From assembly GCF_022808855.1 (NCBI RefSeq), contig NZ_JAKZLF010000001.1, positions 1-64,000 on the forward strand: a DNA stretch of 64,000 bases, in the 5' to 3' direction. Shown here in pieces: positions 1-64,000 of the stretch. Every line of letters begins with the position of its first letter. Positions within the stretch are counted from its first letter, which is position 1. Below the pieces are notes generated by a model that had not been told where the DNA came from, did not search any database, and saw only the letters and a list, made by a program, of their open reading frames with translations. The DNA is from Anaeromyxobacter soli. Lineage in GTDB: Bacteria > Myxococcota > Myxococcia > Myxococcales > Anaeromyxobacteraceae. The position numbers were made by a program, and so were the translations under genes.

Positions 1-125
1 GCGCGGCCCTTCGTCGCGCAGTACTTCGTGATGGCGGCCGTCAGCGTCGTCTTGCCGTGGTCGACGTGACCGATCGTCCCCACGTTCACGTGCGGCTTGC
101 TGCGCTCGAACTTCTCCTTGCCCAT
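1..125 (-). CDS. tuf: Elongation factor Tu, N-terminal fragment (cut by window edge)
   Basis: First 41 codons of EF-Tu, the GTPase that brings aminoacyl-tRNA to the ribosome. The reading starts [16 protein letters not shown] and reaches the P-loop GHVDHGKTT before running off the left end. A purine-rich ribosome site (GAGAGGAAG) lies just upstream of the ATG at 125. It follows fusA after a 33-base gap, the usual rpsL-rpsG-fusA-tuf order of the str operon. Only the N terminus is visible, so nothing can be said about the rest of the gene. Confidence 0.95.
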
Positions 126-158
126 GACTTCCTCTCTTTCCTGTCCGAGGTCTGGCGG

Positions 159-2252
159 CTACTTCGTGGCCGCAGCGGTGCCCTTCGCCTTGGAGACGAT
201 GGTCTCCGCGATGTTGCTCGGGACCTGCGCGTAGTGCTTGAACTGCATCGAGTAGGTGGCGCGGCCCTGCGTCTTGGAGCGGAGGTCGGTGGCGTAGCCG
301 AACATCTCCGCGAGCGGCACGAGCGCCTCGATGATCTGGACGCCCGTCCCGGGGTTCATCGACTGGATCTTGCCGCGGCGCGAGTTCAGGTCGCCGATGA
401 CGTCGCCCATGTAGTCGTCGGGAGTCGTGACCTCGACCGCCATGATCGGCTCGAGCAGGATGGGCTTCGCCTTCGCCGCGCCATCCTTGAAGCCCATCGA
501 GCCGGCGATCTTGAACGCCATCTCGGACGAGTCGACGTCGTGGTAGCTGCCGTCGAAGACCTCGATCTTGATGTCGACCACCGGGTAGCCGGCGAGCACG
601 CCGCTCGTCATGGCCTCCTCGATGCCCTTCTGGATCGGGGAGATGAACTCCTTCGGGATCGAGCCGCCGACCGTGGCGTTCACGAACTCGAAGCCCTTGC
701 CCGGCTCCTGCGGGATGAGGCGCAGCCAGCAGTGGCCGTACTGGCCGCGGCCGCCGGTCTGACGGATGTAGCGGCCCTCGGACTCGACCTGCTTCGTGAT
801 GGTCTCGCGGTAGGCGACCTGCGGCTTGCCGACGTTCGCCTCGACCTTGAACTCGCGGAACATGCGGTCGACGAGGATCTCGAGGTGGAGCTCGCCCATC
901 CCGCCGATGATCGTCTGGCCCGTCTCCTCGTCGGTGTGGACGCGGAAGGACGGATCCTCCATCTGGAGGCGGTTCAGCGCGACGCCCATCTTGTCCTGGT
1001 CGGCCTTCGACTTGGGCTCGATGGCGACGTGGATCACCGGCTCCGGGAACTCCATCCGCTCGAGGATGACCGCGGCCGACTCGTCGCAGAGCGTGTCGCC
1101 CGTCGTGGTCGCGCGGAGGCCGACCGCCGCGGCGATGTCGCCCGCGTAGACCTCCTTGATCTCCTCGCGCTTGTTGGCGTGCATCTGGAGGAGGCGGCCG
1201 ATGCGCTCCTTCTTGTCCTTCGTCGCGTTGTAGACGTAGGAGCCCGCCTCGAGCTTGCCCGAGTAGACGCGGAAGAACGTGAGGTTCCCCACGAACGGGT
1301 CGTTCATGATCTTGAACGCGAGGGCCGCGAACGGCTCCGAGTCGGCGGTGGCGCGCGTGACCTCGTCGCCCTTCGCCGTCACGCCCTTCACCGCCGGGAC
1401 GTCGAGCGGGCTCGGCAGGAAGTCGACCACTGCGTCGAGGATCTGCTGGACGCCCTTGTTCTTGAAGGCCGTCCCGCAGATGACCGGGAAGAACTTCATC
1501 TCGAGCGTGCCCTTGCGCAGGCCGCGGAGGAGCTCCTCCGCCGTGAGCGGGTGGCCGTCGAGGTACTTGTGCATCAGGGCGTCGTCGACCTCGGCCGCGG
1601 CCTCCTCGAGCTTGGACCGGTACTCGGCGGCCTGCTCCCGGAGGTTCTCCGGGATCTCGACCTCCTGGTACTTCGCGCCCATCGTCTCATCGTCGAAGGT
1701 GATGCCCTTCATCTTGATGAGATCGACCATGCCGCGGAACTTGTCCTCCGCGCCGATCGGGATCTGGAGCGACACCGGGCGGGCGCCGAGCTTCTGCTGG
1801 ATGGTCTGGACGGCGCGGAAGTAGTCGGCGCCGATGCGGTCCATCTTGTTGATGAAGCAGATGCGGGGGACCTTGTACTTGTCCGCCTGCCGCCAGACCG
1901 TCTCGGACTGCGGCTGGACGCCCTGCACCGCGTCGAACACCGCGCACGCGCCGTCGAGCACGCGGAGCGAGCGCTCCACCTCGATGGTGAAGTCGACGTG
2001 CCCGGGGGTGTCGATGATGTTCAGCCGGTGCTCGCGCCAGAACGCGGTCGTCGCGGCCGACGTGATGGTGATGCCGCGCTCCCGCTCCTGCTCCATCCAG
2101 TCCATGACGGTCGTGCCCTCATGGACCTCACCGATCTTGTGCGTGACGCCGGTGTAGAAGAGGATTCGCTCGGTCGTAGTCGTCTTGCCGGCATCGATGT
2201 GCGCCATGATGCCGAAGTTGCGATAACGCTCGAGTGGACTGGTGCGGGGCAT
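159..2252 (-). CDS. fusA: Elongation factor G
   Basis: 697-residue translational GTPase that moves tRNA and mRNA through the ribosome after peptide transfer. The length is typical of bacterial EF-G. The GTPase domain shows the P-loop [15 protein letters not shown] near residue 17, switch [10 protein letters not shown] and the NKMD base-recognition motif. Domains II to V follow, with [10 protein letters not shown] in domain III and GGRGQYGH in domain IV. The ATG at 2252 is preceded by AAGGAACGA. It is the third gene of the str operon, between rpsG and tuf. The 171-base gap to rpsG holds no gene that I can see. Confidence 0.98.
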
Positions 2253-2423
2253 CTGTTCGTTCCTTCGAATCCTTCGTGCGTGCGCAAGACCGGTCCGCCG
2301 GATCCCTCCGGCGACACCGCGTTACCGACCGAGCTGTCAAAGAGCGAAGCGGGTCCTACCGTGCTCGAGAACCCCGGCCGGCAGCGCCGACCCCTGCTCT
2401 TCCTCGATCCTCCTCCTACCCTC

Positions 2424-2894
2424 TCACCACCGGTAATGCGCGAAGGCCTTGTTGGCCTCGGCCATCTTGTGCGTGTCCTCGCGCTTCTTCACCGCGTTCC
2501 CGCGGTTGTTCGCAGCGTCGATGATCTCGCCGGCGAGCTTCTCCTGCATCGTCTTCTCGCCGCGGGCCTTCGAGTAATCGATCAGCCAGCGCATTGCAAG
2601 CGCGGTGCGCCGATCCTGGCGGACCTCGACCGGCACCTGGTACGTCGCGCCGCCGACGCGGCGGCTCTTGACCTCGACGACGGGCTTCACGTTGTCGAGG
2701 GCCTTCTTGAAGATCTTGAGCGGATCGTCCTTGAGCTTCTGCTCGACCTGGTCGAACGCGCCGTAGATGATGCGCTCGCCGGTGGACTTCTTCCCCTCGC
2801 GCATCAGGTTGTTGACGAACTTCGCCACGATCCGGTCCTGGAACTTCGGATCGGGCAGAATCTTCCGCTTCTCGACTTCGCGACGACGAGGCAT
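2424..2894 (-). CDS. rpsG: 30S ribosomal protein S7
   Basis: 156-residue S7, the primary assembly protein of the 30S head, which binds the 3' domain of 16S rRNA. It starts [18 protein letters not shown] and carries the family features [12 protein letters not shown] near residue 25 and the [16 protein letters not shown] stretch near 100. The length matches the family. It lies 20 bases after rpsL and before fusA, as in most bacteria. S7 is the translational repressor of the str operon in Escherichia coli; nothing in this sequence proves the same role here. Confidence 0.98.
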
Positions 2895-2914
2895 CGGACC
2901 TTATCCTTCTCGAG

Positions 2915-3286
2915 CTAGCTCGGGCGCTTCGCGCCGTACTTCGAGCGGCTCTGCTTGCGGCCCTGCACGCCGACGGCGTCGAGGGTCCCGCGGACGATGT
3001 GGTAGCGGACGCCCGGGAGGTCCTTCACGCGGCCACCGCGGATGAGGACCACCGAGTGCTCCTGCAGGTTGTGGCCCACGCCGGGGATGTAGCTCGTCAC
3101 CTCGAAGCCGTTCGTGAGGCGAACGCGGGCGACCTTGCGGAGCGCCGAGTTCGGCTTCTTGGGCGTCGTCGTGTACACGCGCGTGCAGACGCCGCGCTTC
3201 TGCGGCGACTCCTTGAGCGCGGGCGCCTTCTTCTTCGTGAGGAGCTTCTCGCGCCCCTTGCGCACCAGCTGGCTGATCGTCGGCAT
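2915..3286 (-). CDS. rpsL: 30S ribosomal protein S12
   Basis: 123-residue S12 of the decoding centre. The conserved [12 protein letters not shown] loop around residues 40-51 and [13 protein letters not shown] around 84-96 are intact, with the lysines found in streptomycin-sensitive organisms. It is the first gene of the str operon. The ATG at 3286 follows a leader of about 78 bases from a strong promoter, and that leader contains a terminator-like hairpin (see 3311-3342). Confidence 0.98.
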
Positions 3287-3310
3287 CTTGAGCGAGCTCT
3301 TTTCCCAACA

Positions 3311-3342
3311 AAAACGCGCCGGAATCGTGGAACCGGGCGCGT
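3311..3342 (-). terminator. Terminator-like hairpin in the str operon leader
   Basis: On the minus strand CGCGCC pairs with GGCGCG, extended by an inner GG/CC, and is followed directly by TTTTTG. It sits between the rpsL promoter (3372-3399) and the rpsL start codon at 3286, so transcripts from that promoter must pass it. It could be an attenuator of the ribosomal operon, or it could stop read-through from the mutY-methyltransferase genes upstream. Confidence 0.65.
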
Positions 3343-3371
3343 GTGGACAAATCCCGTCTTAAGGGCGGCGG

Positions 3372-3399
3372 ATTATACGGGTGCGCGTTCGAGAGTCAA
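3372..3399 (-). promoter_or_regulatory. Promoter of the str operon
   Basis: Minus strand -35 TTGACT (3394-3399) and a perfect -10 TATAAT (3372-3377) with a 16-base spacer. The predicted start of transcription is near 3364, about 78 bases before rpsL. This is one of the closest matches to the sigma-70 consensus in the window, as expected for a ribosomal operon. Confidence 0.8.
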
Positions 3400-3452
3400 G
3401 CCCTTCCGCGCGCTTGCGCTCGGCGGCCAGGGAACGTTCGCGCGAAGGAGGG

Positions 3453-4592
3453 TCATTCCCCGGCGCGGGGCGAGCAGAGCACGTAGTGGAAGACGTCCCG
3501 CCTGCCGTGCTCGCTGTACCCCCAGTGCTCGTGCAGCTCGTGGAACCGGATCTCGAACCCCGCACGGTCGAGCTGGCGGGCGAGCGCCTCCCGGGACGGG
3601 AACCAGCGCGATTGGCCGTCCCAGTTCACCCACACGTCGGGCCGATAGAGCGGCAGCCCCTGCCCTTCCCATACCGAGCCCGCGCCCTTGATCCCGAAGG
3701 CGAAGAATCCGAGCTCTTGCCGGGGGGCGCGAGGAAGCTGCGCCCCCCGGTCCCCCGCTGGCGCGCCGGCGAGCAGCAGCCGGCGCACGAGCGCGTAGAT
3801 GCGAGCGAGCTCGCCGGACGAGAAGTAGTGCAGGCTCGAGTACGAGTAGACGAGGTTCGCGCCGGCCGCGGGCGTGTCCGGCCGCTCGAGCACCTCGGCA
3901 AAGTCCCCGGCCACGAGCGCGGGGACGACGGGCGGCGGCTCGCGGTCCACGCGCGCCTGGAAGGCGGCGAGCGCGTCCTGCGAGACGTCGACGCCCGCGT
4001 AGCCGTCCACCCCCGGCGCACCGAGGAAGCCGAAGGCGTCGTTCCCCACGCCGCAGCCGAGCTCCAGGACGCGCAGGCGCACGCCGCGCGCGCCCAGCTC
4101 CTCGAGGAGCCGCCACACGAGCGGGTTCGGCTCGCGCACGCGAGTGAACCCGTAGGCGAGCTGCGGCTCCCGGTAGAGGCGCTCCCAGTCGAAGCGCAGG
4201 TCGAGCATGAAGCGGGCGTAGGCGAGCGCGTCGCGCTCGCGCCCGGCGGCGAGGAGCGCGTCGAGGACGGCGAGCAGGAATCCCGGCAGATCGAGCGCGT
4301 CGCCGTGCTCGGCGCGCGCGAGCCACAGCGCCGTCGCGAGATCGCCCGAGCGGGCGGCCACGAACTCGGGCACGTGGCGCGCGAGGCGCTGCTGCGCCGG
4401 GGAGAGCCGCGCGACGCGCGGCGCGAGCGCGGCGCGGAGCGCGTCGGCGCCGCCGGGCGGCGCGGCCGTCCCCCACTCCGCCGGCAGCCCCAGCGCGGCG
4501 ACGTCGGCCGAGAGCGCCGCGAGCACGCGCTCCGGATCGCCGAACCCCGAGTCGAGGAGCAGGTCGCGACGGCGCGTGAAGTTGGCGGGCAT
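3453..4592 (-). CDS. SAM-dependent methyltransferase
   Basis: About 379 residues. The class I methyltransferase fold is shown by motif I VLELGCGVGNDAFGF, followed by an acidic strand end (GYAGVDVS) and a hydrophobic motif IV region (LVYSYSSLHYFSS). The roughly 140 residues before it are helical and have no motif I recognise. I chose the ATG at 4592 because ACGAGG lies about five bases upstream; a GTG at 4628 is possible but has no ribosome site. It follows mutY with a 54-base gap and is probably cotranscribed with it. The substrate cannot be told from the sequence. Confidence 0.75.
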   Translation of the reverse strand: MPANFTRRRDLLLDSGFGDPERVLAALSADVAALGLPAEWGTAAPPGGADALRAALAPRVARLSPAQQRLARHVPEFVAARSGDLATALWLARAEHGDALDLPGFLLAVLDALLAAGRERDALAYARFMLDLRFDWERLYREPQLAYGFTRVREPNPLVWRLLEELGARGVRLRVLELGCGVGNDAFGFLGAPGVDGYAGVDVSQDALAAFQARVDREPPPVVPALVAGDFAEVLERPDTPAAGANLVYSYSSLHYFSSGELARIYALVRRLLLAGAPAGDRGAQLPRAPRQELGFFAFGIKGAGSVWEGQGLPLYRPDVWVNWDGQSRWFPSREALARQLDRAGFEIRFHELHEHWGYSEHGRRDVFHYVLCSPRAGE

Positions 4593-4646
4593 CGGCCTCG
4601 TGATAGCGCGCCGGGGGCTCCGCCGCACCTCCGGCGGGCAGCGCCA

Positions 4647-5798
4647 TCAGACGGCGCCGCGGCCGCGCGCGGGCTCGACGCGCGCTCCCGCCTCGCCGCG
4701 GGCGACCCCGGACGGGCGCGCCGGCCAGCCCGCGGCCGCGAGCAGCGCGCGCGTCGCGGCGGAGAGGCCGATCCCGTCGAGCGTGCCGGGCGGCGCGAGC
4801 CGGACGTCGTCGCCGGGCGCGAACGCCCCCGGCACCTCGCAGGCATACGCGCGGAGCGCGAGGTCCCGGTGCGTGAGCGTGCGCTCGACCTCGGCGAGCA
4901 GCGCGCCCACCGCGCCGACGCCGAAGCGCGCCCGCAGCGTCCGCCGGAGCGCGGCCGCGCCCTGCCGCTCGGTCGCGCCGGTCACGTCCACCGCCGGCAG
5001 ATCCCACAGCCCGCCGAGCAGCCCGCCCGGCGCGCGCCGCACCAGCACGAGCGCCCCGCCCACCTCGGCGACGGCGCACGCGACCGCTGCCGCTCGCCGC
5101 GCACCCCGCCGCCGGGCCGGCGGGATCTCCGCTGCGCGGCCGGCACCGTGAGCGGCGCAGGCACTCCGCACGGGGCACCGCGCGCAGGCCGGCGCGGGCT
5201 TGCGGCACAGCGTCGCCCCGAGCTCCATCAGCGCCTGGTTGAAGTCGCCGGGCCGCTCCTCGGGGACGAGCTCGCCCGCGAGCGCCCACAGGGCGCGCTG
5301 CACCGCCGGCGCGCCCGGCTCGCCGTCGACGCAGAAGAGCCGCGCGACGACCCGCGCCACGTTCCCGTCCACCGCCGCGGCGGGCAGCGCGAACGCGATG
5401 CTCGCGACCGCGCCCGCGGTGTAGGGGCCGAACCCGGGGAGCGCCCGCAGGGCCTCGACCGAGCCCGGCAGTCCACCGTGGCGCGCCAGCGCGGTGCGCG
5501 CGGCGGCGAGGAGGTTCCGGCAGCGCGCGTAGTAGCCGAGCCCGCTCCAGAGCGCGAGCACCTCGTCCTCGTCCGCCGCGGCGAGCGCGGCGAGCGTCGG
5601 GAAGCGCGCCACGAAGCGCTCGAAGTACGGCACCACGGTGGCCACCTGCGTCTGCTGGAGCATGACCTCCGCGAGCCAGACGCGGTACGGATCCGCGCCG
5701 TGCTGCGCGGCGCGCCACGGCAGGGAGCGGTGGCCGGCGTCGTACCAGGCGAGGAGGCGGCGGCGGAGCGCGGCGCGGCGGCCCGGCGGGACGATCAC
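4647..5798 (-). CDS. mutY: A/G-specific adenine DNA glycosylase
   Basis: 383-residue MutY, which removes adenine mispaired with 8-oxoguanine. The helix-hairpin-helix GPD domain has the catalytic Glu44 in AEVMLQQTQV, the LPGFGPYTAGA hairpin near 120, and Asp144 in VDGNVARV. The four iron-sulfur cysteines are C198, C205, C208 and C214 (spacing 6-2-5). The C-terminal part (GALVLVRRAPGGLLGGLWDLP) is the NUDIX-like 8-oxoG recognition domain. The length fits the family. A methyltransferase gene follows downstream. Confidence 0.95.
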   Translation of the reverse strand: MIVPPGRRAALRRRLLAWYDAGHRSLPWRAAQHGADPYRVWLAEVMLQQTQVATVVPYFERFVARFPTLAALAAADEDEVLALWSGLGYYARCRNLLAAARTALARHGGLPGSVEALRALPGFGPYTAGAVASIAFALPAAAVDGNVARVVARLFCVDGEPGAPAVQRALWALAGELVPEERPGDFNQALMELGATLCRKPAPACARCPVRSACAAHGAGRAAEIPPARRRGARRAAAVACAVAEVGGALVLVRRAPGGLLGGLWDLPAVDVTGATERQGAAALRRTLRARFGVGAVGALLAEVERTLTHRDLALRAYACEVPGAFAPGDDVRLAPPGTLDGIGLSAATRALLAAAGWPARPSGVARGEAGARVEPARGRGAV

Positions 5799-5887
5799 GC
5801 GGCCGAGGGTACGGCCGCCCTGCGGAGCGGGTCAAACGCGGGCGCCGGCGGGCGGGCGGGCGGCGGAGTGGCCAGCTTGAACGCCGG

Positions 5888-6742
5888 ATGCGCGGCGCGG
5901 GCGAGGTCTGGTCGGAGGTGGAGCGGGCGGGCGATCGCTCGGCGAGGCGCCCGTGGGTTCGGGCGCTCGCGCGAGCGGGGTTCGCCGCGAAGGGCGCCGT
6001 GTACGCCGTCATCGGCGCGCTCGCCCTCCGGCTCGCGCTCGGCGAGGGCGGGCGGGCCACCGACTCGAAGGGCGCGCTCGCCACGCTCGCGCAGGCGCCG
6101 CTCGGCGGCGCGCTCGTCGCGGCGCTCGCGATCGGGCTCGTCGGCATGGCCCTCTGGTTCGAGGTCCAGGCGATCGCCGATCCGGACGGCGAGCGCCGGC
6201 GCGGCGCCTGGGCGGTCCTGTCGCGCGTGGGACAGGCGATCGGCGGCCTCGGCTACGTCTCGCTCGCCCTGGCGGCGGTGCGCCTCGCCTCCGGCGGCCG
6301 GGCCGGTCCGAGCGGGAACGCAGCGGCGCGCAGCTGGACTGCCCGCGCGCTCGAGCTCCCGGCCGGCCGCGTGCTCGTCCTCGCGGCCGCCGCGATCGTG
6401 GTCTTCGTGGGGGCGCGCCAGATCTGGACCGGCGTGCGGCGGAAGTTCCTGAAGCACCTCGACCTCGCGCGCGCCGGAGCCTGGGTGCGGCGCTGGGCGG
6501 CGCCCCTCGGCACCCTCGGCTTCACGGCGCAGGGCGTGGTCTTCGTGCTCGTGGGCCTCTTCTTCGCGCAGGCGGCGCTCGAGGGGGATCCGCACGAGGC
6601 GACCGGTTTCGACGGCGCGCTCGCGACGCTGGCGCGCCAGCCGTACGGGGCCGTGCTCCTCGGGGCGGCGGCGCTCGGCCTCCTCGCCTACGCGGCGTTC
6701 GCGCTCGTCGAAGGCCGCTACCGGCGCCTCGGCGCGCGCTGA
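5888..6742 (+). CDS. DUF1206 membrane protein
   Basis: 284-residue integral membrane protein made of three similar units of two transmembrane helices each, the layout of the DUF1206 family. Each unit has a basic entry helix with a Gly-rich hydrophobic segment: ARAGFAAKGAVYAVIGALAL, then RVGQAIGGLGYVSLALAAV, then APLGTLGFTAQGVVFVLVGL. The first and third units also share the loop theme of SKGALATLAQAPLG and FDGALATLARQPYG. The function of the family is unknown. It runs divergently from mutY and convergently with the superoxide dismutase gene. I saw no good ribosome site at the ATG, so the start is not certain. Confidence 0.8.
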   Translation: MRGAGEVWSEVERAGDRSARRPWVRALARAGFAAKGAVYAVIGALALRLALGEGGRATDSKGALATLAQAPLGGALVAALAIGLVGMALWFEVQAIADPDGERRRGAWAVLSRVGQAIGGLGYVSLALAAVRLASGGRAGPSGNAAARSWTARALELPAGRVLVLAAAAIVVFVGARQIWTGVRRKFLKHLDLARAGAWVRRWAAPLGTLGFTAQGVVFVLVGLFFAQAALEGDPHEATGFDGALATLARQPYGAVLLGAAALGLLAYAAFALVEGRYRRLGAR

Positions 6743-6764
6743 CGGGTCGAGGCCCGGACGACGA

Positions 6765-6792
6765 GGCCCGGACCGCTGGTGCGATCCGGGCC
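6765..6792. terminator. Hairpin between convergent genes
   Basis: GGCCCGGA (6765-6772) pairs with TCCGGGCC (6785-6792) across a 12-base loop, between the ends of the DUF1206 and superoxide dismutase genes. A partial second copy of GGCCCGGA starts at 6751. There is no T-run, so this is only a candidate two-way terminator. Confidence 0.4.
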
Positions 6793-6821
6793 TGGCGGCG
6801 CGGCGGGGGCGCAGCTCCCGT

Positions 6822-7427
6822 TCAAACTATCCGCTTCTCGATCGTCTCCCAGCTCAGGTTCTTGAAGAACGCGTCGACGTACTTCGCGCGCTCGGTCGCG
6901 AGGTAGTCGCGCATGAACGCGTGCTCCCACCCGTCCATGACGAGGACGGGCTTGAAGCCGACCGGCACGTTGTCCTGGTGCAGGTTGATCCAGTGGTTCG
7001 AGAGCCAGCCGGTGGACGGATCCTGGAAGGTCATCGCCCAGCCGACGCCGGGCATCGTCGCGATCGCGCGGAAGTCGGCGAGCCAGGTCTCGTACTTCCC
7101 GAACGAGGCCTCGAGCGCCTTGCGCAGCTTCCCGCCGGTGGGCGGCTCGGCCTGGGCGCCCGGCGCCAGGTTCTCGAAGTAGTACTCGTGGTTCACCATC
7201 CCGCTGTACTCGAACCCGAGGCGCCGGGTGAGCTCGGCGAACACCGGGTCGGCGCCGGAGGCCTTGCCGTCGTTGCAGATGCCCTGGAGCTTCTCCGTGA
7301 GCGCGTTCGTGCGCTTGACGTAGCCCTCGTAGAGCTTCAGGTGCTCCTCGATCTGCTTGTCCGAGATGCCGGTGAGCCCCCGGACCTTGGAGTAGTCGCG
7401 CGGGGTGTAACGCTTCACGTCAGCCAT
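6822..7427 (-). CDS. Superoxide dismutase (Fe or Mn type)
   Basis: 201 residues, converting superoxide to oxygen and hydrogen peroxide. The four metal ligands are present: His29 (EEHLKLYEGYV), His80 (MVNHEYYFENL), Asp165 and His169 (VMDGWEHAFM). No signal peptide is visible, so it is cytoplasmic. The N-terminal ligand helix lacks the double His found in many Fe/Mn enzymes, and I cannot assign the metal from sequence. GGAGGG lies three bases before the ATG. A weak promoter (TTGACG at 7510-7515, 17-base spacer, TACCTC) lies upstream. Confidence 0.95.
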   Translation of the reverse strand: MADVKRYTPRDYSKVRGLTGISDKQIEEHLKLYEGYVKRTNALTEKLQGICNDGKASGADPVFAELTRRLGFEYSGMVNHEYYFENLAPGAQAEPPTGGKLRKALEASFGKYETWLADFRAIATMPGVGWAMTFQDPSTGWLSNHWINLHQDNVPVGFKPVLVMDGWEHAFMRDYLATERAKYVDAFFKNLSWETIEKRIV

Positions 7428-7761
7428 GTTCCCTCCGTGGGCCTGCGGGCCGTGAGCGGCCGTACGGTGCCGTTTTCGGTGAGCGGGAGGTAGCGGTGGG
7501 TCCCGGATGCGTCAAGGCGCCGAACGGGGGCCCGAACGGGATCACCATTCACGGTGAGGCAACGTCGTCACCGTGACGCCGGCCGAAGGCCCGCCCGCGA
7601 GGTCCCTCGCCTCGCGCTCCGCGACGGCGTCTCTGCGCCGCGCGGCGGCGCCTCCGTAGGAGGGACGCGTCCGGCCGGCGCGCGCTCGCGGCGCGGCGTC
7701 GCCGCAGTCCCGCGCGGCGCGCCTGGCCCCCGCGTCCCTGCGGGTGCTATAGGTCCGCCGC
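7428..7761. other. Divergent intergenic region, superoxide dismutase / transglycosylase
   Basis: 334 bases with no gene that I can see. It holds the weak leftward promoter described under the superoxide dismutase, two 9-base palindromes TCACSGTGA at 7549-7557 and 7568-7576 (starts 19 bases apart) with a third half-site TCACC at 7542, and the rightward extended -10 box at 7745-7753. The palindromes look like operators. Confidence 0.5.
7745..7753 (+). promoter_or_regulatory. Extended -10 element before the transglycosylase
   Basis: TGCTATAGG, with the TATAGG hexamer at 7748-7753, ends eight bases before the ATG at 7762. With a normal start point the mRNA would begin at or next to the ATG, and there is no Shine-Dalgarno sequence, so the message may be leaderless. 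Confidence 0.5.
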
Positions 7762-8634
7762 ATGCCATCCCGGGCTCACGCCCCCGGGCGCCGCGTCCGC
7801 CGCCTCGCCCTCGCCCTCCTCGCCGTCGTCCTCGCCGCAGCCGCCGCGCTCGGTGGCCTCTGGCTCGCCACGCCCGACCCGCGCCCGCTCGCCCGCGAGA
7901 ACCCGCGGACGACGGCGCTCATCGCGCAGCGGCAGGCGGAGGCGAAGGCGCGCAGGCACTCGTTCCGGCCCCGGCAGGTGTGGGTCGGCCTCGATCGCGT
8001 GTCCCCGCGGCTCGTCGAGGCGGTGCTGGCCTCCGAGGACGCGAACTTCTTCGGGCACGAGGGGCTCGACTGGGAGGCGATCCGGCTCGCCGCCGAGCAC
8101 GACCTCAAGGAGCGCCGGTTCGCGCGCGGAGCCTCCACCCTCACGCAGCAGCTCGCCAAGAACCTCTGGCTCGGCACCGAGAAGAGTCTCCTGCGCAAGG
8201 CGAAGGAGGCGGTGCTCGCGGCGAAGCTCGAGCACGCCCTCTCGAAGCGGCGCATCCTCGCGCTCTACCTGAACGTGGTGGAGTGGGACGACGGCGTCTT
8301 CGGCGCCGAGGCGGGGGCGCGCGCACGGTTCGGCGTCTCCGCGGCGTCGCTCTCCACGGCGCAGGCCGTCGTGATGGCGTCCATCCTGCCTGCGCCGCGG
8401 CGGGTGGACCTCGCGAACCCGTCCTCCTGGCTCAAGCACCGCTCGCGGCGCCTCCTCGACCGCCTGCGCGCGGCCGGCCGCGTGACCGCCGAGGAGCACC
8501 TCCGCGCGAGCAGCGAGCTCGAGCGGATCCTCGCCGGTCCCACGCCGGCCGACGACCTCGAGGAGCCGCCGGAGGACGACGCGCCGCTCGCGCCCGCCCC
8601 GGTCGCGACGAGCGCCGAGCCGGGCGAAGGTTAA
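7762..8634 (+). CDS. mtgA: Monofunctional peptidoglycan transglycosylase (GT51)
   Basis: 290 residues: a short basic N terminus, one transmembrane helix (about residues 15-36), then a glycosyltransferase family 51 domain that polymerises lipid II into glycan chains on the outer face of the inner membrane. The catalytic Glu92 lies in ASEDANFFGHEG. GASTLTQQLAKNLWL (near 123), the KAKEAVLAAKLE helix and RRILALYLNVVEW follow, all GT51 signatures. There is no transpeptidase domain. The last 35 residues form an acidic, Pro/Ala-rich tail that is not part of the family core. It is a single gene between divergent and convergent neighbours. Confidence 0.92.
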   Translation: MPSRAHAPGRRVRRLALALLAVVLAAAAALGGLWLATPDPRPLARENPRTTALIAQRQAEAKARRHSFRPRQVWVGLDRVSPRLVEAVLASEDANFFGHEGLDWEAIRLAAEHDLKERRFARGASTLTQQLAKNLWLGTEKSLLRKAKEAVLAAKLEHALSKRRILALYLNVVEWDDGVFGAEAGARARFGVSAASLSTAQAVVMASILPAPRRVDLANPSSWLKHRSRRLLDRLRAAGRVTAEEHLRASSELERILAGPTPADDLEEPPEDDAPLAPAPVATSAEPGEG

Positions 8635-8648
8635 GGCAGCCTGTCGCG

Positions 8649-9596
8649 CTACGGGAGCGTCAGGTCGGCGAAGAGCGCCGGGACGAACGCGCAGGCGCCC
8701 TCGTACCCGGCGAGCGGGTCGTCGTCGTAGAGGAGCGAGAACCCCAGCGCGGCGCCGCTCCAGCACTCGCTCGCGCGGTACTGCAGCCCGGCGGACACCC
8801 ACGCGGCGTCACCGCGGCCCGCCCCGGCCGCGTCCCAGCGCGAGCGGAGCGACAGGTTCCGCGGCGTGGCCTCGAGCGTCTGGAGCGCGACCTGCAGGTC
8901 GCCGCCCGCCGCAGTCGCGCGGAAGGCGTACACCGCGTCGAGGCGGACCGGGTCGTCCGGATCGCGGCTGCGCGCGCCGAGCGCGGTCGCGTCCACCCGG
9001 ACGGCCTCGCGCGCGTCGTACGCGACCTCGAGGCGGCCGAAGTCCTCCTGCTGCCATCCCGCGGCGTGGTCCAGCGCGGCCGCCGCGTCGAAGTCCACGG
9101 CGAACGAGCCGCTGCCGCGAGACGGGAGCGCGCCCGGGTGCGCGACGCCCGCCACGATCGGCGCGAACGCCGCGCGCGCGTCCGAGCCCCGGCGCGCGTC
9201 GAGCAGGTACGACCAGCCCGTGCCGTCCCGGCGCGCCACGAGGCGCCACACGTTCAGCCCCTCGCGATCCGTCCAGGGCCCCCAGGTGCACGACGCGACG
9301 TCGCAGGTCGTCGGCGGCAGCGAGGCGACGGCGCGAAGCCGTCCGAGGGTCCAGGCGACGCCGGCGTTCACGGTCGTCGCCGCCCAGAAGGTCGTCCGGG
9401 CGTAGCCCGACCCGAACGTCGGAGCGGCGGCGACCACCTCAGCGGTGGTGGCCGTCGGCGAGGGGGGCGGCGCCGGGGAGGCCATCCGGATCGCCGCCTC
9501 CTCGGGGAGCGCGGTGCGGAGGCCGTCGGCGTCGGTCTGCACCGCCGCCTCGCACGCGGCGAGGAGCACTGCGGCGAGCGCGAGCGTCGTCCTCAT
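8649..9596 (-). CDS. Hypothetical lipoprotein
   Basis: 315 residues starting MRTTLALAAVLLAACEAAVQ. The lipobox LAAC puts the lipidated cysteine at position 15, so this is probably an envelope lipoprotein. The mature part begins with a Pro/Ala/Thr-rich linker and then has many alternating hydrophobic and polar residues, suggesting beta structure. It contains a short pair of cysteines (TCDVASCTW) and ends FADLTLP. GGAGGAG stands three bases before the ATG. I recognise no family. It is convergent with mtgA. Confidence 0.7.
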   Translation of the reverse strand: MRTTLALAAVLLAACEAAVQTDADGLRTALPEEAAIRMASPAPPPSPTATTAEVVAAAPTFGSGYARTTFWAATTVNAGVAWTLGRLRAVASLPPTTCDVASCTWGPWTDREGLNVWRLVARRDGTGWSYLLDARRGSDARAAFAPIVAGVAHPGALPSRGSGSFAVDFDAAAALDHAAGWQQEDFGRLEVAYDAREAVRVDATALGARSRDPDDPVRLDAVYAFRATAAGGDLQVALQTLEATPRNLSLRSRWDAAGAGRGDAAWVSAGLQYRASECWSGAALGFSLLYDDDPLAGYEGACAFVPALFADLTLP

Positions 9597-9688
9597 CGTC
9601 TCCTCCTGCCGGATCCGCGGGCGCGCGGCCCCTGGCGTGGCCGAGCATGCCAGCGCGCGGAGGTGGCAGGGAAGGCGACGATGTGGGA

Positions 9689-9711
9689 GGGCGGCGCGAG
9701 CCCCGCCGCCC
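9689..9711 (-). terminator. Possible terminator after the epimerase gene
   Basis: GGGCGGC (9689-9695) pairs with GCCGCCC (9705-9711) just past the stop codon of the epimerase gene on the minus strand. There is no clear T-run, so the call is weak. Confidence 0.3.
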
Positions 9712-9722
9712 GGGTCACCAGG

Positions 9723-10661
9723 TCACGCGGCCTTGCGACGCGCCGCGAACCACTCGAAGGTGCGCGCGAGCCCGTCCGCGAGCTTCACCTCCGGCCGCCA
9801 GCCGATGGCCGCGGCGGCGCGCGCCGGGTCGATGCACGAGCGCTTCTGCTCCCCGAGGCGCGCCGCGGCGTGCTCGGCGGGCCGCTCGGAGCGGGCCGCC
9901 CGCGCGATGTGCGCGTAGAGCTCGTTCACGTCGGTCTCCACCCCGGTGCCGACGTTGAGCGGCCCGTCGTACCGCTTCTCCGCGGCGAGCAGGTTCGCGC
10001 GCGCGACGTCGCCGGCGAAGACGTAGTCGCGCGTCTGCCCGCCGTCCCCGAAGATCGTGCAGGGGCGGCCCTCGAGCAGGCGCCCGCAGAAGATCGCGAC
10101 CACGCCCGCCTCGCCGTGGGGATCCTGGCGCGGGCCGTAGACGTTCGAGTAGCGCAGCGCGGTGAAGGGGATCCCGTAGTTCGCCCGGTACACGCCGAGG
10201 TACAGCTCGCTCGCGGCCTTCGCCGCGCCGTAGTGGGAGACGGGCAGCTGCGGGTGGTCCTCGGGCGTGGGCACGCGCTCGGTGTCGCCGTAGGTGGCGC
10301 CGCCGGAGGAGGCGAAGAGGACGTGCTCGACGCTCTTCGCCTCGACCGCGCCCTGCATGAGGTTGAGGAGGCCGCCGATGTTGACGTCCGCGTCGAAGCG
10401 CGGGTCCGCCATCGACCGGCGGACGTCGATCTGGGCGGCGTGGTGGCAGACCACCTGCGGTCGCTCCTGCTTCAGGACCTCGAGCGCGGCCGCGCTGCGC
10501 ACGTCCACCGGGTAGAAGCGCGCCGCGGCGGGCACGTGCTCGCGCTTGCCCGACGAGAGGTCGTCGAGGACCGCCACGTCCCAGCCCGACTGAAGGAACA
10601 GATCGGCGATGGTCGAACCGATGAACCCCGCCCCGCCCGTGATGAGAATCCGCTTCGCCAC
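9723..10661 (-). CDS. NAD-dependent nucleotide-sugar epimerase (GalE-like)
   Basis: 312 residues of the extended short-chain dehydrogenase family. The Rossmann motif GGAGFIGS is at 9-16, the SSGGATYG serine patch near 118-125, and the catalytic pair Tyr144 and Lys148 in YGAAK. The C-terminal sugar-binding part has RYSNVYGPRQDP. This is the pattern of UDP-glucose 4-epimerase relatives, but the exact substrate cannot be fixed. The start is GTG with GGGAGG four bases upstream. It follows the decarboxylase-like gene after 27 bases, and both are likely to supply sugars for surface polysaccharide. Confidence 0.88.
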   Translation of the reverse strand: MAKRILITGGAGFIGSTIADLFLQSGWDVAVLDDLSSGKREHVPAAARFYPVDVRSAAALEVLKQERPQVVCHHAAQIDVRRSMADPRFDADVNIGGLLNLMQGAVEAKSVEHVLFASSGGATYGDTERVPTPEDHPQLPVSHYGAAKAASELYLGVYRANYGIPFTALRYSNVYGPRQDPHGEAGVVAIFCGRLLEGRPCTIFGDGGQTRDYVFAGDVARANLLAAEKRYDGPLNVGTGVETDVNELYAHIARAARSERPAEHAAARLGEQKRSCIDPARAAAAIGWRPEVKLADGLARTFEWFAARRKAA

Positions 10662-10688
10662 CTCGCCTCCCTCCCGTTCACCCGACGT

Positions 10689-11630
10689 TCAAACCCGCTC
10701 GCGGAACCAGGCGATCGTCCGCCGCATTCCGTCCTCGAACCCCACCCTCGGCTCCCAGCCCAGGACCTCCTTCGCGCGCGTGATGTCCGGCCGCCGCACG
10801 CGCGGGTCGTCCTCCGGGAGCGGCTCGTGCACGATGGGACAGTGGCTCCCGACGAACCGCTGCACCGCCTCGGCGAACTGCAGGACGGTCATCTCGTGCG
10901 GGTTCCCGATGTTCACGGGATCCTGGAAGCGCGCGTGCAGGAGCCGCCAGATCCCTTCCACGTTGTCGTCCACGTAGCAGAAGCTCCGGGTCTGGGTGCC
11001 CTCGCCGAACACGGTGATGGGCTGCCCGCGGAGCGCCTGCGCCACGAAGGTGGGCACGATCCGCCCGTCGTCCAACCGCATGCGGGGGCCGTAGGTGTTG
11101 AAGATGCGGGCGATGCGGACGTCCACCTTCTCGTAGCGGCGGTAGGCGACGGTGATCGCCTCGGCGAAGCGCTTGGCTTCGTCGTAGACCGCGCGGGGGC
11201 CGATGGGGTTCACGTTCCCCCAGTACGACTCGCGCTGCGGGTGCTCGAGGGGATCGCCGTACACCTCGGACGTCGAGGAGAGCACGAAGACGGCGCCCGC
11301 CCGCTTCGCGAGCCGCAGCGCGTTCTCGACGCCGTGCGAGCCGACGTGCAGCGTCTCGAAGGGGTGCTTCAGGTAGTCGATCGGCGAGGCGGGAGAGGCG
11401 AAGTCCAGGACCGCGTCGACGGGCCCGGTGAGCGCGTCGAGGGGCTGGCAGATGTCGCCCTCGACGAAGTCGAAGCGAGGCTCGCGGGAGAGGTGCTCGA
11501 GGTTGCGCCGCGTGCCCGTGATGAAGTTGTCCATCCCGGTGACGCGCCAGCCCTCCGCGAGGAGGCGGTCGGTGAGATGGCTGCCGATGAACCCTGCCGC
11601 CCCGAGGACGACTGCGCGCTTTTCGCTCAT
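10689..11630 (-). CDS. UDP-glucuronate decarboxylase-like protein
   Basis: 313 residues of the same superfamily as its downstream neighbour. [10 protein letters not shown] is at 10-19, [10 protein letters not shown] near 118-127, and the pair Tyr149/Lys153 in YDEAKR. The stretches [15 protein letters not shown] and [12 protein letters not shown] are characteristic of the UDP-xylose synthase (UXS) group, which oxidises and decarboxylates UDP-glucuronate to UDP-xylose. The length fits the short bacterial form. It starts 12 bases after the ribbon-helix-helix gene, so the three genes are probably one operon. Confidence 0.88.
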
Positions 11631-11642
11631 TCGTGGGGCAAT

Positions 11643-11834
11643 CTACTTCTTGGCGCCGAGGTCATCGAGCGTCAGCTGGCCGGGGAGCGCCTGGCGGTAC
11701 TTCTCGAGCACCAGATCGATGCCCTGCCGGATGTACTCGGCGACGGGCACGCGCGTGCGCTCGTGCAGGAGCTTGAGGCGCTCGTTCTGCTCGGGCGTGA
11801 TGTAGACGGTCGTCGAGATCTTTTTCCGGGCCAT
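11643..11834 (-). CDS. Ribbon-helix-helix DNA-binding protein
   Basis: 63 residues starting MARKKISTTVYITPEQNERL. The basic beta strand (KKISTTVYI) and two helices (PEQNERLKLLHERTR, then VPVAEYIRQGIDLVLEKY) form a ribbon-helix-helix (Arc/CopG-like) DNA-binding fold. I prefer the ATG at 11834, preceded by GGAG six bases upstream, over a longer reading from 11876 that has no support. It is the first gene before the UXS-like and epimerase genes and may control them or itself. No toxin gene is adjacent, so an antitoxin role is unlikely. Confidence 0.85.
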   Translation of the reverse strand: MARKKISTTVYITPEQNERLKLLHERTRVPVAEYIRQGIDLVLEKYRQALPGQLTLDDLGAKK

Positions 11835-11847
11835 GGCGGCTCCGGCG

Positions 11848-11876
11848 AACCTATGTGACCATCGGTATAGTGTCAA
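11848..11876 (-). promoter_or_regulatory. Promoter of the ribbon-helix-helix / sugar operon
   Basis: A perfect -35 TTGACA (11871-11876, minus strand) and TAGGTT (11848-11853) with a 17-base spacer. It overlaps by one base a rightward -10-like TATAGT (11866-11871) that lies 13 bases before the lipoprotein start at 11885, so the two divergent promoters would compete for the same DNA. Confidence 0.45.
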
Positions 11877-11884
11877 ATAACGCC

Positions 11885-12394
11885 ATGCGTAAGCTACCTC
11901 CCCTCCTCGCCGCCCTGGCGGGGCTCGCCTGCAGCGCTGCTCACCCGCCGGCGACCTCCGCCGCCCCGCGTGCTGCGGCGAGCCGGCGCCCGTTCACCGC
12001 CGAGCCCGCGGGATCTCCGTCGGGGACGCCGGAGGACCAGGACGGCGACGGCCGCCCCGACACCTGGGTGACGCGCGGCCCGGACGGCGCCCCCTCGCGG
12101 CTCGCCTACGACCTCGACCGCGACGGGACGCCCGACGTGGTGCTCGTGCTCGAGGGCGGCGCGCTCGTGCGGGAGGAGCTCGCGTATCCCGTCGGCGGCG
12201 TCCCCGCGACCTGGAGCGTGTTCGAGCAGGGCGAGCTCGTCCGCAAGGAGCGGGACACCGACGGCGACGGACGGCCCGACCTCTGGGAGCGCCATGCGCA
12301 CGGCGTGCTCGAGCGCGTCGAGGTCGACACGGACCGCGACGGGACGCCGGATCGGACGGAGCGCGCCGGCGCGGCGCAGGCGGATCAGAAGTAG
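11885..12394 (+). CDS. Lipoprotein with DxDxDG calcium-binding-like repeats
   Basis: 169 residues from the ATG at 11885 (MRKLPPLLAALAGLACSAAH), with a lipobox ending at the cysteine in GLACS. The mature part has repeated acidic loops DQDGDGRPDTW, DLDRDGTPDVV, DTDGDGRPDLW and DTDRDGTPDRT, like thrombospondin type 3 or EF-hand-like calcium sites, set between short beta-like segments. It is probably an envelope protein that binds Ca2+. A longer reading from GTG 11855 would lose the N-terminal signal, so I rejected it. Its end overlaps the convergent next gene by 10 bases. Confidence 0.7.
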   Translation: MRKLPPLLAALAGLACSAAHPPATSAAPRAAASRRPFTAEPAGSPSGTPEDQDGDGRPDTWVTRGPDGAPSRLAYDLDRDGTPDVVLVLEGGALVREELAYPVGGVPATWSVFEQGELVRKERDTDGDGRPDLWERHAHGVLERVEVDTDRDGTPDRTERAGAAQADQK

Positions 12395-12882
12395 AAGCTC
12401 GCGCAGAGCGCCAGCTCGGGACGCCAGCCCTCCCCGGGGACGCGCCGGAGGCCCGCCCTCGCCCCGAGCGCGAGGTCCCGGTGCGCGAACCACTCGAGCC
12501 CGGCCCCTGCCGCGGCGGAGAGCCCGCTCGCTCCCGCCGGGTCCCATCCGGCGTGGCTCCACCCCAGCTCGAGCTGAAGCAGCGGCCGGAGCGCGTCGGT
12601 GCCCGGCGACCAGCGCAGCCCGGCGGTGCCCTCGACGCGGCGGACCGTCCCGCGGCCGGAGGGCTCCGGGGCGGACCCGAAGCCGAGGCGCGCGACGGCC
12701 TCGAACGGCCCGTCGAGCCACGCGGTCGCCGCGATCGCGACGGGGAGCGAGACGCGAGCTGCGCCGCCGGCCGGCCACGAAAGCCCGGATTCCACGGAGA
12801 TGGAGCAGTTCGAGAGCTGGGCAACCGCGGGGGACGCCGCGGCGAGGGCGGCGAGGACGGTGAGTCGCAGGAAGGGGCGCAT
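12385..12882 (-). CDS. Small outer-membrane beta-barrel-like protein
   Basis: 165 residues starting MRPFLRLTVLAALAAASPAV with a clear signal peptide cut after PAVA. The mature part alternates polar and hydrophobic residues (ARVSLPVAIAATAWL, ALGARAGLRRV) and ends in CASFYF, with the C-terminal aromatic residue typical of outer-membrane barrels. The size would fit an eight-strand barrel. I see no named family. I chose this ATG because it gives a proper signal peptide; no clear ribosome site lies before it. It is divergent from the TPR lipoprotein gene. Confidence 0.6.
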   Translation of the reverse strand: MRPFLRLTVLAALAAASPAVAQLSNCSISVESGLSWPAGGAARVSLPVAIAATAWLDGPFEAVARLGFGSAPEPSGRGTVRRVEGTAGLRWSPGTDALRPLLQLELGWSHAGWDPAGASGLSAAAGAGLEWFAHRDLALGARAGLRRVPGEGWRPELALCASFYF

Positions 12883-12911
12883 GCGGCACGCGCGCAGCAA
12901 GAAGCGGGCGC

Positions 12912-13685
12912 ATGCCCGCTCTCCACGTCCCCCTCGCCTTCCGTTCGATGCTCGCGGCCCTCCCGCTCGTCGCCTGCGCCGGCCGCGCGACCGTGCACCC
13001 CCGCGCCGCCGAGGAGGTCCGCCGCGGCTACGCCTACCTGGAGGCGGCGGACCCCGAGCGCGCCGGCGTCGCCTTCGCGCACGCCCTCGAGTTCGATCCG
13101 CAGTTCCCGGAGGCGCTGAACGGGCTCGGCATCGTCGCCCGGCGCGAGGGCGATCTCGACGCGGCGAGGCGCCGGTTCGAGCGGGCGGTGCGCCTCGCGC
13201 CGGACTTCGCCGAGGGCCACGCGAACCTCGGGGAGACGCTGCTCGCCGCCTCGCGCGCAGAGCCCGCGCTGGCGGAGCTGCGCGCCGCGCTCCGCATCGA
13301 CCCCGACCTCGCCGACGCGCGGCAGAACCTCGCCCGGGCGCTGCTCCGCCGCGGGCTGGACGCGCCGGATCGCCCGGCACGCTGGGCGGAGGCGCGGCGC
13401 GAGTACCTGCACCTCCTCGAGGCGGACCCCGCCCGCGCCGCCGCGCACCACGATCTCGCGTTCATGGACTACTCGGACGGGCGCTACGCGCGCGCGGAGG
13501 CGGGATACCGGCGCGCCGCGGAGCTCGAGCCCCGCTCGCGCGAGGCGCTCCACGGCCTCTGCATCTCGCTCGTGAGGCTCGGCCGCTGCGCCGAGGCGGC
13601 GCGCGCCTGCGAGCGCTGCCTCGAGGTCGCGCCGGGCGCCGACGCCTGCCGCACCAGCCTGCGCGGCGCGCGCGCGTGCGAGTAG
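12912..13685 (+). CDS. TPR-repeat lipoprotein
   Basis: 257 residues with a lipobox at LVACAG (Cys22) and then about five tetratricopeptide repeats, for example ALNGLGIVARREGDLDAARR, GHANLGETLLAASRAEPALA and ALHGLCISLVRLGRCAEAAR. TPR lipoproteins act as protein-protein scaffolds in the envelope. PilF/PilW-type pilotins have this layout, but nothing nearby links it to pili. Several cysteines near the C terminus (CISL, GRCAEA, ACERC, DACRT, ARACE) could form disulfides. An internal start at 12948 would leave a very short signal, so I kept 12912. Confidence 0.75.
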   Translation: MPALHVPLAFRSMLAALPLVACAGRATVHPRAAEEVRRGYAYLEAADPERAGVAFAHALEFDPQFPEALNGLGIVARREGDLDAARRRFERAVRLAPDFAEGHANLGETLLAASRAEPALAELRAALRIDPDLADARQNLARALLRRGLDAPDRPARWAEARREYLHLLEADPARAAAHHDLAFMDYSDGRYARAEAGYRRAAELEPRSREALHGLCISLVRLGRCAEAARACERCLEVAPGADACRTSLRGARACE

Positions 13686-13744
13686 GCGGCGCCCTCGCCC
13701 GGGTCGCGCGCCTCGACGAGAGCTTCGCCGCGAGAACGAGACGA

Positions 13745-13771
13745 CGCGCCGCGGGGAAGCCCCGCGGCGCG
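13745..13771. terminator. Perfect 12-bp hairpin between convergent genes
   Basis: CGCGCCGCGGGG (13745-13756) pairs without mismatch with CCCCGCGGCGCG (13760-13771) over a 3-base loop, between the ends of the TPR lipoprotein gene and the oxidoreductase gamma gene. There is no T-run on either side. It is probably a two-way terminator or mRNA end-stabiliser. Confidence 0.6.
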
Positions 13772-13794
13772 CCGGATGCCGAACCGCGTCGTCG

Positions 13795-14346
13795 CTACGC
13801 CTTCGCGACGAGCTTCTTGCCGTGATCGAAGCCGCGCTGGAACGCCTTCATGTTCAGCTCGACAGTGGCGGGGGGGACGGAGTCCTTCACCGCCTCCCGG
13901 GCCGCCTCCTCGCTCACGATGCCCGTCACGGCGGTGAAGAACCCCACCATGACGATGTTCATCACCATCTTCCGGCCGAGCTCCTCGGCGATGCGCGTCG
14001 CCGGGACGGCGAACACCTTCACCGTGCTCGGCAGCCCGGTGGGCTTCACGAGCTCCTCCTCGATGAGGAGCGTCCCGTCCGGCCGGAGCTCGGGCGAGAA
14101 CTTCGCGAACGCGTCCTGCGACATCGCCACCATGAGGTGCGGCTTCTGCACGTACGGGTAGAGGATCGGCTCGCTGTCGACGACCACCTGCGCGCTGCAG
14201 GCAGAGCCGCGCGCCTCGGGGCCGAAGGCCTGCGTGAGGCACGAGTGCTTGCTGTCGAACAGCGCCGCCGCCTTGCCGATGATGATGCCGCCCAGGATGA
14301 CGCCCTGGCCGCCCAGCCCGCCGATCTTGATCTCCGTGGGACCCAT
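13795..14346 (-). CDS. 2-oxoacid:ferredoxin oxidoreductase, gamma subunit
   Basis: 183 residues of the gamma domain shared by pyruvate, 2-oxoglutarate and 2-oxoisovalerate ferredoxin oxidoreductases. It opens IKIGGLGGQGVILGGIIIGK and continues with YGPEARGS-like QAFGPEARGSACSAQVV, the family's core. It is the last gene of a four-gene set (delta, alpha, beta, gamma) read leftward. The ATG at 14346 has GAGGAG nine bases upstream. The substrate cannot be told from this subunit. Confidence 0.9.
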   Translation of the reverse strand: MGPTEIKIGGLGGQGVILGGIIIGKAAALFDSKHSCLTQAFGPEARGSACSAQVVVDSEPILYPYVQKPHLMVAMSQDAFAKFSPELRPDGTLLIEEELVKPTGLPSTVKVFAVPATRIAEELGRKMVMNIVMVGFFTAVTGIVSEEAAREAVKDSVPPATVELNMKAFQRGFDHGKKLVAKA

Positions 14347-14368
14347 TTCCGTATTCTCCTCTGGGCGT

Positions 14369-15247
14369 TTACGCCTGCGACTTCGCGGCGCCGGGCGAGA
14401 CGTACGGCACGTACTTCGCGCCGAGCGCCTCCTTGTACCGCTGATCCATCGCGTCCTCGAGCGTCGCCCGCTCGCGGTCGACGAACTTGCCGACCGTGAT
14501 CTCCTTGCGGTAGTCGAGCGCGACCTCGCGCGTGTCGACGCCGTTACGGATGACGCTCTTCTCCTTGTAGAACTTCATCTCGTCGAGCCCCTCGCCGAGC
14601 TTGTTGCGGCGGAGGTACAGCGTGGGGCACGGCGCGGCGATCTCGATGAAGCGGAAGCCGCGCTTGTTGATGGCTTCGGCCATCGACTTCGCGAGCTGCT
14701 TCACGTGGTAGGCCGTCCAGCGGGCGACGTAGACCGCGCCGCAGGAGTCGGCGAGCATCGGCATGTTGAACGTCTGCTCGAACGCGCCGTACGGCGTGGT
14801 CGAGGCGATGGCCGGGCGGAACGTGGTCGGCGTCACCTGGCCGCCCGTCATGCCGTACGTGAAGTTGTTCACCATCACGACGAGCAGGTCGGCGTTGCGG
14901 CGCGCCGCGTGGATGAAGTGGTTGCCGCCGATGGCGGACAGGTCGCCGTCACCGGAGTAGACGACCACCTTCAGGTCCGGGCGGGCGAGCTGCAGGCCCG
15001 TCGCGAACGGGATGGCGCGGCCGTGCGTCGTGTGGAACGAGTCGACGTTCAGGTAGCCGGCCACGCGGCCGGTGCAGCCGATGCCCGAGACCACCGCCAG
15101 GTTGTCGAGCGGGATCTTGGACTCGTCGAGCGCGCGCGCGAAGCAGTTCACCGTCGTGCCGATGCCGCAGCCCGGGCACCAGATCGACGGCATGCGCTCC
15201 ATGCGCAGGTACTTGTTGACGGGGTTCTCCTTGACCGGCGCGCTCAT
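14369..15247 (-). CDS. 2-oxoacid:ferredoxin oxidoreductase, beta (ThDP) subunit
   Basis: 292 residues carrying the thiamine diphosphate site. IWCPGCGIG near 22, VVSGIGCTGR, THGRAIPFATGL, and the ThDP/Mg motif GDGDLSAIGGNHFIHAARRN are typical of KorB/VorA-type beta subunits. The start is the ATG at 15247, which overlaps the alpha stop codon as ATGA; longer readings in this frame run into the alpha gene and are not real. The enzyme oxidatively decarboxylates a 2-oxoacid to acyl-CoA and reduces ferredoxin. Confidence 0.92.
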   Translation of the reverse strand: MSAPVKENPVNKYLRMERMPSIWCPGCGIGTTVNCFARALDESKIPLDNLAVVSGIGCTGRVAGYLNVDSFHTTHGRAIPFATGLQLARPDLKVVVYSGDGDLSAIGGNHFIHAARRNADLLVVMVNNFTYGMTGGQVTPTTFRPAIASTTPYGAFEQTFNMPMLADSCGAVYVARWTAYHVKQLAKSMAEAINKRGFRFIEIAAPCPTLYLRRNKLGEGLDEMKFYKEKSVIRNGVDTREVALDYRKEITVGKFVDRERATLEDAMDQRYKEALGAKYVPYVSPGAAKSQA

Positions 15248-16407
15248 CGAACGGCTCCCACAATGGCGTTGGTGATGACCTGCGGATCGTGAACGGTGCC
15301 GCCGACGTGCGGGACCGGGACGACCTTGGTCCGGCCCTCGACGATGCGCTGCACCTCGAGCACCATCTGGCCCAGGTTCAGCTCGGGGACGACGAACGCC
15401 TTCACCTTCTTCGAGAGCTGGAGGATCTCCTTCTCGGGGAAGGGCCAGGCGGTGATGAGCCGGAAGGAGCCGACCTTCACGCCCTGGGCGCGCGCCTGCT
15501 GGATCGCGCGCTCGGCGATGCGCGAGGTGATGCCGTAGGAGACGACCACCACCTCGGCGTCGTCGAGGTCCTTCGCCTCGTACTTCACGATCTTGTCGGC
15601 GTTGAGGACGATCTTGTTCCAGAGCCGCATCTGCATCTTCTCGTGCTCGGGGACCGTCATCTTCGGGTAGCCGCGCTCGTCGTGCGTGAGGCCCGTGACG
15701 TGGATGCGGTAGCCGTCGCCCGGCTTCACCATCTCGGGGACGAGGCTGCCCTCGGCGGGCGCGAAGAGCTTGAACTCGCCGGGCGGCTTCTTCGTCCAGC
15801 GGCGCTCGGTGACCTTGATCTCCGCGTCCTCGGGGATGACCACCTTCTCGGTCATGTGCCCCACCACCTCGTCGAGCATCACGAGGACCGGGACGCGGAA
15901 CTCCTCGGCCATGTTGAACGCGTCCACGGTGAGGTCGAAACACTCCTGCGGCGAGTTCGGGCAGAGCGCGATGAGGCGGTAGTCGCCGTGCGAGCCGAAC
16001 CGCGCCTGCATCATGTCGCCCTGCGCGGGCTGCGTCGGGAGGCCCGTCGACGGGCCGGCGCGCTGCACGTTGAAGAACACGCACGGCGTCTCGGTGATCG
16101 CGGCGAGGCCGATGTGCTCCATCATGAGCGAGAAGCCGGGGCCCGAGGTGACGGTGCAGGCCTTCGCGCCGCCCCAGGCGCCGCCGAGCAGCGCGATCGA
16201 CGCGGCGAGCTCGTCCTCGAACTGGAGGAAGCGGCCGCCGACGAACGGGAAGCGCTGCGCGAGCCGCTCGACCACCTCGGTCGAGGGCGTGATGGGGTAG
16301 CCGGCGGCGAAGCGGCAGCCGGCGGCGATGGCGCCCTCGCTGCAGGCGTGGTCGCCGTCCAGGTAGTGGCTGCCGGTGAGGGTTCCGGAAGAGTTCGCGT
16401 TTGACAT
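15244..16407 (-). CDS. 2-oxoacid:ferredoxin oxidoreductase, alpha subunit
   Basis: 387 residues. The pyrimidine-binding and transketolase C-terminal domains are present: AAGYPITPSTEVVERLAQ near 34, LQFEDELAASIALLGGAWGGA, TVTSGPGFSLM and VQRAGPSTGLPTQPAQGD. This is the stand-alone alpha subunit of a four-subunit KOR/VOR-type enzyme. It lies nine bases after the ferredoxin-like delta gene and overlaps the beta gene by four bases, so the complex is made from one message. AGGAG lies seven bases before the ATG. Confidence 0.92.
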   Translation of the reverse strand: MSNANSSGTLTGSHYLDGDHACSEGAIAAGCRFAAGYPITPSTEVVERLAQRFPFVGGRFLQFEDELAASIALLGGAWGGAKACTVTSGPGFSLMMEHIGLAAITETPCVFFNVQRAGPSTGLPTQPAQGDMMQARFGSHGDYRLIALCPNSPQECFDLTVDAFNMAEEFRVPVLVMLDEVVGHMTEKVVIPEDAEIKVTERRWTKKPPGEFKLFAPAEGSLVPEMVKPGDGYRIHVTGLTHDERGYPKMTVPEHEKMQMRLWNKIVLNADKIVKYEAKDLDDAEVVVVSYGITSRIAERAIQQARAQGVKVGSFRLITAWPFPEKEILQLSKKVKAFVVPELNLGQMVLEVQRIVEGRTKVVPVPHVGGTVHDPQVITNAIVGAVR

Positions 16408-16416
16408 TCGTGGCTC

Positions 16417-16689
16417 CTAGGCGGCGGCCGAGTCGAGCTTCTCGCGGTAGCCGTAGATCGAGAAGTCGGGGCAGAAGAGGCCGCACATGTCGCAGCCGTT
16501 GCAGAGCTCCGGCTTCGCGAGGAAGGGCGGGTGGTAGCCCTTCGCGTTGTAGCCCTTCTCCAGGTCGAGGGCGTGCAGCGGACAGAACTCGACGCAGAAC
16601 CCACAGCCCTTGCAGTTCTCGCGGTTCACGACCACCACGCCTTTGAACTTCTTGTCCTTCTTCGCCGCCGGTGACGCTGCTGTCGTCAT
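16417..16689 (-). CDS. 2-oxoacid:ferredoxin oxidoreductase, delta (2x[4Fe-4S]) subunit
   Basis: 90 residues with two ferredoxin motifs, CKGCGFCVEFCP and CNGCDMCGLFCP, each able to hold a [4Fe-4S] cluster. It passes electrons from the ThDP site to external ferredoxin. I chose the ATG at 16689 (MTTAASPAAKKDKKFK) because GAGGAG lies six bases upstream. A longer reading to 16791 runs through the intergenic region. It is the first gene of the four-subunit set; upstream are the repeated motifs at 16826-16858. Confidence 0.92.
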   Translation of the reverse strand: MTTAASPAAKKDKKFKGVVVVNRENCKGCGFCVEFCPLHALDLEKGYNAKGYHPPFLAKPELCNGCDMCGLFCPDFSIYGYREKLDSAAA

Positions 16690-16808
16690 ATCGCTCCTCT
16701 GGAGCGTCCGGGCCGGCATGGTCCGGTCACGCTGGGAGAGTGCCGGGGTCAGTACTACGTCGCCCCACGCGGGCGCCTGGACGCAGGTCAATCGAGAAGA
16801 GATTTCCC

Positions 16809-16858
16809 CGCGAATCGATTGCGCATTTCATCGACCCATTTGCTCGACGTTTGATCGA
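16809..16858. promoter_or_regulatory. Possible operator: three TTTNNTCGA repeats and a palindrome
   Basis: TTTCATCGA (16826-16834), TTTGCTCGA (16839-16847) and TTTGATCGA (16850-16858) are direct repeats with starts 13 and 11 bases apart. Next to them is the near-palindrome CGCGAATCGATTGCGC (16809-16824). The block lies 120-170 bases upstream of the delta-subunit gene in an unusually AT-rich patch, which suggests a regulator binding array. Confidence 0.4.
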
Positions 16859-16920
16859 CCGCGCGCCTCCACGATTCGACGCGGGCCGGCCCGGGGTCGC
16901 GCGAATCCGCGCAGAGGCGC

Positions 16921-16963
16921 GAAAAGACGAAGGCCCTCCCCCGGATGAGGGGAAGGGCCTTCG
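16921..16963 (-). terminator. Intrinsic terminator of the two-subunit oxidoreductase operon
   Basis: On the minus strand CGAAGGCCCT pairs with AGGGCCTTCG (10 bp, at 16954-16963 and 16928-16937) with further pairing inside, followed by TCTTTTC. It lies 23 bases after the stop codon of the beta subunit gene at 16986 and separates the two oxidoreductase operons. Confidence 0.88.
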
Positions 16964-16985
16964 AGGTCGGGACGCGGCGGTCGGG

Positions 16986-18035
16986 CTACCCGATGGTCCA
17001 GGTGTCGCTGCCGGCGAGCAGCTTCTCGAGCGACGCGTCGGGCTTCTTCGCCTTGGCGCCGTCGATGATCTGCCAGGTCAGCTCCTCGCAGGTCGGCATG
17101 CGCACGTTGCGGAACACGCCGATCGGCGTGGGGAACCCGGGCTTCATCGAGAGGTTCGCGAGCATGAACGCGATGGTCGGATCCTCCCGCGTCGCGTCGT
17201 GCACGAGGATGTCCTTCTCGGTCACGCCGCCGTCGCCGATCGTCACCACCTCGAGCTCGGCGCTCTGCGGGTTGAAGCGAATGCCCTTCTTGTTGTCCTT
17301 GCCGAACACGAGCGGCTTGCCCTGCTCCATCCGAAGGAGCGCGTCCGCCTTCACCGCCTTGTCGGTGAGGAACTCGTAGGCGCCGTCGTTGAACACCGGG
17401 CAGTTCTGGAAGACCTCCACGAGCGTGCTGCCCTTGTGCTCCGCCGCCGCCTTGAGGACGCCGCCCATGTGCGCGCCCTCGACGTCGATGGTGCGCGCGA
17501 CGAACGTGGCGCCGGCGCCGAGCGCGAGCGCCGGCGGGTTGAACGGGTAGTCGGGCGAGCCGTGCGGCGTCGTCTTGGTCTTCTTGCCGAGCTCGGAGGT
17601 CGGCGAGACCTGGCCCTTCGTGAGCCCGTAGATGCGGTTGTTGAACAGCAGCATCTTGAGGTCGAGGTTCCGCCGCATCGCGTGGATGAAGTGGTTGCCG
17701 CCGATGGCGAGCGCGTCGCCGTCGCCGGTCACGATCCACACCTGCAGCTCGGGCCGGGAGACCTTGAGGCCCGAGGCGAAGGACGGCGCGCGGCCGTGCA
17801 GCGTGTGCATCCCGTAGTTGTTCATGTAGTACGGGAAGCGGGACGAGCAGCCGATGCCGGAGATGAAGACGATGTTCTCGCGCTTCACCCCGACGGCCGG
17901 CAGCGCGCGCTGCACCTGGTTGATGATCGAGTAGTCGCCGCAGCCGGGGCACCAGCGCGGATCGACGCCGGACTCGAAGTCCTTCTTCGTGTAGGTCGGG
18001 AGGGCGGTATTCACGTTCTGTCCATTCGTGCTCAT
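16986..18035 (-). CDS. korB: 2-oxoglutarate/2-oxoacid:ferredoxin oxidoreductase, beta subunit
   Basis: 349 residues, the ThDP-binding partner of the fused gamma-alpha subunit encoded just upstream. DPRWCPGCGDYS near 25, FISGIGCSSRFPYY, MHTLHGRAPSFASGLK and GDGDALAIGGNHFIHAMRRN form the cofactor site. The family (KorAB type) oxidises 2-oxoglutarate with CoA and ferredoxin; related pairs use other 2-oxoacids, so the substrate is inferred. GGAAAGGA lies eight bases before the ATG. It is followed by a strong terminator. Confidence 0.92.
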   Translation of the reverse strand: MSTNGQNVNTALPTYTKKDFESGVDPRWCPGCGDYSIINQVQRALPAVGVKRENIVFISGIGCSSRFPYYMNNYGMHTLHGRAPSFASGLKVSRPELQVWIVTGDGDALAIGGNHFIHAMRRNLDLKMLLFNNRIYGLTKGQVSPTSELGKKTKTTPHGSPDYPFNPPALALGAGATFVARTIDVEGAHMGGVLKAAAEHKGSTLVEVFQNCPVFNDGAYEFLTDKAVKADALLRMEQGKPLVFGKDNKKGIRFNPQSAELEVVTIGDGGVTEKDILVHDATREDPTIAFMLANLSMKPGFPTPIGVFRNVRMPTCEELTWQIIDGAKAKKPDASLEKLLAGSDTWTIG

Positions 18036-18058
18036 GGTGATAGTCCTTTCCGGCTCTC

Positions 18059-19924
18059 TCAGAGGACCTCGAGGACCTTGCCCACGAGCTCGCCGATCTT
18101 GATGGGCTTGCCGTTGATGCGGTTGAACTGCAGCGGATCGACCCCCGGGAACTTGCCGCGCAGGTAGAAGGCGAGCTGCCCGTCGTTCACCTCGGGCACG
18201 AACACCTTCTTGAAGCGCCTCAGCACCTCGCCGAGGTTCTTCGGGAGCGGGTTCAGCCAGCGCAGGTGCACGTGGCTCACGGCCTTGCCGCGCGCCTGCA
18301 GCTCCTCGGCGGCGCCGCGGACCGCGCCGAACGTGCCGCCCCAGGAGACGAGCAGGAGGTCCCCGCTCGCCGCGCCGAACGTCTCGACGTCAGGGACGTC
18401 CTCCACCACGTTGCGGATCTTCTGCGCGCGCGTCTTCACCATGCGCTCGTGGTTCATGCCGTCGTACGACACCATGCCCGAGAGCGAGTCCTTCTCGAGG
18501 CCGCCGACGCGGTGCTCGAGACCCGGCGTGCCCGGGACCGCCCAGGGCCGCACGAGCTTGTCGTCGCGCAGGTACGGCATGTACTGCGCGCCGTCCGCGT
18601 AGTTCGGGACGGTCTGGTACTTCACCTGCAGCTTGGGCAGCTCGTCGAGGCTCGGGACCTTGAACGGCTCCGAGCCGTTGCCGAGGTAGCCGTCGGTGAG
18701 GAGGAGCACCGGCGTCATCCACTTCGTGGCGATCTTCATCGCCTCGATCGCCGACCAGAAGCAGTCCGCCGGGCTCTGCGCCGCGAGGACCGGCATGGGC
18801 GCCTCGCCGTGGCGGCCGAAGAGGGCCATGAGCAGGTCCGCCTGCTCGGTCTTCGTCGGCATGCCCGTGGACGGACCGCCGCGCTGCACGTTCACGATGA
18901 CGAGCGGCAGCTCGGTGATGACGGCGAGGCCCATCATCTCGGTCTTGAGCGCGAGGCCCGGGCCGGAGGTGGAGGTGCAGGCGAGCGCGCCGCCGAAGGC
19001 GGCGCCGATGGCGGAGCCGATGCCCGCGATCTCGTCCTCGGCCTGGTACGTCACCACCCCGTGCTCCTTGAAGTACGACATCTCCTGGAGGATCTCGGTG
19101 GCGGGCGTGATGGGGTAGCTGCCGAGGAACACCTGCCGGCCGGTGAGCCGCGCGACCGTGGCGAAGCCGAGCGCCGTGGCGAAGTTGCCGGTCACGTTGC
19201 GGTACGTGCCCGCGGCGAGCTTCGAGGCCGGCACCTGGTACCGCTGGTAGAACACCTCGGACGTCTCGCCGTAGGCGTGGCCCGCCTTGAAGACGGCGGC
19301 GTTCGCCGAGGCGAACTCCGGCTTCTTCGCGAACTTCCGCTGGATCGCCTCGAGCTGCGGCTCGATCGGCCGGCTGTAGAGCCAGTACATGAGGCCGAGC
19401 GCGAAGTAGTTCTTGCAGCGCGCGACCTCCTTCGACGACAGCCCCGAGCCCGCGAGCGCGGTCTCGGTGAGCTTGTTCATGTCGACGGGGACGAGCTTGT
19501 ACGTCTGCGTGAGCGCGGCGTCCTCGAGCGGGTTCGTCTTGTAGCCGGCCTTCTCGAGGTTGCCCGCCGTGAACGCGCCGGCGTTCACGAGCAGCATGCC
19601 GCCCGGCTTCAGATCGGCGAGGTTCGTCTTGAGCGCCGCCGGGTTCATCGCGACCAGCACGTCGGGCGCGTCGCCGGGGGTGTGGATCTCCCGGGCGCCG
19701 AAGTTCACCTGGTAGCCCGACACGCCGTAGAGCGAGCCGGCGGGCGCGCGGATCTCCGCGGGGTAGTCCGGGAACGTCGCGAGGTCGTTGCCGGCCAGCG
19801 CGCTCGCCCGCGTGAACTCAGTGCCGGTGAGCTGCATGCCGTCGCCGGAGTCGCCGACGAAGCGGATGGTGACGGCCTCGACCTGCTCGACCGTGTGCTT
19901 TCCCGCGGAAACTTGCGTGGACAT
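18059..19924 (-). CDS. korA: 2-oxoglutarate/2-oxoacid:ferredoxin oxidoreductase, fused gamma-alpha subunit
   Basis: 621 residues. The N-terminal third is the gamma domain (VTIRFVGDSGDGMQLTGTEF) and the rest is the alpha domain (GSYPITPATEILQEMSYF, YQAEDEIAGIGSAIGAAFGGA, TSTSGPGLALKTEMMGLA, VQRGGPSTGMPTKTEQADL). This gamma-alpha fusion with a separate beta gene is the two-subunit KorAB layout. It begins its operon; a possible promoter and an inverted repeat lie upstream. It stands beside a complete four-subunit enzyme of the same family, so the cell has at least two such complexes. Confidence 0.93.
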   Translation of the reverse strand: MSTQVSAGKHTVEQVEAVTIRFVGDSGDGMQLTGTEFTRASALAGNDLATFPDYPAEIRAPAGSLYGVSGYQVNFGAREIHTPGDAPDVLVAMNPAALKTNLADLKPGGMLLVNAGAFTAGNLEKAGYKTNPLEDAALTQTYKLVPVDMNKLTETALAGSGLSSKEVARCKNYFALGLMYWLYSRPIEPQLEAIQRKFAKKPEFASANAAVFKAGHAYGETSEVFYQRYQVPASKLAAGTYRNVTGNFATALGFATVARLTGRQVFLGSYPITPATEILQEMSYFKEHGVVTYQAEDEIAGIGSAIGAAFGGALACTSTSGPGLALKTEMMGLAVITELPLVIVNVQRGGPSTGMPTKTEQADLLMALFGRHGEAPMPVLAAQSPADCFWSAIEAMKIATKWMTPVLLLTDGYLGNGSEPFKVPSLDELPKLQVKYQTVPNYADGAQYMPYLRDDKLVRPWAVPGTPGLEHRVGGLEKDSLSGMVSYDGMNHERMVKTRAQKIRNVVEDVPDVETFGAASGDLLLVSWGGTFGAVRGAAEELQARGKAVSHVHLRWLNPLPKNLGEVLRRFKKVFVPEVNDGQLAFYLRGKFPGVDPLQFNRINGKPIKIGELVGKVLEVL

Positions 19925-19990
19925 GTGTCCTTTCGTCCTTTCAGAGAGTGCGCGCGAAGCGAAGGCCCGGCGGTAGGCGCCGGGCCGGCC

Positions 19991-20024
19991 TTGACTTCAT
20001 GCCGGATTGGGCCGGGGAAGTCAA
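19991..20024. promoter_or_regulatory. Inverted repeat TTGACTTC / GAAGTCAA upstream of korA
   Basis: Perfect 8-base inverted repeat (19991-19998 and 20017-20024) separated by 18 bases, 67 bases upstream of the korA start codon. It lies just downstream of the predicted transcription start near 20044, a place where a repressor could block transcription. A second hairpin (GGCCCGGCG arms) follows closer to the gene. Confidence 0.45.
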
Positions 20025-20050
20025 ACCTAACCCCCTGAAATGACGCGAGG

Positions 20051-20078
20051 ATTGTGGACCGTCCTTGTCCCCAATCAA
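20051..20078 (-). promoter_or_regulatory. Possible promoter of korAB
   Basis: Minus strand TTGATT (20073-20078), 16-base spacer, CACAAT (20051-20056), each matching the consensus at four of six positions. The spacer equals that of the rpsL, infC and tRNA promoters in this window. A 10-base palindrome TCTGATCAGA (20079-20088) adjoins the -35 side. Confidence 0.4.
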
Positions 20079-20116
20079 TCTGATCAGAAGATCGGATCCG
20101 CGCGTCCGAGGGCCCC

Positions 20117-21502
20117 TCAGCCCGGGAACATCTTCCCCGGGTTGAGGATTCCGAGCGGATCGAAGACCGCCTTGAGGCGGCGCTGGAGGGCGACGAGCTC
20201 CCTGCCCTGCTCGTACTCGAGGAAGTCGCGCTTCGCGAGGCCGACGCCGTGCTCGCCGGTGATGGTGCCGCCGAGATCCACCGCCGCGCGGAGGATCTCC
20301 CCGACCGCGAGATCGACCCGCGGGCGCTCCTCCGCCCGATCGAAGAGCACGTTGCAGTGGAGGTTGCCGTCGCCGGCGTGCCCGTACGTCGCGACGACGA
20401 GGCCGTGCCGGGCCCCGATCGCCTTGGCGCGCTCGACCATCGCCGGGATCTTGGAGCGCGGGACGGCGACGTCCTCCGAGAGCTTCATCGGGTGGAGCGT
20501 CTTGAGGTTGACCGACAGGTAGCGGCGCGTCTCCCACACCTCGCGGCGCTGCGCCTCGTTCTGCGCGACGATCACCTCGCCCGCCGCGTCCCCCTGCACG
20601 ATCTCGGCGACCCGGACGATCTCCGCGAACACGCTCTCCTCGTCGTTGCCGTCGGTCTCGACGAGGAGCGCCGCCCCCGCCCCCGCGGGGAACCGGAACG
20701 GCGAGGTCTTGCCCGCGGCGGCGAGCGAGACGTCGTCGAGGAGCTCGAGGCAGCGCGGGATCACCCCGCCCGCGAGCACGCGGGAGACGGCGCGCGCCGC
20801 GCTCGCGACCGAGTCGAACACCACGAGCGCGGTCGAGACGTGGCGCGGGCGCGGCAGGAGCTTCACCATGACCTCGGTGACGATCGCGAGCGTCCCCTCG
20901 CTCCCGACGAGCAGGCCGGTCAGGTCGTAGCCGGCGACGCCCTTGATGCTCCGGTGGCCGACCTTCAGGATCTCGCCGGTGGGGACGACCGCGGTGAGCC
21001 CGAGGACGTACTCGCGGGTCACGCCGTACTTGAGCGCGCGCGGCCCGCCCGCGTTCTCGGCGACGTTGCCGCCGATGGTGCACAGCTCGAGCGAGTTCGG
21101 ATCCGGGGGGTAGAAGAGCCCGTGCTCCTCGACCGCCGCCTGGAGCTGGCCCGTCACGACGCCGGGCTCGACACGGGCCACGAGGTCCTCGGGCGAGATC
21201 TCGAGGATCCGGTTCATCCGCTCGAGCGACACCGCGATCCCGCGCTGCACCGCCAGCACGCCGCCCGACTTGCCGCTGCGCGCCGCCACCGGCACGACCG
21301 GCACGCGGTGCGCGCTCGCGATCCGGAAGACCTCCCGGATCTCCTCGGCGGACTCGACGAGCACCGCGACGTCGGGCGGGTAGGCCCCGAGGTCGGACTC
21401 GTCTCGCCCGTACGCCTCGAGGCGCTCGGGGTCGCGCGTGAGGCGCTCGGCGGGGAAGGCGCGGGCGAGGTCCGCCAGCGCCGCGGCGACGGGCGCGGTC
21501 AT
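20117..21502 (-). CDS. FAD-linked oxidase of the GlcD / D-lactate dehydrogenase family
   Basis: 461 residues. An N-terminal PCMH-type FAD domain (VVPVAARSGKSGGVLAVQRG near 70 and DPNSLELCTIGGNVAENAGGP near 130) is followed by the FAD-oxidase C-terminal domain (TYGHAGDGNLHCNV, GEHGVGLAKRDFL). Family members oxidise 2-hydroxyacids such as glycolate or D-lactate. The ATG at 21502 overlaps the stop codon of the SDR gene as ATGA. No iron-sulfur partner (GlcF-like) is adjacent, so the electron acceptor is unknown. It is the last gene of a five-gene operon. Confidence 0.9.
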   Translation of the reverse strand: MTAPVAAALADLARAFPAERLTRDPERLEAYGRDESDLGAYPPDVAVLVESAEEIREVFRIASAHRVPVVPVAARSGKSGGVLAVQRGIAVSLERMNRILEISPEDLVARVEPGVVTGQLQAAVEEHGLFYPPDPNSLELCTIGGNVAENAGGPRALKYGVTREYVLGLTAVVPTGEILKVGHRSIKGVAGYDLTGLLVGSEGTLAIVTEVMVKLLPRPRHVSTALVVFDSVASAARAVSRVLAGGVIPRCLELLDDVSLAAAGKTSPFRFPAGAGAALLVETDGNDEESVFAEIVRVAEIVQGDAAGEVIVAQNEAQRREVWETRRYLSVNLKTLHPMKLSEDVAVPRSKIPAMVERAKAIGARHGLVVATYGHAGDGNLHCNVLFDRAEERPRVDLAVGEILRAAVDLGGTITGEHGVGLAKRDFLEYEQGRELVALQRRLKAVFDPLGILNPGKMFPG

Positions 21503-22173
21503 CCGAACACCTCCAGGTTCGCGGCCGTGATCGCCGCCGGCGCGTCGAGCGCCGCGAACACCACGACCCGCGCGACGTCCTCGGGGCTCAGGACCGGCGC
21601 GAACGGCGTCGCCTTCAGCATCTCGGTGTCGGTGCTGCCCGGCGACACGGCGACGCACTGCACGCCGTGCGGGCGGAGCTCCTCGGCGAGGCACTTCGTG
21701 AGCCCGACGAGCCCCCACTTCGACGCGTTGTAGGCGCTCGCCGCCGCGGTGCCGAGCGTGGCGGAGATCGAGCAGACGTTCACGATCCTGCCGCGCCGCC
21801 GCGCCTTCATCCCGGGGATCACGGCGCGGGCGCAGAGGAACGCGCCGGTGAGGTTCACCTCGAGCACCTCGCGGAACGCGGCCGGGGTGAGATCCTCGGC
21901 GAGCCCGCGCGCGAGCACGCCGGCGTTGTTCACGAGCAGCTCGACCGGGCCGAGGGCGCGCTCGTGCGCCGCGAGGAGGCGGGCCACGTCGTCCTCGCGC
22001 GAGACGTCCCCCGCCACGGCGAGGGCCGCGCCGCCCTCCTCCACGAGCGCCTCCACCTGACCTGCCGTCCGGGCGAAGACCGTGACGGCGACCCCGCGGG
22101 CCGTGAGCGCCCGCGCGATCGCCGCGCCGATGCCCCGCCCGCCGCCCGTGACGATGGCGGTCCTCGCGGTCAC
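21499..22173 (-). CDS. Short-chain dehydrogenase/reductase
   Basis: 224 residues of a classical SDR. The cofactor motif TGGGRGIG is near residue 9, NNAG near 82, a catalytic Ser in SISATLG, and YNASK supplies Tyr and Lys. The C-terminal part has VSPGSTDTEM. I chose the GTG at 22173 because longer readings add an Arg-rich, non-homologous N terminus that lies inside folE. The GTG overlaps the folE stop as GTGA. The substrate is unknown; the neighbours hint at pterin or hydroxyacid metabolism. Confidence 0.85.
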   Translation of the reverse strand: MTARTAIVTGGGRGIGAAIARALTARGVAVTVFARTAGQVEALVEEGGAALAVAGDVSREDDVARLLAAHERALGPVELLVNNAGVLARGLAEDLTPAAFREVLEVNLTGAFLCARAVIPGMKARRRGRIVNVCSISATLGTAAASAYNASKWGLVGLTKCLAEELRPHGVQCVAVSPGSTDTEMLKATPFAPVLSPEDVARVVVFAALDAPAAITAANLEVFG

Positions 22174-22832
22174 CGCCTCGCCCTCCGCGCCCCGCGGGCC
22201 GGCGCACCGGCGCGCCCGGCGAGCGCGAGGAAGCGCCGCCGCGCCGCGCCGTCCCGCGCGAGCGCCCCCACCCAGGCGTCCGCGTGCGCGCGCGCGCCGC
22301 CGCGCTTCTCGCCGCGCACGGTCATGCAGAGCTGCTCCGCGTCGAGCAGGCACGCCGCGCCGCGCGCCCCGAGGTGCGTGACGAGCGCGTCCGCGATCGC
22401 GCGAGAGAGCTCCTCCTGCAGCAGGAGCCGGTGGGCGAGGGTGTCGACGAGCCGGACGAGCTGACCGAACCCCACCACCCTGCCGCCGGGCAGGTAGGCG
22501 ACGTGGGCGACCCCCCTCGACGGCAGGAGGTGGTGCGGGCAGACCGAGTGGAACGCGATGCCCGTCACGGCGACGAGATCGCGGCTGGACGACGGGATCG
22601 CCTCGGCGAGCAGCTCGGCCGGATCGCGCCGGTAGCCGTCGACGAGGTCCTCGAGCCAGGCCTGCGCCACGCGCCGGGGCGTGCCCTGGAGATCCTCGGA
22701 CGCGCGGGTCTCGGCGGGCAGCCCGAGCGCGTCGAGGAACCGCTCGACGGCCTCCGCGGCCGCGGCCGGATCCGGCGGCGCGGCGCCGCCGGTGGCGCGG
22801 GGCCGCGCCGGCCGGACTGGCCTAACGGCCAC
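22170..22832 (-). CDS. folE: GTP cyclohydrolase I
   Basis: 220 residues, opening GTP to 7,8-dihydroneopterin triphosphate, the first step to folate, queuosine and pterins. The zinc site is visible as FHSVCPHHLLPSRGVAHVAYLP (Cys and His) and the second cysteine in LCMTVRGEKR. GTPRRVAQAWLEDL near 50 is the usual N-terminal motif. The last 30 residues are basic and low in complexity. The start is a GTG that overlaps the queD stop by 11 bases; a slightly different start is possible. Confidence 0.92.
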   Translation of the reverse strand: MAVRPVRPARPRATGGAAPPDPAAAAEAVERFLDALGLPAETRASEDLQGTPRRVAQAWLEDLVDGYRRDPAELLAEAIPSSSRDLVAVTGIAFHSVCPHHLLPSRGVAHVAYLPGGRVVGFGQLVRLVDTLAHRLLLQEELSRAIADALVTHLGARGAACLLDAEQLCMTVRGEKRGGARAHADAWVGALARDGAARRRFLALAGRAGAPARGARRARR

Positions 22833-23211
22833 GCGGCCCCCGGTAGGTGACGCACGAGTCCGGGATCTCGTAGAGCCGCACCTCGGCGAGCCCCGGCAGG
22901 TGCGGCTCGAGCGCCTCCCAGATCCACCGCGCGATGTTCTCCGCGGTGGGGTTCTCGAGCACGTCGTTCAGCGTTCGGTGGTCGACGCGCGCGAGCACCT
23001 GCTCCTGCACGACGCGCTTCACCTCGCCGAAGTCGGCGATCATCCCGGTGCGGGGATCGACCTCGCCCTCGAGCGCGACGAAGAACCGGTAGTTGTGCCC
23101 GTGCATCCGGAAGCACGGGCCCTCGTAGCGAGGGAGGCGGTGCGCCGCGGCGAAGTAGAACTCCACGTCGAGCCGCATGCGGCGGGCGTCGGGGTAGTCG
23201 ATCGCTGCCAT
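22822..23211 (-). CDS. queD: 6-carboxytetrahydropterin synthase (QueD/PTPS family)
   Basis: 129 residues. FYFAAAHRLP gives the first zinc-ligand His, and CFRMHGHNYR gives Cys-x3-His-x-His, the arrangement of QueD enzymes. The later TAENIARWIWEAL and the Glu in LYEIPDS are also conserved. QueD turns dihydroneopterin triphosphate, the product of folE next door, into 6-carboxytetrahydropterin for 7-deazaguanine synthesis. No queC or queE is in view. GAGGG lies two bases before the ATG. Confidence 0.88.
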   Translation of the reverse strand: MAAIDYPDARRMRLDVEFYFAAAHRLPRYEGPCFRMHGHNYRFFVALEGEVDPRTGMIADFGEVKRVVQEQVLARVDHRTLNDVLENPTAENIARWIWEALEPHLPGLAEVRLYEIPDSCVTYRGPRGR

Positions 23212-23218
23212 GGCCCTC

Positions 23219-23512
23219 TTATAGCTCCACCACGACGTCCTCGCCCTCGACGCGCACGTCGAACGACTGGACGCACACGTCCGGGAACTCGGAGCACTCG
23301 CCCGTCTCGAGCGCGAAGGGCCACGCGTGCAGCGGGCAGAAGACCGTGTCGCCCTTCACGTCTCCGGACGCGAGCGCCGCGCCGCGATGCGGGCAGACGT
23401 TGTCGAGCGCGTAGACGCGCTCGCCCTGGCGGAAGATCGCGAGCTCGCGGCCGCCCACCTCGACGACCCGCCCACGCCCGTCCTCGATGTCCTGGAGCCT
23501 TCCGACCTTCAC
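23219..23512 (-). CDS. Rieske [2Fe-2S] protein (NirD-like)
   Basis: 97 residues of a stand-alone Rieske ferredoxin. The cluster ligands are in NVCPHRGAAL (Cys, His) and VFCPLHAWPF (Cys, His). The domain resembles the small subunit of NADH-nitrite reductase and ring-hydroxylase ferredoxins, but no large subunit is adjacent. The start is GTG; 23512 has GAGG eight bases upstream, and 23518 is an alternative. It stops seven bases before queD and so probably belongs to that operon as an electron carrier. Confidence 0.85.
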   Translation of the reverse strand: MKVGRLQDIEDGRGRVVEVGGRELAIFRQGERVYALDNVCPHRGAALASGDVKGDTVFCPLHAWPFALETGECSEFPDVCVQSFDVRVEGEDVVVEL

Positions 23513-23616
23513 GCGCACGACCTCACCGTAGCCGGGAGGTCCGACGCGCGGACGTCCGCCGGGTCGCGCCGCGAGTCGCGCGCCTCGCCGCCGGGACGTC
23601 GGCGGCGACGGGCGAA

Positions 23617-23844
23617 TCAGCCTGCGCTCGCGGCGACCTGCGCGGGGACGCAGTCGATCGAGCAGTACAGCCGCCCACCCGCCGCGTGTCCGCGCCCGAG
23701 CATCTTGGCGCCGCACGCGGAGCACGCGGGCGCGGCCTGCACGACCGCGCAGCCGAACGAGCAGAAGGTCGTCTCCCGGCCGCGATACCTGAGTCCCACC
23801 GGATACGGCCCGACGGCGCCTCCGCAGCATGCACAACGGTCCAT
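23617..23844 (-). CDS. Cys-rich zinc-ribbon/TRASH-like small protein
   Basis: 75 residues with two similar metal-binding units. The first is CACCGG ... FCSFGC and the second CSACGAKMLG ... YCSIDC; each is a CxxC pair followed by a CxxxC pair. This spacing resembles TRASH or treble-clef zinc folds that bind or sense metals. GGGAGG lies five bases before the ATG. The function is unknown. The 104-base gap to the Rieske gene leaves open whether they are cotranscribed. Confidence 0.7.
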   Translation of the reverse strand: MDRCACCGGAVGPYPVGLRYRGRETTFCSFGCAVVQAAPACSACGAKMLGRGHAAGGRLYCSIDCVPAQVAASAG

Positions 23845-24098
23845 GGTCGCCTCCCTCGCGCTGCCCTAGGCGGCGCTCGCCAGGAGGGAAGCTAGCTTCC
23901 GGGTGCCCGCCGCGGGAGCGCCCCGACGTGGGCACGTCCGGGCCCGGCGCGAGCGAAGGACCGGGTGCATCGGAACACGGTGAGCCCTCGCGCCGGGAAC
24001 GACACCCCGCACGGCGCGGACGAACGCACGCGCGGGAGGCGCGCGCTGGAGCGCGGCAGCCGAGCTTCGGCGCGAAGACGAGGCGAGATTTCCGGACG

Positions 24099-24401
24099 CT
24101 AGGCGACCGGCGGAGGAGGCATGTCGCTCAGGTTGAGCGCGTTCTTCAGCACCTGGCTCGGCCGGAAGGTGAGCACTCGCCGGGCGCTGATCTCGATCTC
24201 CTCGCCCGTCTGCGGGTTCCGGCCGACGCGCGACTTCTTCTCGCGGACGATGAAGTTCCCGAAGCCGCTGATCTTGATCTTCTCGCCGCGCTCGAGCGTC
24301 TCCTTGATGGTGTCAAAGACCATCTCGACGACCTCGGCGGCCTCCTTCTTGGAGAAGCCCACCTTCTCGTAGACGCTCTCGATGATATCGGCCTTGGTCA
24401 C
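24099..24401 (-). CDS. ihfA: Integration host factor alpha / HU-family protein
   Basis: 100 residues of the DNA-bending HU/IHF family. It starts (GTG) MTKADIIESVYEKVGFSKKE and has the flexible-arm signature GFGNFIVREKKSRVGRNPQT around 46-65, with the Pro in NPQTGEEI that wedges into DNA. It lies downstream of pheT, separated by one small gene, matching the pheS-pheT-ihfA order of many proteobacteria and supporting the IHF-alpha call. A short PPPPVA tail ends the protein. GGGAG precedes the GTG. Confidence 0.92.
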   Translation of the reverse strand: MTKADIIESVYEKVGFSKKEAAEVVEMVFDTIKETLERGEKIKISGFGNFIVREKKSRVGRNPQTGEEIEISARRVLTFRPSQVLKNALNLSDMPPPPVA

Positions 24402-24483
24402 GTCGCGCTCCCGCTCCCGGGTCGGCTAAGTGTCGAATTCGTTAGCTGATTTCAGAAACGGTGTCAAACCCGCACGCGCACCT

Positions 24484-24942
24484 TCAGCGCTGACCCGCCC
24501 CGCCCGGTGCCGCTCCCTCGCCGCTCCCCTCGGGAGCGGGTGAACCCGGCCGCGCCGGAGCCGCGCTTTCGCGCTTTTCCAGCGTCTGGAGCTCGCGCTG
24601 TGCCCCTTCCCGGGGCGCACGGGTACGTTCGGCGGCCGCGTCGAGCTGGGCCTCGACACCCTCCCCGGGCGGGACTGTCACGATGCTCTCGCTGGGTCCG
24701 CGTCGCCCCAGGCCGGCCGTCCGGGCGAGCACGATCCCGCTCACGCTCGCCGCGGCGAGCGAAAGGCAGAGCGCCGTGGCCGCCGCGGGTCGGCTCGAGC
24801 CCTCGACGAGCGCGCGCACGGCGATGACGGCGGCCGCGAGGCCGACGATCACGCCGAACGGGGCCGAGAGCGGATTCCACGACGACAGCGCCGCCGCGAC
24901 GGCGAAGCCGAGCGCAGCGAGCGGCAGCCGGCGGGTGGCCAC
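24484..24942 (-). CDS. Hypothetical membrane protein between pheT and ihfA
   Basis: 152 residues. The N-terminal half has two or three hydrophobic segments (LPLAALGFAVAAAL, FGVIVGLAAAVIAVRAL, AATALCLSLAAASVSGIVLA), so it is an inner-membrane protein. The C-terminal 70 residues are hydrophilic and end in a Pro/Gly/Ala-rich tail. It starts with GTG three bases after the pheT stop, so it is coupled to the phe operon. I recognise no family. Confidence 0.65.
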   Translation of the reverse strand: MATRRLPLAALGFAVAAALSSWNPLSAPFGVIVGLAAAVIAVRALVEGSSRPAAATALCLSLAAASVSGIVLARTAGLGRRGPSESIVTVPPGEGVEAQLDAAAERTRAPREGAQRELQTLEKRESAAPARPGSPAPEGSGEGAAPGGAGQR

Positions 24943-24945
24943 GCC

Positions 24946-27423
24946 CTACCCCCGGAGCTCCGCGCCGAGCCCGCCGCGCAGGCGCGCGACGATGCGCGCG
25001 TGGGCGGCGTCCGCCTCGGTGTCGGTGAGCGTCCGATCCGGGGCGCGGTAGCGGATGGCGAGCGCGAGGTTCTTCTTGCCTGCCGGGATGGGGGGACCGC
25101 GATACACGTCGAACAGCGTCGCGTCCTCGACGAGCGGCTCCTCGCGGACCGCGGCGAGCACCGCGCCCGCCTCGACGCCCTCGGCCACCACGACCGCGAG
25201 GTCGCGCAGGACCGCGGGGAAGCGGGGGATCCCGGCGTAGCGCGGCACGAGCCGCGCGCCCCGCACGAGCGCGGCGCCGGAGAGACGGAACGCGAGCACG
25301 CCGCGCGGCAGCTCGAACGCCTCGGCGACGCGCGGGTGGAGCTCGCCGACCTCGCCGAGCGGCGCATCGTCGGCGCCGAGCACCTCGGCGGAGAGCCGCG
25401 GGTGGAGCCACGCTCCGCCGCGCGCCCGCCAGCGCGCGTCGATGCCGAGCGCCTCGAGCACGGCCGCGACGGCGGCCTTCGCGTCGTGGAAGTCGACGGG
25501 GTCCGATCCGCCCGCCCACCCGGTCGGGCTCCGGCGGCCGACGAGCACGCCTGCGAGCTCCCCCTCCTCGGCGGCCGGCGCCGGCGCGCCCGCCGGGGCG
25601 GGGCGATACACGCGGGCGATCTCGTAGAGCCGCACGTCCTCGACGCGCTGGCGACGGTTGGTGGAGGCGTTGCGGAGGAGCGACGGCACGAGGCTCGTCC
25701 GCATCACCGCCAGGTCGGCGCTGATCGGGTTCTTGAGCGCGATGGGCCGGAGCGCGGTCGCCGCGGGATCCGCGAAGGGCGCGAGGTCGCGCTCCGCCAC
25801 GAAGCTGAAGTTCACCGCCTCGGCGAAGCCCGCCGCCTCGAGCGCCTCCCGGGCGCGCGCGGTCACCTGCGCGTCCGCCGGCTCGACCGGCGTGCGGACC
25901 GCGTTGGCGGGCAGCGTCTCGGGGATGGCGTCGTAGCCCTTCGTGCGGACGATCTCCTCGACGAGATCCTCCTCGAGCGACACGTCGACGCGCCAGCTCG
26001 GCACCCCGAACGTGGCCCCGTCCGCGTCGCTCGCGCGCTCCTCGAACCCGAGGCCGGCGAGGATGCGGCGCACCTCGTCGCGCGCCACGTCGATGCCGAG
26101 CAGCTCGGCGGGCCTGCGCCAGCGGAGGCGCACCGCCGGCGCCTGGTGCGGGCGCGGGTGGGCGTCGACGATCCCGGGCCGCACGGTCCCGCCGGCGAGC
26201 TCCGCGATGAGCGCCGCGCAGCGATCGAGCGCCGGGATCACCATCCCCGGATCGGCGCCCCGCTCGAACCGGTAGGAGGCCTCGGTCTTGAGGCCGTGCC
26301 GCCGCGAGGTGCGGCGGATCCCGCTCGGCGCGAACCAGGCGGACTCGACGAGCACGCGGGTCGTGCCCGCGGAGATCTCCGAGTCGCCCCCGCCCATCAC
26401 ACCCGCGAGCGCGCTGCCGCGATCGCGATCGGCGATGAGGAGATCGTCGGGCTCGAGCGCCCGCTCCTTCCCGTCGAGCGTGACGATCTTCTCGCCGGGC
26501 CGGGCGGTCCGGACGACGATCTCGTGGCCGGCCACCTTGTCGAGGTCGAACGCGTGGAGCGGGTGGCCGAGCTCGAGCAGCGCGAAGTTGGTCGCGTCGA
26601 CCACGTTCGAGATCGAGCGGACCCCGCACGCCTCGAGCCTGCGCGCGAGCCACTGCGGCGACGGGCCGATCTTCACGCCCTCGACCACGCGCGCGGCGTA
26701 GCGGGCGCACTTCTCCGGCGCCTCGATCCGGACCTTCACCGCCTCGGCCGCCGGCGCGCCCGCCTCGCGCAGCGCGGGGCGGGGGAGCCGCACCTCCTGG
26801 CCCAGGATCGCCGCGACCTCGCGGGCGAGGCCGACGTGCGAGAGCGCGTCCGGCCGGTTCGGCGTGACGTTCACCTCGAGGAGCACGTCCTCGAGCCCGA
26901 GCGCGTCCGCGATCGGCGTGCCCGGCGCGAGGCCACGGTCGAGGATGAGGAGCCCGCTCGCGTCCTCGGAGAGCCCGAGCTCGCGGGCCGAGCAGAGCAT
27001 CCCGAACGACTCGACGCCGCGGAGCTTCGCCTTCTCGATCCGGGTCCCGCCCGGCAGCGTCGTGCCGACGGTGGCGAGCGGGACGACGTCGCCGACCTGG
27101 TAGTTCTTCGCGCCGCAGACGATCTGGAGCGGCTCGCCCTGGCCCGCGTCGATCTTCGTGACGGAGAGCTTCTCGGCGTTCGGGTGCTTCTCGGAGGCGA
27201 GGATCCGCGCCGCGACCACCCCGGCGAGCCCCTGGCCGACCCGCTCGACGGCCTCGACCTCGAAGCCCACGGCGGTCAGCCGGCGCGCCACCTCGTCCGC
27301 GGCGGCCAGCACGGGCGCGGCCGACCGTGGCTGCGCCGGAGCGAGCGGGGCGCCCTGTTGCGCCCCCCCGGCGAGGCTGCCGAGGTCCACGTACTCCGAG
27401 AGCCACTTGAGAGAGATCCGCAT
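24946..27423 (-). CDS. pheT: Phenylalanyl-tRNA synthetase, beta subunit
   Basis: 825 residues, the large subunit that handles tRNA binding and editing. It starts MRISLKWLSEYVDL and has the EMAP-II-like tRNA-binding domain (HPNAEKLSVTKIDAG near 80), the B5 domain and the C-terminal anticodon-binding domain ending in the LRGGLGAELRG region. An extra low-complexity Gly/Ala/Pro segment of about 25 residues (about 17-42) splits the usual N terminus. It follows pheS by nine bases. Confidence 0.97.
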   Translation of the reverse strand: MRISLKWLSEYVDLGSLAGGAQQGAPLAPAQPRSAAPVLAAADEVARRLTAVGFEVEAVERVGQGLAGVVAARILASEKHPNAEKLSVTKIDAGQGEPLQIVCGAKNYQVGDVVPLATVGTTLPGGTRIEKAKLRGVESFGMLCSARELGLSEDASGLLILDRGLAPGTPIADALGLEDVLLEVNVTPNRPDALSHVGLAREVAAILGQEVRLPRPALREAGAPAAEAVKVRIEAPEKCARYAARVVEGVKIGPSPQWLARRLEACGVRSISNVVDATNFALLELGHPLHAFDLDKVAGHEIVVRTARPGEKIVTLDGKERALEPDDLLIADRDRGSALAGVMGGGDSEISAGTTRVLVESAWFAPSGIRRTSRRHGLKTEASYRFERGADPGMVIPALDRCAALIAELAGGTVRPGIVDAHPRPHQAPAVRLRWRRPAELLGIDVARDEVRRILAGLGFEERASDADGATFGVPSWRVDVSLEEDLVEEIVRTKGYDAIPETLPANAVRTPVEPADAQVTARAREALEAAGFAEAVNFSFVAERDLAPFADPAATALRPIALKNPISADLAVMRTSLVPSLLRNASTNRRQRVEDVRLYEIARVYRPAPAGAPAPAAEEGELAGVLVGRRSPTGWAGGSDPVDFHDAKAAVAAVLEALGIDARWRARGGAWLHPRLSAEVLGADDAPLGEVGELHPRVAEAFELPRGVLAFRLSGAALVRGARLVPRYAGIPRFPAVLRDLAVVVAEGVEAGAVLAAVREEPLVEDATLFDVYRGPPIPAGKKNLALAIRYRAPDRTLTDTEADAAHARIVARLRGGLGAELRG

Positions 27424-27432
27424 GCCGAGGGC

Positions 27433-28903
<1,471 letters not shown>

Positions 28904-29003
28904 CTTCCTTCTCCTGCCGGCGGGAGGCGCCGCGGTCCGTCACTCCTCGTGACGCCCCGTGCACTCTTGTGGACCCCGCTTGGGCGTTACGGCTCCCGGC
29001 GCC

Positions 29004-29207
29004 CTAGCGGGCGTACGGGAAGCACTCCTTGATCTTCTTCTCGTCCATCGGGGACAGGTGGTCCGTGCCCCGGAGATGGACCTTCTGCTTCTTCGTCTTC
29101 CCGAACGTCGCGAGGTGGCGGACGCCGGCGCGGCGGAACTTCACCTTGCCGCTCTTCTTCGGGATGAAGCGCTTCTTCGCGCCGCTCTTCGTCTTCAGCT
29201 TGGGCAT
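29004..29207 (-). CDS. rpmI: 50S ribosomal protein L35
   Basis: 67 residues starting MPKLKTKSGAKKRFIPKKSG, the full L35. The ATG at 29207 has GAAGGAA directly upstream and is preferred over a longer reading from 29228. It lies 76 bases after infC and 100 bases before rplT, as in most bacteria. Confidence 0.97.
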   Translation of the reverse strand: MPKLKTKSGAKKRFIPKKSGKVKFRRAGVRHLATFGKTKKQKVHLRGTDHLSPMDEKKIKECFPYAR

Positions 29208-29283
29208 TTCCTTCGTTCCTTCGTGCATCGTGCCCGGCGACGGACCTTTCCGGTCTCGCGCCGCGCACGGAGATCGGTTCGGC

Positions 29284-29970
<687 letters not shown>

Positions 29971-30010
29971 CGCCATGCTCCTCCACTACGGTCGCCGTCG
30001 CTCCCCAGGT

Positions 30011-30043
30011 GGCCTCAAAGGACGAGGCCCCGGGAGCGGGGCC
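30011..30043 (-). promoter_or_regulatory. Two mutually exclusive hairpins in the infC leader
   Basis: In the minus-strand leader, GGCCCC (30038-30043) pairs with GGGGCC (30026-30031), or GGCCTC (30024-30029) pairs with GAGGCC (30011-30016). The two stems share 30026-30029 and cannot form together. The block begins about 7 bases after the predicted transcription start and ends about 40 bases before the infC start codon, so it may be a regulatory switch. Confidence 0.5.
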
Positions 30044-30056
30044 GAAAAGACGCTGT

Positions 30057-30084
30057 AGGATAAGGATTTCACGAGCGAAGTCAA
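30057..30084 (-). promoter_or_regulatory. Promoter of the infC-rpmI-rplT-pheST operon
   Basis: Minus strand -35 TTGACT (30079-30084), 16-base spacer, -10 TATCCT (30057-30062). The predicted start near 30050 gives a leader of about 80 bases before infC. The -35 and spacer are the same as in the rpsL and tRNA-Val promoters. Confidence 0.65.
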
Positions 30085-30153
30085 ACGCGGCGGTGCGCCG
30101 GGGCCGCGACGGCGAGGGAGGGACCCGCCGCCGCGCCCGGCGCCCACCCTCCC

Positions 30154-31182
30154 CTACCTCGCGTTGGGGTCCGAGGAGTCCTTCTTGGCCTCGCGGATCC
30201 AGCTCATCATGTCGCGCAGGCGCTTGCCCACCTCCTCGATGGGATGCTGGGCCTCGGCCTCGCGCATCTTGTCGAACATGGGCCGCCCGACCTGGTTCTC
30301 GATGATGAACTCCTTCGCGAACTGGCCGCTCTGGATCTCGCGCAGGATCTTCCGCATCTCCTCCTTCGTCTGGCTCGTCACCACGCGCGGGCCGCGGGTG
30401 TAGTCGCCGTACTCGGCGGTGTCCGAGATGGAGTGACGCATCCAGGCGAGCCCACCCTCGTACATCAGGTCGACGATGAGCTTCAGCTCGTGCAGGCACT
30501 CGAAGTAGGCGCTCTCCGGCTGGTAGCCCGCCTCGGTGAGCACCTCGAAGCCCGCCTTCACGAGCGCCGAGGCGCCGCCGCAGAGGACCGCCTGCTCGCC
30601 GAACAGGTCGGTCTCCGTCTCCTCCTTGAAGGTCGTCTCGAGGACGCCGGCGCGCGTGCAGCCGATCCCCCGCGCGTACGCGAGCCCGACGGCCTTGGCC
30701 TGGCCGCTCGCGTCCTGGTGGACGGCGATGAGGCCGGGGATGCCGCGGCCGTCCTGGTACTGCCGGCGCACCATGTGGCCCGGCCCCTTCGGCGCGACGA
30801 GGAGCACGTCCACGCCCTCGGCGGCGCGGATCTGGCCGAAGTGCACGTTGAACCCGTGCGCGAAGAGGAGCGCCTTCCCCTTCGTCATGTGCTGCGCGAT
30901 CTCCTCGTCGTAGACCTTCTTCTGCGTCTGGTCCGGGATGAGGACCATGATGACGTCGGCCTCGCGGGCGGCCTCCGCCACGGAGACGACGCGCAGCCCG
31001 GCGCCCTCGGCCTTCGCCTTCGAGCGCGAGCCCGCGCCGAGGCCGACGCGGACGTCGACCCCGGAGTCGCGGAGGTTGAGCGCGTGGGCGTGGCCCTGCG
31101 AGCCGTAGCCGATCACGGCGACCTTGCGCTTCTTGAGCAGGTCGAGGTTCGCGTCCTTGTCGTAATAGATGGTGGCAGCCAT
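30154..31182 (-). CDS. ilvC: Ketol-acid reductoisomerase
   Basis: 342 residues, the short class I form. It converts acetolactate or acetohydroxybutyrate to the dihydroxy acid with NADPH and Mg2+. The nucleotide-binding loop [15 protein letters not shown] is near 23, [15 protein letters not shown] near 130, and the metal-binding Glu residues lie in [16 protein letters not shown] and [13 protein letters not shown]. It is the last gene of the leu-ilv block, 13 bases after ilvN. GAGGAA precedes the ATG. Confidence 0.97.
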
Positions 31183-31195
31183 TCTTGGTTCCTCG

Positions 31196-31729
31196 CTACT
31201 TGAGATTGGGGGGAGCGAGCGTCTTGAAACCGCGCTCGAGGGCGATGCGTCCGGAGCGGCAGATCTCCTGGATTCCGAAGGGGCGCAGCCGGTCCTCGAG
31301 CGCGTCGAGCTTCCCGGCGTTGCCGCTCGCCTCGACGACGAGCGCGTCGGGCGAGACGTCCACGATGGTCGCCTCGTAGGTCTCGGCGAGCGCCCGGAGC
31401 TCGGCGTGGTTGCGCTCCGGGGTGTGGATCTTCACGAGCATGAGCTCGCGCTCGATGAGGTCCGCCGCCGAGAGCTCGCGGACCTCGACGACGGGGACGA
31501 GCTTCTGGACCTGCCGCACCACCTGCTCGACGGTCTTCGAGCCCAGGCGCACGACGATGGTCATGCGCGAGTACTCGGGCCGCTCCGTCGGTCCGACGGT
31601 GAGGCTCGCGATGTTGTACCCGCGCCGCGAGAAGAGGCCGGAGATGCGGTGGAGCACGCCCGGCTTGTTCTCGACGAGGAGGCTGATGGTGTGGGTGGAC
31701 CCGTTGGGCTTCTCTTCGGTGCGTTCCAT
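31196..31729 (-). CDS. ilvN: Acetolactate synthase, regulatory small subunit
   Basis: 177 residues with an N-terminal ACT domain ([34 protein letters not shown]) that binds valine for feedback inhibition, followed by the C-terminal activation domain. I chose the ATG at 31729 ([10 protein letters not shown]) because GGAGG lies eight bases upstream; a GTG at 31738 inside the end of ilvB has no site. It follows the large subunit gene with a one-base gap. Confidence 0.95.
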
Positions 31730-31730
31730 C

Positions 31731-33443
31731 CTAGTCACCTCCGCCGTCGATCATGTCGTTCAAGGGGGCGCCGGCCGGCACCATCGGGAACACCTTCTCC
31801 TGACGGCGGACCCGGACGTCGACGATGGTCGGGCCCTTCGAGTTCGCGAGCGCCTGATCGATGACCTGGTCCAGCTCCTCGGGCGTGCGCGCGCGGAGCC
31901 CGAGGCAGCCGTACGCGTCCGCGAGCTTCACGAGATCGGGGCGATCCGTGAGCGGCGTCTGCGCGAAGCGGCGCTCGTAGAAGAGCTCCTGCCACTGCCG
32001 GACCATGCCGAGGAACAGGTTGTTGAGGACGAAGATCTTGATCGGCAGCTCGAGGTCCACCGCGGTCGCGAGGTCCTGCAGCGTCATCTGGAACGAGCCG
32101 TCGCCGTCGATGCCGATCACGAGCTCGCCGGGCCGGCCGAGCTGGGCGCCGATCGCCGACGGGAGGCAGAAGCCCATCGTGCCGAGGCCGCCCGAGGTGA
32201 TGAACTGGCGCGGCTCGGAGGTCCGCCACCACTGCGCCGCGAACATCTGGTGCTCGCCGACGCCGGTCGTGACGATGGCCTTCCCGCCCGTCTTCTTCCA
32301 GAGCGTGTCGACGACGTACTGCGGGAGCAGGTACTTCTGCCCGTCCTGCTCGTACTTGAGCGGGTACTTCTTCCTCCACTCGTCGATCCGCTTCCACCAC
32401 GCCGAGAGGTCGGGCTTGCCGTGCGCGGCCTCCGCGCGGCGCACCTCGTCGGTGAGCTGCGGCAGGAGCCGCCTCAGGTCGCCGACGAGCGGGACCGTCG
32501 CGGTGACGAGCTTCGAGATCTCGGCGGGGTCGATGTCGAGGTGGACGATCTTCGCCTCGGGCGCGAAGGTCGAGAGCTTGCCCGTGACGCGGTCGTCGAA
32601 GCGCGCGCCGAGCGCGATGATGAGGTCCGAGTACTGCACGGCGTAGTTCGCGTACCGCGAGCCGTGCATGCCGAACATGCCGAGGCACTGCGAGCTCGTC
32701 TCGGGGAAGGCGCCCTTCCCGTGCACGGTCGTGACGACCGGCGCCCCCACGAGCTCCGCGAAGGCCGAGACCTCCTTGTGCGCGTCCGAGATCCGGACGC
32801 CGCCGCCGAGGTAGATGATCGGGCGCGTCGCGCCGCGGATGAGCACCGCGGCGTCCTTGAGCCGCGGCTCCTCGCGCACGGGCGGGTGGTAGCCGGGGAT
32901 CTCGACGGTCTCCGGGTACTCGAACTCGAACTCGGTGTTCTGGATGTCCTTCGGGATGTCCACGAGCACCGGGCCCGGCCGCCCGGTGCGCGCGACGTAG
33001 AACGCCTCCTTGAGGATGCGCGGCAGGTCGTGCACGTCGGTCACGAGCCAGTTGTGCTTCGTGATGGGCATCGTGATGCCCGTGATGTCCGCCTCCTGGA
33101 AGGCGTCGGACCCGATGAGCGAGGTCGCGACGTTGCCCGTGATGGCGACGAGCGGGACCGAGTCCATGTACGCGTCGGCGATCGCGGTGACGAGGTTCGT
33201 CGCGCCGGGGCCGGACGTCCCGAAGCACACGCCGACCTTCCCGGTCGCGTGCGCGTACCCCTCCGCCGCGTGCCCGCCCACCTGCTCGTGGCGGATGAGC
33301 ACCTGCTTCGGGCGCTCGCACCCCCACATCGCGTCGTAGATCGGCAGGATCGTCCCGCCGGGCATGCCGAAGACGTAGTCGACGCCCTCGGCCTCGAGCG
33401 CGCGGCGAACCGCCATCGCGCCCGTGATCTTCTCCTTGGCCAT
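31731..33443 (-). CDS. ilvB: Acetolactate synthase, catalytic large subunit
   Basis: 570 residues of the ThDP enzyme that makes acetolactate from pyruvate. The catalytic Glu lies in LIRHEQVGGHAAEGYA near 50. The FAD-binding middle domain follows, and the ThDP/Mg motif GDGSFQMTLQDLATAVDLELP is near 440. Length and order (ilvB-ilvN-ilvC) are typical. A perfect 9-bp hairpin lies in the 105-base gap between leuD and this gene, so separate control of the ilv half is possible. Confidence 0.97.
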   Translation of the reverse strand: MAKEKITGAMAVRRALEAEGVDYVFGMPGGTILPIYDAMWGCERPKQVLIRHEQVGGHAAEGYAHATGKVGVCFGTSGPGATNLVTAIADAYMDSVPLVAITGNVATSLIGSDAFQEADITGITMPITKHNWLVTDVHDLPRILKEAFYVARTGRPGPVLVDIPKDIQNTEFEFEYPETVEIPGYHPPVREEPRLKDAAVLIRGATRPIIYLGGGVRISDAHKEVSAFAELVGAPVVTTVHGKGAFPETSSQCLGMFGMHGSRYANYAVQYSDLIIALGARFDDRVTGKLSTFAPEAKIVHLDIDPAEISKLVTATVPLVGDLRRLLPQLTDEVRRAEAAHGKPDLSAWWKRIDEWRKKYPLKYEQDGQKYLLPQYVVDTLWKKTGGKAIVTTGVGEHQMFAAQWWRTSEPRQFITSGGLGTMGFCLPSAIGAQLGRPGELVIGIDGDGSFQMTLQDLATAVDLELPIKIFVLNNLFLGMVRQWQELFYERRFAQTPLTDRPDLVKLADAYGCLGLRARTPEELDQVIDQALANSKGPTIVDVRVRRQEKVFPMVPAGAPLNDMIDGGGD

Positions 33444-33514
33444 GTCTTCCTCGTGAAGCGCTTTACGTTCCGTGTGAGACCGCAGCTCGCGAGACGGAGA
33501 CGGCGGGCCCTCCC

Positions 33515-33536
33515 CGCCCCGGCGAGCGCCGGGGCG
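33515..33536 (-). other. Hairpin between leuD and ilvB
   Basis: CGCCCCGGC (33515-33523) pairs perfectly with GCCGGGGCG (33528-33536) over a 4-base loop, 12 bases past the leuD stop. There is no T-run. It may be an mRNA processing or stabilising element, or a weak terminator that lowers ilv expression relative to leu. Confidence 0.5.
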
Positions 33537-33548
33537 AGGCGCCCGCCG

Positions 33549-34121
33549 CTATACCTTCGACTCGAACGCCGCGATGGCCTCCTCCTGCGAGAGCAGGAAG
33601 CCGAGCTCGTCGACGCCGTTCAGCAGGCAGTACTTCGCGAACCCGTCGAGGGGGAACGAGGCGGTCGTGCCGTCGGGCAGCGCGACCGTCTGCGAGGAGA
33701 TGTCGATGCGGACCTTCGCGCCCGGCGCCGCGAGCAGCTTCGCGTGGCTCGCGGGATCGAGCACGACCGGGACGAGCCCGTTCTTGAGGGCGTTGTTGCG
33801 GAAGATGTCGGCGATGCGCGTCGAGACGACCGCGCGGATGCCGTGGTCGACGAGCGCCCACGGCGCGTGCTCGCGCGACGAGCCGCAGCCGAAGTTGTCG
33901 CCCGCGACGAGGACGGTGCAGCCCTGCGCCTCGGGGAGGTTCAGCACGAACTCGGGCCGCGGCTTCCCGCCGGCGTCGTAGCGCCAGTCGGAGAAGAGCG
34001 CCTTCCCGAGCCCCTGCTTGTCGGTGACCTTGAGGAAGCGCCCCGGGATGATCTGATCGGTGTCGATGTTCTCGCGCGGGATGACGACCGTGCGGCTCTC
34101 GATGGTGCGGATCGGTTCCAT
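33549..34121 (-). CDS. leuD: 3-isopropylmalate dehydratase, small subunit
   Basis: 190 residues, the swivelling domain of the aconitase-like enzyme that isomerises isopropylmalate in leucine synthesis. [14 protein letters not shown] near 18 and [17 protein letters not shown] near 75 are the family's signatures. It starts four bases after leuC, with the ribosome site GGAGGG inside the end of leuC. The length fits the proteobacterial type. Confidence 0.97.
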
Positions 34122-34125
34122 GGTC

Positions 34126-35564
34126 CTAGCCCTCCACCAGCCGCCGCGGATCGGCGACCGCGCCGGACACCGCCGCCGCCGCCGCCGTCGCCGGGCTCGC
34201 GAGCAGCGTCCGCCCGCCGGGCCCCTGGCGCCCCTCGAAGTTCCGGTTCGACGTCGAGACGCAGTACTGGCCGGGCTCGAGCATGTCGCCGTTCATGGCG
34301 AGGCACATCGAGCAGCCCGGCTCGCGCCACTCGGCGCCCGCGTCGCGGAAGATCCGGTCGAGCCCCTCCGCCTCCGCCGCCTTCTTCACGGCGTGGGAGC
34401 CCGCCACGACGAGCGTCCGCGTCCTCACCTTGCGGCCGCGCATCACCCTCGCCGCCTCGCGCAGATCCTCGAGCCGGCCGTTCGTGCAGCTCCCCACGAA
34501 CACCACGTCGATCTTCTGCCCGAGGATGGGCTTCCCCGGCGTGAGCGCCATGTAGCGGAGCGCGCTCTCGAGCGTCGCGCGCGCGGCGGGATCCTTCTCT
34601 GCCCCCGGATCCGGGATGCGCCCGGTGACGGGGATGCCCTGCGCCGGGTTCGTGCCGAAGGTGACCATCGGCTCGAGGCGCGAGACGTCCACCGTCACCT
34701 CCCGGTCGTAGACCGCGCCGTCGTCCGTCGGGAGCCTTCGCCAGCGCGCCACCGCCGCCTCGAACGCGGCGCCCTGCGGGACGCGGGGCTTCCCGGCGAG
34801 CCACTGGAACGTGACGTCGTCGGGCGCGATCATCCCGGCCCGGGCGCCGCCCTCGATCGCCATGTTGCAGAGGGTCATGCGCCCTTCCATGGTGAGCGCG
34901 CGCACCGCCGGGCCCGTGAACTCCATCACGTGCCCCGTGCCGCCGCCCACGCCGATCTGGGCGATGATCGCGAGGACGAGGTCCTTCGCGGTGACGCCCG
35001 GCTGCAGGGCCCCCTCCACGCGGATGGCGAGCGAGCGCGGCTTGCGCTGGAGGAGACACTGCGTCGCGAGGACGTGGCCGACCTCGGACGTCCCGATGCC
35101 GAAGGCGAGCGCGCCGAAGGCGCCGTGGGTGGCGGTGTGGCTGTCGCCGCAGACCACCGTCATGCCCGGCTGCGTCGCCCCCATCTCCGGCCCGAAGACG
35201 TGCACGACGCCCTGCTGCGGATCGCCGAGGCCGTGGAGCTCCACGCCGAAGTCGCGCGCGTTCCGCTCGATCTGCGCGACCTGGGCCTCGTTCTGCGCGT
35301 CGTAGAACGGCCAGCGGCCGTCGGGCAGCCGCGGGAGCGTCGGGGTGGAGTGGTCGGTGGTGGCGAGCGTGCGGTCGGGGCGCCGGACCTTGAGGCTCCG
35401 CTCCCGCAGCATGGAGAACGCCTGCGGGCTCGTCACCTCGTGCATGAGGTGGAGGTCGACGTAGAGGACGGCGGGCGTCTCCGGCGTCTCGGCGCGGACG
35501 ACGTGGGCGTCCCAGACCTTCTCGAACAGCGTGCGCGCGCGGCGCGCGTCGGTGGCGGCGGTCA

Positions 35565-35565
<1 letters not shown>
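34126..35565 (-). CDS. leuC: 3-isopropylmalate dehydratase, large subunit
   Basis: 479 residues. The [4Fe-4S] cluster cysteines are visible in [16 protein letters not shown] and [32 protein letters not shown]-like [17 protein letters not shown] near 35 and [22 protein letters not shown] near 140 are also conserved. The ATG at 35565 shares one base with the leuA stop (TGATG), so the two are translationally coupled. It works with LeuD. Confidence 0.97.
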
Positions 35566-37268
<1,703 letters not shown>

Positions 37269-37295
37269 GCGGTCTCCTGGCTCCTGTTTCGTTGG

Positions 37296-37352
37296 GGCCG
37301 GAGAACGTCGCCTGTCGGGGGCAACCTCTCCGGCCGGTTCGGCGGAAGAGGT
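37296..37352 (-). promoter_or_regulatory. Alternative hairpins in the leuA leader
   Basis: Segment B (37324-37335) can pair either with A (37343-37352; ACCTCTtCCG with CGGAGAGGT) or with C (37296-37304; GGCCGGAGA with TCTCCGGCC). The two pairings share bases and exclude each other, the usual logic of amino-acid attenuation. No T-run follows C, so if it is an attenuator it is not a standard intrinsic terminator. Confidence 0.45.
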
Positions 37353-37364
37353 CGCGGCGCGGCG

Positions 37365-37427
37365 TTAGCCTGACCGGGATACCTCTCCCGCCAGGCTAAG
37401 AAGTCGGTGCGCGCGTACGAGGAACAT
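37365..37427 (-). CDS. Possible leucine leader peptide upstream of leuA
   Basis: A 20-codon reading frame, MFLVRAHRLLSLAGEVSRSG, ends 96 bases before leuA. It has four Leu and two Val codons, including adjacent CTT CTT, a Leu codon that is rare in this G/C-biased genome. Codons 10 to the stop lie within a hairpin (TTAGCCTG 37392-37399 with CAGGCTAA 37365-37372), and competing hairpins follow. This is how leader peptides of branched-chain operons are built. No Shine-Dalgarno site precedes it, but the predicted mRNA start is only about four bases upstream. Short Leu-containing frames arise by chance, so this remains a hypothesis. Confidence 0.4.
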   Translation of the reverse strand: MFLVRAHRLLSLAGEVSRSG

Positions 37428-37437
37428 CAGAAAAACG

Positions 37438-37467
37438 AGCCTAGCGATCCGCGAGCGGACCTGTCAA
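37438..37467 (-). promoter_or_regulatory. Possible promoter of the leuA operon
   Basis: Minus strand perfect -35 TTGACA (37462-37467), 18-base spacer and -10 TAGGCT (37438-37443, three of six matches). The predicted start near 37431 is about 160 bases upstream of leuA and just before the possible leader peptide. Confidence 0.45.
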
Positions 37468-37611
37468 GCGGGGCGCACGACGCGCACGGCGGGCCGCCGC
37501 GCTCCCTGCGAAGGAGCGGGCGCACGATCGCTGATCGAAGGGCGAGCACGACGCGATGGGCCTCGAGCCCGTCACTCCGCGTGGACGCTCGGATGATCGC
37601 CAAACGACGGC

Positions 37612-37646
37612 GTGATTCGCGAATCACCCGAGGTGATTCTCGAATC
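37612..37646. promoter_or_regulatory. Tandem palindromes with GTGATTC arms
   Basis: GTGATTCGCGAATCAC (37612-37627) is a perfect 16-base palindrome. GTGATTCTCGAATC (37633-37646) repeats 13 of its first 14 bases exactly 21 bases further on. The spacing of two helical turns suggests binding of a dimeric regulator side by side. The block lies just past the thrS stop and about 145 bases upstream of the leuA -35 box. It could also act as a hairpin at the end of the thrS message. Confidence 0.5.
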
Positions 37647-37658
37647 GCCGGCCGTCGC

Positions 37659-39620
37659 CTAGTACGGCGGCGTCGCCTCGCGGCGCAGCAGCGCCTCGAA
37701 CGCGTCGAGCGACATGGTCTTGAGATCCTCGCCGCCGTGGCGGCGGGGCGCGACGCCCTTCGCCTCGACCTCCTTCTCGCCGATGACGAGCGAGAAGGGG
37801 ATCTTCGCGAGCTGCGCGTTGCGGATCTTGGCGCCGAGCTTGTCGGAGGACTCGTCGAGCTCGACGCGCCAGCCCTGGGCCGCGAGCTTCGCCTGGACCT
37901 CGCGCGCCCAGGCGTCGAACCGGTCCGAGACCGTCACGACGCGCGCCTGCACCGGCGCGAGCCAGGCCGGGAAGACGCCGGCGTAGTGCTCGGTGAGGAT
38001 GGCGATGAAGCGCTCGAAGGAGCCGTACACCGCGCGGTGGATGACGACCGGCCGGTGCTCGTGGTTGTCGTCGCCGACGTAGGTGAGGTCGAACCGCTCC
38101 GGCGCCGCGTAGTCGAGCTGGATCGTGCAGGTCTGCCACTTGCGGCCGAGCGAGTCGGTCACGACGAAGTCGATCTTCGGGCCGTAGAACGCGCCGTCGC
38201 CCGGGTTCAGCTCCCAGGGCAGGCCCATCTTGTCGAGCGCGGCGCGGAGCGCGCCCTCCGCCTTGTCCCAGAGCGCGTCGTCGCCGATCCGGTCCTCGGG
38301 CTTCAGCGGGCGGGTCGAGAAGAGCAGCGAGAACTCGAGCCCGAACGCGCCGTACACCGTCTTCATGAGCTCGACGATCCGGCTGACCTCCTCCGGGATC
38401 TGCGACTCCATGAGGTAGAGGTGCGCGTCGTCCTGCGCGAACTGGCGGACGCGGGTGAGCCCGCCGAGCGAGCCGGAGAGCTCGTTCCGGTGCAGCGTGT
38501 CCACCGTGAAGTAGCGGATGGGGAGCTCGCGGTACGAGCGCTTCCCCATCTTGTAGAGCAGGTGGTGCGAGGGGCAGTTCATCGGCTTGAGGCTCATCGA
38601 GAGCCGCTCGTCGACGGGGAGCGCCGGGTCCGACTCCTTGTCGAACACGAGGAACATGTTCTCGCGGTAGACGCCCCAGTGGCCGCTCTGCTCCCACAGC
38701 CGCTTGTTGAAGAGGAGCGGCGTCTTCACCTCCTGGTACCCGCCCTTCGTCACGAGGCGCCGCATCGCGTCCTCGAGGACGTTGTAGAGCGTGGTCCCGT
38801 TCGGCAGCCAGAACGCCGCGCCGGGCGCGACCTCGTGGAACGCGAACAGGCCGAGCGCGGGCCCGAGCTTGCGGTGATCGCGCTTCCGCACCTCCTCGAG
38901 CTTCGCGAGGTGCGCCTCGAGCTCCTTCTTGTCGAAGAAGGCGGTGCCGTAGATGCGCTGGAGCATCGCGTTCCGCGCGTCGCCGCGCCAGTACGCCCCC
39001 GCGACGTTGAGGAGCTTCACGACGCCGATGCGCTTGGTCGACGGACCGTGCGGGCCGAGGCAGAAGTCGACCCAGTCGCCGTGGCGGTAGAGCGTCAGCG
39101 TCTTCGCCCCGCGCGCGGCGATGTCCTTCACGATCTCGACCTTGTACTTCTCGCCCAACCCCTCGAAGAGCCCGAGCGCGGCGTCCATCGAGATCTCCTC
39201 GCGGACGAACGGGAGGTCGGCCGCGATGGCCTCGTTGGTCGCCTTCTCGATCTTCTCGAGGTCCTCCGGCGTGAAGGGCGTCTCGCGCGCGAAGTCGTAG
39301 TAGAAGCCGTCCTCGATCGCCGGGCCGATGGTGACCTGGGTGCCCGGGTAGAGCTTCTGGACGACCGAGGCCATGACGTGCGCCGCGTCGTGGCGCGCGA
39401 CCTCGAGCGCCTCGGGGCTCTTCGTGGTGACGATCTCGAGCTTCGCGTCGCGGTCGATCGCGCGCGAGAGGTCCACCGCCTCGCCGTCGAGCCTGGCGAA
39501 GTAGGCGGCCTTGGCGAGCCCGGGCCCGATCGACGTCTTCACGAAGTCGAGGACGGTGGTGCCGCGCGGCGCGTCCTTCTGGCTGCCGTCGGGGAGGGTC
39601 ACCTTCACGAGATCGGACAT
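37659..39620 (-). CDS. thrS: Threonyl-tRNA synthetase
   Basis: 653 residues. An N-terminal TGS domain ([21 protein letters not shown]) is followed by the editing domain with [10 protein letters not shown], then the class II core with [10 protein letters not shown] (zinc-binding Cys), the [20 protein letters not shown] motif 2 region, and the anticodon-binding domain at the end. I chose the ATG at 39620 (MSDLVKV), with GGAAG six bases upstream, over a reading that extends to 39701. It is a single gene with its own promoter. Confidence 0.97.
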
Positions 39621-39668
39621 GGTCGTCTTCCTTAACCGCGCGCGGCGCGAAAGGCCAGCGGCGACGCG

Positions 39669-39697
39669 CTTGTAGCCCACGGGACGGTCGCCATCAA
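39669..39697 (-). promoter_or_regulatory. Promoter of thrS
   Basis: Minus strand TTGATG (39692-39697), 17-base spacer, TACAAG (39669-39674). The predicted start near 39663 leaves a leader of about 43 bases before the thrS ATG. Confidence 0.5.
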
Positions 39698-39846
39698 GCA
39701 CTCCCCGCGAGCCGATGAGCGAGGGGATGCGGCGTTCTCGACCCGGTCCGATCGCGCTCGCTCGAGAGCGCCGCTCCCATGCCGTGGCCGGAGCGGCGTC
39801 GAGCGGGACGGGTTCTGTCCGTGGCGCGTCGAGCAGCGCGCGGGTC

Positions 39847-39855
39847 TGCTATAAG
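39847..39855 (+). promoter_or_regulatory. Extended -10 element before the flippase-like gene
   Basis: TGCTATAAG with the TATAAG hexamer at 39850-39855 ends seven bases before the GTG at 39863. No Shine-Dalgarno site is present. It matches the arrangement at 7745-7753 and points to a leaderless mRNA. Confidence 0.5.
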
Positions 39856-39862
39856 CGGCGGT

Positions 39863-40909
39863 GTGCAGCGCTCCTCGTGGGAACGCTCGCTGCGGGTAGC
39901 GGCCGGCCTGGCCGTGTCCGCCGCGGCGCTCTGGTTGACCCTGCGAAACCGGGACCTCGGCGCGATCTGGCGAGCCGCCCGCGCGGCCGACCCGCGGTAT
40001 CTCGCGGCGTACCTGGCGATCCTCGTCGCCTCGCACTTCCTGCGCGCCGCTCGCTGGTCCCTGCTGCTCGAGCCGAGCGCGCGCATCCCTTTCGCGCGAG
40101 TGAACGCGGTGAGCGCGGTCGGGTTCATGGCGACGCTGATCCTTCCGCTCCGGCTCGGAGAGCTCGTCCGGCCCGCGCTCGTCGCCGATCCGCACGAGGT
40201 CCCGCTGCCGGCGGCCCTGTCGACCGTCATCGTGGAGCGCGTGGTCGATGGTTTGTTCTCTGCGCTCGTGCTCGTCGGGACCTTGCCGTTCCTCCCGAGC
40301 ACCGCCCCCGGCGTCGCCCTGCTGCGCGCCGGCGGCTGGGCCGTCTTCTTCGCGTTCGCCGGCGCCGTCGCCTTCCTCGCGATCGCCGCGGCGAACGGCG
40401 CCGCGGCCATCCGGTTCGCGCATCGCGCGCTCGACCCCCTCTCGCCCCGCGTCGCCGCGCGGGTCTCCGCCGTCGCGACGACCTTCGTCGAGGGCCTCCG
40501 CCGCTTGCCTCGCCGCCGGGGACTCGCCTGTTTCCTCGCCCTGACCGTCGTGTTCTGGGCGCTCGGCGGATGGAGCATCGCGGTGCTGGCGCAGGGCTTC
40601 GGATTCGGCCTCTCGTCGCTCCAGGCGTTCACGGTCCTCGGCGTCCTCTCCGTGGGGATGATGATCCCCGCCGGACCCGCGATGCTCGGGACGTTCCAGG
40701 CGTCTGCGGTCCTCGGGCTCTCGCTCGTCGCGCCCGGAGCGCTCGCCGGGGCGCAGGGCCTCGCCTTCGCGAACGTGCTGTGGGGAGCGCAGCTCCTCCA
40801 GGTCGTCGCGATGGGCGTACCGTTCCTCTTCTCTCGCCACGTCGACCTGCACCGGATCGGCCGGCAGCTCGGTCCAGTTCGGACGGCGGAGGCGTTGCCA
40901 CGCGAATGA
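39863..40909 (+). CDS. Flippase-like membrane protein (AglD/LPG-synthase TM family)
   Basis: 348 residues from the GTG at 39863. About eight transmembrane helices are visible, with the family features HFLRAARWSLLL near 63, LPLRLGELVRPALVA near 95 and VERVVDGLFSALVLVG. Members of this lysylphosphatidylglycerol-synthetase transmembrane/AglD family are thought to move lipid-linked molecules across the membrane. A longer start at 39779 adds a basic, non-conserved stretch that lies upstream of the -10 box. It overlaps the next glycosyltransferase gene by four bases and heads the glycosylation cluster. Confidence 0.82.
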   Translation: MQRSSWERSLRVAAGLAVSAAALWLTLRNRDLGAIWRAARAADPRYLAAYLAILVASHFLRAARWSLLLEPSARIPFARVNAVSAVGFMATLILPLRLGELVRPALVADPHEVPLPAALSTVIVERVVDGLFSALVLVGTLPFLPSTAPGVALLRAGGWAVFFAFAGAVAFLAIAAANGAAAIRFAHRALDPLSPRVAARVSAVATTFVEGLRRLPRRRGLACFLALTVVFWALGGWSIAVLAQGFGFGLSSLQAFTVLGVLSVGMMIPAGPAMLGTFQASAVLGLSLVAPGALAGAQGLAFANVLWGAQLLQVVAMGVPFLFSRHVDLHRIGRQLGPVRTAEALPRE

Positions 40910-41859
40910 GCCGCGACTCACGCCCGTGGCTGTCGGTCGTGATGCCGACCTACAACGGCGCCGCTTACGTCGGCGCGGCGCTGGAGAGCGTCTGCCGGGA
41001 GGCCGCCGACGACATCGAGGTGGTGGTCGCGGACGACGGTTCCACGGACGCGACGCTCGACGTCGTCCAGAGCTACGGCGCGCGCGTCGCGCTGCGCGTC
41101 GTCAGCCGCGAGCGCGTCGGCAACTGGGTCGTGGGAACGAACACGGCGCTGCGGGCCGCGAACGGCCGGTTCGCGTGCTTCCTGCACCAGGACGACGTCT
41201 GGCTCCCCAGGCGCGTCGCGGCGCTTCGGCGCGAGCTCGCCACCTTCGAGGGCCCGCTGCTCGTTCACGCGTCCACGTTCCTCGATCCAGGGGGCGCACC
41301 GCTGGGCGCCTGGCGGACGCCGTTCCGCGCGGGGGGGACGGTGCCGTCCAGCGCGTTCGTCGAGCGACTGCTCGTCCAGAACTTCCTCGCCATCCCCGCG
41401 CCGGTGTTCGACCGCGCGTCCGCCCTGGACCTCGGTGGCCTCGACGAGTCGCTGTGGTACACGGCGGACTGGGACTTCTGGCTGCGCCTCGCGCGGCTCG
41501 GCCCCGTGCGCGTCCTCCGCGAACGCCTCACCGGCTTCCGGGTGCACCCCGGCTCGCAGACGATGGCGAGGGACCGCACCCGGCGTGCCTTCGAGGAGCA
41601 GCTGTCGGCCGCCCTCGAGCGCCACCTCGAGGCCTGGGCGCGCGACGTTCCTCCACGGCGCGCGAGATCGGTCCGCCGGGCCGCCGAGTTCTCGATCCAG
41701 GTGAACAGCGCCCTCGCGGCCGCGTACCGAGGCGAGCGGCTGGACGTCGCCGGGCTGGCGAGATCGTTCGTCGCGCTCGGGCCGGCTGGATGGACCCGGT
41801 ACCTGCGCGACTCCCGGATCTTCGAGCGGGTAGGCGCCCGGCTGCAGCTCCGAAGGTGA
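40906..41859 (+). CDS. Family 2 glycosyltransferase
   Basis: 317 residues with a GT-A fold: LSVVMPTYNGAAYVGAALES near 10, VVADDGSTDATLDV near 39, and the metal-binding acidic pair in FLHQDDVWLP near 93. DWDFWLRLARLG near 187 matches GT2 enzymes that decorate surface polysaccharides. No transmembrane helix is visible, so it acts on the cytoplasmic side. The ATG at 40906 overlaps the flippase stop as ATGA. Donor and acceptor are unknown. Confidence 0.88.
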   Translation: MSRDSRPWLSVVMPTYNGAAYVGAALESVCREAADDIEVVVADDGSTDATLDVVQSYGARVALRVVSRERVGNWVVGTNTALRAANGRFACFLHQDDVWLPRRVAALRRELATFEGPLLVHASTFLDPGGAPLGAWRTPFRAGGTVPSSAFVERLLVQNFLAIPAPVFDRASALDLGGLDESLWYTADWDFWLRLARLGPVRVLRERLTGFRVHPGSQTMARDRTRRAFEEQLSAALERHLEAWARDVPPRRARSVRRAAEFSIQVNSALAAAYRGERLDVAGLARSFVALGPAGWTRYLRDSRIFERVGARLQLRR

Positions 41860-41929
41860 TCGCGGTGAATTCCATTGCCGCCGAGGTCCGGTACACTGCG
41901 CGAGCCGACTCACCCGCAGCGGGATCTCG

Positions 41930-43111
41930 ATGAGCCCAAGAGAAAGCACGGCGCGCTCCGACATGGCGCCCACGAACGATTTGGACGTCTCCGTCGTCAT
42001 CCCCTGCCTGAACGAGGTGAAGACGCTCGGCACCGTGATCGAGAAGGCGCAGCGTGCGTTCGCAGCGCTCGGGCTCGAGGGAGAGGTCGTCGTGGCCGAC
42101 AACGGCTCGACCGATGGCTCCATCGACGTCGCGACCGGCCTCGGGGCGCGCGTCGTGAAGGTTCCCGAGCGCGGCTACGGGAACGCGCTCCGCCATGGCA
42201 TGGCGGCTGCCCGGGGACGGCTCCTCGTCATGGGGGACGCGGACGACACGTACGACTTCGGCGAGCTCGGCCGATTCGTGGAGGCCTTCGACGGGGGCGC
42301 CGACTTCGTGATGGGGACGCGGTTGCCTCCGGGGCGCATCCTCCCCGGCGCGAACCCCTGGATGCACCGCCGCGTCGGCACTCCCGTCCTCACGTTCATC
42401 CTGAACCGCCTGTTCGGGACCGGCATCCGCGACGTCAACTGTGGGATGCGGGCGATCGCCCGCGACAAGTTCTCGCAGCTCGACCTGCGGAGCGGCGGGA
42501 TGGAGTTCGCCTCCGAGATGCTGATCAAGGCGGCGGTCGAGAAGCTCCGCATCGCGGAGGTTCCCGTCACGCTGCACCCGGACCGCCGCGGACGTCCGCC
42601 TCACCTCCGCAGGTGGAGCGACGGCTGGCGTCACCTCGAGTTCATGCTGCTCCACGCCCCGGATCAGCTGCTGTTCGTGCCCGGCGTCCTGTTGCTGGCG
42701 CTCGGGCTGCTGTTCTCCGTCCCGGTGAGCTTCGGACCGGTGCACCTGCTGGGACGCACGTTCGACTTCCACCTCCTCTTCCTCGGCGGCTCGATGGCCC
42801 TCATCGGCCTCCAGGGCCTGCTGGGCGCCATCCTGGTGCGGGACGTGGCGCGCGGGCGCGTGCTGCGTCCCAACGCCCTGCTGTCCGGCCTTGCGCGCCA
42901 CCTCACCATGGGGCGGGGTCTGGCTGCGGGGGCCCTGCTGTTCGCGTGCGGGTTCGCCATCGACGCCGTCGTGCTCTTCTCGTGGATCGCCGAGCACTTC
43001 GGGGCCCTCAACGAGCCGCGCAGGAGCATCCTCGGGCTCCTGCTCATGACCATCGGCGCCGAGATCGGGCTCGCCACGTTCCTCCACGCGGCGCTCAGGA
43101 AGCACCGGTGA
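41930..43111 (+). CDS. Polyprenyl-phosphate glycosyltransferase (DPM1/CsbB-like GT2)
   Basis: 393 residues. The GT2 domain has VSVVIPCLNEVKTLGTVIEKA, VVADNGSTDGSIDVA, GDADDTYDFGEL and GMRAIARDKFSQL, as in dolichol- or undecaprenyl-phosphate sugar synthases. After residue 235 come at least three membrane helices (LLFVPGVLLLALGLLF, LLFLGGSMALIGLQGLLG, IDAVVLFSWI). Such enzymes make the lipid-linked monosaccharide used by membrane transferases. It overlaps the methyltransferase by four bases (GTGA), in a cluster that also holds a YfhO-like protein. Confidence 0.87.
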   Translation: MSPRESTARSDMAPTNDLDVSVVIPCLNEVKTLGTVIEKAQRAFAALGLEGEVVVADNGSTDGSIDVATGLGARVVKVPERGYGNALRHGMAAARGRLLVMGDADDTYDFGELGRFVEAFDGGADFVMGTRLPPGRILPGANPWMHRRVGTPVLTFILNRLFGTGIRDVNCGMRAIARDKFSQLDLRSGGMEFASEMLIKAAVEKLRIAEVPVTLHPDRRGRPPHLRRWSDGWRHLEFMLLHAPDQLLFVPGVLLLALGLLFSVPVSFGPVHLLGRTFDFHLLFLGGSMALIGLQGLLGAILVRDVARGRVLRPNALLSGLARHLTMGRGLAAGALLFACGFAIDAVVLFSWIAEHFGALNEPRRSILGLLLMTIGAEIGLATFLHAALRKHR

Positions 43112-43731
43112 GGTCCGCGGACCCGCGCCTGGAGTCGCCGCGCGATCGGAAGGGCGATTACGCCGACCGGCTCGTGGGGCTCCAGCAGGCCTGGTGGAAG
43201 CGGCTGCTCGACGTGCAGCGCCCGTACCGGGAGCACCTTCGTCGGCTGAACCTGGGATTCGTCCTCGAGGTCGGCTGCGGCATCGGGCGGAACCTGGCTC
43301 ATCTCGGGCCCGGCGCTGCCGTCGGGGTGGACGTCGACGCGAGGGCGGTCGAGATCGCGCGCGCGCGCCGGCTCGTCGCGTTCACCCCGGAGGAGCTCGA
43401 CGCGTCCGCGTTCGCGGTCGCCGGTCGGTTCGACGCGCTGCTCCTGTCCCACGTCCTCGAGCACCTGCACCTCGGCGACGCGGAGGCCCTCGTCCGCAGG
43501 TATCTGCCGCTCTTGCGTGCGGACGCGCGCGTGGTCGCCATCACGCCGCAGGAGGCGGGCTTCCGCTCGGACCCGACCCACGTCGAGTTCATGGACTTCA
43601 CCCGGGTCGCGACGGTCCTGGAGGGCGCCGGCCTCGAGCTCTCGGAGCGGTACTCGTTCCCCTTCCCGCGCGCGGTCGGGCGGGTGTTCAAGTACAACGA
43701 GTTCGTGTGCATCGCGCGGAAGCACCGATGA
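43108..43731 (+). CDS. SAM-dependent methyltransferase
   Basis: 207 residues, class I fold. Motif I is LEVGCGIGRNLAHLG near 53, the acidic residue of motif II is in GVDVDARAVEIA, and LLLSHVLEHLHL is the HxLEH motif common in Methyltransf_11 proteins. PTHVEFMDF near 160 is found in methyltransferases of polysaccharide clusters. The start is GTG at 43108, overlapping the previous stop; its own stop overlaps the next ATG (ATGA). It probably methylates a sugar or lipid intermediate. Confidence 0.85.
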   Translation: MRSADPRLESPRDRKGDYADRLVGLQQAWWKRLLDVQRPYREHLRRLNLGFVLEVGCGIGRNLAHLGPGAAVGVDVDARAVEIARARRLVAFTPEELDASAFAVAGRFDALLLSHVLEHLHLGDAEALVRRYLPLLRADARVVAITPQEAGFRSDPTHVEFMDFTRVATVLEGAGLELSERYSFPFPRAVGRVFKYNEFVCIARKHR

Positions 43732-46146
43732 GCACCGAGCCCCGTCGCGAGCGCCCGCCCGGCACGGATCCGGATGGCCGGGGATCGCGCGGTCCTCGTT
43801 CGCCGCGCGGCGGCGGCAGAGCTCACCGCCGGGGCGACGAGCCTCGCGGGGCGCTCCCCGCCTTCAGCCGGCGCTCGGCGCTCTGGACGGCTGCGATCGC
43901 CGGCTATCTCGTCTACGCGGCCGCCCTGCTCTCTCCCATCTGGCTGCAGCGGGTCGAGCCGAAGTGGGACGCCGTCAACTACTTCTATCCCGCGTTCGCC
44001 TTCACCCGCGACGCGCTCCTCGACGGCCGAGCGCCGCTCTGGGATCCGTTCACGAACTGCGGGCTCCCGTTCCACGCCGATCCGCAGGCGCCGCTCCTCG
44101 ATCCGCTCGCCCTCCTGCTCGCGCCCGCAGCGCCGTCCGCCTCGCAGGGGTTCGCGCTCTACTGGAGCATTCACTGGGCGTGGGCGGGGCTCGGCGCCCT
44201 CCTGCTCGCGTTCGCCCTCGGCGCCGGGCCCGTGGGCGGACTCGTCGCCGCGATCGCCTACGCCTTCTCGGGGTTCTTCGTCGGGAACGCGCAGCACACG
44301 ACGTGGATCGTGACCGCGAGCTGGCTGCCCTGGACGTTCGGCCTCGCGCACCTCGCCTTGTTCCGGCGATCCTGGGGGCTCGCGTTGCTCGCCGGTGCCG
44401 CCGCGGGGCTCTCGGCGCTCGGAGGGTATCCGGGGCTCGTCAGCTTCCAGGTGTTCGCGCTCGCCCTCTGGCTGTTCGCCGCCGCCGCCGCCTCGGACGC
44501 GCGCGGCGCGGACCTCTGGCGTTCGCTCGCGCGCGCCGCCGCGATCGTCGCCGTGGTGACGGTCGTGCTCGTCGCGATCTGGGCGCCCGTGCTGCACGCG
44601 TTCCTCACCCACGCGGCCCAGTACACGGACCGCGCCGGGCCGCTCCCCCGCGAGGTCGCGAACTATCAGAACCCATTCACCCTCCGCGCCGCGGTGTCTC
44701 TGCTCTTTCCGCGCGCGGTGCTCGAGCTGCGGGACACCTTCGACTCCGACGTCTCGATGCTCGACGGGTACGCCGGCGCCCTCGCGCTCCTGCTCGCCGC
44801 CGCGTGGGTCCGCGCGCGCGGCCTGAGACGGGCGTGGTGGATCGTGGCGTTCGCGGCGCTGATGTTCGCCGTCTCGCTGGGAGGCGCCGCGGGAGTACGG
44901 ACCCTGCTGTACGATCTCGTGCCTCCGACGCGCTACATGCGTCACAACGCCGGGTTCCGGATCTTCTGGATCCTGCCGCTCGCCGCGGCGGCAGGGGCCG
45001 GCCTCACCGCGATCTTCCGGCGCGCCGAGCTCCGACGCTGGACCACGCGTGCGGCGGTCGCGTGGCTCGCCGGCGCGATCGCGCTCGCCGTCTGGGTCGC
45101 GAGCGCGCTCTCACGCCACGACGTGACCCAGGAGGTCGTGGCGCTCGCCCTCGTCCCGGGGCTCGCAGTGGTCGCGCTCGGCTGCGCGGCGATCGCGTGG
45201 GCGGCAGGCGCACCGTCCGCGACGCGGGCGCGGGCCGGCCTGACGATCGTGGCGCTGCTGTTCGCTGGGGATCTCGCGATCCACGTCCACTCCCAGGCGA
45301 AGACGGTGTGGACGGTCCCGGGTGCGATCGCGGAGCTCGAGCGCACGTCGATCGCGATCCCGGCGACCGCGCGGCGGCTGCTCCCGGCGGAGCAGGAAGC
45401 GCTCGGCATCCAGCTCGGGTGCCTGAACTACCAGCAGGTGCTCCGCCTGCCCGTCGTCGAGGGATACGTCACGATGACGGCACAGGGCTTCAACGATGGG
45501 CTCGTGCAGAGCCGGGGGGGGGCGGGGGGGGGGGGGGGCCCGGGGGGGGGGGGGGGGCCGCCGCCCCGGCCGGGCCGCGCGGTACGACCCGATGACGGCA
45601 CTGGGCTACAACGAGGGGATCGTGCAGAGCCGGTTCGCCGCGGTGCTCGCGGCGAACCGGTTCTGGCTGTCGCCGCACACCTCCGAGGCGCCTCCCGCGG
45701 GATGGGAGGCGGCGATACTCTCGAACGTCGACGCGGACTCCCCGGTGCCGGTGCTGGTCGACGGGCGGGGGCCCGTGCTCCCCGGCGATCCGGTCCGCCC
45801 CGGGACCTACGGCGGCGTGAGGATCACGTCCTTCGCTCCCGAGCGCGTCGTGCTCGACCTGGACGTGCCAGCGGGACGCGGAGCGGTCCTCGCGAGCACC
45901 GAGCGCTACGCGCCGGGCTGGAGCGCCGAGATCGATGGCGCCCCCGCGGAGGTGTTGCGCGTGAACCGTTGGTTCCGCGGCGCCGCGGTCTCGGCCGGGC
46001 GGCACCGGGTGGTGTTCCAGTACCAGCCGCGGGGCTGGTGGCCGCTCGTGGCGCTCTCGGCGATCGCTCTGGTGCTCAGCGTCGTGGGCGGAGGCGCCCT
46101 CATGGTGCGTAACGCCCGGAGACAGCCGCCTTCATCCGTCGCGTGA
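43728..46146 (+). CDS. YfhO-like membrane glycosyltransferase, reading frame broken near 45.5 kb
   Basis: From ATG 43728 the frame encodes about 600 good residues: a basic start, then ten or more hydrophobic helices with loop motifs such as WDPFTNCGLPFHADPQAP and PTRYMRHNAGFRIF that fit the YfhO/GT-C type. At 45514 it enters poly-G and continues only as low-complexity sequence. The true C terminus (ERYAPGWSAEIDGAPAEVLR and a last helix) is one frame over and ends at 46146. Removing 118 bases between two copies of a 42-base sequence restores a continuous frame of 766 residues. In Bacillus, YfhO works with the CsbB glycosyltransferase on teichoic acids, and a CsbB-like gene lies two genes upstream. 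Confidence 0.75.
45474..45633 (+). repeat. Imperfect 42-bp duplication flanking poly-G runs
   Basis: The sequence at 45474-45515 recurs at 45592-45633 with about five base differences. Between them are runs of 9, 15 and 16 G (45514-45522, 45524-45538, 45542-45557) and then G/C-only sequence that drifts back toward similarity with the region before copy 1. The offset of 118 bases shifts the frame by one. The homopolymers look like sequencing or assembly damage more than natural DNA. Confidence 0.85.
45592..46146 (+). pseudogene. C-terminal fragment of the YfhO-like protein in the shifted frame
   Basis: About 184 residues starting in MTALGYNEGIVQSRFAAVLA. It includes the beta-rich domain seen at the end of YfhO-type proteins (ERYAPGWSAEIDGAPAE, VNRWFRGAAVSAGRHRVVF), one last membrane helix (LVALSAIALVLSVVGGGAL) and a basic tail. 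It is the natural continuation of the gene starting at 43728 and not a separate gene. Confidence 0.7.
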
Positions 46147-46152
46147 CGAGGT

Positions 46153-46410
46153 TCACGCCGCCATCCGGTGGACCGCTGGGTGAATCGAGAGGGCCGCTTC
46201 GCTCAAGGCCCAGGCGACCGCGAGCCCGGAACGCGAGAGCACGAACTCGTCGCCCCGCTCGAGCACGTGGTCGTCGAGGTCGCCCTCCTGCGTGACGAGC
46301 ACGGTGCCGCGCTCGACCCGCACGGCGATCCCGATCCCCGCGGGCAGCCGCTGCGCCGCGTTCTCCGGGAGTTCCCACATCTCGCTGGTCGTCGTCCTGC
46401 TCGTCGTCAT
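46153..46410 (-). CDS. DUF2917 small protein
   Basis: 85 residues from ATG 46410 (MTTSRTTTSEMWELPENAAQ), with GGGCGAG two bases upstream. The core EMWELPENAAQRLPAGIGIAVRVERGTVLVTQEGDLDDHVLERGDEF is shaped like DUF2917, a cupin-like beta fold of unknown role. A longer reading to 46473 adds an unlikely basic N terminus. It ends six bases from the convergent YfhO-like gene. Confidence 0.7.
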   Translation of the reverse strand: MTTSRTTTSEMWELPENAAQRLPAGIGIAVRVERGTVLVTQEGDLDDHVLERGDEFVLSRSGLAVAWALSEAALSIHPAVHRMAA

Positions 46411-46786
46411 GGCTCGCCCTTTCGACGCCGCTCTCCCGCGTACGCCCGTCGGCACTACGTGGAGCGGGCTCACTGGTTACAGTGGCGGCGAGAAGGGTGC
46501 GCCGGCACCGCTCGGTGCTGCGCACGGGGTGCGCGCCGTTGCCCGGCCCTTTCGCGGCTACGCACCGGCATCGCCGCTGCGAAGCGGGAGCGGCGCGCCG
46601 CCGGTTCCGAGCCGCGGCTTTCCGAAGGTGTTCGACGTGAACCGAGAGAGCCGGGCAACTCGCGACGAACGGGCGATCACACCGCAGCGGCGCGCTCTCT
46701 GCCGCCACACGTGACCAACCGCCGGGCGAGCGGTAACCGCGATCGGAAGACGCCGTTAACCGGTTCGTTACCCAGCCGCGGCCGGA
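46411..46786. other. Intergenic region without a recognisable gene
   Basis: About 375 bases between the DUF2917 gene and the tRNA terminator. All open frames here have shadow-like composition. I see short palindromes GCGGTAACCGC (46730-46740) and CCGTTAACCGG (46752-46762) and a small CACTG/CAGTG inverted repeat upstream of the DUF2917 gene, but no strong promoter. Confidence 0.5.
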
Positions 46787-46790
46787 AACA

Positions 46791-46823
46791 AAAACGGGGA
46801 CCCAGCGCGAGCCAGGTCCCCGT
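46791..46823 (-). terminator. Intrinsic terminator after tRNA-Val
   Basis: Minus strand ACGGGGACC (46815-46823) pairs with GGTCCCCGT (46794-46802), followed by a T-rich stretch TTTTGTTT. It begins eight bases after the 3' end of the tRNA gene. Confidence 0.9.
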
Positions 46824-46831
46824 CATTGTTG

Positions 46832-46903
<72 letters not shown>

Positions 46904-46924
46904 GTTCCGCAACGGCGAGGCGCG

Positions 46925-46952
46925 TTTATAGCCCACTTTCCGCCGGAGTCAA
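46925..46952 (-). promoter_or_regulatory. Promoter of tRNA-Val
   Basis: Minus strand -35 TTGACT (46947-46952), 16-base spacer, -10 TATAAA (46925-46930), 21 bases before the tRNA 5' end. The G/C-rich stretch between the -10 box and the tRNA resembles the discriminator of stable RNA promoters. Confidence 0.8.
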
Positions 46953-47037
46953 CGGGGAAGGCGAACGCTCGGAGCGTGCCCCGCGACGGCCGCCGGGGTG
47001 GCCGCGGAGTGCTCCCCTCGGCGCGGGAAAAGACCCT

Positions 47038-48114
47038 TCAGAAGAACACGTCCTCCGCCGGCCGAGCGATCCCCCGCCACTCGCGGAGCCGGGCGCGGGG
47101 GCGGCCGTCGACGTACTCTACGTGGGCGTACGTGAGCTGCTCCGTTCGCCCCAGGTTGCCGACGTCGAGCGACGTCATCGCGTTCCAGGTGCCGGTGTTC
47201 AGGTAGACCTTGTCGCGGGCGTACTCACGGTAGATCGGCACGTGCGTGTGGCCCATGATCACGGTGTGGTAGCCCTTGCGCGCGAGGAGGTGGCGCGCCT
47301 CGTGCTCCAGGGTGGGGAACGCGGTGTAGCGCACGAGCCGCTTCGCGAGGTCGGCGAGCGGCATCGGGTCGAGGTGGGGGATCTTCTTCAGCGCGGCCGC
47401 GGCGGCGAAGCGGATCGACCGCAGGGAGATGCGGAAGACCGCCTCGGGGTCGTTGAGGAGCGCCCACCGGTAGTAGCTCGCGAAGGGGGCGACCTTGTCG
47501 ATGTACGGGCGCTGCGCCTTCTCCTCGTTCAGCACCGAGATGATGTAGCGGGACCCGAGCGGCAGGTTGAGGAACAGCTCGCCCTTGCGCTCGCGGAAGT
47601 AGCGGTTCGGGTTGAAGGCGTTCATCGGCTCGCGCTGCATGCCGTGCTCGACGTGCACGCCGTCGAAGTCGTAGCCGTCGAGGAGGAAGCGGTGCGTCCC
47701 GCCGATGCGCCGCGCGATGACCTCGCGCACCCCGGCGAAGAGCAGGCCGGGATCGTGGTTGCCCATGAGGAACGTGACGCTCCGCCGGGCGTCGCCCGCG
47801 AAGCGCGCCACCGCGTCGAAGACGTGCGGGTGACCGCGCAGGATCGCCTCGGTCTTCTCGACCGCGACGCGCTCGGTGATCGCCTCCTGCAGGCGGCCGT
47901 CGAGGTCGACCGAGAGCAGGTTGAAGAAGTCGCCGTTCACGATGAGCTCGGTCTCGGCGCCCGCGAACTCGCCCTCCCGGTGGTAGTCGAGGAACTCGGC
48001 GAACTTCCCGTCCTGGCGGAAGTCCTCGAACACGTTGACCGAGCCGTCCTCGCGATAGGGCCCCTTCCCCAGGTGGAAGTCGGAGATGACGAGCTTGAGC
48101 TTCCGGGAGGGCAT
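47038..48114 (-). CDS. Calcineurin-like metallophosphoesterase
   Basis: 358 residues. All motifs of the two-metal phosphoesterase fold are present: ISDFHLGKG (DxH) near 11, IVNGDFFNLL (GD) near 60, FLMGNHDPG (GNHD) near 115, and GHTHVPIYREY (GHTH) near 295. The region around 160-230 (NPNRYFRERKGELF, LNEEKAQRPYID) is an insertion not seen in short family members. LpxH-like lipid or nucleotide phosphatases share these motifs, but I cannot name the substrate. It ends a group with a phosphatidyltransferase gene 57 bases upstream. Confidence 0.88.
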   Translation of the reverse strand: MPSRKLKLVISDFHLGKGPYREDGSVNVFEDFRQDGKFAEFLDYHREGEFAGAETELIVNGDFFNLLSVDLDGRLQEAITERVAVEKTEAILRGHPHVFDAVARFAGDARRSVTFLMGNHDPGLLFAGVREVIARRIGGTHRFLLDGYDFDGVHVEHGMQREPMNAFNPNRYFRERKGELFLNLPLGSRYIISVLNEEKAQRPYIDKVAPFASYYRWALLNDPEAVFRISLRSIRFAAAAALKKIPHLDPMPLADLAKRLVRYTAFPTLEHEARHLLARKGYHTVIMGHTHVPIYREYARDKVYLNTGTWNAMTSLDVGNLGRTEQLTYAHVEYVDGRPRARLREWRGIARPAEDVFF

Positions 48115-48171
48115 CCGCCGGTAAGTTATTCATGGCCGCTCGTCCGGGAAGCGACCGGCTGTCGTTCCGGG

Positions 48172-48801
48172 TCACCGTGATGGGGCGCGCAGCGCGCGGA
48201 CGAAGAGCAGGAAGTACTGGCCGAACGACACCGCCACGCACTGCGCGGTGAGGAGGGCCCAGGCCGCCACGTACGGGCCGGTAACCGCGCGGAGGTAGGC
48301 GCCGTAGTCGGCGGCCAGCGCGAACACGACCGTGGCGGCGAGCCCGAACGTGGCGTACTTGCCGATGCGCGTCGGCGCGATGGGGACGGGCCGGTGGGTC
48401 GTCCGCAGGAGCACCGCCCCCGCGATCTGCAGCGCGTCGCGGGAGACGACGAGCACCGGGAACCACAGCGGGAGCCTCCCGGTCGCCGCGAGCGCGACGA
48501 GGGCGCACGCCGCGAGGACCTTGTCGGCGATGGGATCGAGGGCTGCGCCGAGGCGGGTGTGCTGGCGGAGCGCGCGCGCGACGAGGCCATCGAGGACGTC
48601 CGTCGCCGCCGCGGCCGCGAACGCGGCGAGCGCACGGAGCCGATCGCCGCTCACGTAGAGGACGAGGAACACCGGCGCGAGCACGAGCCGGAGCGCGGTG
48701 AGCCCGTTCGCGAGCGTGTACGGCCCGGGCTCGCGGGCCTCCCCGTCTCCTCCCCTCTCCTGCCCATCGCGCACGTGCCCTCCCTTCCGCGAAGCGCCCA
48801 T
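48172..48801 (-). CDS. CDP-alcohol phosphatidyltransferase (PgsA-like)
   Basis: 209 residues, inner-membrane protein with about five helices. The family signature DG-x2-AR-x8-G-x3-D-x3-D is intact as DGLVARALRQHTRLGAALDP and the following IAD near residue 90. YTLANGLTALRLVLAPVFLV at the start of the membrane domain resembles phosphatidylglycerophosphate synthases. The ATG at 48801 overlaps the stop of the hydrolase gene (ATGA). It could make phosphatidylglycerophosphate or a related phospholipid. Confidence 0.85.
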   Translation of the reverse strand: MGASRKGGHVRDGQERGGDGEAREPGPYTLANGLTALRLVLAPVFLVLYVSGDRLRALAAFAAAAATDVLDGLVARALRQHTRLGAALDPIADKVLAACALVALAATGRLPLWFPVLVVSRDALQIAGAVLLRTTHRPVPIAPTRIGKYATFGLAATVVFALAADYGAYLRAVTGPYVAAWALLTAQCVAVSFGQYFLLFVRALRAPSR

Positions 48802-49583
48802 CACGCCTGGAACCGGTCGCGCAGCGCGCGGAGCGCGACGAACCGCGCCACGTCGTCCACGTAGGTCGCGCCGGACGCGCGCGCGGCGACGGCCTCGCGG
48901 ATCTCGGGCGCGCCCACGCGCAGGAACGGGTTCACCGCGCGCTCCTCGGCGAGCGTCCACGCGGGCGGCTCCGCGCCGGCCGCGTGCGCCGCCCGGACCT
49001 GCGCGAGCCGGGCGCGGGCGGCGGCATTTCCCGGCTCGAGCGCGAGCGCGAACGGCAGGTTCGCCTCCGCGTAGTCGTGGCCGGGGTGGACCTCGAGCGC
49101 GCCGTCGAGCGCGGCGAGGGTCCCGAGGAAGCTCTCCGCGAGCCGCGCCGGATCCCCGCCGTGCCGGCAGTTGCCGCAGCCTCCCCAGAACAGCGTGTCG
49201 CCGGTGAGGAGCTTGCCGCGCCAGGCGTACAGCACCGACCCCGGCGTGTGCCCCGGCGCCGCATGCACGTCCACTCGCACCGCGCCCAGGGAGAGCGTCC
49301 GGCGGCCGGCGACCTCCACGTCCGGCGCGAACCACGCTGCGTCGCCGCCGTGGCCGTAGACCTCGACCGCGGGGGCGCCGAGCGCTGCGCGCACCTCGGC
49401 CGAGCCGCCGGTGTGGTCGGCGTGACCGTGCGTGTGGAGGATGAAGCGCGGGCGGACGCCGTGATCCGCCGCGAGCGCGAGCGCGACCCGCGCGTCGCCC
49501 GGATCGACGAGGACCGCGTCGTCCCCCTCGGCGAGCAGGTAGACGTAGTTGTCGCGGTGGTAGCGGCGGCGGTCGAAGAGCAC
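48801..49583 (-). CDS. Glyoxalase II-like metallo-beta-lactamase fold hydrolase
   Basis: 260 residues. The zinc ligands are in LHTHGHADHTGG near 52, APGHTPGS near 115, LLTGDTLFWGGCGN near 130 and HPGHDYAEANL near 165. The last three, together with the late EERAVNPFLR, are typical of hydroxyacylglutathione hydrolase (GloB). The start is GTG at 49583. It lies 32 bases after a VOC-family (glyoxalase I-like) gene, which fits a methylglyoxal detoxification pair. Confidence 0.85.
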   Translation of the reverse strand: MLFDRRRYHRDNYVYLLAEGDDAVLVDPGDARVALALAADHGVRPRFILHTHGHADHTGGSAEVRAALGAPAVEVYGHGGDAAWFAPDVEVAGRRTLSLGAVRVDVHAAPGHTPGSVLYAWRGKLLTGDTLFWGGCGNCRHGGDPARLAESFLGTLAALDGALEVHPGHDYAEANLPFALALEPGNAAARARLAQVRAAHAAGAEPPAWTLAEERAVNPFLRVGAPEIREAVAARASGATYVDDVARFVALRALRDRFQA

Positions 49584-49615
49584 CTCTCTCTCCTACCGCG
49601 GAGCCGCCGCGGCCG

Positions 49616-50011
49616 TCAGACGTCGTGCGGGTAGTGCGTGAGCCCGATCCGGTTCCCCTCCGGATCGTGGAAGTAGATCGTCCAGCGGGTGCGGTGGATC
49701 ACGCGCACACCCGCCTCGTCGAGCCGGTCCTCCCAGGCGCCCCGCTCGGACGGGGAGATGCGGAGCGCGAGCAGGTGCAGCCCCGCCCGGCCGTCCCGCC
49801 ACGGGCGCTGCTCGGGCCGCTCCTCCGCCCGCTCGAGCGCGAGGAACGCCCCCTCACCCTCTCCTACCGAGAGCCACACGCTCCGGTCCCCGCCACCCTC
49901 CTCGCGCGGCCACCGCTTCAGCACGGGGAGGCCCAGCAGGTCCCGGTAGAACGTCTCGCATCGGTCGAGGTCGGCGCACTGGATCGCGAGGTGGTGGAAG
50001 GCGAGCGGCAC
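49616..50011 (-). CDS. VOC (glyoxalase/bleomycin-resistance) family protein
   Basis: 131 residues with paired beta-alpha-beta units: FHHLAIQCADLDRCETFYRD at the start and TIYFHDPEGNRIGLTHY near the end, each giving a metal ligand (His early, Glu-containing late motif DPEGN). The size is that of single-domain VOC proteins. Next to a glyoxalase II-like gene it could act as glyoxalase I, but VOC proteins vary widely in substrate. The start is GTG with no clear ribosome site. Confidence 0.8.
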   Translation of the reverse strand: MPLAFHHLAIQCADLDRCETFYRDLLGLPVLKRWPREEGGGDRSVWLSVGEGEGAFLALERAEERPEQRPWRDGRAGLHLLALRISPSERGAWEDRLDEAGVRVIHRTRWTIYFHDPEGNRIGLTHYPHDV

Positions 50012-50057
50012 GGCGCGAGGTTAGCGCCGCCTCGGACGAGGCGCCACGCCCGGTGCG

Positions 50058-50066
50058 TGATAGATT
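50058..50066 (+). promoter_or_regulatory. Extended -10 element before the receiver-DUF4388 gene
   Basis: TGATAGATT with the hexamer TAGATT at 50061-50066, ten bases before a GTG at 50077. No Shine-Dalgarno sequence is present. It is the third case of this layout in the window. Confidence 0.4.
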
Positions 50067-50076
50067 GCCGCGCAAC

Positions 50077-51378
50077 GTGCGAGGCCCCCTCTCCGGCAAG
50101 CGTCTCCTGCTCGTCGCCGAGGATCGCGAGCTCGCCGCGATCGTCGCCGGCGCGGCCGCGCGGCTCGGCGGCGAGGTCGTGGGCGTGAAGTCCGGGCGGG
50201 CAGCGCTCGCCGCCGTCGCCGAACGTGCCCCGGACGCCGCCGTCCTGGATCTCCCGCTCCCCGACGTCCGCGGCAACGAGCTCATCGACGCGCTCGCGCG
50301 CGCGGGCGTCGCCGCGATCGTGGTCTCGGGCGTGCACCGTGGCACCCGCGCCGCCGAGGAGGTCCGGCGGCTGGGCGCGCGGGACTTCTTCGAGAAGCCC
50401 TTCGAGGTGGAGTCGCTCGTCGCCGCGGTCGCGCGGGCGGTGGGCGCCGAGGCGCCGGCGCTCGACGCCCCTGCGCCCGACGAGGTCACCGGGGCGCGCC
50501 CGCTCGAGCGCCACGAGGTGCCCGACGCGATCGCCGCCTCCTTCGCCGGCGAGGACGCGGCCGGCGCGACACCGGCTTTGCTCGCGGGGCTCGCGCTGCC
50601 CCTCCCCGCCGGCTCCTCCGCGCGCGTCCCGTCGCTCGACGCGCCGCCCCGGCCGAGCGGAGAGCTCTCCGAGGCGAGCGTGCCGCGCCTGTGCGTCGCG
50701 CTCCACGTGGGCCAGGCCACCGGCGCGCTCACCCTGGAGCGCGGCCCGGTGCGGAAGCTCCTTCTCGTCGAGCGCGGCGTGCCCGTGTACGCGGCCTCCA
50801 ACGTGGCGGCGGAGCGCTTCGGCGCGATCTGCGTCCGGCTGGGCGACGCCACGGCCGAGGCGATCGAGACGATGGCGCGCGCCGCGCCGGAGGAGCGGCT
50901 CGGCGCGGCGCTCGTCTCGCGCGGCCTCGTCTCCGCCGGGAGGCGCCTGGAGATCGTCCAGGCGCAGGTCCGCGCGATCGTGTGGTCCACGTTCGAGTGG
51001 CGCGAGGGACGCTACGCGTTCCAGCCCGGGCGGCCGCCGCCGGACCGGCTCGACCTGCGGCTCCCCATGGCGGACCTGGTCCTCGAGGGCATGCGCCGCG
51101 CGGCGACGCTCTCGCGCCTGCGAGAGGAGCTCCCCTCGCACGTCCACCTCGCGCCGTCGCCGGATCCGGCGTTCGAGCTCTACGCCCTGAAGCTCCGGCG
51201 CGAGGAGGCGAAGCTCCTCGCCCTCGCGGACGGCACGAAGTCGGTCGCGGACCTCGTCCGCCTCTCGGAGGTGCCGGAGCGCGATGCGCTCGCGTTCCTC
51301 CAGGCGTGCCGGGTGATGCGCGTCCTCGAGGAGGTCGCGCGCGTCCTCGCAGGGACCCGCCGCATCGGCTTCATGTGA
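50077..51378 (+). CDS. Response regulator receiver protein with DUF4388 domain
   Basis: 433 residues from GTG 50077. Residues 8-125 form a receiver domain with the full active site: acidic pair in AEDREL (15-16), phosphoacceptor Asp58 in AVLDLPLPD, Ser84 and Lys107 in FEKPF. After a Pro/Ala linker, residues about 205-433 form a DUF4388 (PATAN-like) domain, with LHVGQATGALTLERG and KLLLVERGVPVYAASN. DUF4388 is common in delta-proteobacteria and thought to mediate protein contacts in signalling. A start at 50053 would lie upstream of the -10 box. It ends 8 bases inside the convergent surface-protein gene. Confidence 0.85.
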   Translation: MRGPLSGKRLLLVAEDRELAAIVAGAAARLGGEVVGVKSGRAALAAVAERAPDAAVLDLPLPDVRGNELIDALARAGVAAIVVSGVHRGTRAAEEVRRLGARDFFEKPFEVESLVAAVARAVGAEAPALDAPAPDEVTGARPLERHEVPDAIAASFAGEDAAGATPALLAGLALPLPAGSSARVPSLDAPPRPSGELSEASVPRLCVALHVGQATGALTLERGPVRKLLLVERGVPVYAASNVAAERFGAICVRLGDATAEAIETMARAAPEERLGAALVSRGLVSAGRRLEIVQAQVRAIVWSTFEWREGRYAFQPGRPPPDRLDLRLPMADLVLEGMRRAATLSRLREELPSHVHLAPSPDPAFELYALKLRREEAKLLALADGTKSVADLVRLSEVPERDALAFLQACRVMRVLEEVARVLAGTRRIGFM

Positions 51379-53686
51379 CGCGCCGGCGCGCCCGCCTGTC
51401 CCGACCGCCCCGCGCCCGCCCGAGCGCGAGCCCCGCGACGGCGAGCAGCGAGGCGGCGCCGCCGCCACCGCCAGAGGCGCAGCCGCGGCCCGGGAGCCGC
51501 GCGCCGCCGTCGCTCGCCGCCGCGGCCGGCGCGAGGAGGTGTCCGCCCTCGGAGCGGACCTCCACCGCCGAGCCGCCCGGACCCCCGTCGCCGCTCACGG
51601 CCAGCTCGATGGTCACCTCTCCGCCTGCGGGGGGCAGCGCGTCGAGCACGAGCTCGGCGCCCCCGGCGGCCACCTCCGCCGCGTGGGCCCCCTTCACGCG
51701 CGGCGCCCCGACCGGCGCGACCCCGCGCAGCACGTCCACGATCCGCACGCGCGGCAACGCCGCGGAGATCCGGCTGCGGAGCCGCGTGCGGAGGATCGCC
51801 ACCTCTCCCCGGGCGAGCGCCGCCGCGTCCGCGTCGTGGGTGACCTCGACGAGCCCGGTCGCGTCGAGGACGAGCGGGAGCGTCGCCGGCGGGCTCGTGA
51901 CGCCCGTGTCGTCGGAAGCGACGAGCGTGACGGCAGGCGCGCCCGCGAGGACGGAGGGGTAGCTTGCCTCGGGGAGCTCCAGCGCCCGCCGGGACTCGGT
52001 CGGACCGGCGTCGAGCGTTCGCAGGGCGCCCGCCGGCAACCCGCTCGTCGTCCAGGTGAAGCGCACCGGACGCCCGCAGCCGCTCCACGCCTCGCCCTCG
52101 AGCACCGCCCCCGCCCCGCCGGGCGCGAGCGCGATCGCCTCGTGCCCCGGCCCGCCCGCCACGGCGAGGCGCGGCGCGGCGAGCCGCACCTTCACCGTCC
52201 CCGCCACCTCTCGAAAGACGCCCTCCGCGTCCGTCGCGCGCGCGACCACCGGCACGTCGCCCCCCGGACCGCAGAGGAGCGCGCCCGGGAGCGTCACCGC
52301 CGGGCCGAGACCGGCGGGGCTCGCGCCCGCGCCGACGAACCACTCGATCGAGACGGGACCCTCCGGATCCTGGGCCTCCACCGCGAGCGCGTGATCGACG
52401 CCGCGCTCCGCCTCGCCCGGGCTCCCCGCTGCCCAGGCGACGGTGGGCGAGCCGTCGGCGAGGTCGGGGTAGACGAGGAGCGCGCCCGCGCCGGTGCGCG
52501 GATCCTCGGCGAGCGCGATGAGGTCGGGCGCGCCCGAGCCGACCACGTCGGCCGCGACGATCTCCCTCACCGCGAGGGCGAGCGCGTCGCCGCGCCAGCT
52601 CGCGAGGCGCCCGCCCTCCGGCCAGAACACGACGATCTCGCCGAGGGTCCGGTCCCACGCGGCCGCGCCGACGACGCCGTCGATCGCCACGGCGCGCAGC
52701 GTGACCGGATCGACGAGCGGCTGCAGCTCCGGACGCCGGGTCAGGTTCGTCCAGGGCGCCGTGGCCAGGGCGGCGGGGTCGCCGGGGTTCCGGACGGAGA
52801 CGAGCGCGCCGGTCGCGCCCGGCGCGGTCGCCCAGACGGCGAGCGACATCACCAGCTCCGGCACGCCGTCGAGATCGACGTCGACCGCCGCGACGCCCTG
52901 GACGTCCCCCTGCCGCACGCCCGCGGGGAGCCACGTCGCCTGCCACTCGGGGACGTGATCGCCGACCTTCACGGCGGTCAGGTGGACCCCCGCGAGGCCG
53001 ACGCCCGCGTCGGGCGCCCGCCCGTGCACGAGGAGCTGCACCTCTCCGAGCCCGGGCAGCGCGAGATCGTCGAGCCCGAGCGCCCGGGCCGTGGGCCCGA
53101 GCCGCAGCGGGTACACCTGATCCGTGAGCCCGACGCGCGAGAGCACCACCCCGATCGTCCAGGCCGCCGCGTCCGCACGCCTGCAGCCGCTCACGTCCAC
53201 CGCCTGGACCACGCCGGGGAGCCAGCCGCCGGTGCCCACGGGCGCCACCGCCACGTCAGCTCCGGCCCGGAGCCGCGCCGCCGTCACGCTGGGCGCGCCC
53301 CCGGTGAACAGCCCGGGGACGACGCACAGCGGGCTCGCCGAGGCGCCCCACGACACCGACACGCCGTCGCCGCGCGCGAACACGAGATCCGCGCGCACGG
53401 CGGGGCCGCGGAGGAACGCGGCGGCCACGTCGCGCGCGCTCGCGTCCACGGGGCGACCCGGCGTCGCCGCCACGGCCAGCTGGCGATGAAGCCTCACCTC
53501 CGCCCCGGCGCCGGTGGACGAGAGGAGGAGCACGTCGTTCGCGGGCGCGTCGCTCGCGATGGGGGCGACCGCCAGCTCGGCGCGGCCGTCGGGGATGGCG
53601 ATCCGCATGGGGTCGGCCCGGAGCTGTGCGCGCGCGGGGGGAGCGAGGACGGCGGCGAGGACCGCGGTGCAGAGGAGGCGCTTCAT
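51371..53686 (-). CDS. FG-GAP/Ig-like surface protein with MYXO-CTERM tail
   Basis: 771 residues starting MKRLLCTAVLAAVLAPPARA, a signal peptide. The N-terminal half has FG-GAP-like repeats (VAAVDVDLDGVPELVMSLAV, IVAADVVGSGAPDLIALAED) as in beta-propeller adhesins. The second half has Ig/PKD-like beta segments and a conserved-looking DVLRGVAPVG region. The C terminus is a MYXO-CTERM signal: GRGCASGGGGG, a hydrophobic stretch, then RRARRR, cut and lipid-anchored by myxosortase in myxobacteria. It is the last gene of the surface operon; its ATG overlaps the previous stop. Confidence 0.8.
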   Translation of the reverse strand: MKRLLCTAVLAAVLAPPARAQLRADPMRIAIPDGRAELAVAPIASDAPANDVLLLSSTGAGAEVRLHRQLAVAATPGRPVDASARDVAAAFLRGPAVRADLVFARGDGVSVSWGASASPLCVVPGLFTGGAPSVTAARLRAGADVAVAPVGTGGWLPGVVQAVDVSGCRRADAAAWTIGVVLSRVGLTDQVYPLRLGPTARALGLDDLALPGLGEVQLLVHGRAPDAGVGLAGVHLTAVKVGDHVPEWQATWLPAGVRQGDVQGVAAVDVDLDGVPELVMSLAVWATAPGATGALVSVRNPGDPAALATAPWTNLTRRPELQPLVDPVTLRAVAIDGVVGAAAWDRTLGEIVVFWPEGGRLASWRGDALALAVREIVAADVVGSGAPDLIALAEDPRTGAGALLVYPDLADGSPTVAWAAGSPGEAERGVDHALAVEAQDPEGPVSIEWFVGAGASPAGLGPAVTLPGALLCGPGGDVPVVARATDAEGVFREVAGTVKVRLAAPRLAVAGGPGHEAIALAPGGAGAVLEGEAWSGCGRPVRFTWTTSGLPAGALRTLDAGPTESRRALELPEASYPSVLAGAPAVTLVASDDTGVTSPPATLPLVLDATGLVEVTHDADAAALARGEVAILRTRLRSRISAALPRVRIVDVLRGVAPVGAPRVKGAHAAEVAAGGAELVLDALPPAGGEVTIELAVSGDGGPGGSAVEVRSEGGHLLAPAAAASDGGARLPGRGCASGGGGGAASLLAVAGLALGRARGGRDRRARRRVT

Positions 53687-56600
53687 GGGCCGTAGGCGAG
53701 CTGGGCGCGCAGGAAGATCCGGCCGTCGTCCCGGGGCGCGATCCCGTCGCCGGAGAAGCCGAGGAACGTGTAGCCGAGCGCGATGCGGCTCTGGCCGGCC
53801 CGGACCCCGGCCTCGGCGCGGACCGCGTCGAGATCGCCGATCGGCAGGCCCTCGAGCGAGGCGCGGCGGGCGTACTCCGCGCCGACGTCCAAAGGCCCCC
53901 CGACGCGCACGACCGCGCGGACGCTCCCCGACGCGCGCTCGTCCCGTACGCCCTCCGCGCGCTGCCACCCGATCGCCGCCCCCGCGCCGAGCGAGAGGCG
54001 CTCGGCCACGTCGGCCGTCCCGGCGAGGCGTCCCACGAGCGCGTCGCGCCGGATCGCGCCCGGGCGCTGATCGGCGAGCCGCGCGAGGCTGACGAGGATC
54101 CCGGCGCGCTCGAGCCGGAGCGCCGCGCCGGCGGCGGCCTCGAACGCGAGCGCCTCGCGCGCGCCCGCGGCGTGCGCCCAGGCGGCGCGGGTCGAGAGCG
54201 TGAGCCGGGAGAGCGCGCTCCACTCCGCGGCCCCACCCGTCGCCACCCGAGCGTCGCCCCCGTCGCGCCGGGCCTCGCCGCGGAGCGCGAGCCGCACCGG
54301 CCCGCGGACGAGCGCCGCGGCGCCGCCGGCCCCCGACCGCTCGAGGTCGCTCCCGTCCGGTCGGAGCCGCGCCCCGCGCTCGCCGGTCACCGTGAGCGTG
54401 AAACCACGGAGCGGCGAGACGCTCGCGCCCACCACGCGGGCGGCGCGGAGCCCGAGCGCGTCGCGCACGAACTGCTCCTCCGTGAACACCTCCGTCGCGC
54501 CGGCGCGGCGGCGGGCACCGAGGGCGCTCCCCGCCTCGCGAAACGCCGAGGGCGCGTCGGGATCCACGGTGTAGGTGCCGTACACCGCCTCGCCGTCGCG
54601 GCCGCGCTCTCCGCCCACGAGCACCCGCGGGCCGAGCTCGGGGCCCCACCCGCCCCGCACCGAGAGCCGCCCGTCGCCCCGGTGCACCGTCGCGCCCGCG
54701 GCGGTGAAGGTGGGATCGCGGCCGGCGCCCGAGACCGCGAGCCCCTGGTGGTGGGAGAGGTCGAGCGAGAGGCCCGGCGCGGCGCGCCAGCTCGCGCGAA
54801 CGCCCGCGGACGTCTCCTCGCCGGGCTCGGGCGCGACGAGCCGCGCGTGCGCCGCCTCGGCGGTGAGCGCGACGCCGCCCACCCGCGCCGTCCCGCGGCC
54901 GACGAGCCGCCGCGCCTCGTTCGGCGTGGCGTCGCCCTCCTCCGCCGGACCCGCGCCCTCGCGCTCCGCGTAGATGGCGGTGGCGGTGAAGATCCCGGCG
55001 TGCCCCCCGGCCTCGACCCCGCGCTCGCGCGCGGCGACCGGCTCGGCGAACTCGAAGTCGACGTAGCCCGCCTCGCGCTCGCGCCACCACGCCGCGTACC
55101 GCCCCGGCCCGATGGCGCCCTGCGCCTCGACGTGCACCGCGCCGGCCTCGCCTTCGCCCGCCGCCACGGGCGCGAAGATGATCCCGCCGTCCGCGCTCCT
55201 CCCGAACGCGCTCCCCGCCGCCTCGCCGAAGGGCGTGCCCCGGCTCCGGGCCGCCTCGGCGCGGAGGAGGAGCGGCGCACCGAGGTCGAGCGACGCCGCC
55301 CCGGCGGCGAGGCGGTAGCCGCCGGCGCGCTCCTCGTTCGCGCCATGCACGGCCAGCGTGAGCGGTCCGGCCGCCGCGCCGACCCGGCCGCCGGCGAGGT
55401 CCTCCCCGCCGGGACCGGTCGCGGCGTGTTGATAGTCGACGACGACGATCGCGCGCTGGGCCGAGAACGGCTCTCCGGTCGCGAGCACGGGCGGCGCCGC
55501 GGCGGACGAGAGCGGATGCGCGAGCACGATCCTGCCGCTCGCCCAGTCCACCTCGTAGTCCTCGCCGCGGACGAGCACGCGCCCGCCGCTCGCGAGGCCG
55601 GTGAGGGGATCGCGCCACTCGACGCGCACGGCCTCGCTCCCCGGGACGATCTCTCCGTGGGAGAGCCAGAAGAACGCACCGCCGGTGGCGGCGAGCACGT
55701 CGTGCGCCACCTGCGGCGGCGCGTTCCCGCCGGCGTCGGTCCGCAGGGTCGCGCCGAAGGCGCTCGCCTCGACGCGCAGCGGCCCGAGCTCCCGCTCGCC
55801 GCGAGCCTTCGCGCCGAAGAGCGCGCGATCGTAACGCCCGAGCTCCGCGCCGGTGAGCCCGGCGCGGCTCTTGCCGAGGTCGAGCCTCGCGCCGGGCGCC
55901 TCCACGCGCGCCCAGATGCGGCCGCGGCCGGGGTTCCGGTCGTCGGCGGCGGAGTCGTCGCCCGCCGTGAGGAAGGTCCGCTCCGGATCGAGCGCGTGCT
56001 CGGCCGCGAGCGCGTCGCGAGGCCGCGCCAGGTCCGCGAGCGATCCCTCTCGATCGTCCAGGTCGAGACCCGCCGCGTACTCCACCGGGCCGGCCCTGCC
56101 CGCCGCCGTCCCGGCCCCCCGCGCCGTGACGAGGAACCCCGCGTCGCCGCCGAGCGACAGCTCCAGCTCCGCGAGCGCCACCCCTGCGCGAAGCCCGCTC
56201 GCGCCGGGGAGTGGCAGCGGGACGACGAGCGGCGGCGCATGGCCGGTTCGCAGCTCGAGCGTCGCGTCCGCCGCGCCGGGCGGGGCGAAGGCGGCGAACG
56301 CGCCGGAGCGGAGCGGCGCCGGCACGATCCCCGCGACGACCACCCGCGCTCCCCGCGGGACGGACCCGAGCACGAGCACGCCGCCGCCCGCGGCGGCGCC
56401 GACCGCCAGCGCCGCCACGCGCACCGGCGCGACGGGCAGGACGAGGTCCCCGCCGCGCGCCCGCGCGACTCGCTGGACGGTCCACGAGTACACCGAGAGC
56501 CCGCCGTCGGCCGAGCGCACCACGACGGGGAAGGCGTTGTCGCCGGGAGCGAGCTCGACCTCGGCGTGGAACGTGCCGTCCTCCTGGACCTCGGCGCGCA

Positions 56601-57117
56601 CGCCCGCGACCGTCACCGTCGCGCCGGGCGCGGCGCGGCCATCGAGCGTCCACCCGAGGCGCCCGTCCTGGCGCGGGGGCGGCGCGCGAGACGCGCGCGG
56701 GTCGTCCGGCGGCGCGGGCTCGAGCGTCGGCGCGGCGGCCCGAGGAGAGGGCACGGCGAGATCGACCGCGGCGGCGCCCGCGAACCCGAGCTCGAAGGCG
56801 CGGCTCGCGCCGAGCCCCTCGGCGGTCACGAGGTGCCCCCCGTACGCGGTCCGGTCGCGGAGCACGATCCGGCCGGGCACCTCCAGCAGGTGATAGCCCC
56901 CGCGACCGTCGGCGATCGCGATGGCACCGTCCTCGGAGAGCACGCGCGCGCCCGCCACCCCGGGCTCGTCCGCGCCGCAGCGGCCGTCGCCATCGAGATC
57001 CACGCACACGCGCCCGAGCACCGCCCCACCCGGCTCGCGCGCCGCGCCGAAGCTCACCGCCTGGGCGAGGGCAACCGCCGGCACGAGCGCCGCGAGCCAG
57101 GGCAGCGCGCGGATCAA
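53683..57117 (-). CDS. SdrD-like domain / beta-barrel outer-membrane protein
   Basis: 1144 residues with a TTG start at 57117; GGAGG lies seven bases upstream and the TTGA overlaps the previous stop. A signal peptide (ALPWLAALVPAVALAQA) leads to an SdrD_B-like domain (GRVCVDLDGDGRCGADEPGV), Ig-like domains (LGWTLDGRAAPGATVTVAGV), the GEDYEVDWASGRIVLAHPL motif seen in large outer-membrane proteins, and about 600 residues of alternating beta strands (AALVRGPVRLALRGEARRDG, RIALGYTFLGFSGDG) that look like a barrel. It ends FLRAQLAYGP. It could be the membrane anchor or channel for the two MYXO-CTERM proteins made from the same operon. Confidence 0.78.
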   Translation of the reverse strand: MIRALPWLAALVPAVALAQAVSFGAAREPGGAVLGRVCVDLDGDGRCGADEPGVAGARVLSEDGAIAIADGRGGYHLLEVPGRIVLRDRTAYGGHLVTAEGLGASRAFELGFAGAAAVDLAVPSPRAAAPTLEPAPPDDPRASRAPPPRQDGRLGWTLDGRAAPGATVTVAGVRAEVQEDGTFHAEVELAPGDNAFPVVVRSADGGLSVYSWTVQRVARARGGDLVLPVAPVRVAALAVGAAAGGGVLVLGSVPRGARVVVAGIVPAPLRSGAFAAFAPPGAADATLELRTGHAPPLVVPLPLPGASGLRAGVALAELELSLGGDAGFLVTARGAGTAAGRAGPVEYAAGLDLDDREGSLADLARPRDALAAEHALDPERTFLTAGDDSAADDRNPGRGRIWARVEAPGARLDLGKSRAGLTGAELGRYDRALFGAKARGERELGPLRVEASAFGATLRTDAGGNAPPQVAHDVLAATGGAFFWLSHGEIVPGSEAVRVEWRDPLTGLASGGRVLVRGEDYEVDWASGRIVLAHPLSSAAAPPVLATGEPFSAQRAIVVVDYQHAATGPGGEDLAGGRVGAAAGPLTLAVHGANEERAGGYRLAAGAASLDLGAPLLLRAEAARSRGTPFGEAAGSAFGRSADGGIIFAPVAAGEGEAGAVHVEAQGAIGPGRYAAWWREREAGYVDFEFAEPVAARERGVEAGGHAGIFTATAIYAEREGAGPAEEGDATPNEARRLVGRGTARVGGVALTAEAAHARLVAPEPGEETSAGVRASWRAAPGLSLDLSHHQGLAVSGAGRDPTFTAAGATVHRGDGRLSVRGGWGPELGPRVLVGGERGRDGEAVYGTYTVDPDAPSAFREAGSALGARRRAGATEVFTEEQFVRDALGLRAARVVGASVSPLRGFTLTVTGERGARLRPDGSDLERSGAGGAAALVRGPVRLALRGEARRDGGDARVATGGAAEWSALSRLTLSTRAAWAHAAGAREALAFEAAAGAALRLERAGILVSLARLADQRPGAIRRDALVGRLAGTADVAERLSLGAGAAIGWQRAEGVRDERASGSVRAVVRVGGPLDVGAEYARRASLEGLPIGDLDAVRAEAGVRAGQSRIALGYTFLGFSGDGIAPRDDGRIFLRAQLAYGP

Positions 57118-58892
57118 GGACCGACCTCCAGCACGGCCGCGACGCCGGTCTCCGTGTCCACGACGGCCACGGTCCCCGCACCCTCGGCGATGGCCGCGCG
57201 GCCGCCGTCGCCCGCGGGCTCCGCCGGTCCCACGGTCACCCCGCGCGCGCGAAGCACGACCCGCCGTCCGGGGAGCGGACGACCGTCGGCGTCCTCGATC
57301 CGCCAGGCGATGGTACGTCCCTCGAGCTGCGCCACCACGTTCACCGGCGAGGCCGGACGGAGCGCCACCTCGACCTCGCGGGCCACGGCGAAGGTGGGGA
57401 CCACCGGCACGGCCCCGGCCCAGCCCGCCGCACGCGCCCCACCCGGCGCGGTGACGGTCTCGGTGGGGCCCCGCGCCCGCGCGCTGGCCTCGCCGCGCGC
57501 GTCCGTCACGGCGCCCTCGCCGGAGCCGAACCGCAGCGCGACGCCGGCGGCGGGGCGCGCGTCCACTGTCCGGGCGGTGGCGATCCAGCGGCTCCCGTCG
57601 CGCCGCAGCGTGAGGGTCGCGGCCTCTCGTCCGGGCGGGAGCTCGAAGCGCAGCGGCGCCCGGAACTTCCAGTCCGCGGACGCGCGCGGCGCGACGAAGC
57701 GATCCCACACGAGCAGCCCGGCCTCGGCGCGGGGCGGACCGACGGCGTGGCCCAGCAGATCGCCGCGGGCGTCCCGCACGGTCGCCTGGGCGGGCACGGT
57801 GGCGCCGAGTGGCACCGGCTCTCGCGCGAGGGCGAGGTCGATCCGCTCCGGCGCACCCGCGACGAGCGCCACCGGGACCGCGGTCTCCGCCACGCGCGCG
57901 AGCCGCACCACCACCGCGTCGTCCTTCCCCGCGCCGCCCGCGGGCGCACGGTAGCGAGCGCGCTGCAGCGCCCCGCGCCATGGCACGACGGCACCCACCG
58001 TGCCCGCGCGCGCTGCGGCGGCGAGGGGCGCCTCCGGGTCGAGCTCGGCGCGCGGGTTCGCGGCGAGACAGTGCAGGGAGGCCTCGCTCGCGCCGTCGGC
58101 GGGCAGCGCGGGCGGGAACGCGAGGCAGACGAGCCGCGCCTCTCCGCGCAGTCGCAGGTCGAGCTCCGTCCGGCTGCGGTTCCCCGCCGGATCGAGGGTG
58201 ATCGCGCGCGCCTTCCGCACGCCCGGGGGGACGACGAGTGGGATCCTGAAGCGGCCGCGACGGTCCGCCCGCGCCGGGCCGAACGCCCGGCCGCCGACGA
58301 CGACCGTGGTCCGGGTGCCGGGCTCGGCCTCCCCGGGGAGCTCCACCGCCGCGGCGATCGGGATGGCGACGCCGCCGATCGCCCGGGGCGTCGGGCAGAG
58401 CGGGCAGCGCGGCGCGAGGGCGAGGATCGCCGCGACCTCGGGCACGGCGCCGGCGGTCGGCTCGTAGGTCGCGCGCCAGCGCCCGGGCCCCGCGGGAACC
58501 GGCGCGGAGACGTGCCCTGGCGAGGCGACGAGCACGGGCGCGGGCGCCTCGACGTCGGGAGCGCCGTCGGGCCCGCGGACCTCGAGCGCGATCGCGACGG
58601 TCGCGTCCCTGCCCTTCACCGGCAGCTCGGGCTCGGCGCTGATGGCGATCTCGCCGGGCGGCGGCCCCACCTCCGCGGAGGCTCGCGCGCCACCCGCCGC
58701 GAGCGCGACGCGCCGCGCGTCCGCGGCCGGAGTGACGCGCCAGAGGCCCTCTCCGGCAGGCGCGACGGCGGCGCCTTCCGCGGACAGCTCGCCGCCGCCC
58801 TGGACCGCCACGAGCTCTCCGTCCGGCGAGAGCGGCCAGGGCGGGAGGAGGATGCCTCCCGCAGCGAGCGCGAGCGCGAGCAGCGCAGCCAC
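57114..58892 (-). CDS. Exported protein with Ig-like repeats
   Basis: 592 residues, GTG start with GGGAG five bases upstream. A short hydrophobic N terminus (ALLALALAAGGILLPPWPL) could be a signal or an anchor. The rest is a string of beta-rich Ig/invasin-like domains with recurring features such as FGPARADRRGRFRIPLVV and GVALRFGSGEGAVTDARGEA (sugar-or protein-binding beta sandwiches of the carboxypeptidase-regulatory type). There are two close cysteine pairs (RCPLCPTP, LVCLAFP/LHCLA). No family can be named. It sits between the propeller protein and the barrel protein, overlapping the latter by four bases. Confidence 0.7.
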   Translation of the reverse strand: MAALLALALAAGGILLPPWPLSPDGELVAVQGGGELSAEGAAVAPAGEGLWRVTPAADARRVALAAGGARASAEVGPPPGEIAISAEPELPVKGRDATVAIALEVRGPDGAPDVEAPAPVLVASPGHVSAPVPAGPGRWRATYEPTAGAVPEVAAILALAPRCPLCPTPRAIGGVAIPIAAAVELPGEAEPGTRTTVVVGGRAFGPARADRRGRFRIPLVVPPGVRKARAITLDPAGNRSRTELDLRLRGEARLVCLAFPPALPADGASEASLHCLAANPRAELDPEAPLAAAARAGTVGAVVPWRGALQRARYRAPAGGAGKDDAVVVRLARVAETAVPVALVAGAPERIDLALAREPVPLGATVPAQATVRDARGDLLGHAVGPPRAEAGLLVWDRFVAPRASADWKFRAPLRFELPPGREAATLTLRRDGSRWIATARTVDARPAAGVALRFGSGEGAVTDARGEASARARGPTETVTAPGGARAAGWAGAVPVVPTFAVAREVEVALRPASPVNVVAQLEGRTIAWRIEDADGRPLPGRRVVLRARGVTVGPAEPAGDGGRAAIAEGAGTVAVVDTETGVAAVLEVGP

Positions 58893-58903
58893 GTCGGCTC
58901 CCG

Positions 58904-60496
58904 TCAGTCTCGCGCCGCGCGGCGCCGCAGCCGCACGAGCGCCAGGGCGCCCGCGAGCGCGAGCCCACCGGTGCCGCCCCCGCTCGCGCAGCCCGAGCCT
59001 GGAGGCGGCGCCTTCGGGCCAGCCCCGCCGCCGTCCGTCCCCGGGGTGCCGGTTTCGACCGGGCCGGGGCGGGGGTCGGAGTCGGGCGGAGGCTCACCGG
59101 CGACGGGTGGCTCCGCGGGCGCCGGCGGCGGCGGCGGCTCCGGAGGGCCCGCGTCGCCGTCATTCGGATCGCGCGTGCGATCGGCGAGCACCCGCACCCG
59201 CAGCGACGCCCCGCGGCTCCCCGAGAGGCCGCCCGAGAGCAGGCCGTCGCCCCCGCGCGCGACGGTCCTGCGCTCGAGGTGCGCCCGGTCGCCGAGGAGG
59301 TCCGCCGTCCCGGCGAGGCGCTCGCCGTCCAGCGCGACCCACGCGGCGGTGATGCGCGACGCGTCGATGCAGACGAGGACCGGCAGATCGGCGCCGGCCC
59401 GGTCCGAGAAGGCGAGCTCGCCCTCGACGCGCGCGCCGGGGGCGCGTGACAGCGCCAGCTCCGCGAGCACCTCCGCGGCGGGGTCGTCGCAGCGCGCGCC
59501 ACGCGGGATCGTCGCTCCCCCGCCGCCCGCGAGCGCGAGCGGCAGCGTGTAGAGCCCCACGTCGAGCCCGTCCGCGCTGCGCTCCGCGAAGGTCACCCGG
59601 ACCGCGTCGGCGTCGCCCGAGACGTCGCCCAGGAGCTGCTCCGCCGTGGATGGACGCGGCACGTCGAGGAACGCCGTGCGAAAGTTCCAGAGCAGCACCC
59701 GGGAGCGTCCGGTGGAGAGATCCTCGAGCGCGACCCAGTCGCCCGACAGGCGCGGATGGCGCTGCTCGCCGGGCAGGCGCAGCGCCGCCAGCAGCGCCCC
59801 GCCCGCGTCGTAGACCTCGACGTCCGCGTCCACGCCCGTGGTCGCCCGCGCGACGGCGATCCGGAGCGCTCCGGGGCCGCCGTCGATCGCGACGCCCGTC
59901 GCTCGCCCCTCGCAGACGACGCTCGACTCGCCCCGCGCGACGTCCTCCAGCCGGACCGCGCCGCCCGAGGCGTCGTCGACGAAGGCGACGGAGGTGCCGC
60001 TCACGGCCGGCTGGCGCTGGTCTCCCGCGGCGGCGAGGGTGCCTTCGCGAGCCGTCCCGCCTCCGAAGGCGAAGAAGCCGATGTCCCGCTCGCCCGGCGC
60101 GCCCTCCTCCCAGGCCACCACGGAGGTGGACACGGACGGCGCCGCCGCGCCCGGCTCTGACCCGGCGCGGAGGAGGGCGCCGGTGGCGAGGTACGCGACC
60201 GCCACGCCGGCGGGCACGCGGTAAGCGACGACGGAGCGGGCGACGTCCGGCGAATCCGCGTCGCCCGGCCCCGCGGCGACGGCGCGCGTCGTGCCGGTGA
60301 GGAGGTCGAACGCGAGCACGTCGCGGCTCGTACCGCCGGCGTCGGTGTAGACCACGAACCGACCGTCGATGGCCGGGTCGCGCTGATCGCCAGGGCCCGT
60401 CGCGATCCAGGTGAAGGTTCCGCCGGGCGCCGCGACCGCGGCGGACGGCACCGCGAGCGCCAGCGCGAGGCCGGCGATGTGGCTGCGAGTGAGCAA
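58904..60496 (-). CDS. TolB-like beta-propeller protein with MYXO-CTERM tail
   Basis: 530 residues. A TTG at 60496 gives a clean signal peptide (LTRSHIAGLALALAVPSAAVA); a GTG at 60553 adds 19 residues and is less likely. Five or more propeller repeats follow, each with a G-D/E-Q-R-x-P pattern: GDQRDPAIDGRFVVYTD, GDADSPDVARSVVAYR, GDQRQPAVSGTSVAFVDD, GEQRHPRLSGDWVALED. A long Pro-rich linker near 450-500 leads to the sorting tail SGCASGGGTGG, a hydrophobic stretch and RLRRRAARD. It should be displayed on the cell surface. Confidence 0.8.
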   Translation of the reverse strand: MLTRSHIAGLALALAVPSAAVAAPGGTFTWIATGPGDQRDPAIDGRFVVYTDAGGTSRDVLAFDLLTGTTRAVAAGPGDADSPDVARSVVAYRVPAGVAVAYLATGALLRAGSEPGAAAPSVSTSVVAWEEGAPGERDIGFFAFGGGTAREGTLAAAGDQRQPAVSGTSVAFVDDASGGAVRLEDVARGESSVVCEGRATGVAIDGGPGALRIAVARATTGVDADVEVYDAGGALLAALRLPGEQRHPRLSGDWVALEDLSTGRSRVLLWNFRTAFLDVPRPSTAEQLLGDVSGDADAVRVTFAERSADGLDVGLYTLPLALAGGGGATIPRGARCDDPAAEVLAELALSRAPGARVEGELAFSDRAGADLPVLVCIDASRITAAWVALDGERLAGTADLLGDRAHLERRTVARGGDGLLSGGLSGSRGASLRVRVLADRTRDPNDGDAGPPEPPPPPAPAEPPVAGEPPPDSDPRPGPVETGTPGTDGGGAGPKAPPPGSGCASGGGTGGLALAGALALVRLRRRAARD

Positions 60497-60637
60497 GCTT
60501 CCCCCGAGGTGGATATCGGAGGATATCGCGACCCCCTGTCCGCCCCAACCCACCCCAGGTCGCCGACCGGGCGATGGGTTTCGCCGGACTCGTGGGGAAA
60601 GGTGAGATACCGCCGAACGGCGGGGGCGAGGCCGGCG

Positions 60638-61597
60638 CTACGGCTTTTCCCAGAGATCCTGCGTGTCGAAGCGGGCGTCCGGCGCGTGCGTGTCGAGCAC
60701 CAGCATCGGCCCGTGCGCCGCCGCCTCCAGCCCGCCCACCGCGCGCGCATGCGCGGCGAGGCGCTGCTCACCCTCGTGCAGCACGATCACGTGCGTGAAG
60801 CGACCGTCCGGCTCGAGCTTCACGGAGGCGCCGCCGATCACGACGATCGCCCCGGGCGCCGTGCGGCCGGTCACGACCACGCTGCCCCGGTTCGTCCTGC
60901 GCAGGGCGGGCCAGCTCACCTCGAGGGGCAGCGACGACGCGATCGCGGTCGCGGCCTGCGGCGGTCGCCCCTCGAGCGCGAGCGACTGCTGACCCGCCGT
61001 GAGCGCGACCGCGCCGCCGGCGGCGCCGAGCACGGCGCCGCCCTCGCGCACGGCGACCGCGAGGGAGCCGCCCTGCCGCGCGACCGAGAGGGTGCCGCGC
61101 TCGCTCCGCACCGACGCGCCCGGAGCGGCCGCGATCTCCAGCGCGCCTCCCGCGACGGTCGCGCTGAGATATCCGGCGCCCAGGCGCAGCAGCGCGAGCT
61201 CGGCCGACGCCGTCCCGACCTCGAGCTGGCCGGCCTCCTCGAGGACGACCCCGTACGATCCCCCCGAGATCCTGACGCGCGCGCCCGCGCTCGCGACGAG
61301 CGCGTCCTCCAGCTGCAGCGCGTCGCCAGGCCGGGCGGGGGCCGCGACGCCGCCGCGGACGAGCGCGACGTCACCGACGACCTCCGCGACCGCCAGGCGA
61401 AGCCGGCCCGGCGACGGGTGAGCCTGGGCGGGACCCTCAGGACCTGCCCGCGGAGGAGGCGGCTCGTCGGCGAGGACGACGACGGGGTCGCGCTCCCCCG
61501 GCGGCGGACCGAGGATGAGCGCGTAGGCGCCGCCGGTGGCCGCCAGCAGGGCCGCGACGAGGATCCAGAAGATCGTGCGCTCGCGCCGGTCGTCCAT
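60638..61597 (-). CDS. FecR-domain protein
   Basis: 319 residues with one transmembrane helix near the N terminus (IFWILVAALLAATGGAYALI), so the rest lies outside the inner membrane. The middle holds a FecR domain (VVGDVALVRGGVAAPARPGDAL, GARVRISGGSYGVVLEEAGQLEV). The end carries an Ig-like repeat (VVVTGRTAPGAIVVIGGASVKL). FecR domains bind partner proteins or peptidoglycan and often relay a signal; no sigma factor gene is adjacent. It lies four bases after the histidine kinase gene. Confidence 0.82.
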   Translation of the reverse strand: MDDRRERTIFWILVAALLAATGGAYALILGPPPGERDPVVVLADEPPPPRAGPEGPAQAHPSPGRLRLAVAEVVGDVALVRGGVAAPARPGDALQLEDALVASAGARVRISGGSYGVVLEEAGQLEVGTASAELALLRLGAGYLSATVAGGALEIAAAPGASVRSERGTLSVARQGGSLAVAVREGGAVLGAAGGAVALTAGQQSLALEGRPPQAATAIASSLPLEVSWPALRRTNRGSVVVTGRTAPGAIVVIGGASVKLEPDGRFTHVIVLHEGEQRLAAHARAVGGLEAAAHGPMLVLDTHAPDARFDTQDLWEKP

Positions 61598-61601
61598 GAC
61601 C

Positions 61602-63404
61602 CTACGCCGCCGTCGCCGCGGAGGAGCCTGCCGCCGGCAGCCGCACCGTGAACGTGCTCCCGTCGCCCGTCCGGCTCTCCACGTCGATCCGGCCGCCGTG
61701 CTCCGCGACGATCCGGTAGGAGACCGACAGCCCCAGCCCGACGTTGCTCCACTGATCCTTCGTCGTGAAGAACGGCTCGAAGATGCGCGGCAGGTGCTCC
61801 GGGGCGATCCCCTTCCCCTCGTCCTGCACCACGATCTCGACCTCGCCCCCGGAGCTCCGCGTCGCGATCCGGATCGCGCCGCCAGGCCTCCCCAGGCACG
61901 CGGTCCGGGCGTTCGAGAGCAGGTTCAGCACGACCTGCGCGAGGTGGCCGGGATCCCCTCGCACCCGCGGCGCGGGCGAGGCGAGCGACACGTCGATCGG
62001 GATGCCCGCCTCGCGGAGGTGCCCCTCGACGAGCGCGAGCGACTCCGAGACGACCCGGTTCGCGTCGAGGTCGCGGAAGTCGGGCTCGGGGCGCTGCTGG
62101 CTGAAGCGGAGCAGCTTCTGGGTGATGTCGCGGCAGCGCCGGGCGAGCGTCTCGATCTTCTCGAGCGACTCGCGGTCGGGGTGCCCGGGGGGCATCGCCT
62201 CGAGCAGGAGCTGCGCGTTCCCGAGGATCCCCGTGAGCGGGTTGTTGATCTCGTGCGCGACGCCCGCGCCGAGCTGGCCGATCCCGGCGAGCTTCTGGGC
62301 CTCGAGGAGCTGCGCCTGGGCCTCGCGCAGCTCGCGCGTGCGCAGCTCCACCTCGCGCTGCAGATCCTCGTTCCAGCGCTCGAGCCGCTGGCGGGCGGTG
62401 CCGAGCTCGTCCGCCATCGCGTTGAAGGTGCGCGACACCGCCGCGACCTCGTCGCGCCCGTCCGCGGGGAGCCGGACCGCCACCTCTCCCGCGCCGAGCG
62501 CGCGGGCGGCCGCGTCGATGCGCGAGAGCCCGACCGCCGTGCGCCGGACGACGAGGAACGAGATCGCGAGCACGCCCAGTGCCACGAGCGCGCAGGCGGT
62601 GAGCGCCGCGTGGCGCAGGCCGACGATCGAGCCGTAGGCGACCTTCGCGGGGACCACGACGAGGACGCTCCACCCCGAGGAATTGCGGAGGGGCGCCCAG
62701 GCCGCGAGGGCGCTCCGGCCCTGGAGCGTCCCTGCGCGCGCGGGATCGAGCCGTCCCGCGAGCTCCGCGCGCGCCGCCTCCTCGAGCGGGGGCGCGCCCG
62801 CGGACGCGACGACCACTCGCGCCCCGTCGACGAGGTAGACCGCCCCGCCCTCGGGCACCGCGGCGTCGAGCCGCGGCTGCACGAGCTCCGTCCCGAGCCG
62901 CACGCCCACGAGCCAGGTGCGCCCTTCGCGGACGGGCAGGGCGCGGACGGCCGCGAGGTGCGCGCCGGCCCCGGGCTCGTCGTACGCGAGCAGCACGAGC
63001 CCGGGCAGCGCGCGCTCCCCGGCGGCGCGCACCGCAGCGAGGAACGCGTCCGCGGCGGCTCCCGACCCCGTGACCAGCGCGCGCGTCCTGCCGCTCGCGT
63101 CCACGATGGCGCTCGCCTCCGCGGCCGGGAGCTGGCGCGAGAGGACGACGAGGAGCCAGCGCCGCTCGGCCTCGTCGAGGCGGTCGGGCCGCCAGCTCTC
63201 CGCCGCCGCGCCGAGGGTCGCGTCGATCTGGGCGAGCTCCGCGGCCACGCTCGCCGCGCCGGAGCGAGCGCGGGCGAGGTGCTCCGCGGACGTGCGGCGG
63301 ACGAGCTCGCGCTGGGCCCACGCCGCGATCGGGAAGCCGACTCCGACGACCGGTGCGAGCGAGGCTGCGAGGAGGACGAGCGCGAGCTTGCGCTGCAGCG
63401 TCAT
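61602..63404 (-). CDS. Membrane sensor histidine kinase
   Basis: 600 residues. TM1 (about 6-27), a periplasmic sensing region to about 262, TM2 (about 267-287), a HAMP domain (RIDAAARALGAGEVAVRLPA), a coiled coil (340-375), then HisKA with His384 in AGVAHEINNPLTGILGN. The ATPase domain has the N box VVLNLLSNA, G1 DEGKGIAPEHL and G2 GLGLSVSYRIV. No response regulator follows; the partner is unknown. The ATG at 63404 overlaps the stop of the GGDEF gene (ATGA), so the two are made together. Confidence 0.92.
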   Translation of the reverse strand: MTLQRKLALVLLAASLAPVVGVGFPIAAWAQRELVRRTSAEHLARARSGAASVAAELAQIDATLGAAAESWRPDRLDEAERRWLLVVLSRQLPAAEASAIVDASGRTRALVTGSGAAADAFLAAVRAAGERALPGLVLLAYDEPGAGAHLAAVRALPVREGRTWLVGVRLGTELVQPRLDAAVPEGGAVYLVDGARVVVASAGAPPLEEAARAELAGRLDPARAGTLQGRSALAAWAPLRNSSGWSVLVVVPAKVAYGSIVGLRHAALTACALVALGVLAISFLVVRRTAVGLSRIDAAARALGAGEVAVRLPADGRDEVAAVSRTFNAMADELGTARQRLERWNEDLQREVELRTRELREAQAQLLEAQKLAGIGQLGAGVAHEINNPLTGILGNAQLLLEAMPPGHPDRESLEKIETLARRCRDITQKLLRFSQQRPEPDFRDLDANRVVSESLALVEGHLREAGIPIDVSLASPAPRVRGDPGHLAQVVLNLLSNARTACLGRPGGAIRIATRSSGGEVEIVVQDEGKGIAPEHLPRIFEPFFTTKDQWSNVGLGLSVSYRIVAEHGGRIDVESRTGDGSTFTVRLPAAGSSAATAA

Positions 63405-64000
63405 GCCGCCGCCCCGCCGCCGCCCGTGGCGCCCCCGGCGACGACGACCGGGCCCGCCGTGGCGGCCGGGTCGTCGCAGAGGTGGACGCTGCCGGGCACC
63501 TGCTTCGCTCGCTCCTTCAGCTCGGAGGCGGCGCGGGCGACGTCCGCGTGGGCGGCGTACCGACCGGGCGGCGCGACGACGGTCGCGATGGAGAGCGACA
63601 GGATCGGGAACTGGCGCGGGACGCCGAAGCGATCGGCCGCCTCGATGAAGCCGCGTTCGCGGTCCTCGCGGTCGTAGTACAGCGGGATCACGCGGTCGAA
63701 GGTGGAGATGATCTCCCGGCACACCGCCCCGGCGCGCTCGGGCGCGGTGAGCACGACGAAGTCGTCCCCGCCGATGTGCCCGAGGAACGCGGCCTCGCCG
63801 CCGTGCTCGGTCACCGCGTGCCGGAGGATGCCCGCCGTCTGGATGATGACGCCGTCGGCCTTGGCGTAGCCGTAGTGGTCGTTGAACGCCTTCAGGTTGT
63901 CGAGATCGACGTAGGTGAGCGCGAACGGGACGCGCCCGCCGAGCCGCCGCTCCACCTCCTGATCGATGGCGCGTCCGCCCGGCAGCCGCGTCATCGGAGA
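63401..64000 (-). CDS. GGDEF-domain protein, C-terminal part (cut by window edge)
   Basis: About 199 residues visible; the gene runs off the right end. The GGDEF domain begins SPMTRLPGGRAIDQEVERRL, has YVDLDNLKAFNDHYGYAKAD (metal Asp and substrate Asn), and the active-site loop reads IGGDDFVVL, a GGDDF variant of the diguanylate cyclase signature. No RxxD inhibition site is seen where expected. The last 25 residues are Ala/Gly-rich. The sensor part lies outside the window. The coupling to a histidine kinase suggests shared input. Confidence 0.88.
   Translation of the reverse strand, partial: SPMTRLPGGRAIDQEVERRLGGRVPFALTYVDLDNLKAFNDHYGYAKADGVIIQTAGILRHAVTEHGGEAAFLGHIGGDDFVVLTAPERAGAVCREIISTFDRVIPLYYDREDRERGFIEAADRFGVPRQFPILSLSIATVVAPPGRYAAHADVARAASELKERAKQVPGSVHLCDDPAATAGPVVVAGGATGGGGAAA

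Follow-up and report, generated by a model that had tools for sequence, protein, structure and literature searches.

The leuA gene of Anaeromyxobacter soli is preceded by a short conserved leader which is probably a leucine-responsive, ribosome-mediated translational attenuator. This leader was found in the window analysed here, the first 64,000 nucleotides of contig NZ_JAKZLF010000001.1. It combines a promoter, a short frame with two adjacent rare leucine codons and a chain of alternative pairings between GC-rich RNA strands leading to the Shine-Dalgarno site of leuA. The leader frame, its codons, its promoter and the conserved alternative pairings are established at the level of the sequence, at which the link between the leader and leucine is also well supported. 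We regard this element as a variant form of leader attenuation by ribosomes, distinct from both the classical terminator class and the LEU class.

The leader frame, its promoter and their conservation

The initial annotation of this region had proposed a candidate leucine attenuator with all its elements between a promoter and leuA. Every part named at that time is indeed present, and the promoter, the frame and the pairing strands all lie on the minus strand between thrS (which ends at 37659) and leuA (35565..37268, ATG at 37268). The latter encodes a 2-isopropylmalate synthase, LeuA1, so named from sequence motifs, and is the first gene in the order leuA-leuC-leuD-ilvB. The promoter (37438..37467) consists of TTGACA at 37467-37462 and TAGGCT at 37443-37438, separated by an 18-nt spacer. 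It is followed by a leader frame of 20 codons plus TAA (MFLVRAHRLLSLAGEVSRSG; 37365..37427), which runs from the ATG at 37427 to the TAA at 37365. The length given earlier for this frame is correct, and its description as rich in Leu and Val is a mild overstatement, as the peptide contains 4 Leu and 2 Val in 20 residues with R-L-L as its conserved core. This core is encoded by CGA CTT CTT (37398..37406, Arg-Leu-Leu), the proposed stall codons, also designated strand 0 below. The two adjacent CTT codons (37403-37398) are rare, as had been claimed: in five neighbouring genes, leuA, leuC, leuD, ilvB and thrS, CTT accounts for 1 of 219 Leu codons and CGA for 1 of 177 Arg codons.

In the window, the ATG follows the -10 box after 10 nt, too short a distance to accommodate a Shine-Dalgarno site for the frame; the lack of such a site had already been noticed. 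Since a -35/-10 pair situated 7-11 nt ahead of the start codon, as observed across 22 homologous loci, leaves little or no 5' leader, the frame is probably translated as a leaderless peptide. A generic promoter scan called no promoter, because its cut-off demands 4 matches in the -10 box. The promoter of the leader was recognised instead through its conservation, a TTGAC sequence and an A/T-bearing -10 box with a 16-18 nt spacing being found in 22/22 homologous loci.

A DNA search of the family detected the leader in 22 of 24 genomes, belonging to six genera; in the two remaining assemblies, leuA is a fragment at a contig end and the region upstream is absent from the assembly. A start codon (17 ATG, 4 GTG and 1 TTG), an open frame of 20-21 codons and a stop are kept at the same place in all 22 loci. 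The start codon lies 24 nt upstream of CGACTTCTT, but 21 nt in three of them, and leuA begins 92-104 nt past the leader stop. All 12 gaps within the leader frame are multiples of three, versus 42 of 157 gaps downstream of the stop. CGA CTT CTT is invariant in the alignment, in which only two Leu codons of the frame are conserved. Judged from these alignments, the conservation of the leader is far beyond chance. The proposal of a leucine attenuator before leuA, for which the conservation of the short frame and of the stems in relatives had been suggested as a check, is thus supported by the frame, the codons and the stems kept in 22 loci.

A covariance model built on the element retrieved it once per leader-bearing genome of the family, together with one weak antisense match (in G009, L057) that was discarded as a palindrome artefact. 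A second DNA match in G010 (L031) was similarly rejected as a chance match. With strict filters, under which distant forms could be missed, the model found the element in 0/121 other genomes of the order and in 0/171 non-family genomes of a 195-genome Myxococcota sample. The Rfam covariance models, applied at gathering and relaxed thresholds, gave no match with the leader of the window, nor with the related loci at a relaxed threshold, and no description of this leader was found in the literature searched.

Alternative pairings between the leader frame and the leuA Shine-Dalgarno site

Six strands and one hairpin can be delineated on the minus strand from the stall codons to leuA. The leader hairpin H1 (AGCCTGGCGGGA / TCCCGGTCAGGCT; 37367..37397) pairs 37397-37386 with 37379-37367 through 12 pairs and one bulge, and overlaps the 3' half of the frame in agreement with the initial annotation; 78% of its cells are paired in 21 sequences, with weak covariation. 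Strand 1 (GGCGGGAGAGGT; 37381..37392), which is located inside the frame, pairs over 12 pairs with strand 2 (GCGACCTCTTCCGCCG; 37340..37355) to form the proposed ON helix. Strand 2 can alternatively pair with strand 3 (CGGCCGGAGAGGTTGC; 37321..37336) through 11 + 4 pairs. Strand 3 can in turn form 10 pairs with strand 4 (TTCTCCGGCC; 37296..37305), the last base of which, 37296, coincides with the left edge of the interval first annotated. The other partner of strand 4 is the Shine-Dalgarno region of leuA, strand 5 (GGAGCCAGGAGA; 37273..37284), whose AGGAG (37278-37274) would be masked by strand 4 when the OFF fold forms. Pairing 1:2 and helix 4:5 are additional to the structures described earlier. 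The MFE z-score of the window leader is -2.33.

On the alignment, 94.7% of the cells are paired for 1:2 and 91.1% for 3:4. Three pairs of these two helices are changed on both sides, one of them in 1:2, and their joint covariation score is above that of all 500 shuffles. H1 taken together with 2:3 is 85.7% paired, with a weaker covariation than 1:2 plus 3:4. A second, alignment-light test of coevolution asked, with 11 clusters, whether the duplex energy of two strands is better when both come from one lineage than when they come from different ones. These clusters are still related by descent and the following P values are to be taken as a guide: 3:4 is more stable within than between lineages (-20.05 versus -18.05 kcal/mol, permutation P=0.0002), 2:3 also fits better within lineages (P=0.002), and the values for 1:2, 0:3 and H1 are P=0.07, P=0.06 and P=0.14, respectively. 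Helix 4:5 is stable and its result is not significant (P=0.17); this helix has little freedom to change, its 3' side being constrained by the anti-Shine-Dalgarno sequence and its 5' side by strand 3. Pairings 2:5 and 1:4 received no support in the same test.

The initial annotation had described two mutually exclusive 9-bp pairings. In the 22 loci, 2:3 and 3:4 are indeed, by these comparisons, mutually exclusive conserved pairings that both coevolve. Strand 3 has therefore preserved its complementarity to both of its partners, a hallmark of a switch. Strand 0 is also able to pair with strand 3; this pairing, or a slow decoding of the codon, are guesses that might account for the invariant CGA. 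A pseudoknot between ACTTC and the GAGGT loop of H1 was considered as well and dropped, this loop being missing by eye on the alignment in L017, L018 and L020.

The nearest system by description is the LEU element found before leuA in Actinobacteria, whose mode of action was stated to be unknown and for which a pairing of the Leu codons with the Shine-Dalgarno site, arranged around a pseudoknot, was proposed (Seliverstov et al. 2005, PMC1262725). Both leaders encode a peptide with Leu codons before leuA, lack a terminator and include the Shine-Dalgarno site in an RNA structure (PMC1262725). Control of the same kind in the present leader, either by pairing of the leucine codon run with the leuA Shine-Dalgarno site or by a protein binding to the leader, could be suggested by these common traits, by the ability of CTTCTT to pair with AGGAG and by the presence of five of the loci before a LeuA type that resembles the actinobacterial one. 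It is nevertheless very improbable. The strand 0:strand 5 pairing is weak (mean -6.6 kcal/mol), shows no better fit between strands of one lineage than between those of different lineages (P=0.73) and hardly occurs in the folded ensemble (0.08 pairs), and this equivalent of the base stem of the LEU element was rejected. In contrast to the LEU element, the Shine-Dalgarno site would be hidden here through the separate strands 4 and 5.

Ribosome position and predicted exposure of the Shine-Dalgarno site

The stall codons directly precede strand 1 and the stop of the frame sits between strands 1 and 2. A ribosome placed on CTT CTT would therefore open H1 and leave strand 1 free, and a ribosome at the leader stop covers part of strand 1. 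In the trp leader of E. coli, the stall codons and the stop have the reverse placement relative to strands 1 and 2. The E. coli type of logic, in which the stalled ribosome covers strand 1, 2:3 is the ON fold and 3:4 the OFF fold, agrees with the classical order of strands 1-4 and with the coevolution of both 2:3 and 3:4. It is quite unlikely to operate here, given that the stall codons end ahead of strand 1, that no T residues follow 3:4 and that 3:4 is predicted to open the Shine-Dalgarno site rather than to close it.

The translational attenuator proposed here was explored by computing partition functions while a mask representing the ribosome was stepped along the leader frame. A single peak of 1:2 plus 3:4 pairing and of Shine-Dalgarno exposure was obtained, with the leading edge located 10-14 nt downstream of the C of CGA, and among all of the ribosome positions tested a clear shift from 2:3+4:5 to 1:2+3:4 was seen only there. 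This peak corresponds to an A site at CTT1/CTT2 if pairing of the RNA is possible at distances of about 8 nt or more past the A site, and at CGA/CTT1 for 11-12 nt, the optimum being the CGA codon with 12 nt. The difference between the peak and the late positions amounts to 0.143; in 12 control sets with the downstream sequence shuffled, it did not exceed 0.040. This effect comes mostly from six loci (0.32-0.52), which include the group of the window (0.52 for the window itself), and is weaker in the other loci, being near zero or negative in several of them. With the ribosome on the second CTT, simple equilibrium folding still prefers 2:3+4:5 in many loci and does not yield the ON state, so that kinetics must help.

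The state of strand 3 is predicted to control the access to leuA: when it is occupied, strand 4 would cover the Shine-Dalgarno site, and when it is free, it would take strand 4 and expose this site. In the window, the predicted probability that the Shine-Dalgarno site is unpaired rises from 0.13 in the OFF state to 0.81 in the ON state. The site is predicted to be more open with strand 3 free in 22/22 loci, with a mean of 0.48 versus 0.23.

The absence of a T-run after the last stem, pointed out in the initial annotation, extends to all stems: no T-run follows 2:3, 3:4 or any other stem in the window leader or in any of the 22 sequences, and no intrinsic terminator with a U-tract was found in the window leader. 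These data bear directly on transcriptional attenuation, in which the same leader and ribosome logic would apply and 2:3 (or 3:4) would end transcription through Rho or a terminator devoid of U-tract. Such a mechanism is the usual form of leader control for amino-acid operons, and a C-rich untranslated stretch is indeed present downstream of the leader. In relatives outside the family (L094-L098), moreover, the 2:3 hairpin is extended and runs into TTTCGCGTTTC, an arrangement that looks more terminator-like by eye. The lack of T-runs argues against this possibility, as does the terminator scan, which did not accept the 2:3 hairpin even in L094 and L098. A plain 2:3 terminator also leaves unexplained the coevolution of 3:4 and the fact that strand 4 adjoins, and pairs with, the Shine-Dalgarno region. 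Transcriptional attenuation is thus rather unlikely. Translational attenuation is the best reading, because the state of strand 3 is predicted to gate the Shine-Dalgarno site in all 22 loci and no T-run follows the stems. The mechanism has to differ from the textbook one, as anticipated from the missing T-run and the missing Shine-Dalgarno site of the frame; of the options then listed, a leaderless peptide combined with translational control fits best.

The proposed sequence of events is as follows. Transcription would start at the leader start codon or a few nucleotides before it, and a ribosome would translate the frame without a Shine-Dalgarno site. When leucine is sufficient, this ribosome would run to the stop, strand 1 being covered and then refolding into H1; 2:3 would pair, strand 4 would take the Shine-Dalgarno region and leuA would be translated inefficiently. 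A shortage of charged tRNA-Leu would cause the ribosome to stall at the rare CTT CTT codons, with H1 opened and strand 1 free. The 1:2 pairing would then release strand 3 to strand 4, and the resulting 3:4 helix would leave the Shine-Dalgarno site exposed and leuA translated. We infer the stalling, leucine as the signal, the assignment of the ON and OFF folds and the translational output from the features described above.

Amino-acid attenuation is taught as a control of transcription termination, and several of the classical leu and trp attenuators of enterobacteria are represented in Rfam. Like them, the present leader places regulatory codons in its peptide and has a series of mutually exclusive pairings, but it differs by the lack of a terminator and of an Rfam match and by the opposite placement of the stall codons and stop with respect to strands 1 and 2. 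In the erm genes (ermCL type), a ribosome stalled on the leader in response to a macrolide rearranges the hairpins, so that the downstream Shine-Dalgarno site becomes accessible. The same succession of events is proposed here with charged tRNA instead of a macrolide as the signal, and the sequences are unrelated. To our knowledge, the way leader peptides work in high-GC bacteria, which have few U-tract terminators, is largely open. Together with erm-type translational attenuation, the nearest systems in mechanism are the leaderless poly-cysteine attenuators of mycobacteria (Canestrari et al. 2020, as described in PMC9031893). According to this citing paper, a leaderless short frame precedes a biosynthetic gene there as well, and the speed of the ribosome on the codons of the product sets downstream translation, the amino acid being cysteine and not leucine (PMC9031893). 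The 22 natural variants define a clear set of mutually exclusive helices from which a translational read-out is expected, and a genus that can be cultivated makes this expectation accessible to single point mutations.

Relatives outside the family and two types of LeuA

Leaders homologous in their frame were found before leuA2 in Myxococcota/deltaproteobacterial MAGs outside the family (L094-L096 and L098). They carry plain Leu runs (MDFHGAQLLLNSLLDLQLRRAGGV, MDQRTLGLDLLLSLLLGGAGGV and ...DLLPGLLLSGAGGEV) and end in the same strand 1. Those of L096 and L098, LLLSGAGGEV and LLLGGAGGV*, present the same choice between 1:2 and 2:3. The predicted energies of these alternatives outside the family are about -29 kcal/mol for 1:2 and -37 to -44 kcal/mol for 2:3.

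Within the family, five genomes, three from the genus of the window and two from another, contain two leuA genes. In these five, the leader precedes a free-standing, non-orthologous LeuA2 (related to TIGR00970), and the leuA1-leuCD-ilvB cluster beside thrS has a plain promoter without leader, as judged from the upstream regions of three of these genomes. The leader sits before a leuA in all cases, and its presence before two non-orthologous genes suggests that the regulatory RNA follows function, not gene. The LeuA2 leaders form one group in the leader tree, and their hosts lie apart in the LeuA1 tree; given this discord, a transfer or a second copy of ancient date is likely. A remnant conserved for its coding or its structure and unrelated to leucine regulation, for instance a short frame merely aiding the translation of leuA, would accommodate the conservation of only two Leu codons. 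This explanation is scarcely credible in view of the invariant rare codons, the coevolving exclusive helices and the occurrence of the leader before two different leuA types, with homologues carrying Leu runs.

Upstream of LeuA2 in other bacteria, 36 of 78 loci contain short frames with an in-frame CGA-CTN (Arg-Leu), versus 1 of 78 on the reverse complement, the carriers being mostly Proteobacteria and many of the loci coming from related Halomonadaceae. The CGA-CTN signature may therefore be older than the element described here. A broader reading can be entertained tentatively, as a possibility less probable than the attenuator itself. In a six-strand RNA relay, the leucine codons would themselves be one strand of the switch, strand 0 (CGACTTCTTCGCC) mimicking strand 2 (CGACCTCTTCCGCC) and being able to hold strand 3, such that only a ribosome on those codons would expose the leuA Shine-Dalgarno site. 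Translational attenuation specific for an amino acid and based on a leaderless peptide would then exist in Gram-negative bacteria of this lineage. It would be shared by two leuA genes that are not orthologous, and would descend from a family of CGA-CUN leaders that spread with LeuA2 across phyla.

Several additional observations were made on these loci. The CGA-CTN frames lie 60-280 nt before LeuA2 (L097, L103, L104, L105-L117, L127, L130, L150, L164 and others), with examples such as LDLRLLAGL in Halomonas, RLIGCRRD in Brevundimonas and LRLTRP in Sphingomonas. An Rfam scan of six loci of this type (L103, L104, L109, L127, L150 and L158) found no family covering them. In L097, L103 and L104, two Arg-Leu leader frames are arranged in tandem before one leuA2, as if attenuators had been stacked; those of L103 read MEQIRDLALLRLI* and ...LALLRLIGGRRS*. 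In two Frankiales MAGs (L145 and L170), LeuA2 is preceded by the leaders MTHASLLLSGRDGV* and ...SGLLLMRRGGALS*, probably the counterparts of the LEU elements of Actinobacteria; the former has an LLLSG core in common with the myxobacterial leader of L096.

In full-length LeuA1, the first ~44 residues are not conserved (37268-37136 in the window; L013, L015, L019, L021, L025, L088, L090 and L091). In several genomes, this 5' region contains another promoter-like box (TGGTAnnnT or similar) together with an internal start codon, GTG or ATG, and genomes with the leader on LeuA2 retain only this short upstream region at leuA1. Finally, a palindrome of ~50 nt (GATTCGAGAATCACCTCGGGTGATTCGCGAATCACGCCGTC) lies between leuA and thrS at 37596-37646 of the window; seven related copies are found elsewhere in the genome, as for a dispersed REP-like repeat.
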